Positions 1 to 32,197 of a DNA stretch of 32,197 bases are shown piece after piece. The notes under the pieces are model-generated. The model made no database searches and had not been told where the DNA came from. It worked only from the letters and a program-made list of their open reading frames with translations. Where the stretch lies: IMG/VR virus record IMGVR_UViG_3300034198_006241, positions 1 through 32,197 of that record; one strand, given 5' to 3'. The first letter of the stretch is position 1; every line of letters begins with the position of its first letter. The translations under genes and the position numbers were made by a program. The stretch comes from a virus.

Positions 1-62
1 AGGTTGTGGCATAGCACCCCCGAATAGCCGATAAGTATTAATGTTAGTGTTGTATAATTCAT
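1..62 (-). CDS. Partial small hydrophobic protein (N-terminus only)
   Basis: An ATG at 62-60 on the minus strand opens a frame that has no stop before the window edge (20 codons, starting MNYTTLTLILIG). It starts 19 nt after the stop of the upstream secreted-protein gene, so it probably continues the late operon. The visible part is hydrophobic and could be the start of a membrane segment or signal peptide. A holin-type or other lysis gene would fit the position after the fibre genes, but nothing visible proves it. Confidence 0.4.
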   Translation of the reverse strand, partial: MNYTTLTLILIGYSGVLCHN

Positions 63-80
63 CGTATAAATATTTTTAGT

Positions 81-989
81 TTACCAAGATTTCATTTTAC
101 CGATTAGCCAAAAGTTCCCTGCGTTGCCTACATCCTCTTGCGCCCAATCACATTGTCCAAAAGAATAGCCCCAATTCATCATAAAGGTTAACCCATTAGG
201 CGGCGTTGCCCCTGTGATATAATTACCGCTACCATCTTTAAAATATATCCGTACCCATGTTTTGCTTTGCACTTGTGGGCAAACTATATAGGGTTTTGAT
301 GGGTTATCTATATGCGTACTTGCAACGGGGTAGCCTATCGCCTTGAATTGAGGGTCTGTCTTTACATCAACATATAATCTACCCTGCCCGTCTGAATTGC
401 TTGTAACAGGTAACGGATTGCTTGTATTGGGGTTTGACAGTATGTTAAATGGCGCATCAAATACTTGCTGTTTTTGCCATGTATTACTTGCACTATCATA
501 ACTAATAACAGACTGCAAAGCCATTATCTTACTTAACGTAAGTACTGCACTATCCTTATATACCCTTGCGCCTATCATATACCCACCACGCCCGTAATAT
601 TGTACATGGTCTGTTGTTATAGCGTCACGCCCCATCGTTTCATCTACACCGCATACTATTGACATAATGCGCTTTACGGGCGTTTTAAAGTATAACACCA
701 ACTGATAGCCGTTAGTATTCGGCATACGAGTAGTATCAAAGCCAGTTTGGTCGTGGTCGCCACCATCTACTATATAATTCCAATGGTTGACGCCCGATAC
801 CCTGTACGGAGCTACCACACAAGCCATATCAATCAGGCTGTCATCTTTTTTATATTTCTTAATAGCCAATATACTATCCATAAATTGAGATAACATAACC
901 TTTGTACAGCTATCTAACGGATTACAACAAACAGGCTGCGCCTGTGCGAATAATGGTGATAGTAATAATGCTAATAGTAGTTTTTTCAT
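81..989 (-). CDS. Secreted-type protein of unknown function in the tail-fibre region
   Basis: This 302-residue protein is not a family I recognise. Residues 1-17 form a clear Sec signal peptide (MKK, a run of leucines, then a cleavage site around AQAQ). The mature part begins with a cysteine cluster (CCNPLDSC) and is rich in Tyr, Trp, Asn and Gly, which suggests an extracellular beta-rich protein. It follows the fibre gene with a 25-nt gap and precedes a partial gene at the left edge. By position it may be an accessory fibre, receptor-binding or host-lysis factor. A signal peptide on a late phage protein is unusual and shared with two other genes here. Confidence 0.6.
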   Translation of the reverse strand: MKKLLLALLLSPLFAQAQPVCCNPLDSCTKVMLSQFMDSILAIKKYKKDDSLIDMACVVAPYRVSGVNHWNYIVDGGDHDQTGFDTTRMPNTNGYQLVLYFKTPVKRIMSIVCGVDETMGRDAITTDHVQYYGRGGYMIGARVYKDSAVLTLSKIMALQSVISYDSASNTWQKQQVFDAPFNILSNPNTSNPLPVTSNSDGQGRLYVDVKTDPQFKAIGYPVASTHIDNPSKPYIVCPQVQSKTWVRIYFKDGSGNYITGATPPNGLTFMMNWGYSFGQCDWAQEDVGNAGNFWLIGKMKSW

Positions 990-1014
990 ATTGTGTTTTG
1001 CTATGTGTTTTTTA

Positions 1015-2442
1015 TTAATAACCGCCTATGATATATCCGTTTGTACCATCCCATTGAATAGCTACTGCTTTATATTGCGATGCTAATGGGGTTACCGTTG
1101 CTGCACCATCTATGTTACCGCTATTCATTTTTACCGTTACGGTATTGCCCGAAGCATCAACCCTTTTGATATAGGTAATTTGCCCTGCGTATGTAGGTAT
1201 AATGGTTAGTGTCAACCCACCTGATGTAGCATCTACATAACGTGTAGTAAAATTGTAAGTAAGGTTTATGTTCGATGTACCTGTTATGGCAGTAGCGTTT
1301 ATAGATGGTTCGTCATCTAATATTCTCCACTTGCTTTTATAGAAAAACAGGTTTGTGCCATCGCTTGCTAAGTCGCCATCTTGTATGCCAGTAGAATTTA
1401 ACCCACTTGCCATATCTACTTGCAAGAACCCTTTGTTTTGAAGGGCTAACCTGCGCCATGCACTACCTGCCCCCATCTCGTACCACTCCCAGAACGTAGT
1501 GCCATTGTATTGAAATCTCCACACATAACCGCCCGTTTGTAAATTGAATTTGCAATAACCTGTACTGCTGCTATTGTCAATTGTAAAAGCACCTGAACCG
1601 CCCCATTTTGCTTGTACGGTATTGCTGAATAATATACCATTGCTTGATACTGTGCCACCTGTGCTGCCGATCAAAGTAGTTGTGCCACTCGGCAATGTAG
1701 CGTTAGTAGTAGCTGTTGTGGTTAGCGTTAAAGCATTTGCACCCGATGTAGTAAATGATGATGCGGTACTGATATTACCGCCCAATGTGATTGTTTTGCC
1801 GCTATTAGCTACGCCTGTACCCCCGTATAACCCAGAAACTACCGTACCATTCCAAGTACCTGTCGTTACTGTGCCTAATGTAGTAATTTTCGTATTACCT
1901 ACAAAGCCCACCTTCTGAATAGTGCCACTTGAATTGGTTGTTAATACCGTATCGCTTGTAGATTGGTTTTTCAATAAATCAAAATTAGTAGGTGCGTATA
2001 TTGTTAAGTTTTGACCGCCACCTGCCCCCGCAATGAATATGTCCTGATGTGATGTGTTGTGTAAATGCAACCCTGCACTCGTGTTTGGCTCTAATGTATC
2101 AGTATTTACTCTGCCTGTTTTCATGCTCCTGCTACCTAAGTCCACATTAGACGTAGCTCCCGTATATGGCACATATCCTGACAAATCGGGTGACTGGTTG
2201 GATAGCTTTACCCATGCCTTACCATTATGGTAATATATATTACTATCACTTGCAACCGTTACCCTGCCTACATTTCGCTGTGATGTAAATGTAGCCGTTG
2301 TATCTCGTTTAGGTACAGCCAACATACTATCACTAACAAATGCGCCCCTGTTTAGTACGGTAGTTGTAATGCCGCCTAAATAGGTTGTCTGTGCCGTTGC
2401 GCCAAAACTAATAAATAAAATTATAGCTATTAAGTACCTCAT
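1015..2442 (-). CDS. Tail fibre protein with N-terminal signal peptide
   Basis: The 475-residue product is rich in Thr, Ser, Gly and Asn with many short repetitive beta-strand stretches, as in trimeric tail fibres. Residues around 90-105 carry a GYVPYTGAT-x-NVDLG motif, a collar-type motif that recurs in fibres of Bacteroidota phages. The C-terminus has a WDGTNGY motif often seen at fibre tips. It lies at the end of the baseplate genes, overlapping the LysM-like gene by 4 nt, which is the expected place for a fibre. Residues 1-17 look like a Sec signal peptide ending ATAQ, which is odd for a virion protein assembled in the cytoplasm. The fibre call is strong; receptor specificity cannot be seen. 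Confidence 0.75.
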   Translation of the reverse strand: MRYLIAIILFISFGATAQTTYLGGITTTVLNRGAFVSDSMLAVPKRDTTATFTSQRNVGRVTVASDSNIYYHNGKAWVKLSNQSPDLSGYVPYTGATSNVDLGSRSMKTGRVNTDTLEPNTSAGLHLHNTSHQDIFIAGAGGGQNLTIYAPTNFDLLKNQSTSDTVLTTNSSGTIQKVGFVGNTKITTLGTVTTGTWNGTVVSGLYGGTGVANSGKTITLGGNISTASSFTTSGANALTLTTTATTNATLPSGTTTLIGSTGGTVSSNGILFSNTVQAKWGGSGAFTIDNSSSTGYCKFNLQTGGYVWRFQYNGTTFWEWYEMGAGSAWRRLALQNKGFLQVDMASGLNSTGIQDGDLASDGTNLFFYKSKWRILDDEPSINATAITGTSNINLTYNFTTRYVDATSGGLTLTIIPTYAGQITYIKRVDASGNTVTVKMNSGNIDGAATVTPLASQYKAVAIQWDGTNGYIIGGY

Positions 2443-2915
2443 CCGTTATAAATTATGTCAAGTATTATAGAGCTTACACCGCCCAAATTAGTAAAGTCAA
2501 GTGTACCAGTAGTGGCGTTGAATGTCCACCCCGCATATCCTGATATGTTTTCGTTTACTTCGCTGCCACCTAAGAATACGCCCAATATAGTTACTGATTT
2601 CAGCAAATCATCTTGTACGGTGTTCCCGTTGGGTTTATCCGTACCAATTCGGAATGATAGTCTTTTAGCAGTTGGCATTTGTTCTACGTTAGAAGTTAGC
2701 TGATTAGTGGCGTATGTATTGTTAAGATTATATACAATTCTATTCGTTATTAACGTATTATCGTATACAAATATAATGTTATTGGGTGGATTATATATAG
2801 GGTTACGCAAATTATTTTCTTGCATAAATTTACCTAACAGGTTTAAACTGCCGTAGGTATTCAGGCAAATATCTAATATATTCTGATTGCTATATGTATT
2901 ATATTCTAATTGCAT
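2439..2915 (-). CDS. LysM-like baseplate/tail protein
   Basis: The first 45 residues (NQNILDICLNTYGSLNLLGKF, then ...ENNL) resemble a degenerate LysM repeat. In contractile-tail phages such small LysM or gpX-like proteins sit next to the baseplate hub. The remaining 110 residues are not recognised and appear beta-rich. It overlaps the upstream gp25-like gene by 17 nt and the fibre gene by 4 nt, consistent with tight translational coupling in the baseplate cluster. A role in the baseplate or in attaching the fibre is inferred from position. Confidence 0.5.
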   Translation of the reverse strand: MQLEYNTYSNQNILDICLNTYGSLNLLGKFMQENNLRNPIYNPPNNIIFVYDNTLITNRIVYNLNNTYATNQLTSNVEQMPTAKRLSFRIGTDKPNGNTVQDDLLKSVTILGVFLGGSEVNENISGYAGWTFNATTGTLDFTNLGGVSSIILDIIYNG

Positions 2916-3231
2916 TTGGATATACCTTTAACTGCTTATCCTCAAATTTAATAACTGGCAATGGGTTAACCCTGTACCCATCAACCACAAGCTGCGTTTG
3001 GATATTTCGGGCTAATGTCTGAAAATTAGCCGAGCTATTAACGTATGATGAAATACCCACACCATCGGCAGGGTATTGTTTCCACCACCCTGGAAACGCT
3101 GTAATGGTATCTTGTACGTGTTGTGTATCGGATAAGCCTATTACAAAGTCGCCCAATGCAAAGGTAAGGTCACCCGTTCCGTATGCGTTTCCTGTGCCAT
3201 CACCTAACATTATATCATAAGCTGCTGCCAT
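2899..3231 (-). CDS. gp25/gpW-like baseplate wedge protein
   Basis: This 110-residue protein has the layout of the GPW/gp25 lysozyme-like baseplate family: an acidic GDFV segment, a run with pGWWKQYPxDGVGISSY near residues 46-62, and an internal segment (LARNIQTQLVVDGY) before a C-terminal strand. Family members are wedge components at the tail tip. It overlaps the spike gene upstream and the LysM-like gene downstream by 17 nt each, the typical baseplate neighbourhood. Similarity is by eye, so the family call is moderate. Confidence 0.55.
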   Translation of the reverse strand: MAAAYDIMLGDGTGNAYGTGDLTFALGDFVIGLSDTQHVQDTITAFPGWWKQYPADGVGISSYVNSSANFQTLARNIQTQLVVDGYRVNPLPVIKFEDKQLKVYPNAIRI

Positions 3232-3787
3232 GTGTTATATTTGTATTTTCTAAGTCCGATTTTGTAGTAGTAGTTAATTGTTGTGCAAACCATGTAGCTG
3301 CTGCCGCTTTTAGTGCCGCCCCTCCGTCATTAGCTACGGGGGCCCATCCGCTAAATACCGTTTTTAGGGTATTTATATCTTGCTCAATAGTGTTTATCTT
3401 ACTCACTAAATCTTCAATCTTTATAAGCCCCCCTAAAGAACCGTCATTTAGTTTTATACTATCTGATGTTACCTCTATACCACTATCCCCAACAATGCAA
3501 ATAACCTTATCTAATTGGCTGTACAGGGCTATATATGGCGTTGTCATCTTGCTATATATAATCACTACCTGACTGCCTACCGTAGGAATTAACAGCATAC
3601 CATCGTTAATCCCTGCCATCAGATGTACATCTTTTATCTCCATATCTGAATTAACCGTAGCTACTACGCATGTGCGCTTAGATGTGTCAACGCTTACCAC
3701 CTCACACAATATAGCATTCAGGTTATCTTTCTGATATGTGCCTGCAAGTTGCTGAATAGCCACCCCTAATTGATAGTCTGTACTCAT
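3215..3787 (-). CDS. Baseplate spike / gpV-like assembly protein
   Basis: The 190-residue protein has an N-terminal helix, then an OB-fold-like region (residues 25-100: INDGMLLIPTVGSQVVIIY...) typical of gpV/gp45/VgrG-type spike proteins, followed by a short repeat-like stretch (SDSIKLNDGSLGGLIKIEDL) and a C-terminal helical tail. It starts 4 nt inside the hub gene, matching the hub-spike gene order of P2- and Mu-like phages. Its likely job is to cap the tail tube and puncture the outer membrane. Confidence 0.65.
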   Translation of the reverse strand: MSTDYQLGVAIQQLAGTYQKDNLNAILCEVVSVDTSKRTCVVATVNSDMEIKDVHLMAGINDGMLLIPTVGSQVVIIYSKMTTPYIALYSQLDKVICIVGDSGIEVTSDSIKLNDGSLGGLIKIEDLVSKINTIEQDINTLKTVFSGWAPVANDGGAALKAAAATWFAQQLTTTTKSDLENTNITHGSSL

Positions 3788-4947
3788 GCCGTTTTAAAAT
3801 CAATGGTTATCTCTTGCCTTAATCCGTTAACACCGCCCGAATATACAACTTTTTTAACTTTGTAAGTATTTTGCATCTCATTCAATACAGGGTTAATAAT
3901 CTTTATATTATCTCCATGCTGTACGAACGGATAACCGAATACGGTAATACTACCTCTAAAACCTGTGTAATAGTACTTTTTAAGCCTTTCTTTGCCGTCT
4001 GCTATCATTACATCTCTACTAGTATTCGGCAAGTAATTAAATGTCCTACGTTCGCCTTCTACTGCTTCTGGTGCTTTACCGTTTACCACATCTTCAACCC
4101 TAAACTCATTATTCTTATAATAAATTAATATTTGTTTGCCTTTCTGCCTTGTTTTGGCTGCACCATCTTTTGTAGTACCATTTTGCTCGGTTTCTGTATA
4201 TTTCAATAACGCACTTAATACAACATCTTCCTTACGTTTGTATTCCAAGTCGTTTTCAATAATGTTCTTTTGAAATTCAAACGTGTGCGTCTTAGCTTCG
4301 CTTTCTACATATACAGGATATCCAACACGTAACTCACGACCTCTGATATAGCTATACAGGTTTGCTTCCTTGCGTAGCTTATCCAGTACTTGTGATACGC
4401 TTAATCCCGTACTATCAAAATATCCTACATCATACGTTATGCCAATGTTAGATGTTACATTTAATGTAATATCCGTACCGCTTAACATCTCGGTAAGCAT
4501 TTGGTTAATCGTGTAGCCTTTCCATATCTTTTGAACCGCAGGCAGTTGTTTTAACTTCCAAGAGTAATCCTCACATTTGATAACGAAGGGTTTATTAGGC
4601 GTAATGCCACTCACAAAGCCATCAAACCATAGTGAAGTGCTGTTTTGCCATACCCCTAATTTATCCCTATATTTATACCCTGCATATATCTGTATGGCAT
4701 CGCCCTTAAGTATCAAAGGGGTATCGTTATTAAAACCGCCTACGTTAAACGTGGTATCGTATAATGACACATCGCCATTGTTTTTATTCTTTACTATTAT
4801 CTTACGAGGCATAGTAATTTTGGCAGTAGTGGTTAAATCTTCCCAACTGCTCTCAATACCAAAGCTATTACAGAAATTAAATGTTAACTCTGAATTTCGC
4901 CCTACGCTTTGCTGCGTTATTACTACTATGTTCTTTATCTCTAACAT
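3784..4947 (-). CDS. Baseplate hub protein, gpD/gp27-like
   Basis: The 387-residue product has the make-up of late-control gpD/gp27 hub proteins: an N-terminal beta domain defining a plane (ISSW... IYAGYKYRD), a middle LysM/hub segment with KIWKGYTINQMLTEML and LSVSQVLDKLRKEANLYSYIRG, and a C-terminal GDNIKI...YKVKKVVYSGG strand pair characteristic of the family. It overlaps the preceding gene by 1 nt and the spike gene by 4 nt. It should form the trimeric hub connecting tail tube and spike. Confidence 0.7.
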   Translation of the reverse strand: MLEIKNIVVITQQSVGRNSELTFNFCNSFGIESSWEDLTTTAKITMPRKIIVKNKNNGDVSLYDTTFNVGGFNNDTPLILKGDAIQIYAGYKYRDKLGVWQNSTSLWFDGFVSGITPNKPFVIKCEDYSWKLKQLPAVQKIWKGYTINQMLTEMLSGTDITLNVTSNIGITYDVGYFDSTGLSVSQVLDKLRKEANLYSYIRGRELRVGYPVYVESEAKTHTFEFQKNIIENDLEYKRKEDVVLSALLKYTETEQNGTTKDGAAKTRQKGKQILIYYKNNEFRVEDVVNGKAPEAVEGERRTFNYLPNTSRDVMIADGKERLKKYYYTGFRGSITVFGYPFVQHGDNIKIINPVLNEMQNTYKVKKVVYSGGVNGLRQEITIDFKTA

Positions 4948-5549
4948 TACATTATAACGTAGTCTATTGTGGTATCACTTAATAATGTTATGGCAAACGG
5001 TTGAATGCTATTACTGCCCTCAACTTGTGGTAATGAATAATCAGCAACTACCACACTTTTAATATTAAAGAATGTCAAAAACTTAGATGTTACGTTTATA
5101 GGTACAGGGGCTGTCAAAACACCGATTAATGTCTTTACGTTCACTTCGGGATATTCCCCGTTATCGCCTGTAATTAATCCTTGTACTGTTATCCTGTAAT
5201 CATCTAATCCTATATATTCTTTAATCGTACCATCTCGCCCAGATATTTGAGTAGTGACAATGTTCTTAGCCTGTTCAACTGTTATCAGCACCGTATCAAA
5301 TGTAATGCCGTCTACTTGTATAGTATTATTAGCATCATCAGTATATGAGCCTTCATCAAATGAAAAATCAGAATAAACGGGGGTATTTAGCTTACTAACA
5401 GCGATAGCACTATCCGCAGATATGCTCTGCGGTATAGTACCTCGATAAGGGGTAATAGCGGATATGATAACATTGTTAGGATTAGGTACTACTATTCCGT
5501 TATTCGTTATTACAATGGGTGGTTGTGGTATAGTTGGGCGTATACTCAT
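4947..5549 (-). CDS. DUF6046-like tail protein
   Basis: This 200-residue protein carries a central segment with TTQISGRDGTIKEYIG and DDYRITVQGLI (residues 95-125), which matches my recollection of the DUF6046 family found between tape measure and hub genes in Bacteroidota phages with contractile tails. Its function is unknown; by position it corresponds to the DNA circulation or baseplate-hub adaptor gene of Mu. It shares a single base with the tape measure stop region and overlaps the hub gene by 1 nt. Confidence 0.55.
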   Translation of the reverse strand: MSIRPTIPQPPIVITNNGIVVPNPNNVIISAITPYRGTIPQSISADSAIAVSKLNTPVYSDFSFDEGSYTDDANNTIQVDGITFDTVLITVEQAKNIVTTQISGRDGTIKEYIGLDDYRITVQGLITGDNGEYPEVNVKTLIGVLTAPVPINVTSKFLTFFNIKSVVVADYSLPQVEGSNSIQPFAITLLSDTTIDYVIM

Positions 5550-7129
5550 TATTGACCTCCTATTATTTGAGCATCGTTAACAGCATCTATTAACGTGCGT
5601 GTAATCATTTCTTTTATCTTGGCAGGGCTTTCGTTTATAGTTGTAGTCATTACCTTAAAATCATTAACCAATGATTTAATATCTATGTTTATGGTATATA
5701 CTTTTTGACCTGTTACTTTAGATGTACCTGCAGATGTGCCTTTAGCCGCCCCCATTGTTTCGCCTGATGCTTCAAATGGTTTTGCTGTTTTTGGTTTTGC
5801 CGCTAGCTTTACATACGGGCTTTTCTTTTCATCTTCTGCAAAACTATGCAGCCCGTCTTTCCAACCTTTATCGAATGCCGTTGCTGCGCTTTCACCAAAT
5901 TTATTATATGCCGATACAGCCTGATTAAGCCCTTTTTGTATCTGGTCCTTATCTAATGTAAATACGCCTGCTATGACATTTGCCAAGCCTGTAAAAACAC
6001 CGATAACAAAGTCTTTAATAAACCCTACCAAACCCTTCATCACTTCCCAAGCACCCATAACAGCACCCCTAAACCCTGCAAAGTGTTTCCATGCGTACAC
6101 TACCCCTGCCGTTAGTGCCGTAAGGGCTAATATAACAACCCCAATCGGATTGGCTGCTAATGCCGCATTAAACAACCATTGTATGGCCGTTGCCGTTTGC
6201 ACCACTAAATTATATGCCGCTGTTGCTATTGTAGCCCCGTATATATATCCTGTATATAATAACAAACCCGATGCAACTACTGTAATTACATCGCCGTTTT
6301 CTTTTATCCAGTTCTTAGTAGTTATCAGCATGTCGACAAAACCACGAAATGCCGTAACGGTAAACTCAATGGCGGGCATTAATACCGTAAGAAAATCTAC
6401 TACCAAACCGCCTAAACTCTCCCGTATATCGTTAAACTGATTTTTAAGAACAGTCAAGCCACCAGTACCAACTTTTGCAGCCGCTTCAGCACTACCGCCA
6501 AATTCCTTGTTTAACTCGGCAAGTATTAAGGTTTGTGCTTCTGCAAGCCTGCCCGTTTCTGCCAAGTTCTTAATAGTATTCTTTTGCTCTGCGTTGAACG
6601 ACACACCTACACGCCTAAGGGCATTCATACCCTGTACAGGGTCTTGTAATGCCTTGCCTACCTGTAATGCTGCCCCATTCAAATCAGTACCCATACGAGT
6701 AGCTAAATCCTGAATAGCGGGTACGGTCTTGCTGAATACCTCACCGCTAATATTCGTGAACGTAAGCAATACCGCCTGTGCTGATTTCGTTACATCGTCA
6801 TCAAATAGCGTTACTTTTTGTAATGCCGCTGCCTGTGCCTCTAATGCTTGCTGTGTTAGTCCTACTGCATTACCAGTAGATGCTAATCCCGCTGCCAGTT
6901 GTCCCGATGCCTGTTCAGCTTCGTTAAACATGGTAACGCTCTCTGATAAGAAATCAAATATCTTTACCCCTGCAAATGCTGCGGCTGCGCCAACGGCAAA
7001 GTTTTTAATGGTACCCTGAAGGCTTGATACCTTATTATCGAAATTGTCAACATTGCGCTCCGCCCTTTTTAACGGGTCGCTAAATAGGTCTTTTAACGAG
7101 AGTGTATATGTTACTTTATTATCAGCCAT
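5549..7129 (-). CDS. Tail tape measure protein
   Basis: The 526-residue product starts with an amphipathic, coiled-coil-prone region (SLKDLFSDPLKRAERNVDNFD), continues with alanine-rich helices and has two hydrophobic segments at about residues 285-315 and 325-350 (for example PIGVVILALTALTAGVVYAW), the standard tape-measure pattern. It directly follows the frameshifted tail-chaperone pair and precedes the hub genes. At the general ratio of about 0.15 nm tail per residue, 526 residues implies a short tail of roughly 80 nm. It scaffolds tube polymerisation and sets tail length. Its start overlaps the last codons of the frameshift product. Confidence 0.85.
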   Translation of the reverse strand: MADNKVTYTLSLKDLFSDPLKRAERNVDNFDNKVSSLQGTIKNFAVGAAAAFAGVKIFDFLSESVTMFNEAEQASGQLAAGLASTGNAVGLTQQALEAQAAALQKVTLFDDDVTKSAQAVLLTFTNISGEVFSKTVPAIQDLATRMGTDLNGAALQVGKALQDPVQGMNALRRVGVSFNAEQKNTIKNLAETGRLAEAQTLILAELNKEFGGSAEAAAKVGTGGLTVLKNQFNDIRESLGGLVVDFLTVLMPAIEFTVTAFRGFVDMLITTKNWIKENGDVITVVASGLLLYTGYIYGATIATAAYNLVVQTATAIQWLFNAALAANPIGVVILALTALTAGVVYAWKHFAGFRGAVMGAWEVMKGLVGFIKDFVIGVFTGLANVIAGVFTLDKDQIQKGLNQAVSAYNKFGESAATAFDKGWKDGLHSFAEDEKKSPYVKLAAKPKTAKPFEASGETMGAAKGTSAGTSKVTGQKVYTINIDIKSLVNDFKVMTTTINESPAKIKEMITRTLIDAVNDAQIIGGQ

Positions 7130-7627
7130 TTTTCAAACCTATTTTTTGTAATACCCAATCCAACTCGTACCACCTCATCCAAAATTCTTCTTCGGTTAAT
7201 TCTTCAGGGTTCAAATGAAAATAGTAGCGTAAGAGTGCAGATATTTGCCTTTCTTCGCTACTATTAACAATCTGTTTGTATTCTATTTTTTTTTACCGAT
7301 TACATTTTGCGAAGCCTGAACTAATGTGTTAACGATTGCACACGCACCAAAATAATGATTATCATTGGTTAATATTCGGCTATCGCTATGCTCACGTAGC
7401 AAACACACTTCAAGCAATTCTCCTGCCGCACTTGCTAATGATACTACCGCCTTATCAAGATATTTTGTCTTTACCATTCTATCAGGCTCACGCATGAAGC
7501 CAGTAATAAACTCATCATCTTCAACAAAACAAATACCGTGAACCTTTACGCCCGATTGCTTGCTTAGTTCTTCAGCTTTTAAATGAACTTCGTTTTCTTT
7601 TTGTGTAATTTGTTCTTGTGTTATCAT
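7122..7627 (-). CDS. Tail assembly chaperone, -1 frameshift product (gpGT-like)
   Basis: After the A9 run at 7294-7286 the zero frame stops at TAG. A -1 slip reads ATA GAA TAC and stays open for 53 further codons to TGA at 7124-7122, just inside the tape measure start. The extension is acidic and aromatic (NPEELTEEEFWMRWYELDW), which is typical of the T domain that binds tail tube subunits. The fused protein would be about 168 residues. Without frameshifting the 7130-7282 interval would be empty in an otherwise gapless operon, which further supports it. Confidence 0.8.
7283..7627 (-). CDS. Tail assembly chaperone, short form (gpG-like)
   Basis: This 114-residue, helix-rich protein sits between tail tube and tape measure genes, where tail assembly chaperones are encoded. 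It ends in a run of lysine codons (IGKKK then TAG) made of nine consecutive A residues, the slippery site for a -1 frameshift that produces the longer form described separately. Chaperones of this type coat the tape measure protein during tail assembly and leave before completion. The sequence itself is not strongly diagnostic; position, length and the frameshift carry the call. Confidence 0.75.
   Translation of the reverse strand: MITQEQITQKENEVHLKAEELSKQSGVKVHGICFVEDDEFITGFMREPDRMVKTKYLDKAVVSLASAAGELLEVCLLREHSDSRILTNDNHYFGACAIVNTLVQASQNVIGKKK
7286..7294 (-). promoter_or_regulatory. Programmed -1 ribosomal frameshift slippery site (A9)
   Basis: Nine consecutive A residues on the minus strand immediately precede the TAG of the short chaperone. 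They contain the slippery heptamer A AAA AAA in the zero frame. The -1 frame downstream encodes the T-like domain, as in lambda G/GT, where the same direction of shift is used. Confidence 0.75.
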
Positions 7628-7642
7628 ATCTGTATTTAATTA

Positions 7643-8059
7643 TTACCTCTCAATAGTCCCGATTATTAGCGGGACAGTAATCAGTAGCTTGGTATCGCCT
7701 TCGCTTGCCGTCATTGGATTTTCCAAGAACTCAACACTACGCAATACTTCAGTAGTAGGCAATACGCCTGCACCTGCAAATACTACGCTGATATCAAAGA
7801 ATGGAATTTCCAAAGGGTTTCTATTTGGTGATGCTGCGATAATGCGCTTCCAATCATCCAAATATAGCTCAATGCTACCTTCGTATTCTACCCTGCCATA
7901 TCCACGAGATACAGGCTGTGAGCCTGCCCCGTAGTTGTTTGTTTTCTCTTGCTTGGCATTGTAGTCAATCTTGGTAATCCCGATGAACGGTACACCCAAA
8001 CCGATTACGGTTATATTTGCCCAAGAATAATTTATACCGTTAATTAATGGTGTTGCCAT
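7643..8059 (-). CDS. Tail tube protein
   Basis: The 138-residue product is beta-rich with a compact set of features seen in contractile-tail tube proteins: an N-terminal strand INGINYSWANITV, an ITKIDYNAKQEKTNNYGAG loop, a YEGSIELYLDDW segment and a C-terminal strand. It lies immediately after the sheath gene (14-nt gap) and before the tail chaperones, the conserved order sheath-tube-chaperone-tape measure. It should polymerise as hexameric rings inside the sheath. Confidence 0.8.
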   Translation of the reverse strand: MATPLINGINYSWANITVIGLGVPFIGITKIDYNAKQEKTNNYGAGSQPVSRGYGRVEYEGSIELYLDDWKRIIAASPNRNPLEIPFFDISVVFAGAGVLPTTEVLRSVEFLENPMTASEGDTKLLITVPLIIGTIER

Positions 8060-8073
8060 GTTTTTATTTTATT

Positions 8074-9609
8074 TTAGATTGCCGCAGCAAATCCAATGTT
8101 TACAACTATGTTACGTGCTACGCCTACTGGCACAATCGTAATAGTAACAACCACCTCAGATGTAGCAAGTACATCTTGTGAAGGGTCAATAGTTACGTTA
8201 TATGCACTCACTTCCGTATCTCTAACCATCTGGTCAAGATTAGGGCGAGCCGATGCAGTCAATATAGCTATTGTGTTATCAGTCATTGTACCGTCAGAGT
8301 TCAAAACCAACGGGCTATTAAGTTTAGGCAGTAGTGAAGAATATACACCCCTGATTGCTTTGTCTATCGTTCTATTATTTTCGATATACGCATAATCGCT
8401 AGTAGTAGCAATAGCCGTATGGCTATCATTCCACCATGATCCATTAAGACCTACACGCTTAGTAAGGAATATGTAACGATAATTATTCAATGTGCTTAAC
8501 AATGAACTTGATATACTTGTGTATAAATTACCGTTAGCAAATGCCGCTATTTCACACTCTGTACCATTCGATACATCATACCTTTCAATCCATGCAATAC
8601 TGTCAGAAACTTTCGATAGACTAACAGTACCAAGCAAAGCACCGATATTAGTAATTGAGAAACCAGAAGTAACATACAAATCAGCACCAAACCCGTTACC
8701 ATCTTGTGATATGTTTACAGATACAGCTTCGTTAGTAGATGTAGCTAAATTATTTAATGTACTAAGGTCAGATATAGCCTTAATATTCGCAGCGTATACA
8801 AATGACAATGGCATATGTAAGGCATCTAATGCTTCTGCCTGAACTTGTAATGCTGTTGTGTCAGACACTACGTTAGCCGCTGTGCGTGCTGCTGTATTAT
8901 ATACCGCAAGCTGACGGATAGAACCGTTAGCGTATGTTTGCATAGTCGCTACTTCGGCAAAGTCATAAGTACTTGGCACAGGGAATACACCCACATACAA
9001 ATTGCCTTGCGGCTGTATTCTGAAATACTCACTAATATGATAATGCAATGGTGCAAGTTTAGAAGCCGCACCACCCGAAAATTGAGTAAGTGTACCTGCA
9101 AAAGCACCTGTCTTTGTTATAGCTATTGGAGTGCCGCTGTTAAGCGCAACGCCTAAGCCTGTTCGTGCTGTTATAGTAAGTGTTGCAGTAGCAAATGAAG
9201 CACTAAAACCATGCGTTAAAGTACCTGCATTGATAACCGCAGCCCATGCAGCACCCTGTAAAGCAATCGTGGTATCTGACGATGCTACGGTATATGTACC
9301 TAAGTCAACAACTTCAGTACCGCTATTCTTAGTCGGTATTGTTATTGTCGCATTAATAGTATCACCTGTATTGCCCTTCGTAGTGATAAGGTATGTACCA
9401 GTAGCGGCTGTTTCATCAGAATAGGTATCAACTATCCCAAGATCTTCAGCACCTTGAATGCTGAATACTTGTTTTACTTTGTTACTTGAATTAAAGCCAG
9501 AAGGATAGGCACTTGAGAAATACAACAAGCCTGATATGTAATCTTCGCCTGGTAATGCTCTACCTAAACCGCCCTGACCTTTAACAAAAGTAATATCGTT
9601 AAGAGCCAT
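8074..9609 (-). CDS. Contractile tail sheath protein
   Basis: The 511-residue protein begins with an N-terminal arm (ITFVKGQGGLGRALPGEDYISGLLYFSS) like the DUF2586/Mu gpL-type sheath family, and its C-terminal half contains an IDKAIRGVYSSLLPKLNSPL segment and a strand-rich end, the regions that make up the conserved inter-subunit mesh. A Thr/Ala-rich beta domain at about residues 70-180 looks like an Ig-like surface insertion. Sheath followed directly by tube fixes the phage as contractile-tailed. It overlaps the upstream small gene by 1 nt. Confidence 0.85.
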   Translation of the reverse strand: MALNDITFVKGQGGLGRALPGEDYISGLLYFSSAYPSGFNSSNKVKQVFSIQGAEDLGIVDTYSDETAATGTYLITTKGNTGDTINATITIPTKNSGTEVVDLGTYTVASSDTTIALQGAAWAAVINAGTLTHGFSASFATATLTITARTGLGVALNSGTPIAITKTGAFAGTLTQFSGGAASKLAPLHYHISEYFRIQPQGNLYVGVFPVPSTYDFAEVATMQTYANGSIRQLAVYNTAARTAANVVSDTTALQVQAEALDALHMPLSFVYAANIKAISDLSTLNNLATSTNEAVSVNISQDGNGFGADLYVTSGFSITNIGALLGTVSLSKVSDSIAWIERYDVSNGTECEIAAFANGNLYTSISSSLLSTLNNYRYIFLTKRVGLNGSWWNDSHTAIATTSDYAYIENNRTIDKAIRGVYSSLLPKLNSPLVLNSDGTMTDNTIAILTASARPNLDQMVRDTEVSAYNVTIDPSQDVLATSEVVVTITIVPVGVARNIVVNIGFAAAI

Positions 9610-9803
9610 TATTTTTTATTTTTACGACGTGAATTGTCTTGTATTTCTTCTTCAGCAACAACAGGCTTAACAGTACTTAATGCTTCTGCCCTTGTTACTT
9701 TCTTAGCCCCTGCGATAGGGTTTATGTAATAGTCGTTATCTATCACATAAACCGCATCAGCATTAGGGTTAACCACTTGAAAAAAGTGCTTTATATTTTC
9801 CAT
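9609..9803 (-). CDS. Small hypothetical protein between secreted protein and sheath
   Basis: I place the start at the ATG at 9803-9801, which overlaps the TAA of the upstream gene (TAATG) and gives 64 residues; an upstream in-frame ATG at 9833 would add ten residues but overlaps the previous gene by 31 nt. The protein has an acidic stretch (VVAEEEIQD) and a very basic C-terminus (RRKNKK). No family is recognised. By position it could be a head-tail joining or minor virion component. Confidence 0.55.
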   Translation of the reverse strand: MENIKHFFQVVNPNADAVYVIDNDYYINPIAGAKKVTRAEALSTVKPVVAEEEIQDNSRRKNKK

Positions 9804-10228
9804 TATTGAACTACTCTTGATTGTTCTACCCATTTAGTACCATCAAATACAAGGCACACCACAGCACGACCGTTGCTTGATAGCGTAGCCGTACCTGCTG
9901 TAAGTAGATTTGTACCGATGAACTTCACTATCTTACCGCTTGTGCCTGTAACAACCAACTTGATACAATCACCATAGTAAGATGTAGCCGTTGAACCGAC
10001 CTTAATAGTAGTGCTATCAACCGCAGCCAGAGCGTAATACGCTGTAAACGCATTCGGTTTGATACTTAATGTATCGTTACCTGCCGCATCGGTCAAAGTT
10101 GTTTTAGTCAAATACAGCGCACGATATGTACGGTCTTCGTTCTTAGCTGTGCCGAAACGAGGAGATGTAGACTGCGCACTTGCTGCCATCGCAACAAGTA
10201 CACAGATTATAGTTAATATATTTTTCAT
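9803..10228 (-). CDS. Signal-peptide-bearing beta-rich protein between capsid and sheath genes
   Basis: Residues 1-19 (MKNILTIICVLVAMAASAQ) form a strong Sec signal peptide with an AQ cleavage end. The 120-residue mature part is Thr/Ala/Gly-rich and ends with a FDGTKWVEQ motif resembling the C-terminal DGTxW element of phage fibre and decoration proteins. It lies 23 nt downstream of the major capsid gene, exactly where head decoration proteins are usually encoded. A decoration or fibre-like role is inferred from position; the export signal argues that it is translocated, at least in part. Confidence 0.6.
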   Translation of the reverse strand: MKNILTIICVLVAMAASAQSTSPRFGTAKNEDRTYRALYLTKTTLTDAAGNDTLSIKPNAFTAYYALAAVDSTTIKVGSTATSYYGDCIKLVVTGTSGKIVKFIGTNLLTAGTATLSSNGRAVVCLVFDGTKWVEQSRVVQ

Positions 10229-10251
10229 TTTACGTTTTATATTTTAAAAGA

Positions 10252-11262
10252 TTAAGCTGTAAAATCAGATGCAACCAAAGTTGTATATAAGAATACTTGA
10301 TCAGAGAAGCCATACTGAACGTCATATTTCATAAGACCTTTCAGGAAGAATAATTCTGAGTTATTCTGTAAACGCATTAATTGCAATTGGTTATCTTCTG
10401 TTGAGTTCATACCTATATACAGGTTAGAACTTGGGTCCATTAAACCTTCACAGAAAAGGATAGTATTATCAGGGAAACCTGCCAAAGGCACAACCTCATA
10501 ACCTTTATACAGGTTAATACCTTTATCGGTAGTGTTAACACCTTTGTAAGTTTGTGATGTAGTCAAGAATGTATGATAGATTTGCTCAGTTGCAGTTGAA
10601 ACAAAGAACTTCATACGCTCGTAACGTGATGCACGAGTGATAAGTGCTTTTTTGTTTGCAGCTACACTTGACAACAAAGCATCGAAAGCCTCTGCAATGT
10701 TCTTATAAGAGCCAGTTGTTGCACCCGCTGTTAAAGGCAATGGGCTTGCAATTGAATATACTGAGCTGTCATTTACGAATTTCTTCATGAAACCATCGAA
10801 AAAACATATTTGACCGTTACCTGAAGAGCCTGGAGTTGCTGTGTAAGCAGTTGAAGCCATCCATATACCTGTTTCGATTTGTTCAAACATACGGTTCAAC
10901 CCGATTTGTATCATGTAGTTTTCAGCAGTTACAGGCAATTCACGAGCCAACAAAGTTGGGCTAAGTTGCTCAGCCAACCAATGTTGTTCAAAATCACGAG
11001 GGTTAAACTCGGTGTACAACATTAAGTCTTGTGGTTCTAATACACGACCGTCGATTGTGTATGTGCCGCTTGATGTTGGTGTAGCTTGGCGTGATTGCAA
11101 AGGATTAGAGAAATCCACACGCCCGATTGTGTGCTTCTTCTTGATACCATCCTGAACATATACTGCACCTTTTTGTACAGTGTCCATGCCGAAAGTGGCA
11201 GGTAACCAGAAGTAACTTGCGAAGGTACCTGCCCACGAGGTATCATTAATTACTAAAGACAT
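10252..11262 (-). CDS. Major capsid protein (HK97 fold, inferred)
   Basis: The 336-residue protein sits directly behind the protease/scaffold gene (2-nt gap), the canonical position of the major capsid. It has an N-terminal arm, an extended region (GRVLEPQDLMLYTEFNPRDFEQHW), a helix-rich central part (ENYMIQIGLNRMFEQIETGIW; IAEAFDALLSSVAANKKALITRASRYERMKFFV) and a C-terminal NTILFCEG...SNLYIGMN segment, as in HK97-fold capsid proteins of Bacteroidota phages. There is no obvious cleaved delta domain, consistent with a separate scaffold on the protease gene. Confidence 0.8.
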   Translation of the reverse strand: MSLVINDTSWAGTFASYFWLPATFGMDTVQKGAVYVQDGIKKKHTIGRVDFSNPLQSRQATPTSSGTYTIDGRVLEPQDLMLYTEFNPRDFEQHWLAEQLSPTLLARELPVTAENYMIQIGLNRMFEQIETGIWMASTAYTATPGSSGNGQICFFDGFMKKFVNDSSVYSIASPLPLTAGATTGSYKNIAEAFDALLSSVAANKKALITRASRYERMKFFVSTATEQIYHTFLTTSQTYKGVNTTDKGINLYKGYEVVPLAGFPDNTILFCEGLMDPSSNLYIGMNSTEDNQLQLMRLQNNSELFFLKGLMKYDVQYGFSDQVFLYTTLVASDFTA

Positions 11263-11264
11263 AT

Positions 11265-11720
11265 CTATTTATTGTTTTTTTTGTGTTTATTAATAAGTTG
11301 TGCCATCAGGCTTGCCGCACTTGTCGGCATACCGTCTGTTTTGGTTGCGTTTGATGTTTCAATAATTACCGCTGTTTTGTTTACTGCGATACTATCAAGC
11401 ATTGATTTAGTAGCTTCAAAGTTTGCTATTGCTTGGTTTTTCCAAGTGGCTATAACTTCAGCTTTATTTTCTACCTTGCCCGCTTCAACCGCTTCATTAA
11501 CAAGTACATCGGCTTGTGCTTCTTTTGCAGTAGCTTCAACTGCTGCATTTTCATTTTCCATTTTAGCAATACGAGCCTTTAAGGCTTCGTTTTCTTCTAT
11601 TGCAGCTTCGAGGTTATTTTTAACTTCGGCTGCTTTGTTTTCAATAGCTGATATGGCTTCGCAAACGCTATCCTCAGACGCATCTTGTACCAAGCCCAAC
11701 TTGTTTGTTACTTTTATCAT
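11265..11720 (-). CDS. Putative nested scaffold protein from internal start
   Basis: Met208 of the protease-scaffold gene starts a segment MIKVTNKLGL that looks like a natural protein N-terminus and is preceded by an A/T-rich leader (AATAAAACAAAA before ATG) like genuine starts elsewhere in this genome. Translation from here would give a 151-residue, coiled-coil scaffold without the protease domain, analogous to lambda Nu3 inside gene C. This is an inference from sequence look and family precedent, not proof of an internal start. Confidence 0.35.
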   Translation of the reverse strand: MIKVTNKLGLVQDASEDSVCEAISAIENKAAEVKNNLEAAIEENEALKARIAKMENENAAVEATAKEAQADVLVNEAVEAGKVENKAEVIATWKNQAIANFEATKSMLDSIAVNKTAVIIETSNATKTDGMPTSAASLMAQLINKHKKNNK

Positions 11721-12341
11721 TTTTGTTTTATTTAATGAACTGTTTAGTATCTTATTTGCATAACTCCAAGCATCACGAGCCGACATAGATGATAACCTGC
11801 GTTTATTCATATCACCACTTTTAGTTATCTCATCACACATACCATATTGCATACATTCATCAGCATTTAACCAACTTTCCTCACTCATCATGTTACTAAC
11901 CTCATCGTAAGACTTGCTGCAACGGTTACTTATCATAGTGGTGATGCTGTTAGTAAACGCTTCAAGCCCTCTATCCTCTGTGCCACTTTCTAAATATGGC
12001 TTATGCATCATTAGGATAGCATAATCATTCATGTAACGCTTACGACCTGCTAGGAATATCCACCCTGCTGTTGAAGCCGCCACCCCTACGTTGTAGGTAT
12101 CTACTTTAGTTTTGGTTCTTAGGATAGCATTATAAATATTCATGCCATCCATGACGTTACCGCCTACGCTGTTAATCCAAACTTGAATGCGTTTTTTACC
12201 CATACCGTCAAGAGCCAGTAATTCATTAGCGAACTGGTCGCCCAATACGCCTATATTCCCTGCCTCATCTATGCCGATATGCTTGTCTATAAGCATTATC
12301 GGCTCATCTGCTAACTCGTCAATAGTATAGTTAAAGTACAT
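11265..12341 (-). CDS. ClpP-like prohead protease with C-terminal scaffold domain
   Basis: Residues 1-200 match the S14/ClpP-type prohead protease: a VWINSVGGNVMDGMNIYNAI block, the nucleophile region GVAASTAGW (Ser90), a MMHKPY block with His113 and a NADEC segment near residue 160 for the acid. Residues 215-280 are a long Glu/Lys/Ala coiled coil typical of internal scaffolds, and the C-terminus is basic. The gene therefore fuses protease and scaffold, as in lambda C/Nu3. An 8-bp inverted repeat overlaps the start codon. It lies just upstream of the major capsid gene. Confidence 0.85.
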   Translation of the reverse strand: MYFNYTIDELADEPIMLIDKHIGIDEAGNIGVLGDQFANELLALDGMGKKRIQVWINSVGGNVMDGMNIYNAILRTKTKVDTYNVGVAASTAGWIFLAGRKRYMNDYAILMMHKPYLESGTEDRGLEAFTNSITTMISNRCSKSYDEVSNMMSEESWLNADECMQYGMCDEITKSGDMNKRRLSSMSARDAWSYANKILNSSLNKTKMIKVTNKLGLVQDASEDSVCEAISAIENKAAEVKNNLEAAIEENEALKARIAKMENENAAVEATAKEAQADVLVNEAVEAGKVENKAEVIATWKNQAIANFEATKSMLDSIAVNKTAVIIETSNATKTDGMPTSAASLMAQLINKHKKNNK

Positions 12342-12362
12342 TAGTATAAAATTGATACTAAT
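12340..12362 (-). promoter_or_regulatory. Inverted repeat enclosing the protease start codon
   Basis: ATTAGTAT at 12340-12347 and ATACTAAT at 12355-12362 are perfect 8-bp inverted arms with a 7-nt loop. In the minus-strand transcript the first bases of the AUG of the protease gene fall within the stem, so it could limit translation, or it could be a protein-binding operator in DNA. Confidence 0.4.
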
Positions 12363-12400
12363 ATTTAGGTGATATATAATAGTGGTACTACCTTTTTAGG

Positions 12401-12408
12401 TATATTTG
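12401..12408 (+). promoter_or_regulatory. Bacteroidota -7 box for the plus-strand gene at 12413
   Basis: TATATTTG matches the TAnnTTTG -7 consensus and lies five bases before the ATG at 12413. Transcription would begin at or next to the start codon, giving a leaderless or nearly leaderless mRNA. No clear TTTG -33 element is visible at the expected distance. Confidence 0.5.
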
Positions 12409-12412
12409 TAAC

Positions 12413-12655
12413 ATGCAAACGGATATAAAAAATATTATGTTAGCCAAGTACAGGCAGCTTGAGGATAGCATTATTTACAACGCTATTGCGGCACACTTAA
12501 AACGTGATTTAAATCAGGGTGATGTGGCTGTAATTCGAAAGGTATTCAAATACAAGTCAAAGACGAAATACGCCCTGTATTATGAGGATAAGCACATCGG
12601 GGATATTAAGCTATCCAAAACAAGGATAACATTTAAGGGGGTACGGGTTCTATAA
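12413..12655 (+). CDS. Plus-strand 80-residue hypothetical protein (moron-like)
   Basis: This is the only convincing plus-strand gene inside the minus-strand late region. It encodes a basic 80-residue protein (KYRQLEDSIIYNAIAAHLKRDL, then a beta-rich YKSKTKYALYYEDKHIGDIKLSKTRITFKG end). No family is recognised. A consensus -7 box sits immediately upstream, so it can be expressed independently of the late operon, for example in a lysogen or early in infection. It is convergent with the small RHH-like gene. Placement between structural modules with its own promoter resembles moron genes. Confidence 0.6.
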   Translation: MQTDIKNIMLAKYRQLEDSIIYNAIAAHLKRDLNQGDVAVIRKVFKYKSKTKYALYYEDKHIGDIKLSKTRITFKGVRVL

Positions 12656-12752
12656 TGAAGTTTTATGTTAAGTAGGCGCACAACGCTAACGCACATGGCA
12701 AACCTACGTTAGACACAATATGCATTATAGATACTCATGGCAAGATCACCAC

Positions 12753-12779
12753 CAAAAATAAAAGGGAGTAGAAACTCCC
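12753..12779 (-). terminator. Intrinsic terminator, minus strand
   Basis: A 6-bp stem GGGAGT/ACTCCC (12764-12779) with a 4-nt loop is followed, reading the minus strand, by TTTTATTTTT (12763-12754). It lies 6 nt after the stop of the RHH-like gene, so it would end the portal-to-baseplate transcript before the capsid genes. The T tract itself contains a TATTTTTG sequence (12760-12753) that also fits a -7 box, so a promoter for the downstream half could start here. Confidence 0.65.
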
Positions 12780-12785
12780 CTTACG

Positions 12786-12959
12786 CTATTGTTTACCCCT
12801 TATTATATTTTTGTCCGAAAGATATATTTTCAAAGCCTCACACATGACATGTGATTTGCTTTGCCCCGTTTGTCGGGCATAACTATTTAGCCGTTCTTTT
12901 AATACAGGGTGTGGGTATGCCTTTTCTACCCTTTGTGCTATTGTCTTCTTATCACTCAT
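12786..12959 (-). CDS. Small ribbon-helix-helix-like DNA-binding protein
   Basis: A short gene from ATG at 12959-12957 to TAG at 12788-12786 encodes 57 residues. The core VLKERLNSYARQTGQSKSHV followed by MCEALKIYLSDK has the size and pattern of the ribbon-helix-helix (CopG/Arc) fold: a short strand, helix A (ERLNSYARQTG), a Ser/Lys turn, and helix B (HVMCEALKIYL). It starts just 3 nt from the stop of the preceding fibre-like gene and is followed by a terminator. It may be a regulator of late genes or of the adjacent promoter; no toxin partner is visible on the same strand. Confidence 0.6.
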   Translation of the reverse strand: MSDKKTIAQRVEKAYPHPVLKERLNSYARQTGQSKSHVMCEALKIYLSDKNIIRGKQ

Positions 12960-12962
12960 ATA

Positions 12963-13787
12963 TTATAACCCGTAGATTGTTACCGATACTGTTTTGCTGC
13001 CAATCATAACGCCAACATACTCTAACTCAATTCTATATATTTGCGTAGTGGTTATTGAAGATGAATTACCGCCCGATGCATGTAGGTAAACTGCACCATT
13101 TTTAGGCTTGGCAATAATATATTGCTCTGAACCTGATACATTCACTACAAGCGTATCACCACTATTTATAGTTACAAATACCGTTTGCTTACAGCCTACT
13201 TTTGCGTTGGTTAAGTTAACATCAATTTGTGGCGCAGATGCCGCTGATGATACATAGAATTTCCTGTCAATTCTAAAATCAAATGTATAACTACCTGCAT
13301 ACGATGATAATGTAGAATATGCACCCGTAGCCATAGGTAAGCCCATAAAATTGGCATAATCGGCAATGCCTGAACCACTTGCCCCGCTTTCTATTTCTAC
13401 CTTCTCAATCTTGTGTACATTGGGTGTGCTGCCATCAGTCATAGTTACAGGGTCTGCCGTTGCGTCCGTAAAATAGGTAGTCTTAATGTTGCATACATAA
13501 GTATTACCACCACTCGGCACAGCTGTAGAGCCTTTAGCATCCATTAAGTACACTTTGCCATTGTAATACACGGCACCTGCGCTTACTGTATAGTTTCCAC
13601 CGCTTATAGTTACCAAACAACCGTATATCACATATACAGTAGTTGAAGGTGTGCCTAACCCTGCCGCATTACCTGATAATATCGCTGCAAATACTTCCTG
13701 ATAAGCACTTTGTAAATGCGACCATGTGCCTTTTTTGAATGGTTGTAGTGCCGTACTGGTTATAAAGCTATTATCTATTGATTTCAT
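12963..13787 (-). CDS. Tail fibre/baseplate-associated protein
   Basis: This 274-residue protein follows the baseplate J and I-like genes. The N-terminus (LQPFKKGTWSHLQSAYQEVFAAIL) resembles the baseplate-anchoring segment found in fibre proteins of Bacteroidota phages. The rest is Gly/Ser/Thr-rich beta structure with a repeated VYYNGKVYLMD-type strand pattern. It is probably a fibre or fibre connector. It begins 1 nt after the preceding stop and ends 3 nt from the RHH-like gene start. Confidence 0.55.
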   Translation of the reverse strand: MKSIDNSFITSTALQPFKKGTWSHLQSAYQEVFAAILSGNAAGLGTPSTTVYVIYGCLVTISGGNYTVSAGAVYYNGKVYLMDAKGSTAVPSGGNTYVCNIKTTYFTDATADPVTMTDGSTPNVHKIEKVEIESGASGSGIADYANFMGLPMATGAYSTLSSYAGSYTFDFRIDRKFYVSSAASAPQIDVNLTNAKVGCKQTVFVTINSGDTLVVNVSGSEQYIIAKPKNGAVYLHASGGNSSSITTTQIYRIELEYVGVMIGSKTVSVTIYGL

Positions 13788-13788
13788 A

Positions 13789-14430
13789 TTAGTATTGTAT
13801 TATGTCGTATGTTGCCTCAACGGCTATTATATTGTTTACAAATTGTTGTATATTCTCATCGCTTGTATATAAAGACGTAGGTATATTAATAGTGAAATCC
13901 ACATTTGATGTGTAGTTTATTGTATCACCCACAAAGCCGCTTGACGTATCATATCCTACTGCGCTTGCTTCCGTAGTGTCGCCTGTTACAAATGTTCTTA
14001 TTGTTGTGTTATTTTTAGTAATATATATATCACTCGTATTTGTCGGCTGCCTGAATGTACCACCAAACCATTTATTCAAAGCATACTCAAATACTAATTT
14101 TGTACTGTTGTATTTGATACGCTCATATACGCCTATATAGTTATCTTGTACCTTAATCCACCAGTCGCCATCGGTCAACGCATTTCCTGTGTTGCTTGCT
14201 TGCAAACTTTCATATACTGCCCTATCGCTTATAACCCTATCCTGATACCCGTACGTTGTAGCTCCGCTATATGCAGAATAGTTAGAGCCGTTCATAAAGT
14301 CCTCAAAGAAATTATCATTAGCCCAAACCATAGGCACAAGCTGTGATTTCATCCAAGCCTCATGCGATGGCAGCCTGTAATTAGGAGGCAGCATTTGTAT
14401 GGCAAAATCGTTATAGTCTGTGCTGTACAT
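13789..14430 (-). CDS. gpI-like baseplate / tail protein
   Basis: The 213-residue product starts MYSTDYNDFAIQMLPPNYRLP, similar in flavour to gpI proteins (LLPP) that follow gpJ in P2/Mu baseplates, and it overlaps the gpJ-like gene by one base. A central YGYQDRVISDRAVYESLQASN followed by DGDWWIKV looks like a small surface module of the kind used in bacteriophage fibres and wall-binding proteins. Role in linking baseplate wedge to fibre is inferred from order. Confidence 0.45.
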   Translation of the reverse strand: MYSTDYNDFAIQMLPPNYRLPSHEAWMKSQLVPMVWANDNFFEDFMNGSNYSAYSGATTYGYQDRVISDRAVYESLQASNTGNALTDGDWWIKVQDNYIGVYERIKYNSTKLVFEYALNKWFGGTFRQPTNTSDIYITKNNTTIRTFVTGDTTEASAVGYDTSSGFVGDTINYTSNVDFTINIPTSLYTSDENIQQFVNNIIAVEATYDIIQY

Positions 14431-15278
14431 TATTGGGCTATAAATGTTAATGTGTCTGCAAAAGTATCTCCGCTATTATCTTCCTGTATGATATACCCCG
14501 CTACCGTTTGCCAGTTACGGGCTATTAATGTATTGTTTTCTACCAATAAATACCTTTCATCGGCTATTGTCGCATCTGCCCTAGCACCTACATTGTTTAA
14601 TACTACGTCATTAACGCCTGCAACGCCACGTATGACTGTTTCCAAGTCGCTCACCAGTATTACGCCGTTGAATGTCAGATTTGCCATATACGCCTCAATA
14701 GCGGCTATTACGTTAGCTTCTATTACTGCGCTGTATTGCCCCTGATAATATACTTGAGCCGCTACGTATAATCTGTCAGGGTCTAAGCTGATAACCTGAT
14801 AATTTGCGTTTACGTTTCCTATGGTATCTATATAGCTTTGTGCCGCTGCTTTCTCTAATGATGTCAACGCTTCGGGTGTTGTGCCTTTAGCTACCTTTAT
14901 TTGCACTACGTTATATATCTGCCTGTTAACGCTGCATCGTGTTATGATTTGCATGGTACTATTAACGGTAGGATAATAATATGCAAATGTGCTTGTATTC
15001 AATTGCACTATCTGCGGTGTGGTAGCATCATATTGAAAATTGAACATTTGCGCTTGTACCCATGCGGCATTCCCTGCGGGTGCTGCATCTACTATTGCCT
15101 GTACGTTATCTTTCTCCAAACCCATTAACTGCTCGAAGGTAGCTTGTGCCGTTGCTACAATATATGCCCACAATCTCCATATAGCCCTACGGCTTGTAGA
15201 TGTAAGGCTGTTAAGGTCGTTTTCAGCTTCCTTTGCGGCTATAATGTTTTGATATATTTCTTCTATTGAGCGTGCCAT
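14430..15278 (-). CDS. Baseplate J-like protein (gpJ/gp47)
   Basis: The 282-residue protein has the gpJ layout: an N-terminal helical domain with RAIWRLWAYIVATAQATFEQLM, then the alternating segment (VQLNTSTFAYYYPTVNSTMQIITRCSVNR), and the C-terminal YVAAQVYYQGQ...VIAAIEAYMANLTFNGVILVSDLETVIRGVAGVNDV, which is the most conserved part of the family. It should form the baseplate wedge ring with the gp25-like protein. It is encoded far from gp25, on the other side of the capsid genes, which is an unusual gene order. Confidence 0.75.
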   Translation of the reverse strand: MARSIEEIYQNIIAAKEAENDLNSLTSTSRRAIWRLWAYIVATAQATFEQLMGLEKDNVQAIVDAAPAGNAAWVQAQMFNFQYDATTPQIVQLNTSTFAYYYPTVNSTMQIITRCSVNRQIYNVVQIKVAKGTTPEALTSLEKAAAQSYIDTIGNVNANYQVISLDPDRLYVAAQVYYQGQYSAVIEANVIAAIEAYMANLTFNGVILVSDLETVIRGVAGVNDVVLNNVGARADATIADERYLLVENNTLIARNWQTVAGYIIQEDNSGDTFADTLTFIAQ

Positions 15279-15817
15279 TATTTATTTTTTAAGAACGGGT
15301 TGGGATTATATCCGCCCGTTAATATTAATGTAGTCGGTGGTGTTGTTTCTATCCAATCGGTACTATCCGCATCATACGGGCTGCCTTTAGTATCTACAAA
15401 GCCCGCTTTAAATTCTACGATGTAGTGATATACATTTGTATGCTCATAATCTTGGTACTCCTGATTGTACATCAAGTTGCCAAAATTAGTGGGCTTTATT
15501 CCTGTTAAATATTTCTTTACCGCATCTCTATAATCAAATACATTTAAATTCTGGTCTAATGTGCCATCAGCCGCATCTAATTCAACGTGTACAATGTGTA
15601 TTCGTATAATGTAGTCAGTTTGCGTTATGCCTGCTGATAGATTTAATGTTTCGATTGGTTCAAGCTCTAAAAATGTCGCAGGGCAATTAAATGAATACCC
15701 CGAACCATCTACAAGCCTATTCGCATGGTCATTCCATATGGCAATGTAATTGAACTGCCCTGAATTAGTAAGGGCTGTTAGTATATCTTGTATGCCTTGC
15801 TTTATCAGGCTTGCCAT
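15278..15817 (-). CDS. Neck / tail terminator-like protein
   Basis: The 179-residue protein begins with a helix (LIKQGIQDILTAL) followed by a strand with YIAIWNDHANRL and a PATFLELEPIETLNL segment, a make-up resembling head-tail completion or tail terminator proteins of the gp37/gpU type. It overlaps the gpG-like gene upstream by 13 nt and gpJ by one base. The assignment depends mostly on position after gpG and before baseplate genes. Confidence 0.45.
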   Translation of the reverse strand: MASLIKQGIQDILTALTNSGQFNYIAIWNDHANRLVDGSGYSFNCPATFLELEPIETLNLSAGITQTDYIIRIHIVHVELDAADGTLDQNLNVFDYRDAVKKYLTGIKPTNFGNLMYNQEYQDYEHTNVYHYIVEFKAGFVDTKGSPYDADSTDWIETTPPTTLILTGGYNPNPFLKNK

Positions 15818-16245
15818 ATCTTGTCTATTGTTTTACTTATCAATTCTTTTTGCTTAGCTCTCAATCTTGCACTATCCCCCATGTATTGCCGCTTTTGTAA
15901 TGTTATACCATCATTCTGGTTAGCGGCGTATGGCAAATTTACCTCTAATTTTATCATCTGCCAAGTGGCTATTTTCTTACTATTCGATACCGCCCTTCTC
16001 AATCTACCTGTGCCTATCAATATAGGTTTACTTCTTCTGCTTAGTCCCTTAGTTTTTGGATACCTATACGCCTTAGTACCTGGTATTCTACGTTGAACCT
16101 CTTTCCATTTCTCGCCGTCAAATCCTTGTTCTGTAAAGTTCTTATCAAATTCCTTTTCAGCTTGATTGGCAAGTAATATCGGAAGCTGTCTTTTTAGCTG
16201 CTCCATGTTATTGCGCACCCTGTCAAAGTTGAATTTATTATCCAT
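15805..16245 (-). CDS. Virion morphogenesis protein, Mu gpG-like
   Basis: This basic 146-residue protein carries the hallmarks of the phage virion morphogenesis (gpG/tail completion) family: an N-terminal helix, FTEQGFDGEKWKEVQRR, a central ILIGTGRLRRAVSNS motif, and an INLPYAANQNDG-like strand (here EVNLPYAANQNDG). The GTGRLRRAV motif is the most diagnostic. Members act at the head-tail junction. It overlaps the ferritin-like gene by 8 nt. Confidence 0.7.
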   Translation of the reverse strand: MDNKFNFDRVRNNMEQLKRQLPILLANQAEKEFDKNFTEQGFDGEKWKEVQRRIPGTKAYRYPKTKGLSRRSKPILIGTGRLRRAVSNSKKIATWQMIKLEVNLPYAANQNDGITLQKRQYMGDSARLRAKQKELISKTIDKIWQA

Positions 16246-16729
16246 TCAAATGTTCATCAAATTCTAATAATGCCGCTTCGTTAGTGCCGCATAATGACAG
16301 CCTAGCCAACAGGTCACCATACTCACCCACGCTTTGACGTTGTATCTCTACAAAGCCCTGCAAATGTCCAAACACTTCAATGTCTTTAGTCAATGCGGCA
16401 GATGTTGCAGCCTTGTAATCCTTGCATAATCCATACTCGGTATCAAAAGCCATTTGAAACGCCTCATTAATACTTTTCGGTGTTGGTCCGCTTGGTATAG
16501 GTGCTAATCTTGGAGATACGTTTACATCGTTTAAGAAATCTATATGCTTCTGATAATGCTCGCCTTCGCTTGCACTTTCAGCTAAGAAATACTTTTGCGC
16601 TCCAAAATATCCTATCTGTTGCATAGCATTAGCCAATGACCGATAAAAATATTGTGCGTACAGTTCTTTGTTTACAAATGTTTCAAGCATAGCTATTAGC
16701 TCACTTGATATTAATGGTTGCTTATTCAT
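16238..16729 (-). CDS. Ferritin-like (ferroxidase-fold) protein
   Basis: From the ATG at 16729, which overlaps the gpF-like stop as ATGAATAA, the gene encodes 163 residues (an ATG at 16753 would add eight). By-eye alignment with E. coli FtnA runs through all four helices: VNKELYAQYFYRSL, then YFLAESASEGEHYQKHIDFLNDV, FQMAFDTEYGLCKDY and HLQGFVEIQ. Ferroxidase ligands match at Glu22 (FtnA E17), Glu55 (E50), His58 (H53), Glu98 (E94) and Gln130 (Q127). FtnA E49, E126, E129 and E130 appear as Ser, Ile, Gln and Ser, so site A is intact while sites B/C are weakened. It lies between gpF- and gpG-like head genes; a virion or iron-storage role is inference. Confidence 0.75.
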   Translation of the reverse strand: MNKQPLISSELIAMLETFVNKELYAQYFYRSLANAMQQIGYFGAQKYFLAESASEGEHYQKHIDFLNDVNVSPRLAPIPSGPTPKSINEAFQMAFDTEYGLCKDYKAATSAALTKDIEVFGHLQGFVEIQRQSVGEYGDLLARLSLCGTNEAALLEFDEHLNG

Positions 16730-17477
16730 CTGTGTCTGGTATTGGTAATCCAAAATTGTTCTCCCCTAAGTCTTTAGGCACTAATTGAAAATATGGATGG
16801 TCCTCATTAAATATCACTTTATCCTTACCCACATTCCCGATAAATACATCATCCATTTCGTGTACCGTGCTTGGTGGGTTTTGCGTTAACTTAATATCTT
16901 CATCTTCCTGTAATACCACACACATACAATTATAATGATTAGGCGGATAATATGTATCCCAAAAACTATCTGTTGCAGGCAATACCGTACCGTCTAAATC
17001 TGCACATATCGGACATGCCACTTCGGTAGTACTATACCGTAAGTTAGGAAGCGTATCAATATCATCTGTTATCACTACCCACTTAGCCGCCATTTCTGCC
17101 GATGCTAATGTGGTGTTATATTCTGATTTCAGATAATCAAGATTGTAAATATCATATAATGCCATTGCATCTTTCTTAAATTCTGCAAATGACTTTATCG
17201 CATCGCCATCCATTAATAAATCAGTCATACCACGCACCTCTACATATGTCTTTGCTGCGCTGAACATATATATGTTATCTCGCAGTTCTTTTAATGTGGC
17301 GTAGTCTGTTTTGCCTTCTGTGTAGTCTATCAATGAACCGCCAAAACCCTTATACAATCCTTTCTTCAGATAATCAGCAATAGCAAAATACAAGCCCTCA
17401 GGCAATGCATCTTCTGTAATGCCACCGTTGTAAATGCCATCAAGCAAAGCCTCTATTTGTTTGTCGGTGTATTTCAT
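16722..17477 (-). CDS. Minor head protein, Mu gpF-like (head morphogenesis)
   Basis: The C-terminal third of this 251-residue protein has the gpF/SPP1 gp7 signature: a CPICADLDGTVLP motif (residues 155-167), then FWDTYYPPNHYNCMC (172-186), combining two Cys pairs and the PPN-HYNC block. The N-terminal part has helical segments with a SAAKTYVEVRGMTDLL stretch. In Mu, gpF is a minor head protein next to the portal involved in head assembly and ejection. Gene order portal-(small)-F-(ferritin)-G supports the call. Confidence 0.75.
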   Translation of the reverse strand: MKYTDKQIEALLDGIYNGGITEDALPEGLYFAIADYLKKGLYKGFGGSLIDYTEGKTDYATLKELRDNIYMFSAAKTYVEVRGMTDLLMDGDAIKSFAEFKKDAMALYDIYNLDYLKSEYNTTLASAEMAAKWVVITDDIDTLPNLRYSTTEVACPICADLDGTVLPATDSFWDTYYPPNHYNCMCVVLQEDEDIKLTQNPPSTVHEMDDVFIGNVGKDKVIFNEDHPYFQLVPKDLGENNFGLPIPDTDE

Positions 17478-17713
17478 TAAATTTGCGGGGTGTCAGGCTC
17501 TAAGTTATATTCTTTTAAAAATTGAAATTGATTTGAATATCCGTCAACAACATTATTGAAATAAGAAATATCATTGCAGATATCTTCTAAATCACCTTCA
17601 TATTTCTTTATACATCTTTCCACTTCATCTTTGTGCCTTTGCTTTGTTCGTAAAATATCCAAATAGTTTTTATACTCTTTGGTGACTTGATTTTTAAAAT
17701 CTTCTGTTATCAT
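17477..17713 (-). CDS. Small coiled-coil hypothetical protein
   Basis: This 78-residue, charged protein is predicted helical (VTKEYKNYLDILRTKQRHKDEVERCIKKYEGDLE). It starts 4 nt after the portal stop and touches the gpF-like start, so it is part of the head operon. No family is recognised. A small portal-associated or capsid accessory role is possible. Confidence 0.55.
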   Translation of the reverse strand: MITEDFKNQVTKEYKNYLDILRTKQRHKDEVERCIKKYEGDLEDICNDISYFNNVVDGYSNQFQFLKEYNLEPDTPQI

Positions 17714-17717
17714 ATCA

Positions 17718-19058
17718 TCAATGTTTATTACTATAAATCTGTTTCAACCTATTTTGCACCGCTTCATTTAGCTTAACCTTTGGCATTACAGGTAACGGCT
17801 CTGCCTTGTCTACTTTTATCCCTGTGCGCTCGGTAAAGTATTCCCAATCTGGTTGACCGCCCGCATCCTTTATAGTCTTAAATAAATTAGCTGTAATTTG
17901 ATTGCTTTCATCTTCCCTACGCCTGAATTCTTCTACTTCTTCGTCGTTCTTAAATTCAAAATGCAGTCCCTGTGGTATCTTAATACCTAACCTTATTAAC
18001 TTCGGTATCAGCGTATCATTTACTATGCTTTCTATATTGCGGCATAGCTTTATTTGCTTATCACGCAGTGCCCTGAATATAGGGCTATCTTCGCCTTGAC
18101 TTGCTCCAAGCTTGCCCGCTGTACTATCTAACGCATCGGCATGACCGAGTATTACCTTACTAATATACTGTTGGCAACGTTTCTCTAAACTTTCATATCC
18201 TTTATATCCATTACCGCCTAATGCCGTTTCTAAAAACTCGATACTATCTTGCTCATCAATGATAGCCCAACCACTTGAACCCATCATGCGCAGGGCTTCT
18301 TCAAGTACTGCCCTTTCATCTTCGTTGGTTTTATTTGTCTTACCAACTCTAAACGGCTGCGCAAATAGCTCTACAAAATCCCCGTTAAAGCCTAATACAT
18401 TGCGTAGGAATATCTCATATATAGCTACCTTATACAAAATGCCATATCCTACTGGACTTATAGCCGTTTCTGTTGGTGTTGATACCCATACATGCCAATC
18501 AGCATATGGTTCATCTAAGAAGCTAACGCCACTCAACGAATATACAAATGGTGATACCTGTAATCTATCAGGGCTAATATTTTGCCTCTTGATTATAGTT
18601 AGGTCGGGGAATTTATTATTTACTATATTTCCCAATGATATAAGCTGATAACCAAAGAAATCAGCATCAAGGGAATAATTAATAAACTTATAAAACCATT
18701 GTGTCTGGAAATACTTAGTCCATTCTTCGTTTTCCTTTCCTGTTGCATCACATACCTTAAAATCTTTTAGTAATACCAAGTCTTTATATCGCTCCATTGC
18801 TGCTGCCACATGCCCGTTGTTTGTAGTATCTAAAAACAACTGTTGCATACGCACCCTATGCGGATAGTATGCAAGCTCGGCTTCATTCAACGCATTACGC
18901 CATGATGCTACATCTTGCCTGATACGTTGCAACTGAACATTTGCAATATATCGGTTAAGGTTCTTGTCCGCTTGCATGCCCGTTTCACGTGGTGCGATAC
19001 TTTGCGGAGCGTAGTCGGGAATTATATAGTTTGCTATTCTTTTTAAGATGTTAGCCAT
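17718..19058 (-). CDS. Portal protein, DUF935 / Mu gp29-like
   Basis: The 446-residue product matches the DUF935 portal family: a VASWRNALNEAE...RVRMQQLFLDTTNNGHVAAAMERYKD N-terminal region, a GFNGDFVELFAQPFRVGKTNKTNEDERAVLEEALRMMGSSGWAIIDE central block, and a GHADALDSTAGKLGASQ block, then LRLIPKLIRLGI-like stem and EEFRRREDESNQ. It forms the dodecameric DNA channel of the head. It overlaps the connector gene by one base and begins the Mu-like head module. Confidence 0.85.
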   Translation of the reverse strand: MANILKRIANYIIPDYAPQSIAPRETGMQADKNLNRYIANVQLQRIRQDVASWRNALNEAELAYYPHRVRMQQLFLDTTNNGHVAAAMERYKDLVLLKDFKVCDATGKENEEWTKYFQTQWFYKFINYSLDADFFGYQLISLGNIVNNKFPDLTIIKRQNISPDRLQVSPFVYSLSGVSFLDEPYADWHVWVSTPTETAISPVGYGILYKVAIYEIFLRNVLGFNGDFVELFAQPFRVGKTNKTNEDERAVLEEALRMMGSSGWAIIDEQDSIEFLETALGGNGYKGYESLEKRCQQYISKVILGHADALDSTAGKLGASQGEDSPIFRALRDKQIKLCRNIESIVNDTLIPKLIRLGIKIPQGLHFEFKNDEEVEEFRRREDESNQITANLFKTIKDAGGQPDWEYFTERTGIKVDKAEPLPVMPKVKLNEAVQNRLKQIYSNKH

Positions 19059-19942
19059 TAGTATCTATTTACATTTTTAATCTCACTCCCCCACCTGATA
19101 CGATTACCCTGATTAGGTTGTATTCTCGGCATATCAAGTGTTATATCCCCGTTTGCCATTGATCTTAACTGTTCACGTGCCACATCGTAATTATCCATCC
19201 TTAGCTGTGGTATGTTTTGTGGTGCTATGCGGCTATGAAGGTAGTATAATACGATGTCAATCGTATAACCTAATATTTGTTGATTACGATTATCGCCTGC
19301 TGTCCAGTATGTTGTATTGGTAGGCAAAGTACCTGCGGGAATGCTATATGCGCCATTGTCTGTCCAGTATGTTGATGATTGAGGCTGACCTGATGGGAAA
19401 ACATTCACCGCAGGCAATGCACTATAATTACCATACTGAAGAGCTGCCGCATGAGATATATTTGCTGTTGCTATTTTACATGTGTATTTATGCCCTTCAT
19501 AATATACCATATCACCTACCGCATACTCACCATATAAATCAAACAAAGGTTTTGGGTATAACCCGTAGAACATAGCATATTGCGCACCTATCAAAGTCCA
19601 ATGTGCTGCGTTCCATGCTTCAGCTACTGTTATTGCTGTTGTGCATTTATACACATTGCCCTGATATAATGATAGTGTGTTTAATGCGTATGTTGAAGAT
19701 GCGCTATATGCTGTTGCATCCAGATAGATGCGATTAGTAGCGTAATATGTTGCTGCGTTGCTCCATTGTGATGTTGTGGTAAATTCATCATCGACAATAT
19801 ATTTTTGTGTTAGGTGTGATTTAACCTCCGCAATAGCCCTGTTTTCTGTTATTGCTCTTATGCCGTTATTGCTTGTTAACAACTGCGTTAACTGTGCCGA
19901 TTGCACTTGCGGTAGGTAATCGTTTGTAATAAGATAGGACAT
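19058..19942 (-). CDS. Head-tail connector, gp36-like, with carbohydrate-binding-like insertions
   Basis: The ends resemble the Mu gp36-like DUF1320 connector: an N-terminal MSYLITNDYL segment and AEVKSHLTQKYIVDDEF, and a C-terminal LGYTIDIVLYYLHSRI with NYDVAREQLRSMANGDITLDMP. Between them (residues about 76-120 and 138-215) are two modules with aromatic patterns YQGNVYKC...AWNAAHWTLIG and VYYEGHKYTCKIAT...YWTD, much like CBM5/12-type carbohydrate-binding repeats. At 294 residues it is about twice the usual length. The gene lies between terL and portal, an unusual place for gp36. Confidence 0.6.
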   Translation of the reverse strand: MSYLITNDYLPQVQSAQLTQLLTSNNGIRAITENRAIAEVKSHLTQKYIVDDEFTTTSQWSNAATYYATNRIYLDATAYSASSTYALNTLSLYQGNVYKCTTAITVAEAWNAAHWTLIGAQYAMFYGLYPKPLFDLYGEYAVGDMVYYEGHKYTCKIATANISHAAALQYGNYSALPAVNVFPSGQPQSSTYWTDNGAYSIPAGTLPTNTTYWTAGDNRNQQILGYTIDIVLYYLHSRIAPQNIPQLRMDNYDVAREQLRSMANGDITLDMPRIQPNQGNRIRWGSEIKNVNRY

Positions 19943-19986
19943 ACTGTGTAAAGATATTTATATTTCCTAATACAATAACATATATT

Positions 19987-22302
19987 TTAATAAATATGCT
20001 TATTATAGTTTTTGCCAGTTGTCGGGCGAATAATTGAGCCCCGCTGCCATGCACTAAACTCTGAACCGAATGCTGAACAAATCATATAGTCATTGCTGTC
20101 CGAACAATTATGCACAAGTATTCCATTTGCAAAATACTCATGTACATCCTGAACCATTATATCATAAACCTGCCTTTTGTTTTCTGTATACTCTTGCGTT
20201 AATCCTGTTTTTACATCTTGCTGAACAGTATTTTGCCTCTCTAGTTGAAACCGTTTCAAATCCTTTGCCGCATGCATTACAGTTTTGCTTTCTTCGCTTA
20301 CTTTCCATGATTTTATGCATATGTTGTTTATGCCAATCCCTGCCAACTGAAGATTTATGCCATTCTTTAGCTTTTTCTCTTGCCTTATCGTTAAGTATTG
20401 ATGTTTTATATTGTTTAACTTCGTCAGATAGTTCGTTATAATGCATTCTAAGGTGTTCAGAACCCTTGACGCATTCAAGATTTTCGATATTGTTGTTAAG
20501 CGGATTGCCATCAACGTGGTGAATATGATATCCTTTAGGTATTTCACCTTTGGTAATAGTCCATAAATATCTGTGATATCTTTCTTTTTTTCGTACCCCG
20601 TTAATTTTAACCCATCCCGAAAAATATACTTTATCGGAGCGTCTTGGACTATCTTGGTTTCTAACAAATCGGTATCCGTTAAATTCAATACATTCAATTT
20701 CTTGTTGCATATTTTATTTTCTTCAAATATACAAAAAGTATGCGAACCTATCAAATGCCCTATGTTTTTAAATCCTTGTTTTTTTGTCCAGAATTTATGG
20801 CCTGGGGTGCATGTTATTTTTTTATCCCCTATACTATACGTATTGACATTTTTATATCCATTATCAAAAACTTTTAATACTGGCTTATATCCCTGTCTGG
20901 TTAAAACCAAATCCCCTATTTGTATTTCGTCTATTCTTTTTCCTCCTGTCATTGTAGTTATCATTATTTCACCTACAAAACAATGTCCATATTTCTCATA
21001 GCTTACTCCTGTATCTTGGTTTTTAGTTTTGATTTTTGCTTTAGTGCCGTCACTTGCCATTTTCAAAAACATATAATCCGCTATTGTGTTAGTGCATTTA
21101 TCACTTATCACAAAGTCTAATCCTTGAGCACGTTCGCTGAATACGGCATTAATAAACTGTCCTCTGGTATGTACTGGTGGTGCTACCTTCTGATATTTCA
21201 TTTGAGGTCTAAACTCTGCCAATTCTTGTCCTATTATTCTAAAATCATTATACCCCTTTTCAGTTCTTGTATCTTCATGCAATCCCGCAGGGTCGCCATA
21301 AATAAATACCCCCGCTTGATGCCCCCTATATCTTTTACAAAATTCCCGACATGCGAGGTCGGTACGATTATTAGGCGTAGGTAAACATATCTCATCTATC
21401 TGCGTTGCTATCTTGCCTGTTATTTGCCAAATGCATATCGTTACGTACGGGTTTACGTTAAAGTCAAATGTAACATGTAGGACCATAGATGGGTTATATC
21501 TGCAATCGGCTTGTGGCAATACATTCCTTGCTCTATCAAATCCCGAATAAAAATTACCATCGGTAGTACGATTACCCCACATTCCCAATACATAAATAGT
21601 GTAATAGTATGGGTTAGTGCGCTGAAGGTCTAATAATTGCGCCTTAAAGCTATCAGGTAGCCACTTATTATCCTTGTAGGTGCTTTGGTGTACGGTATAG
21701 GATGTTTCAAACGTCTTGCCGTCTCCGATGTCTATTATTGCTTTGTCGCTAAATGTGCCGTCTGGTTTATCCTTAAAAAACCTTTGCCAGAACCAATGCT
21801 CTGTATAGTCCCCGTCTACTTCGGGGTTAATGGTAAATATTTCCTGTAAATATGATGCCTTTTGTGTACGTATTGATGTGGTTATCGTTATAAAATCTCC
21901 TTCGTCTGGTATTTCTTCCTCATACCATACTCCTGTGGGGTCTTTTATTGATTTTAGTTTCTTAGGCTCATCACCACCACGACAAATGAATTTATTACCG
22001 TTAATGCAGCGTATCTCTAATGGGCTGACGTTGAATATAAATAAGTCCTGCAACCCCCATTCATACACAATATCTTTAATAGTTTGAAACTGGCTATCCT
22101 TGATTGTGTTGTATGTTTTACGATACAGAATAAAACGAAAATAGGGTTCAGTCAAACATCTTTTGATAAGTTTCTTAGCTGAAAAAACAGATTTAGAGCT
22201 ACCCCTACCCCCGTAACAAATCAAATATCTGTCCGTGTTTTTTATTAACGGTACAAATGATTCATTAATTAATTTATTCCATTCTGGTAATATTACTTTC
22301 AT
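19987..22302 (-). CDS. terL: Terminase large subunit precursor, interrupted by an intein
   Basis: The precursor has 771 residues; removing the intein (441-732) leaves a 479-residue terminase. The ATPase domain shows Walker A GGRGSSKS (31-38), Walker B GVWYEEE (124-130) and a TINP coupling motif (about 157-160). The nuclease domain has HVTFDFNVNP (Asp280), YGDPAG (Asp337) and, after splicing, a third acidic motif joined as YGH-CSDSNDY. Inteins typically sit in such conserved motifs. TerL pumps DNA into the head with TerS; it needs protein splicing to be functional. It directly overlaps the TerS stop by one base. Confidence 0.9.
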   Translation of the reverse strand: MKVILPEWNKLINESFVPLIKNTDRYLICYGGRGSSKSVFSAKKLIKRCLTEPYFRFILYRKTYNTIKDSQFQTIKDIVYEWGLQDLFIFNVSPLEIRCINGNKFICRGGDEPKKLKSIKDPTGVWYEEEIPDEGDFITITTSIRTQKASYLQEIFTINPEVDGDYTEHWFWQRFFKDKPDGTFSDKAIIDIGDGKTFETSYTVHQSTYKDNKWLPDSFKAQLLDLQRTNPYYYTIYVLGMWGNRTTDGNFYSGFDRARNVLPQADCRYNPSMVLHVTFDFNVNPYVTICIWQITGKIATQIDEICLPTPNNRTDLACREFCKRYRGHQAGVFIYGDPAGLHEDTRTEKGYNDFRIIGQELAEFRPQMKYQKVAPPVHTRGQFINAVFSERAQGLDFVISDKCTNTIADYMFLKMASDGTKAKIKTKNQDTGVSYEKYGHCFVGEIMITTMTGGKRIDEIQIGDLVLTRQGYKPVLKVFDNGYKNVNTYSIGDKKITCTPGHKFWTKKQGFKNIGHLIGSHTFCIFEENKICNKKLNVLNLTDTDLLETKIVQDAPIKYIFRDGLKLTGYEKKKDITDIYGLLPKVKYLKDIIFTTLMAIRLTTISKILNASRVLNTLECIITNYLTKLNNIKHQYLTIRQEKKLKNGINLQLAGIGINNICIKSWKVSEESKTVMHAAKDLKRFQLERQNTVQQDVKTGLTQEYTENKRQVYDIMVQDVHEYFANGILVHNCSDSNDYMICSAFGSEFSAWQRGSIIRPTTGKNYNKHIY
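20162..20710 (-). CDS. HNH homing endonuclease nested out of frame inside the intein
   Basis: The 182-residue product, read one base off the terL/intein frame, has an HNH_3-type core: RYHRYLWTITKGEIPKG (44-60), then YHIHHVDGNPLNNNIENLEC (61-80) with the His-His, Asp67, Asn and NLE residues. A C-terminal zinc finger has Cys144, Cys147, Cys162 and Cys166 (CNACG...YCSARC). It ends right at splicing block F. Its start ATG lies 14 nt after a -7 box and has a -33 box at proper spacing. It should cut intein-less terL and spread the intein. Confidence 0.85.
   Translation of the reverse strand: MQQEIECIEFNGYRFVRNQDSPRRSDKVYFSGWVKINGVRKKERYHRYLWTITKGEIPKGYHIHHVDGNPLNNNIENLECVKGSEHLRMHYNELSDEVKQYKTSILNDKAREKAKEWHKSSVGRDWHKQHMHKIMESKRRKQNCNACGKGFETVSTREAKYCSARCKNRINARVYRKQKAGL
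20724..20755 (-). promoter_or_regulatory. Bacteroidota promoter inside the intein driving the HNH gene
   Basis: On the minus strand TTTG (20755-20752), 20 nt, and TATATTTG (20731-20724) reproduce the Bacteroidota promoter consensus exactly. The HNH ATG follows 14 nt after the -7 box. The same bases encode FCIFEENK in the intein frame. Confidence 0.6.
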
Positions 22303-22604
22303 TATTCAGCATCATCAGGCTGTTCTACCGTTATAACGGTTGTGGTTTGATCAATGGTTTGTTTTGGCAATCCGTAGCCCCTGTTTAATAAAACTTCGGC
22401 AGCCCTAATATCTCCGCTTGCCGCTTTCTTCCTTAATGCCATTAATATAGCTTGAGCAGCTGTAATTCCGTCTTTCTCCTCACCTAAAACTTCGCTCATA
22501 AGCTTATCAAGCTCAGGTAATTTTCGAGGTCTGCCGTTGGGGTTTCCTGTTTCACCTTTCTTAAAAGGTCTTAATCCGTCTGTGTTTGGTTTAGGGTTTG
22601 CCAT
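22302..22604 (-). CDS. terS: Terminase small subunit-like protein (DUF5681-like)
   Basis: This 100-residue protein begins with a GLRPFKKGETGNPNGRPRKLP motif characteristic of DUF5681 proteins encoded next to terL, and its central part (AAQAILMALRKKAASGDIRAAEVLLNRGYGLPKQ) is the usual helical repeat of that family. It precedes terL with a 1-nt overlap. It likely recognises the packaging site and regulates TerL. Confidence 0.75.
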   Translation of the reverse strand: MANPKPNTDGLRPFKKGETGNPNGRPRKLPELDKLMSEVLGEEKDGITAAQAILMALRKKAASGDIRAAEVLLNRGYGLPKQTIDQTTTVITVEQPDDAE

Positions 22605-22632
22605 ATCTTTGTAAATTCACTGTAAATATACA

Positions 22633-22944
22633 TTATTCTAATCCGTTGAATGCCTTTAATGGATAAAACACCAAAGAGTTTCTGTAACCACCCGTAGCCG
22701 TAGGGACTATTGGCGTTACCCCGTGTACGTTTCTCCATGCAGGATATACTAGCATAGAATTATTGCAACTATCCATTGTTGCTCCGTAATCAGGACCCGT
22801 TGTATTTCCTCCTGTTGCATTTTGTTTTTCCAACATTTGTGGAAATTCCTGAATAGATTTTACGAGCTTCTGAAATTTATCATCCTTGATGACTCTTGGA
22901 TTGCGTGGGTTAGGCTTAACCTGCGATGTTTTAACTGTTATCAT
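22633..22944 (-). CDS. Chimeric ParB-N-like / dioxygenase-C-like small protein
   Basis: Residues 1-38 (VKPNPRNPRVIKDDKFQKL, then VKSIQEFPQML) match the start of ParB/Sulfiredoxin-type proteins common in phage head-gene neighbourhoods. The ParB catalytic GG-x-R region expected next is absent. Residues 55-103 (NNSMLVYPAWRNVHGVTPI and GGYRNSLVFYPL) resemble the C-terminal half of 2-oxoglutarate/Fe(II) dioxygenases, with the distal His and the Arg that binds 2-oxoglutarate; the HxD half is missing. It looks like a deletion fusion of two genes, hence likely not an active enzyme. It is first in the late operon. Confidence 0.45.
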   Translation of the reverse strand: MITVKTSQVKPNPRNPRVIKDDKFQKLVKSIQEFPQMLEKQNATGGNTTGPDYGATMDSCNNSMLVYPAWRNVHGVTPIVPTATGGYRNSLVFYPLKAFNGLE

Positions 22945-22969
22945 ATACTGCTAAATTAAATTATTTATT

Positions 22970-23002
22970 CAAAATTACCCAAAAAACACTGAAAGTTTCA
23001 AA
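22970..23002 (-). promoter_or_regulatory. Candidate late promoter upstream of the terminase operon
   Basis: On the minus strand TTTG (23002-22999), a 21-nt spacer and TAATTTTG (22977-22970) fit the Bacteroidota consensus. The -7 box is 25 nt before the first ATG at 22944. The -33 box lies across the junction of the first two AAGTTTCA repeats, so a repeat-binding protein would control it. Confidence 0.6.
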
Positions 23003-23264
23003 AGTTTCATCAAAGTTTCAACTAAATACCTTCATAACTATTTGATTATGAGCAGATTATAACGAAAGTTTCAAAGTTTCACGATTTTCTAAAGAAAATG
23101 TAAAAACCTGCCTATATATTATACTATATAATAATAATAAGAATTTTAGTTTTCTATATAGTTTGAAACTTTGAAACTTTGCCATTTTTATGCCATGAAA
23201 TGCGTTCCAGTAGCCTATATATAAAGTTTCAATAATATGAAACTTTATGAAACTATTGAAACTA
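22993..23264. repeat. AAGTTTCA octamer array, both orientations
   Basis: AAGTTTCA starts at 22993, 23002, 23013, 23066, 23074 and 23224; TGAAACTT starts at 23164, 23172 and 23238; TGAAACTA at 23248 and 23257. Neighbouring copies are 8-11 nt apart, about one helical turn, as in protein-binding iterons. The left group points mostly rightward and the right group mostly leftward, with an AT-rich core between them. Confidence 0.8.
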
Positions 23265-23276
23265 TGCACTAAGTAT

Positions 23277-25610
23277 TTAATATATTTTCTCATATTCCCC
23301 ACGTGATAGTTGCTTAAATAAAGATTGTTTCCCTGATATATTCCTTGTAATCCAAGTCTTAATAGTGCTTGATTTAATTTTTAATTCTTCAGCAATTTCA
23401 GTAGCTACTTTTGTGCTAAACATTTCAGGCAATTGGCTGTAAAGTGTTTTATATGGTTCTTGTAATTTATCGGCAGGACTATCAGGCGTTAGAAATTTAG
23501 TGACTTTATTCATCATTCCTAAATAATATTCTGTTAATCGTATCGCCCGTTCCATGCTTACATGGGTTATCTCATCTTGTCTATTTAGCCTGTCATTCAT
23601 AGCCTGAATAAGAACGGCAAAGCGTAGGCAATAGTTCTGATATTTGGCTATTATGCCCTTAACGTGGTCTGATATAGCCTGGTTGTATTTTTTGTTCTTG
23701 TAATTAAACCATTCACCGTACAGGGCGTTTGCTTCAGGGGTAAGCCTGTATATTTTTTCATCCTGTTCTCGGATAATAAAATAGTCATTAAACACTATAT
23801 TATAATCTCTTATAACTTCTTTAGGTATTTCATAGGCCATCCAATCTGATTTTTGCTCAGGCTCAGGATATGCAAATAGAAACCTTTGATAGAAGCCGTT
23901 ATATTCATTAGCTCCCTTGCTAAACATATCAAGCAATCCGCCCTGAATACCGCCTACAATGTTACAGAATGGCTTATCTACTTTGTTAGCCTCACGAGTG
24001 ATACGTTGTAACATCACGCTGTCGCCGCTCCATAGTTCTAACCATTTCTGTATTTCATCCCCTGACTTGTACTGGTCAATACGGTTAATAAACCCCGATA
24101 GTTCATCGGCATAAATACATGAACCTAAAGGGTTATCGGATAGTATTTTGATAACCATTTCGATGGTGCTATCTTTAATTATCAGCTGCGTTAGTTTGGG
24201 TTCTTTAGGTGGTTCTGTCTGTTTCTTATCCTTATCATATAAAGCCTTCAAGCTGTTATATTCATTCTTGCGTTCTGCGTAATGCTTATAAAGCATATTG
24301 TCTATATTCTTGACCGCTTCAAATGCCGCTTTCATTGCAGGGGATTTACCGCCACCAGAAGGAGCTACAACAGCCATATATAATACAGGCTTAACAACAT
24401 AACTATTCATTGTTACCAATGTAATACTATTGCCTAGCGCAGTTGATACAGCCGATAACATGAAATTAGCTGTGTATTCATGCTGTATGCGATGAGCAAA
24501 TATATAGTTCTGTAATTCTTCAGGGAATATATCATAAGGAAATTTAAGCCTATCAGGATGTATTAACGATTGCTGTGTAACGGGCTGTTGAATGGATAAC
24601 TCAACGCCTGCGCTATCGCATATCATTTGTATCTCTTCAATAGTAGCAGTCCAGTCTTTATCGTTCTTGTAAAATATAATCTTTGAAGGTGACAGGCTCC
24701 ATGTGTTATCTCCTGACTTTGCGCTGTCGTGCCACGTGGGAAATTTACTAAATGAAGCTGAAAATATTAACAATCGCTTACTTTTGGCGTATGCTTTGCC
24801 TTCTCGTTCAATAGTGTAATTAAAATATGCTTTTGCGCTATATTCTGCCGTGCTGCCTTTGCGAAGGAATGGGATGTATGATTTTTTATTGTACCGTCTA
24901 TTATTTGATACCCGATATAAATCTATACTGTTCAATAATGTTTCAAAAACATCATCAGTACAAGAATAATCAAATTGAAGGCATATATTTTCATATTCCG
25001 TAGGGTAATCGGTTATAGCTACTTTAGATTGCCCAAAAGATAACGACTGATATTCATTGAAATATGCGGCAGTTGTTATCATCAATTCGTATTCTTCATG
25101 CGTTAGTTCTTCGATGTCATTAAAGTCGTTATGTATAAGCTCATAATCAGGCGTTGGATTGCAAAATGATAATAACCCACCAGTATAAACGCTGATAACT
25201 TCTTCGCCCTTATCGTTCCTTGCGCATGGTATTTTATGGTCAAGTTTAGAATACTTTATATATACGTGATAACCTGCCGAACGAGTGCGCTCGATGCATA
25301 TTTTACTAAGTATCTTGTCATTTGTAGATTGAATGATATTTAACCAATCTTGAAATACTGATTTTTTATCGGTATTCTTTAAATCAAAATCAAACATCCC
25401 GTAAGGCGGCATTAATTTTATAGCTACACCTGTAGCCTCACCCCATTGACTAAGCCATTGATTAATAAATTCGGGCGATGGTACGCCTTCTGTTATATCG
25501 CCATGCTTGGGATATTCGGTGGCTTGTTTCAGATTAGCATCCCACTTTACGGGGATAGCGGCAAGTCCGAGTTTGTGGAAATCTAAGTACGTCTGTAATG
25601 TGATAGCCAT
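23277..25610 (-). CDS. Bifunctional primase (PrimPol) with DUF3987 helicase-like domain
   Basis: In this 777-residue protein the N-terminal half is a PrimPol-type primase: GMFDFDLKN (Asp74, Asp76) and ERTRSAGYHVYIKY (His115). The second half is the DUF3987 ATPase with Walker A APSGGGKSPA (416-425), Walker B CIYADEL (498-504) and a GGIQGGLLDMF...FYQRFLF block. The last 40 residues (IAEELKIKSSTIKTWI) look like a winged-helix DNA-binding end. It would prime and unwind phage DNA. It shares one base with the upstream zinc-ribbon gene and ends next to the candidate origin. Confidence 0.85.
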   Translation of the reverse strand: MAITLQTYLDFHKLGLAAIPVKWDANLKQATEYPKHGDITEGVPSPEFINQWLSQWGEATGVAIKLMPPYGMFDFDLKNTDKKSVFQDWLNIIQSTNDKILSKICIERTRSAGYHVYIKYSKLDHKIPCARNDKGEEVISVYTGGLLSFCNPTPDYELIHNDFNDIEELTHEEYELMITTAAYFNEYQSLSFGQSKVAITDYPTEYENICLQFDYSCTDDVFETLLNSIDLYRVSNNRRYNKKSYIPFLRKGSTAEYSAKAYFNYTIEREGKAYAKSKRLLIFSASFSKFPTWHDSAKSGDNTWSLSPSKIIFYKNDKDWTATIEEIQMICDSAGVELSIQQPVTQQSLIHPDRLKFPYDIFPEELQNYIFAHRIQHEYTANFMLSAVSTALGNSITLVTMNSYVVKPVLYMAVVAPSGGGKSPAMKAAFEAVKNIDNMLYKHYAERKNEYNSLKALYDKDKKQTEPPKEPKLTQLIIKDSTIEMVIKILSDNPLGSCIYADELSGFINRIDQYKSGDEIQKWLELWSGDSVMLQRITREANKVDKPFCNIVGGIQGGLLDMFSKGANEYNGFYQRFLFAYPEPEQKSDWMAYEIPKEVIRDYNIVFNDYFIIREQDEKIYRLTPEANALYGEWFNYKNKKYNQAISDHVKGIIAKYQNYCLRFAVLIQAMNDRLNRQDEITHVSMERAIRLTEYYLGMMNKVTKFLTPDSPADKLQEPYKTLYSQLPEMFSTKVATEIAEELKIKSSTIKTWITRNISGKQSLFKQLSRGEYEKIY

Positions 25611-25888
25611 TAGCGATAAAGGTTGTTAAGTTCATAAATACGGTTTTTAATGGCTTCACGCTGTCTGTTGTTAAGCGATTGCATATTATCATGCGCCCAT
25701 TGCAAATAACCCTTATCGTCTATTCTTTCAATTTCTATACCCTTGTATTTCCCGACATACATCTTTGGAGCTTCGGTTGGAATGTTTTTAATAAATGAGC
25801 CACAATCATTGCAGAACGCACAGGTGTTATTGGCTTTCTTTTCTGTTCGGAAGTTGTCGATGCATCCGCATTGTTTACATACTATCAT
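25610..25888 (-). CDS. Zinc-ribbon plus DUF3820-like small protein
   Basis: I choose the ATG at 25888 (92 residues, MIVCKQCGCIDNF); a TTG at 25906 would add six residues but lies inside a hairpin stem. The N-terminus has four cysteines in two pairs (CKQCGC and CAFCNDCG) that should bind zinc. The C-terminus (YVGKYKGIEIERI...GYLQWAHDN...REAIKNRI) resembles DUF3820-type domains often attached to nucleases. It is translationally coupled to the primase gene and may be a nucleic acid-binding partner of it. Confidence 0.6.
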   Translation of the reverse strand: MIVCKQCGCIDNFRTEKKANNTCAFCNDCGSFIKNIPTEAPKMYVGKYKGIEIERIDDKGYLQWAHDNMQSLNNRQREAIKNRIYELNNLYR

Positions 25889-25900
25889 TGTAATGGTTTT

Positions 25901-25938
25901 GCCCAAACAACATCAAAGGCGATTGATGCTGTTCGGGC
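25901..25938 (-). promoter_or_regulatory. Regulatory RNA hairpin 2, 16-bp stem with UCGCCU loop
   Basis: On the minus-strand RNA, GCCCGAACAGCAUCAA and UUGAUGUUGUUUGGGC pair over 16 positions (14 Watson-Crick, two G-U) around a 6-nt UCGCCU loop. On the plus strand the two G-U pairs would be A-C mismatches, so the minus-strand RNA is the form that folds. It ends 12 nt before the ATG at 25888. Confidence 0.65.
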
Positions 25939-25960
25939 TAAAAGTTAAAAAATCGTTTCA

Positions 25961-25986
25961 ATAAACAATATCGCCTTATTGTTTAT
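25961..25986 (-). promoter_or_regulatory. Regulatory RNA hairpin 1, 10-bp stem with AGGCGA loop
   Basis: AUAAACAAUA and UAUUGUUUAU form a perfect 10-bp stem (26 nt in all) whose loop AGGCGA is exactly complementary to the loop of the next hairpin. The stem includes the stop codon of the nuclease gene. A T6 run lies a few bases beyond, so it might also act as an attenuator. Confidence 0.6.
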
Positions 25987-26441
25987 CTTGTAATTGTATC
26001 GTAAAGTACAAAAAATTCTTCAGGATTGGAAATAAATTCATATATCCCCCCTGCGTTTCTTACTTTATTTTGCATTTCAAGCTGTTCTGGCCTAGGTCTG
26101 TCGCTGCCCACTTTTATCTCAATAGATACCGATTTGCCTGCAATGGTAGCCATGATGTCGGCTGTGCCTTTGGCTGTTGTACCTGGTATCCATTTCTTTT
26201 TACTAAGCAACACACCTGATGCCGTGCGCTCTGTACCGTCTATAAGCCTGCCCATGCTGTTAACCCTTGTAGCTATATATCCGCTCCAGTTGATGTAGTT
26301 AACTATGAAAGTAGTCAATCCGTTAGCTGTTGCAATGCGTGGATATTTAGGCTTGCAATAGTGTCCATCTTTATATGCTAATGGATATACACGTTGAAAG
26401 TTAGCATGATGCGCCGCTTCATATCGTTCTTTTACAGTCAT
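25983..26441 (-). CDS. VRR-NUC-like nuclease
   Basis: The C-terminal 60 residues of this 152-residue protein follow the VRR-NUC/Holliday-junction-resolvase-like pattern: TAKGTADIMATIAGKSV (Asp95), SIEIKVGSDRPRPEQLEMQNKV (Glu108, Lys110, Gln120), and a GGIYEFI strand. Such phage nucleases are thought to resolve branched DNA during replication or packaging. It lies between SSB-like and primase genes and overlaps the former by one base. The N-terminus is unusual for the family and holds no recognised domain. Confidence 0.75.
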   Translation of the reverse strand: MTVKERYEAAHHANFQRVYPLAYKDGHYCKPKYPRIATANGLTTFIVNYINWSGYIATRVNSMGRLIDGTERTASGVLLSKKKWIPGTTAKGTADIMATIAGKSVSIEIKVGSDRPRPEQLEMQNKVRNAGGIYEFISNPEEFFVLYDTITR

Positions 26442-26779
26442 TAGAACGGCATATCATTTGGTACGTCATTAGTCACAGCCTGCGGTGCCTGCGGTGCTTG
26501 CTGTGCTTGGATTATTGCAATACAAAGATACCAAGCTGTGGCGTTAGTGTACCATTTACCGTTATATTCTCGGCTTTCAAGGTTGAACTTAATCTCCACG
26601 GTTGAACCAATGGCAACGCCATCTAGTTTACCGCACTTATCATTGGTAAACTGCATAGCGATGTTTTTTGCAAATGCGCCGTCTTGCACTTCTATTACAA
26701 ACGTGCGTTTGCTAAATTTTTCAGATACTACTTCTACATCTCCGATGTGTGTAATCTTTCCTGTTACTTGTAAACTCAT
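26441..26779 (-). CDS. Single-stranded DNA-binding protein-like (OB fold)
   Basis: The 112-residue protein is all-beta for 85 residues (VTGKITHIGDVEVVSEKFSKRTFVIEV, then GSTVEIKFNLESREYNGKWYTNATAWYLCI), the look of a DUF3127-type OB-fold SSB. A Gln/Ala/Pro linker leads to a C-terminal NDVPNDMPF tip that resembles the acidic SSB tail that recruits partners. It sits with the primase, nuclease and methyltransferase genes, consistent with a replication role. Confidence 0.75.
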   Translation of the reverse strand: MSLQVTGKITHIGDVEVVSEKFSKRTFVIEVQDGAFAKNIAMQFTNDKCGKLDGVAIGSTVEIKFNLESREYNGKWYTNATAWYLCIAIIQAQQAPQAPQAVTNDVPNDMPF

Positions 26780-26798
26780 TGTTATTGGTTTTTGATTG

Positions 26799-29066
26799 TT
26801 ATAAATATTTATTAACCGTATCCGCTACGGGTGTAAATTCATTTTGTGTGATGTTATTCGATATATCTTCAGTATGTAAATCAAATAACTTATACTGATT
26901 TTTATCTAACTCTACGCCCTGAATATTCTTACAGGCTACATCATAGTAACTCTCTTTTAATTCAGTTCCTATCGCCTTTCTATTCATCTTTATAGCCTGA
27001 TATAATTCGCTACCAACACCAGCAAATGGGGTGAATACCGTATCTCCTTCATTACTCCACAATGTAATACATCGTTCAATGGTATCTAACTGCAAAGGGC
27101 ATATATGCTTCTCGTCTTTATCACCACGCCCATCACGCCCGTTTAAGGTCTTACCATAGTCAATATCATACCATACTGGGGAGGCGTATTTTTGCCATGT
27201 ATCTACATCTATACCACATTTTACAGGGTGTTCGTGTTCGCCATCTTTACGGAATACTAAAACATAATCAGGCAGTCCAACCCTTGACATGGCAGCATCT
27301 TTTTTAACTTGCTTATGTAGTAATCCTAATGCTTTAGTGCGTTGCATTTCTACTACTGGATTTTTCCATATAGTAACACGGCTATGATAAATAAAACCTG
27401 CACTTTCAAATGCCTCACGTATCATGTTAGAAAAATCCCGTAGCCCGATATATCCTTCTTTACCTTTCTGTATTGGCAAATCCATACAATGTACTGCTAC
27501 ATTTCTACCACTCCACATAATACGGTATAGTTCTTTTACAAGGTGCTTAAAAGCAAATAAGAACTCATTATAATCCTTACTATTACCCATGTCCGCAAGT
27601 TCATCAGAATAGGTGTATAGCTCGGCAAATGGAGGGCTAAATACAGATAGCCCTACACTATTATCAGGTATCTTACTTATCAATTGCACACAATCCCCAC
27701 GCATAAGCCATGCGTTATCTGTTTTTAATTCCTGATAGCCTGTATCTATTTTTACGGTTGCTGTAAATTGTTCATTCATAGATTGCTGCATAGATTTTTG
27801 CATAACATCAAATTGTTTCTGCTTGTTATTAATGGAATTGATTACGTTCTGCATGGTATCGGTTGTAATGAGATATATATTAACCTCATTCTTTTGCCCG
27901 AAGCGATAACTACGCCTTATGGATTGATACAAAGCCTCAAAGCTGAAATCAAGGCTTGCAAATACCTGATTATGGCAATTCTGATAATTCAACCCAAACT
28001 GAGCAATCTTTGACTTTGTTATTAGTACTCTAAATTCATTATTAGCAAATCCTAATAGCTTAGACTTTTTATATTCGGGGGTGTCATTACCTTTTACCTC
28101 AATAGCATCAGGTATTAACCGTTTCAGTTCTTCGCCTTCCTCATTCTGCTTTACCCATATGATAAAGTTTTCTTTGCTTGCATTAACTATTTTAGCTACC
28201 TCTGATAACCGTTCTACTTTAGTAATGCGCAGTTCCTGATTAAAGTTTGTAGCCGAAATAGCTACGTTATTAAATAACTCCCCGTTATCACGCTTAGCTG
28301 TAATTATAGGCTTCTCTATATAGTTAAGGCTTGGTAGGTTGTACCCTTCATCTGCAAATCCAATATCAGAAGGTTTTGATAGCATGATAGCCCAACTACT
28401 CACCCATTGCCAAAATATCTTTTCACTATGCCCTTTTAATCTCCATTTAGCCGTTTCGCCCCCGTCATGTACAAAGTACATAGCTAACATTTCATTGCGG
28501 CTAATGATGTTTAAAAATTCCGCATGATTACCTAACTCCATAGCATCATTAGGGCTTGGTGTTGCTGTACAAGCTAACTTATACGGGGTATCTTTAAAAC
28601 TTTCTATTATTAGTTCTTTAGTAGCCCCTTCAAAGTTCTTTAGTATGCTGCTTTCGTCTAAAACAATCCCTGCGAAATCATCACAATTAATATTATCTAA
28701 TTGCTCATAGTTGGTAATGTATATAGCTGATGGTGTTTCGTGCATAGCATACATTTCAGGTAATAACTCTATTACTTCAATACCAAACTTTTTACCCTCT
28801 TGTATGGTTTGCCCTGATACTGCTAATGGTGCTAATATCAATACGGGTTTATCAGTATGCTTTACAACCTCGTTAGCCCATGATAGCTGCATTAATGTTT
28901 TACCTAAGCCACAATCAGCGAATATGGCATACCTACCTTTTTTAAGTGCTTTGCGTACTATGTATTCCTGAAACGGGAATAGGTTAGTATTTAATTCACC
29001 TACGGTAAACCCACTATCTATCATGCGTTGTTTCTTACTCTCTAAAAATTGCAAATAATCGTTCAT
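26799..29066 (-). CDS. SNF2-type helicase fused to a DNA methyltransferase
   Basis: Residues 1-420 are a SNF2/DEAD-like helicase: DCGLGKT (51-57), a LDESSILKN box (136-144), TATPSPND, and the YQSIRRSYRFGQ motif VI (380-391). Residues 450-755 are a beta-class amino-methyltransferase: SPPF (477-480) near the start and FAGVGSELYQ (681-690) near the end, binding S-adenosylmethionine. The target base cannot be told. Such fusions may modify the phage DNA to evade restriction. It ends 20 nt before the SSB-like gene. Confidence 0.85.
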   Translation of the reverse strand: MNDYLQFLESKKQRMIDSGFTVGELNTNLFPFQEYIVRKALKKGRYAIFADCGLGKTLMQLSWANEVVKHTDKPVLILAPLAVSGQTIQEGKKFGIEVIELLPEMYAMHETPSAIYITNYEQLDNINCDDFAGIVLDESSILKNFEGATKELIIESFKDTPYKLACTATPSPNDAMELGNHAEFLNIISRNEMLAMYFVHDGGETAKWRLKGHSEKIFWQWVSSWAIMLSKPSDIGFADEGYNLPSLNYIEKPIITAKRDNGELFNNVAISATNFNQELRITKVERLSEVAKIVNASKENFIIWVKQNEEGEELKRLIPDAIEVKGNDTPEYKKSKLLGFANNEFRVLITKSKIAQFGLNYQNCHNQVFASLDFSFEALYQSIRRSYRFGQKNEVNIYLITTDTMQNVINSINNKQKQFDVMQKSMQQSMNEQFTATVKIDTGYQELKTDNAWLMRGDCVQLISKIPDNSVGLSVFSPPFAELYTYSDELADMGNSKDYNEFLFAFKHLVKELYRIMWSGRNVAVHCMDLPIQKGKEGYIGLRDFSNMIREAFESAGFIYHSRVTIWKNPVVEMQRTKALGLLHKQVKKDAAMSRVGLPDYVLVFRKDGEHEHPVKCGIDVDTWQKYASPVWYDIDYGKTLNGRDGRGDKDEKHICPLQLDTIERCITLWSNEGDTVFTPFAGVGSELYQAIKMNRKAIGTELKESYYDVACKNIQGVELDKNQYKLFDLHTEDISNNITQNEFTPVADTVNKYL

Positions 29067-29069
29067 ATT

Positions 29070-29603
29070 TTAGTTTGATTTTTGGATTAAATTGTTTATT
29101 ATTCTTGCATACCTTTCATCGGTTGCTATCATACTTTCAATAGTATTCAACCCATGAATAATAGTCGTATGGTCATATTTGCCGTATATGTTGCCTAAAT
29201 TACGAAGGGTAACAAGGTAGTGCTTTTTTAATAAATACCAAATACAATAACGAACCAATACTAAATCCCTGCGCCTGCTTTTAGTATGTAGTTCTATTGG
29301 CTGTATTCTAAACTCCATACAAATAACATTCTCTATATGCTTCAGATATTCATTCATAGGCATTATTTCGGCAGTCTTAGATATAGGTTGGTCAATACGT
29401 GATTGAAGCCTGTTAATGACTGTTTGCTGCCTGCGTACTGTAGTTTGTAAATCGGATATTTGATTGATAAGAAATTGCACCCTTTCCGACTGTTTTTCTA
29501 TTGTTTCAACTCCCTTAGCTTTCAAAGCATCTTCAAACCCTGCTATATAGGTAGAAGGGCTAGTGAATGAATTTGCTTTACGTTGTATATCTTGCTGTGT
29601 CAT
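29070..29603 (-). CDS. DnaA domain IV-like protein with coiled coil
   Basis: The C-terminal 85 residues of this 177-residue protein (SRRRDLVLVRYCIWYLLKKHYLVTL, then GNIYGKYDHTTIIHGLNTI) match the DnaA C-terminal DNA-binding domain, with the DHTT signature at 144-147 corresponding to the DnaA DHST motif. There is no AAA+ domain; residues 36-70 form a coiled coil (SERVQFLINQISDLQTTVRRQQ). It may recognise the phage origin or host DnaA boxes. It touches the exonuclease gene upstream by one base. Confidence 0.8.
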   Translation of the reverse strand: MTQQDIQRKANSFTSPSTYIAGFEDALKAKGVETIEKQSERVQFLINQISDLQTTVRRQQTVINRLQSRIDQPISKTAEIMPMNEYLKHIENVICMEFRIQPIELHTKSRRRDLVLVRYCIWYLLKKHYLVTLRNLGNIYGKYDHTTIIHGLNTIESMIATDERYARIINNLIQKSN

Positions 29604-30232
29604 TATCCTATATGCTTTAATAATGACTTGATTACTTCAACCGCAGCATTAATACGCTCTGATAATTCTTTACAATATTCCTCATCCTTAGCGATATATA
29701 ACACAGCCATCCTATGTCGTGGCTCAACCGCTCTGGGGTCGTAAGATACCAGTTTAGCTTCTGTCTTATTGGCGCACATCATATTGAACTGTACCTGTGC
29801 GTAATATTCAGGATATTCGGCTTGTATGTATTCGGGGTTTGATTGGTTGATAAGAAATCCAATATGATTGCTACTGTTGAATGGGCATTTAATTTCTATG
29901 ACGCCATTGTCATATAACCCGTCAGGTGATGCTCCGCTATATTCATTGTATTCGTTAAATACAAAGTTCAGTTTGCCGTAATAATCAAAATCATGATAGT
30001 GCATTTTAAACCATTCCGCAGCGTCATATTCGTTCTCATTGCCCCATTCCATTGCCCTATTGGTTATTGACTGTGTTGGCTCACCTGTTATTATTTCAGC
30101 TACCTTCTCCTCAATATATGTAATGGCTGTATTCCCGAATATTTGCCCTTTGGTGCGTGATTTAATCATTAGCTTGTATATGCTCGAAGCTGTGAACATT
30201 CCGAGCCTACTTACTTGTTGCTTCTGTTCCAT
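29603..30232 (-). CDS. YqaJ-type phage exonuclease
   Basis: The 209-residue product fits the YqaJ/lambda exonuclease family: an N-terminal TASSIYKLMIKSRTKGQ, NRAMEWGNENEYDAAEWF, SGASPDGLYDNGVIEIKCP (Asp/Glu/Lys active site around residues 100-115), and a YYAQVQFNMMCANKTEAKLV strand-helix. It should resect double-stranded DNA ends to give single strands for the annealing protein encoded just upstream, whose gene it overlaps by 26 nt. Confidence 0.85.
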   Translation of the reverse strand: MEQKQQVSRLGMFTASSIYKLMIKSRTKGQIFGNTAITYIEEKVAEIITGEPTQSITNRAMEWGNENEYDAAEWFKMHYHDFDYYGKLNFVFNEYNEYSGASPDGLYDNGVIEIKCPFNSSNHIGFLINQSNPEYIQAEYPEYYAQVQFNMMCANKTEAKLVSYDPRAVEPRHRMAVLYIAKDEEYCKELSERINAAVEVIKSLLKHIG

Positions 30233-30773
30233 ATTTTGATTTTAATTTTTCGTTAATAGACTGCTTTAGTTCATTGTCATAAGCGGGAGTAAATGCCATT
30301 GTATCCTTACGGTTTAAGTCACGCCCAAACAACTTACCTAAATGATCGGCAGCGTCTTTAATGGCGTAAGATTTAGCGGCAGGTACAGCCATCATTACAG
30401 CGTTATTGTTGATAGCCCCTAAGTCCGCAGGAGATGCGCCTGATTTTGTTTGTATTTGCATAGCTCCCACACCGTCATGGTAGCTCCATTCGCCATTGGT
30501 TGGGTTCTTATAATGCAGCCTGATATGACAAGATACAGCGTTAAACAGCTGTTTAACATCTAATACCTCTACTCTCCATTCTTGAAATATACGTGTTAAT
30601 AACATCTCTACCTTATCAATAGGGATGTAGCTCGTATTCCCTGCGTATTTGTTGGTTTTTACCCATGCGGCAGGCGGTTCTTGATTTAGCAAATAGTTTA
30701 ACTGGTCGTTTTTAAAAGCCTGCTCTATATTTGTGTTCAAGTCTGCTAATGTTGGTAAATTATTATTGCTCAT
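30207..30773 (-). CDS. Rad52/Sak-like single-strand annealing protein
   Basis: This 188-residue protein has the typical phage Rad52 (Sak/RedBeta-like) layout: SYIPIDKVEMLLTRIFQEWRVEVLDV in the N-terminal half, an LHYKNPTNGEWSYHDGVGA strand pair, and the conserved IKDAADHLGKLFGRDLNRKD end. It should anneal single strands generated by the exonuclease encoded next to it. The tail of about 30 residues is charged. It overlaps the upstream small gene by 11 nt. Confidence 0.8.
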   Translation of the reverse strand: MSNNNLPTLADLNTNIEQAFKNDQLNYLLNQEPPAAWVKTNKYAGNTSYIPIDKVEMLLTRIFQEWRVEVLDVKQLFNAVSCHIRLHYKNPTNGEWSYHDGVGAMQIQTKSGASPADLGAINNNAVMMAVPAAKSYAIKDAADHLGKLFGRDLNRKDTMAFTPAYDNELKQSINEKLKSKYGTEATSK

Positions 30774-30960
30774 CGGGAGTAGTGTTAATGGTTAGTAATA
30801 TTTCAGATTTAGTATAAAATCCTGCGTTGTGAATAATTCGTGCGCATTCAACCGCTTTTTCCTCTGAATGGAACGTATCTACTATGCTGTTATCAACCCA
30901 TACATAATATTTAGGTACAGCATCTGAGAACTTCTGATACTTTTCGATTTTGATTATCAT
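30763..30960 (-). CDS. Hypothetical early protein
   Basis: This 65-residue protein has a beta-alpha look (KYQKFSDAVPKYYVWVDNSIVDTFHSEEKAVECARII) but no family is recognised. It lies in the early operon directly upstream of the annealing protein and overlaps it by 11 nt. Its sequence is not low-complexity and its codon use is like the neighbours. Confidence 0.55.
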   Translation of the reverse strand: MIIKIEKYQKFSDAVPKYYVWVDNSIVDTFHSEEKAVECARIIHNAGFYTKSEILLTINTTPDEQ

Positions 30961-30961
30961 A

Positions 30962-31252
30962 TTATTTAGTTTTTAGTTGTTGTTCAAGTTCTCTTTGCTT
31001 CCACGCAAGGTGGCTATTGAGTATCATCAGCGATGTTTGTACATAGCTATATTCAAATTGATTAGTCAAATAAGATTTAATACATGCCCTGCAATGCAAT
31101 AGGTCTATCATTGTACGGCTGCTTTCAATTTCCCGTATCATCATGTTTTGCCTACGTGTTATCTCTACCATAATCATATCGTGTGCTGTCATGTCGTTAA
31201 CGCCTGCTTTATCGGCTATTATTTTCCAAATTAACAATAGTTTATCCCGCAT
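30962..31252 (-). CDS. Hypothetical early protein
   Basis: The 96-residue product is largely helical, with short Cys-containing stretches (DLLHCRACIKSYLTNQ) and a basic C-terminus. No family is recognised. It overlaps the first gene of the early operon by 11 nt and lies 1 nt upstream of the next, indicating a shared transcript. Confidence 0.55.
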   Translation of the reverse strand: MRDKLLLIWKIIADKAGVNDMTAHDMIMVEITRRQNMMIREIESSRTMIDLLHCRACIKSYLTNQFEYSYVQTSLMILNSHLAWKQRELEQQLKTK

Positions 31253-31442
31253 TGTTTAAGATATTTTGTTCTTCATTAACAATATTAGCCATTGCCGCCA
31301 TATTGTGCAAATCGGATATCATTTTACTAATACTTGGATTGCTGTTTTCAGTAATCACAGGGATTGCTTTTAATAAACATTCAACTACTGTCTGATTGAA
31401 TGATAGCTGCCATTGTAGCTGTTCGGTTGTTGGTTGTTTCAT
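31242..31442 (-). CDS. Hypothetical first protein of the early operon
   Basis: This 66-residue, helical, slightly acidic protein has no recognisable domain. Its ATG is 32 nt after a TATTTTTG box on the minus strand, which makes it the first gene of the leftward early operon. Early position suggests a role in host takeover or regulation, but nothing in the sequence specifies it. Confidence 0.5.
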   Translation of the reverse strand: MKQPTTEQLQWQLSFNQTVVECLLKAIPVITENSNPSISKMISDLHNMAAMANIVNEEQNILNNAG

Positions 31443-31474
31443 TTTGTTTATATTTTGATTGTTAATTGATAAGG

Positions 31475-31482
31475 CAAAAATA
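31475..31482 (-). promoter_or_regulatory. Early leftward promoter (-7 box)
   Basis: TATTTTTG on the minus strand (31482-31475) matches TAnnTTTG and lies 32 nt before the ATG at 31442. The upstream region is poly-A/T with no exact TTTG at the usual distance. Confidence 0.45.
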
Positions 31483-31540
31483 AAAAACTATTTTGAATAA
31501 AAAAACTTTTTTTATTTTTTTTTTTCTGATTTTTTTTATT

Positions 31541-31548
31541 TATTTTTG
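31541..31548 (+). promoter_or_regulatory. Rightward promoter (-7 box)
   Basis: TATTTTTG at 31541-31548 matches TAnnTTTG and lies 15 nt before the ATG at 31564. With the leftward box it forms a divergent promoter region of about 120 nt dominated by T runs. Confidence 0.5.
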
Positions 31549-31563
31549 CTAAAACTTATAAAA

Positions 31564-31758
31564 ATGGATATTACAAAGACAGTATTTAGCGTTAACGCTA
31601 TATTTAAGAAAATGAAGGGCGTAAAAAAGCATAGGTTATATATGTTTGCCAAGGGTGCGGATACGCTGACTAAAGACGAGCTCAAGCAATTTAACAATAT
31701 TGTTGATAGCGAATACAAACATTTAAAACAACACCTTAATGGTAAGAAAGGGATATAA
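31564..31758 (+). CDS. Small basic protein, first of the rightward operon
   Basis: From ATG at 31564 the gene encodes 64 residues, lysine-rich and mostly helical (KKMKGVKKHRLYMFAKGADTLTKDELKQFNN). An upstream TTG at 31546 is also in frame, but it overlaps the -7 box and would leave no leader, so I choose the ATG. No family is recognised; it could be a small DNA- or RNA-binding regulator. It overlaps the next gene by 20 nt. Confidence 0.6.
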   Translation: MDITKTVFSVNAIFKKMKGVKKHRLYMFAKGADTLTKDELKQFNNIVDSEYKHLKQHLNGKKGI

Positions 31759-31954
31759 TTGTGTATTAAACACTACGGTATATCACCCTGAAACGGATGA
31801 GCCATCAAAAGTAGAAATCACTTTTAATTGGACATATGATTATAGGGATAATGATTTTTATGTTGAAATTGTAAATATGGTTTCCGATAAATATTGGATT
31901 GACGAGGGTATTTGCACAAATGCCGTATATAAAAGGATAGCGGATATTTTATAA
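31739..31954 (+). CDS. Hypothetical protein of the rightward operon
   Basis: This 71-residue protein has alternating strands (NCVLNTTVYH...VEITFNWTYDYRDNDFYVEIVNM) and a short helical end. No family is recognised. It begins inside the preceding gene and ends 20 nt before a small membrane-protein gene, so it is likely co-transcribed. Confidence 0.5.
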   Translation: MVRKGYNCVLNTTVYHPETDEPSKVEITFNWTYDYRDNDFYVEIVNMVSDKYWIDEGICTNAVYKRIADIL

Positions 31955-31974
31955 CAACTTAAACAAGTATAACA

Positions 31975-32118
31975 ATGAAAGCAAGGTCAATAGGACAAAT
32001 ATGCTTACAGGTGGGTTTGGGTGTGTTGTTTGCAAGAGTTACAACTATGCCAATAGCGATATTATGTAGCATGTTAATCACAATCGGAATAACAATATTA
32101 ACATCTAAATCCAACTAA
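31975..32118 (+). CDS. Small membrane protein, 47 residues
   Basis: From ATG at 31975 to TAA at 32118, the predicted protein has two hydrophobic stretches (QICLQVGLGVLFA and MPIAILCSMLITIGITIL) separated by a short basic/turn segment, so it may cross the membrane twice. No family is recognised. Its stop is immediately followed by the ATG of a lipoprotein gene (TAAATG), suggesting a functional pair. Confidence 0.5.
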   Translation: MKARSIGQICLQVGLGVLFARVTTMPIAILCSMLITIGITILTSKSN

Positions 32119-32197
32119 ATGAAAAAGACAATACTAATACTGATAGCGTGTGTGGCGATGGGGTGTGGGGAGTGTAGGAATGATGGGTTTATTATAG
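32119..32197 (+). CDS. Lipoprotein, partial (cut by window end)
   Basis: The frame opening at 32119 (MKKTILILIACVAMGCGECRND) has no stop before the window end. The N-terminus is a lipoprotein signal with basic residues, a hydrophobic core and a lipobox AMGC with the cysteine at position 16. It is coupled to the preceding small membrane protein. A small lipoprotein behind a membrane protein might be an outer-membrane spanin subunit, but the visible part is too short to tell. Confidence 0.55.
   Translation, partial: MKKTILILIACVAMGCGECRNDGFII

Follow-up and report, generated by a model that had tools for sequence, protein, structure and literature searches.

What is a ferritin doing among the head genes of a phage? 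The window, the 32,197-base stretch analysed here and the whole of its IMG/VR record, carries on its minus strand a late-gene order of terminase (with an intein), portal, gpF-like, ferritin, gpG-like, gp37-like, baseplate-type and ClpP-type protease genes followed by further virion genes. Upstream of the ferritin lie the large terminase (19987..22302; PF04466, 1.1e-44), whose intein is matched by Intein_splicing at 1.2e-07, below cut-off, the Portal_Mu-type portal protein (17718..19058; PF06074, 4e-50) and a gpF-like (Phage_Mu_F) minor head protein (16722..17477; PF04233, 9.1e-11), which also matches PHROG 220 (1.1e-16), labelled 'minor head protein and DNA pilot'. By eye, an HNH-like ORF (20162-20710) is seen in another frame inside the intein-split terminase. 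Downstream lie the gpG-like neck or tail-completion protein (15805..16245; PHROG 26 'tail completion or Neck1 protein', 6.1e-12), a gp37-like gene (15278..15817; PHROG 6911, 1.2e-10, with PF09646 at 0.00099, below cut-off) and a ClpP-type head maturation protease (11265..12341; PF00574, 1.8e-26; PHROG 2976, 1.7e-40), all on the minus strand. The order portal-gpF-slot-gpG-gp37-J is conserved in relatives, the slot being the place between gpF and gpG that the ferritin fills here.

The ferritin gene occupies 16238..16729 of the minus strand and encodes 163 amino acids (coding part 16241-16729, stop codon 16238-16240). Translation probably begins with the ATG at 16729, M9 in the numbering of an earlier sequence-only reading of this DNA, rather than a TTG eight codons upstream, since most homologues start at the equivalent of this ATG and the TTG sits within the gpF C-terminus. 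That reading had placed the ORF, with overlapping ends, between gpF-like and gpG-like genes, and it does overlap each neighbour by 8 nt (16722-16729 with gpF-like, 16238-16245 with gpG-like). Overlaps of this size on both sides imply that the ferritin is probably translated together with gpF and gpG.

The protein is a true ferritin. It matches Pfam Ferritin PF00210 with an E-value of 1.4e-13, scoring 51.4 bits where 24.5 is the cut-off; 18/18 phage homologues also match this family, and a sequence search of the PDB returns bacterial ferritins (best E 2.6e-13). An AlphaFold2 single-chain model (pLDDT 95.4) is a four-helix bundle with a long BC crossover, helices A-D spanning 9-39, 42-68, 87-113 and 117-147, and a short C-terminal helix E at 151-161. 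Foldseek superposes the model on E. coli FtnA with a TM score of 0.92 and an rmsd of 1.1, VIA gives Z scores of 23-24 against bacterial ferritins, and against human H-ferritin Z is ~22.6 with an rmsd of 1.6 over 163 residues at ~24% identity. The sequence-only reading of a four-helix ferritin homologue in a head and neck gene block is thus upheld by profile search and by structure prediction, which points to no other four-helix family. The likeness to FtnA (NCBIfam NF007638) extends over the full length of the fold, to the first-shell ferroxidase residues and to helix E, and 18/18 phage ferritins match NF007638 at E ≤0.001. The window protein nevertheless scores 43.7 bits against an NF007638 equivalog cut-off of 178, which leaves it outside the bacterial FtnA subgroup, and it differs from FtnA in its ~25% identity, in the loss of the third-site glutamates and in being encoded in a phage head block. 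Single-sequence searches with the window ferritin found no relative in INPHARED or IMG/VR, where two INPHARED hits, weak at E 0.5 and 3, were discounted as chance, and among plasmid records found only ftnA of E. coli, Salmonella and Klebsiella or unannotated places. Its relatives were obtained only through portal and ferritin alignments.

The metal site can be read from an alignment of 18 phage and 43 bacterial ferritins, the latter comprising E. coli FtnA (L155) and 42 from genomes that share a phylum or family with G001, a Parafilimonas MAG (the genome of L026) with a related portal gene. E22, Y29, E55, H58, E98 and Q130 are identical in all 61 rows (18/18 phage, 43/43 bacterial), and we take them to be equivalent to the FtnA ferroxidase residues E17, Y24, E50, H53, E94 and Q127. 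Five of these, Glu22, Glu55, His58, Glu98 and Gln130 counted from M9, had been proposed as site A ligands from the sequence alone; they align with FtnA as proposed, and the loss of ligands among homologues that would have spoken against the proposal is not seen. Columns 54, 129, 132 and 133, presumably FtnA E49, E126, E129 and E130 of the third, C site, hold glutamate in 43/43 bacterial rows; the window has S, I, Q and S, and glutamate occurs in 2/18, 9/18, 2/18 and 0/18 phage rows, respectively. Phage ferritins, unlike bacterial FtnA, carry E51 (18/18, the bacterial rows having H or Q there) together with an (S/A)VG(E/F)YGD motif, in which VG (134-135) and YGD (137-139) are found in 18/18 and S133 and E136 in 16/18. 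The earlier suggestion that site B/C residues are replaced therefore stands for the bacterial third-site glutamates. Its corollary, that iron would be bound without fast oxidation, does not follow, because the third site alone is lost and the ligands of an H-chain centre, which we take to be of the E27/E62/H65/E107/Q141 type, are all retained. Animal H-chains have no third site, yet are fast ferroxidases. With an E/E/H/E/Q centre of this kind and a fold matching H-ferritin, the window protein appears to have a full diiron centre of the animal H-chain type.

How the slot is filled in related phages was determined from portal searches, which led to 86 loci (L015 was left out as it lies on the same contig as L002). 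The slot census covers the nearest phages only, the relatives taken being the best 80 of 150 in one search and the top 80 of at least 576 in another. A further 19/86 loci with a slot incompletely on the contig were left out, among them L011 with a DUF5856 protein and L051 with a cut ferritin. Two families, ferritin and DUF5856, were searched for, and other slot proteins were mostly classed by size. At the 67 loci where the slot is fully visible, 5 hold ferritin, 19 DUF5856, 43 neither and none both; in 46 clusters at 90% portal identity the counts are 4, 13 and 29 for ferritin, DUF5856 and neither. Among slots whose ORF reaches 110 aa, with gpF pieces disregarded, 24/30 hold ferritin or DUF5856 and 6/30 another protein. 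That the two families never occur together is not significant, chance alone giving ~18% with the census counts. With neither family in 43/67 slots, the function is dispensable in this phage group. The slot of Flavobacterium phage FPSV-S1 holds a Dcm methylase, and those of lotta8-1 and Peternella_1 hold small ORFs. The statement of the sequence-only reading that no standard head module contains a ferritin holds for textbook modules, though it has to be qualified by the presence of DUF5856, predicted to be ferritin-like, in 19/67 slots.

Some further features of these slots were noted by eye. The slot proteins of L027 and L034 have a GIY-YIG-like look. In L085 the gpF-like protein of a ferritin-carrying phage (8283-10070, 595 aa) seems to contain an intein between conserved halves. 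A family of ~86-109 aa with a TGN..VDMVA....HY-like motif often stands directly before gpG, whether ferritin is present or not (L050 5084-5374, L085 10531-10836, L087 8869-9144, L036 9365-9625 and others); the members tested have no Pfam or PHROG match, and the family is absent from the window slot.

DUF5856 (PF19174) occupies in relatives the slot that the ferritin fills in the window, at ~120 rather than 163 aa, and profile comparison detected no sequence homology between the two. A representative slot protein (L002) matches PF19174 at 8.8e-17 and also PHROG 858, 'starvation-inducible transcriptional regulator'. This label appears to need correcting, since the family's proteins from the slot are modelled as Dps-like bundles and related proteins have been reported from virions. 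The model of another member (L016; pLDDT 94.5) is a four-helix bundle whose best VIA rows are Dps proteins, M. smegmatis Dps2 scoring Z 11.9 (rmsd 2.6, 117/119 residues) where the advised threshold for bundles is 13; Foldseek gives a weak match (E 0.5). Homology of DUF5856 to Dps was also sought by profile comparison and set aside as too weak: hhalign returns a probability of 0.9% and E 0.063 with an H-x-N stretch aligned, gpG and gpF controls giving E 0.38 and 0.41. H21, H30, D45 and E49 are invariant in 17/17 DUF5856 proteins, and the H30-D45-E49 spacing is, we assume, that of Dps H43-D58-E62. One DUF5856 member matches 313 INPHARED records, mostly phages of Salmonella, Enterobacter, Escherichia and Dickeya.

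DUF5856 proteins have been published as present in the particles of two Ackermannviridae phages. Sajous1 gp217, which matches DUF5856 at 1.3e-28, was found by mass spectrometry of CsCl-purified phage with a count of 10 in the table of that report, where Phyre2 assigns it as 'Ferritin' with confidence 96.7 (PMC10892097). Its authors propose from gp217 a Ferrojan horse for Vi01-like phages, describe no TonB or FeoB dependence in the single Salmonella host tested, and caution that low peptide counts cannot tell virion proteins from debris (PMC10892097). LIMEstone1 ORF78, 91% identical to gp217 and noted in its record as 'confirmed structural protein', was detected with 3 unique peptides and 28% coverage according to the data given in PMC3296691. 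In both Sajous1 and LIMEstone1 the DUF5856 gene is not beside portal or major capsid genes, which counts against the reading preferred below. No paper using the name DUF5856 was found among the open-licence PMC papers searched, nor was virion mass spectrometry or an iron assay for any ferritin of the phage clade.

Beyond the nearest relatives, six slot ferritins were used to scan IMG/VR, which yielded 19 contigs. Ferritins of this kind are found in no fewer than four phage contexts, in some of which they lie next to portal or terminase genes. The ferritin lies in a window-type slot or directly between portal and gpG in 9/19 contigs (L052, L057, L097, L103, L105, L106, L107, L108 and L110) and outside it in 10/19. 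In L109 the gene stands immediately before a terminase (PHROG 6681, 5.2e-88) and a portal (PHROG 6547, 8.1e-67), and in L111 and L112 the neighbours resemble those of L109 in size and start. In L102 a single gene separates the ferritin from the portal that precedes it (PHROG 12082, 2e-160), and L101 looks similar. In L098, L099, L100 and L104 it precedes a very large protein of unknown PHROGs, as searched in L099. The nearest ferritin to that of the window, at 60% identity, is in the 91 kb record IMGVR_UViG_3300032282_003280 (L096), where the ferritin neighbours searched gave no structural call and the gene lies outside any recognisable head module. Queries with L101 and L109 matched only two unannotated 'Staphylococcus phage' records, neither of which entered the analysis; one of them is from wastewater.

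Our preferred reading, in which our confidence is evenly balanced, is a late-made, ferroxidase-competent ferritin that keeps free iron off phage DNA and is in part virion-associated. The ferritin would be made late and coupled to the minor-head and neck genes through its overlapping frames. Its subunit, predicted to fold as an FtnA/H-type ferritin with a complete two-iron ferroxidase centre, would most likely assemble into a cage that oxidises and stores Fe(II), with the task of removing free iron from DNA during phage replication and packaging. A fraction would probably be attached to or inside the particle, as reported for DUF5856, the family of the same slot in relatives for which the ferritin may stand in. 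A virion role for the window ferritin gains in likelihood from the published detection of DUF5856 proteins in particles by mass spectrometry.

The main rival is an ordinary late ferritin that would reduce free iron and Fenton damage, never enter the particle and occupy the head slot merely as a highly expressed place. It too would retain all ferroxidase ligands, and the 10/19 contigs with ferritin outside the slot are consistent with it. Gut phages (Gratiaviridae and others) carry Dps-like and Mn-catalase genes that Benler et al. 2021 read in this purely intracellular way (PMC8008677). Such a role is possible for the window ferritin though on balance unlikely, given that unrelated phages have their ferritin next to genes for portal, terminase, minor-head or neck proteins and that DUF5856, the commonest large slot occupant, is reported in the particles of two phages.

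The position between gpF and gpG and the loss of the bacterial third-site glutamates might alternatively suggest that the bundle has been reused as a neck or minor-head part, with its iron site a relic. This is improbable, as a relic would not retain six ligand-site residues invariant across 18 divergent homologues, and the ferritin is not needed for assembly, most related phages being without the gene.

A slot that takes unrelated genes could also have received a recently captured host ferritin, a moron of benefit only to the lysogen or host. The evolutionary record makes this very improbable. In a tree of the 18 phage and 43 bacterial rows, the phage ferritins fall on one side of a branch with support of 100/100 and a length of 1.81 changes per column, and are a virus-only clade apart from the 43 bacterial ferritins. 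There is no close cellular relative: matches to a model of the 18 phage rows occur in 191/395 genomes of the phylum of G001, the best reaching ~81 bits, whereas on a different model, of slot ferritins and built partly from their own sequences, the five full-length slot ferritins reach 248-289 bits. Recent host capture was accordingly rejected, with only distant ferritins in the 395 genomes and the 42 used in the tree separated from the phage rows. Two separate entries of ferritin into the slot, suggested by the grouping of the window with L096 in the tree, were considered and not adopted, one clade not being rejected (p-AU 0.151). The dN/dS ratio is 0.03-0.13 in 8/10 ferritin pairs (L098/L104 and L103/L056 being without a value), and the phage ferritins are therefore under purifying selection. 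They match PHROG 16594, which has no assigned function and, with true ferritins among its matches, appears to need correcting.

Most improbable of all is that particle-borne ferritin iron aids adsorption or entry through host iron-uptake receptors in the manner of the Ferrojan horse, as ferritin iron is enclosed in a closed shell, nothing in the window links the ferritin to a receptor-binding protein and the study of gp217 described above saw no TonB or FeoB dependence in its single Salmonella host.

Ferritin-superfamily proteins of phages are in themselves on record and include, besides those of gut phages, a Dps-type protein of Lactobacillus phages (PMC6669764) and a 'bacterioferritin' of Flandersviridae (PMC11780533). 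The phage Dps-like proteins are likewise iron proteins of the superfamily but, by the descriptions available in these sources, are of the Dps family and not of the FtnA type. A few models of viral ferritins are listed in BFVD, and the one closest in identity is a fragment at 31%. Three uncultured phage proteins there (A0A6J7XDU5, A0A6J7WIS1 and A0A6J5N5R9) match the ferritin model weakly; their annotations are prohead protease or large Dps-domain protein (333-679 aa), which has the look of a fusion between ferritin-like domains and head proteins. No description of a phage-specific ferritin clade or of this head slot was found in the open-licence PMC papers searched. Phage Dps and viral ferritins are thus already known; a clade specific to phages and a head slot shared with DUF5856, not seen in those papers, are apparently new.

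For the phage ferritin, the fold, ligands, clade, slot and purifying selection are established computationally, and its place in the head slot hints at phages for which carrying or handling iron belongs to making particles. A broader reading, which we consider rather doubtful, is that a ferritin-superfamily protein, either ferritin or DUF5856, is built into the HK97-type head or neck, where it would deliver or withhold iron near the packaged DNA, two ferritin-like families filling the gpF-gpG slot for one job. Encapsulins are cellular compartments without DNA packaging. They have an HK97-type shell, and iron-storage cargo is among those described. If the broader reading is true, the phage would provide a viral parallel of ferritin-loaded encapsulins. 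The finding also relates phage heads to the pattern known from encapsulins, in which an HK97 shell is paired with a ferritin-like protein. It bears, too, on the wider idea behind the Ferrojan horse, that of iron in phage particles, which has so far had little molecular evidence, by naming a candidate protein that is encoded among head genes and keeps its ferroxidase centre intact, and by offering a family signature. PHROG 16594 and PHROG 858 thereby gain likely functions, and cultured phages of the Ackermannviridae carry the DUF5856 counterpart, which is open to deletion and assay.

Follow-up and report, generated by a model that had tools for sequence, protein, structure and literature searches.

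The terL locus examined here raises the question of how an intein with no endonuclease in its own reading frame could be mobile, and whether an HNH gene lying out of frame within it could serve that purpose. The window, that is, the whole stretch of 32,197 nucleotides that was analyzed, comes from a tailed phage, probably with a host among the Bacteroidota.

A TerL intein with a second gene inside it

The open reading frame (ORF) for TerL runs from 22302 to 19987 on the minus strand, where all the features of the locus lie, and comprises 771 codons with no internal stop. Residues 1–440 (20983..22302) make up the N-extein, which matches Terminase_3 over residues 25–240 in a domain search (E 1e-44), and the C-extein (19987..20106) begins CSDSNDY, where relatives without an intein read TSDSNDY. 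Between them lies the intein, Cys441–Asn732 (20107..20982; 876 nt, 292 aa), which is recognized by PF14890 and by TIGR01443 (intein C-terminus), the Intein_splicing match covering TerL residues 464–732 at E 1e-7, slightly below the Pfam cut-off. It begins CFVGE, ends LVHN and is followed by Cys+1, and it carries the residues of a class 1 intein, namely Cys/Ser at position 1, TxxH in block B, a C-terminal Asn, and Cys/Ser/Thr at +1; in an alignment of 52 inteins, C1, T59, H62, and N292 are invariant. AlphaFold (three rows from annotated records left out) predicts a Hint fold with pLDDT above 90 at both intein ends, and structural searches return inteins in the PDB with E values down to 1e-6, the gp41-1 intein being the best. 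The Hint splicing domain is thus, in the model, built from the two ends of the intein, with a middle that is partly below pLDDT 60 and partly a long helix. Domain and profile searches of the window intein gave no endonuclease match in its own frame, in agreement with the frame analysis and with the preliminary description, which had assigned the intein to Cys441–Asn732 and denied it an endonuclease of its own. The element is therefore not a canonical endonuclease-containing intein with an in-frame endonuclease domain and, given that the host gene is one ORF rather than two, not a split intein either.

The overlapped middle does hold, in a different frame, a gene for an HNH_3 endonuclease of 182 aa (20162..20710, minus strand; HNH_3 E 2e-15), which is complete, as had been claimed. 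The gene starts 272 nt inside the intein, which puts it out of frame, and its TGA stop sits within the Val-Tyr-Asp of intein block F. The product matches phrog_15471 (E 3e-26) and has an HHVDGNPLNNN motif and a zinc finger, C144/C147/C162/C166, in which C144, C147, and C166 are invariant and C162 is present in at least 90% of 36 homologues. Its structure is predicted with a pLDDT of 95.8 (AlphaFold), and I-HmuI is its best match both by sequence (5e-5) and by fold in the PDB (1.6e-3), such that motif and fold alike are those of an HNH homing endonuclease.

Two other ORFs of the window, both on the minus strand, are worth recording. One of 103 aa (22633–22944) has, by eye, a ParB-type start and then changes character, and is possibly truncated or frame-shifted; the other, of 755 aa (26799–29066), has a DEAD/ResIII helicase domain together with an N6_N4 DNA methylase domain.

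Recurrence of the nested layout

Relatives of the HNH protein were gathered by a scan with the single protein, a scan with the 36-homologue alignment, and from annotated phages; the genome contig search with the single HNH protein gave only two weak matches. There are 130 strong members of the family (HNH profile E <1e-30). At 104 loci, including the window, a TerL intein contains the HNH gene in a frame other than its own; this is the relative frame of the window in 99 and the other one in 5. One open ORF with both intein ends recognized by profiles is found at 99 of the 104 (94 in the window's frame and the five in the other), and in the remaining 5 the ORF is of this kind too, but only one of the intein ends was recognized. 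A scan with the intein alignment, which was ranked by whole-intein similarity with the overlap included and hence favors similar elements, brought in 77 loci not fetched before, some of them on contigs of the HNH-based set, and all 77 have the HNH gene nested in the window's relative frame. None of them lacks the HNH frame, has an in-frame HNH fusion, or has a stop in the intein frame, the three observations that the preliminary description had named as evidence against it.

In all, 157 distinct nested HNH sequences fall into 62 clusters at 50% identity. The N-exteins of the nested loci match Terminase_6N in 44 of 88 cases and Terminase_3 in 39 of 88, and annotated carriers include Tetrasphaera phage TJE1, Acinetobacter phage Highwayman, and Rhodobacteraceae phage LS06-2018-MD07. 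The same HNH family occurs in two further settings. Six loci (L081, L083, L115, L131, L137, and L151) have a split TerL intein with the HNH gene between the halves, and in L131 and L115 at least, the C-half has its own start behind a Shine–Dalgarno-like stretch. Another 20 members are free-standing, mostly beside an intein-less terL. In 17 of these the gene follows a TerL-like ORF at a distance of up to 200 nt, in two it precedes one, and in the last no TerL is visible in the stretch. At least 17 changes are required to explain the four arrangements on the HNH tree, in which many branches are weak.

Several loci depart from the common pattern. The five in the other relative frame (L020, L089, L093, L126, and L135), where far more stops are expected, need only one change on the tree, with weak support. 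Three in-frame HNH inteins (L044, L046, and L060) came from the HNH search, and the family profile matches only their HNH core. Much longer TerL N-exteins, with further intein-like inserts beside the nested-HNH intein, are seen in L042 (1405–4647) and L011 (2101–4686), and LAGLIDADG_3 matches occur in 3 of 88 N-exteins.

Two reading frames in one stretch of DNA

Under synonymous recoding of the window HNH gene, 10.3 stops are expected in the intein frame, where none is seen, and not one of 1000 recodings left that frame open, which bears out the statement that the intein frame stays open across the whole HNH gene. Likewise, each of the 94 main-frame loci has no intein-frame stop against 4.6 expected on average, and the five other-frame loci have none against 16. 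Free-standing HNH relatives mostly have about the expected number in the corresponding frame, for example 12 versus 12.5 in L146, although there are counter-cases: the free-standing L138 is likewise open in that frame, and several others have only few stops. A chance ORF was considered for the HNH gene and rejected on the recoding test, the relatives with empty sites, and the more than 100 loci of the same layout.

The same recoding result bears on whether the insertion is an intein at all. Group I introns of phages often carry HNH genes, and the closest solved structure to the window HNH, I-HmuI, is that of an intron enzyme; the insertion could then be an intron carrying an HNH gene, its intein frame open by accident. 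Such an accident would have to produce a frame free of the expected stops along with complete splicing motifs and a Hint fold, while no Rfam match is found in the window and none even at E 1 in the region. An intron, of group I or any other kind, is thus rejected as having next to no probability.

Although both frames are open, they do not appear to be conserved alike. Substitutions in the overlap, counted over 16 pairs, number 564, 457, and 973 at HNH codon positions 1, 2, and 3, and the amino-acid identity of the HNH exceeds that of the intein frame in 16 of 16 pairs; given that the pairs share members, this is a trend rather than a formal test. We take these comparisons to mean that it is the HNH protein that is conserved in the overlap, the intein frame there being chiefly kept free of stops; the AlphaFold results for the HNH and for the middle of the intein agree with this. 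Of the original proposal that both frames are maintained at once, the part concerning the HNH protein stands, and the overlapped intein frame seems to be maintained mainly in the sense of remaining open.

The excess of third-position substitutions in the HNH frame also speaks to the idea that the HNH is a non-working passenger in a region held open only by the need to read through it. Expression and activity of the window HNH are predicted, which leaves this idea some room, but the catalytic and zinc residues are invariant or nearly so among homologues, and pairs of filled and empty alleles (below) imply recent movement of relatives. A passenger is accordingly considered unlikely.

Probable expression of the nested gene

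In the window, a TAA in the HNH frame (20714..20716, minus strand) lies 6 nt upstream of the HNH ATG, and across 99 nested loci the median distance from such a stop to the conserved start downstream is 4 codons, leaving little room for a fusion made by frameshifting. Ribosomal frameshifting from TerL into the HNH frame, which would give an IntN–HNH fusion, is suggested by A-rich stretches upstream of the HNH start and by the location of both frames on the same strand. Apart from the stops, however, nested HNH starts are enriched in Shine–Dalgarno sequences, scored as a match of at least 5 nt at 3–12 nt, which precede 27 of 99 of them versus 19 of 365 control ATGs taken in the same frame in N-exteins (Fisher P 5e-9), and the family also exists as free-standing genes. 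Frameshifting is therefore rejected as very improbable. No Shine–Dalgarno sequence was seen ahead of the start in the window itself. The view that the HNH is a free, separately translated protein nested in the TerL intein is nevertheless well supported by the comparative evidence.

The preliminary description also gave the gene a promoter of its own. The sequence TTTG-N20-TATATTTG at 20724..20755 (minus strand), which has the form of a Bacteroidota promoter, is a perfect motif match, and the −7 motif recurs at a similar position in L002, L007, and L070. A promoter here is plausible, but the site is only suggestive, because a window would be expected to contain about 0.7 such matches and because the conserved intein codons for TFCIF or similar fall within the −7 motif in part.

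Empty sites and movement of the element

With the N-extein alone as the query, tblastn found 131 TerL relatives, of which the best 80 were kept; the whole TerL precursor as the query found none. At the insertion site, 79 of these best 80 are uninterrupted, so intein-less alleles of the host gene exist. In the nearest relatives (L162, L163, and L169), which are about 79% identical, the site is YEKYGH-TSDSNDY, against YEKYGH-[intein]-CSDSNDY in the window, and the sole filled relative among the 80, L178, has a nested HNH at the same site.

The best filled and empty pairs concern relatives of the element rather than the window's own copy, and one of them concerns the split form. Phages Highwayman (filled) and Acba_21 (empty) are 99.6% identical in the aligned flanks and differ by an element of 981 nt; the C-side flank beside the site is locally replaced in Highwayman, with Leu+1 of Acba_21 changed to Cys. 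Lactobacillus phages CL2 and CL1 are 99.9% identical, CL2 carrying a 1015-nt split-intein version where TerL of CL1 is intein-less, and their nearby flanks differ only in the first 6 nt past the site, with Gly changed to Cys. Such pairs, with locally replaced flanks, are consistent with cleavage of an element-free allele, and the near-identity of phages with empty sites argues that the element moves as a unit. Comparisons among carriers point in the same direction: identities for L018 and L019 are 96% in the HNH, 94% in IntN, and 77% in the TerL N-extein, and for L034 and L109 they are 70%, 75%, and 32%, respectively, values which indicate that the element passes as a unit between divergent TerLs.

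As to annotation, the TerL of CL2 (KR905067; L151) is given as 455–1954, which is only the N-half and IntN, and IntC with the TerL C-end (2487–2771) lies unannotated after the HNH gene, so that trans-splicing is apparently required to make CL2 TerL.

There are phage HNH proteins that assist terminases, according to work cited in PMC11855218, and 17 of the 20 strong free-standing members lie, as noted, just downstream of a TerL-like ORF, such that the HNH might be a DNA-packaging helper of the terminase instead of a homing enzyme. A helper would be hard to reconcile with the intein-less state of 79 of the best 80 of 131 TerL relatives, nearly all 80 of which are also without an HNH of this family in the fetched stretch, and with phages 99.6–99.9% identical in the region that differ by the presence of the element. 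A packaging role is consequently judged highly improbable.

Relation to known systems

HNH homing endonucleases encoded by introns are free proteins encoded within a mobile intervening sequence. I-HmuI and its kind share the HNH fold with the window protein, but their host element is a ribozyme, and hence there is no second protein frame to keep open. Split inteins whose halves flank an endonuclease gene are reportedly the 'fractured genes' of Dassa et al. in 2009. The window is similar in that the middle of its intein holds an endonuclease gene that stands on its own, its closest solved intein is gp41-1, and six relatives, including that of Lactobacillus phage CL2, are split with this HNH family; the window intein differs in being continuous, because the intein frame reads through the HNH gene.

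In the ShiLan domain, an HNH gene is hidden out of frame in an insertion within a methylase; the insertion, without splicing domains, was judged not to be an intein and is believed to be retained in the protein product (Arsenault, Gosselin and Gogarten 2025, PMC11855218). The two cases have in common the out-of-frame HNH gene in an insertion, the open frame of the host gene, and a sporadic, homing-like distribution, whereas the window insertion has splicing domains and is a clear intein in TerL. Among mycobacteriophage TerL inteins, five tested splice and two cut intein-less terL, the cutters having in-frame LAGLIDADG domains, and the ATPase domain is where these inteins are inserted (Kelley et al. 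2016, PMC5050341); the inteins of the present set lie near the TerL C-terminus and have an out-of-frame HNH.

Hidden out-of-frame HNH genes (ShiLan) and endonuclease genes between split halves are thus already known, and what may be new is an out-of-frame endonuclease within an intein, of which no description was found in full-text searches covering mainly open-access journal papers. The claim is limited by that scope and by two works on non-canonical inteins that the ShiLan paper cites in connection with overlapping frames (PMC11855218); a preprint on non-canonical actinophage inteins may overlap with the finding.

A probable two-part homing element in terL

It is very probable that terL here harbors a two-part homing element, a spliced intein together with a free nested HNH that cuts intein-less terL and is copied by repair. 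This reading draws on sequence comparisons, namely the architecture and its recurrence, the stop-free intein frame, conservation in the HNH frame, intact splicing and nuclease residues, empty alleles, and co-transfer; from these we infer splicing, HNH translation, and cleavage of empty sites. TerL would be translated as a single precursor, from which the Hint domain, formed by both intein ends, would excise itself and restore TerL. In its own frame, the middle of the intein, the position at which other inteins carry an in-frame endonuclease, forms a linker, and in another frame it holds a complete HNH gene. Made from its own start as a free protein, the HNH would most likely cut intein-less terL at a conserved motif, and repair would copy the whole intein-plus-HNH unit, with the Cys codon at +1, into the cut allele. 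The HNH lineage also has free-standing members next to terL and members between the halves of split inteins, so the probable origin of the nested form is the entry into a terL intein of an HNH gene associated with terL, a direction of change that we likewise infer.

Inteins are usually described as one polypeptide with splicing and endonuclease domains. In this element, the two functions appear to be coded by the same DNA in different frames, and the nuclease could therefore be made without the precursor. The nested layout recurs and so represents a repeated way of building a mobile element, not a one-off. Annotation can hide nested endonucleases of this kind, as the records of TJE1, Highwayman, and MD07 list TerL only. 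Both Terminase_3 and Terminase_6 proteins are represented in the set, and some of its cultured phages are nearly identical in the region except for the element, so that homing, dual coding, and split-intein origin can be tested directly. Somewhat short of an even chance is given to the wider proposition that mobile inteins are commonly built by overprinting, that this terL-associated HNH family passes between free-standing, split-intein, and nested out-of-frame states, and that the nested state offers a route between continuous and naturally split inteins.
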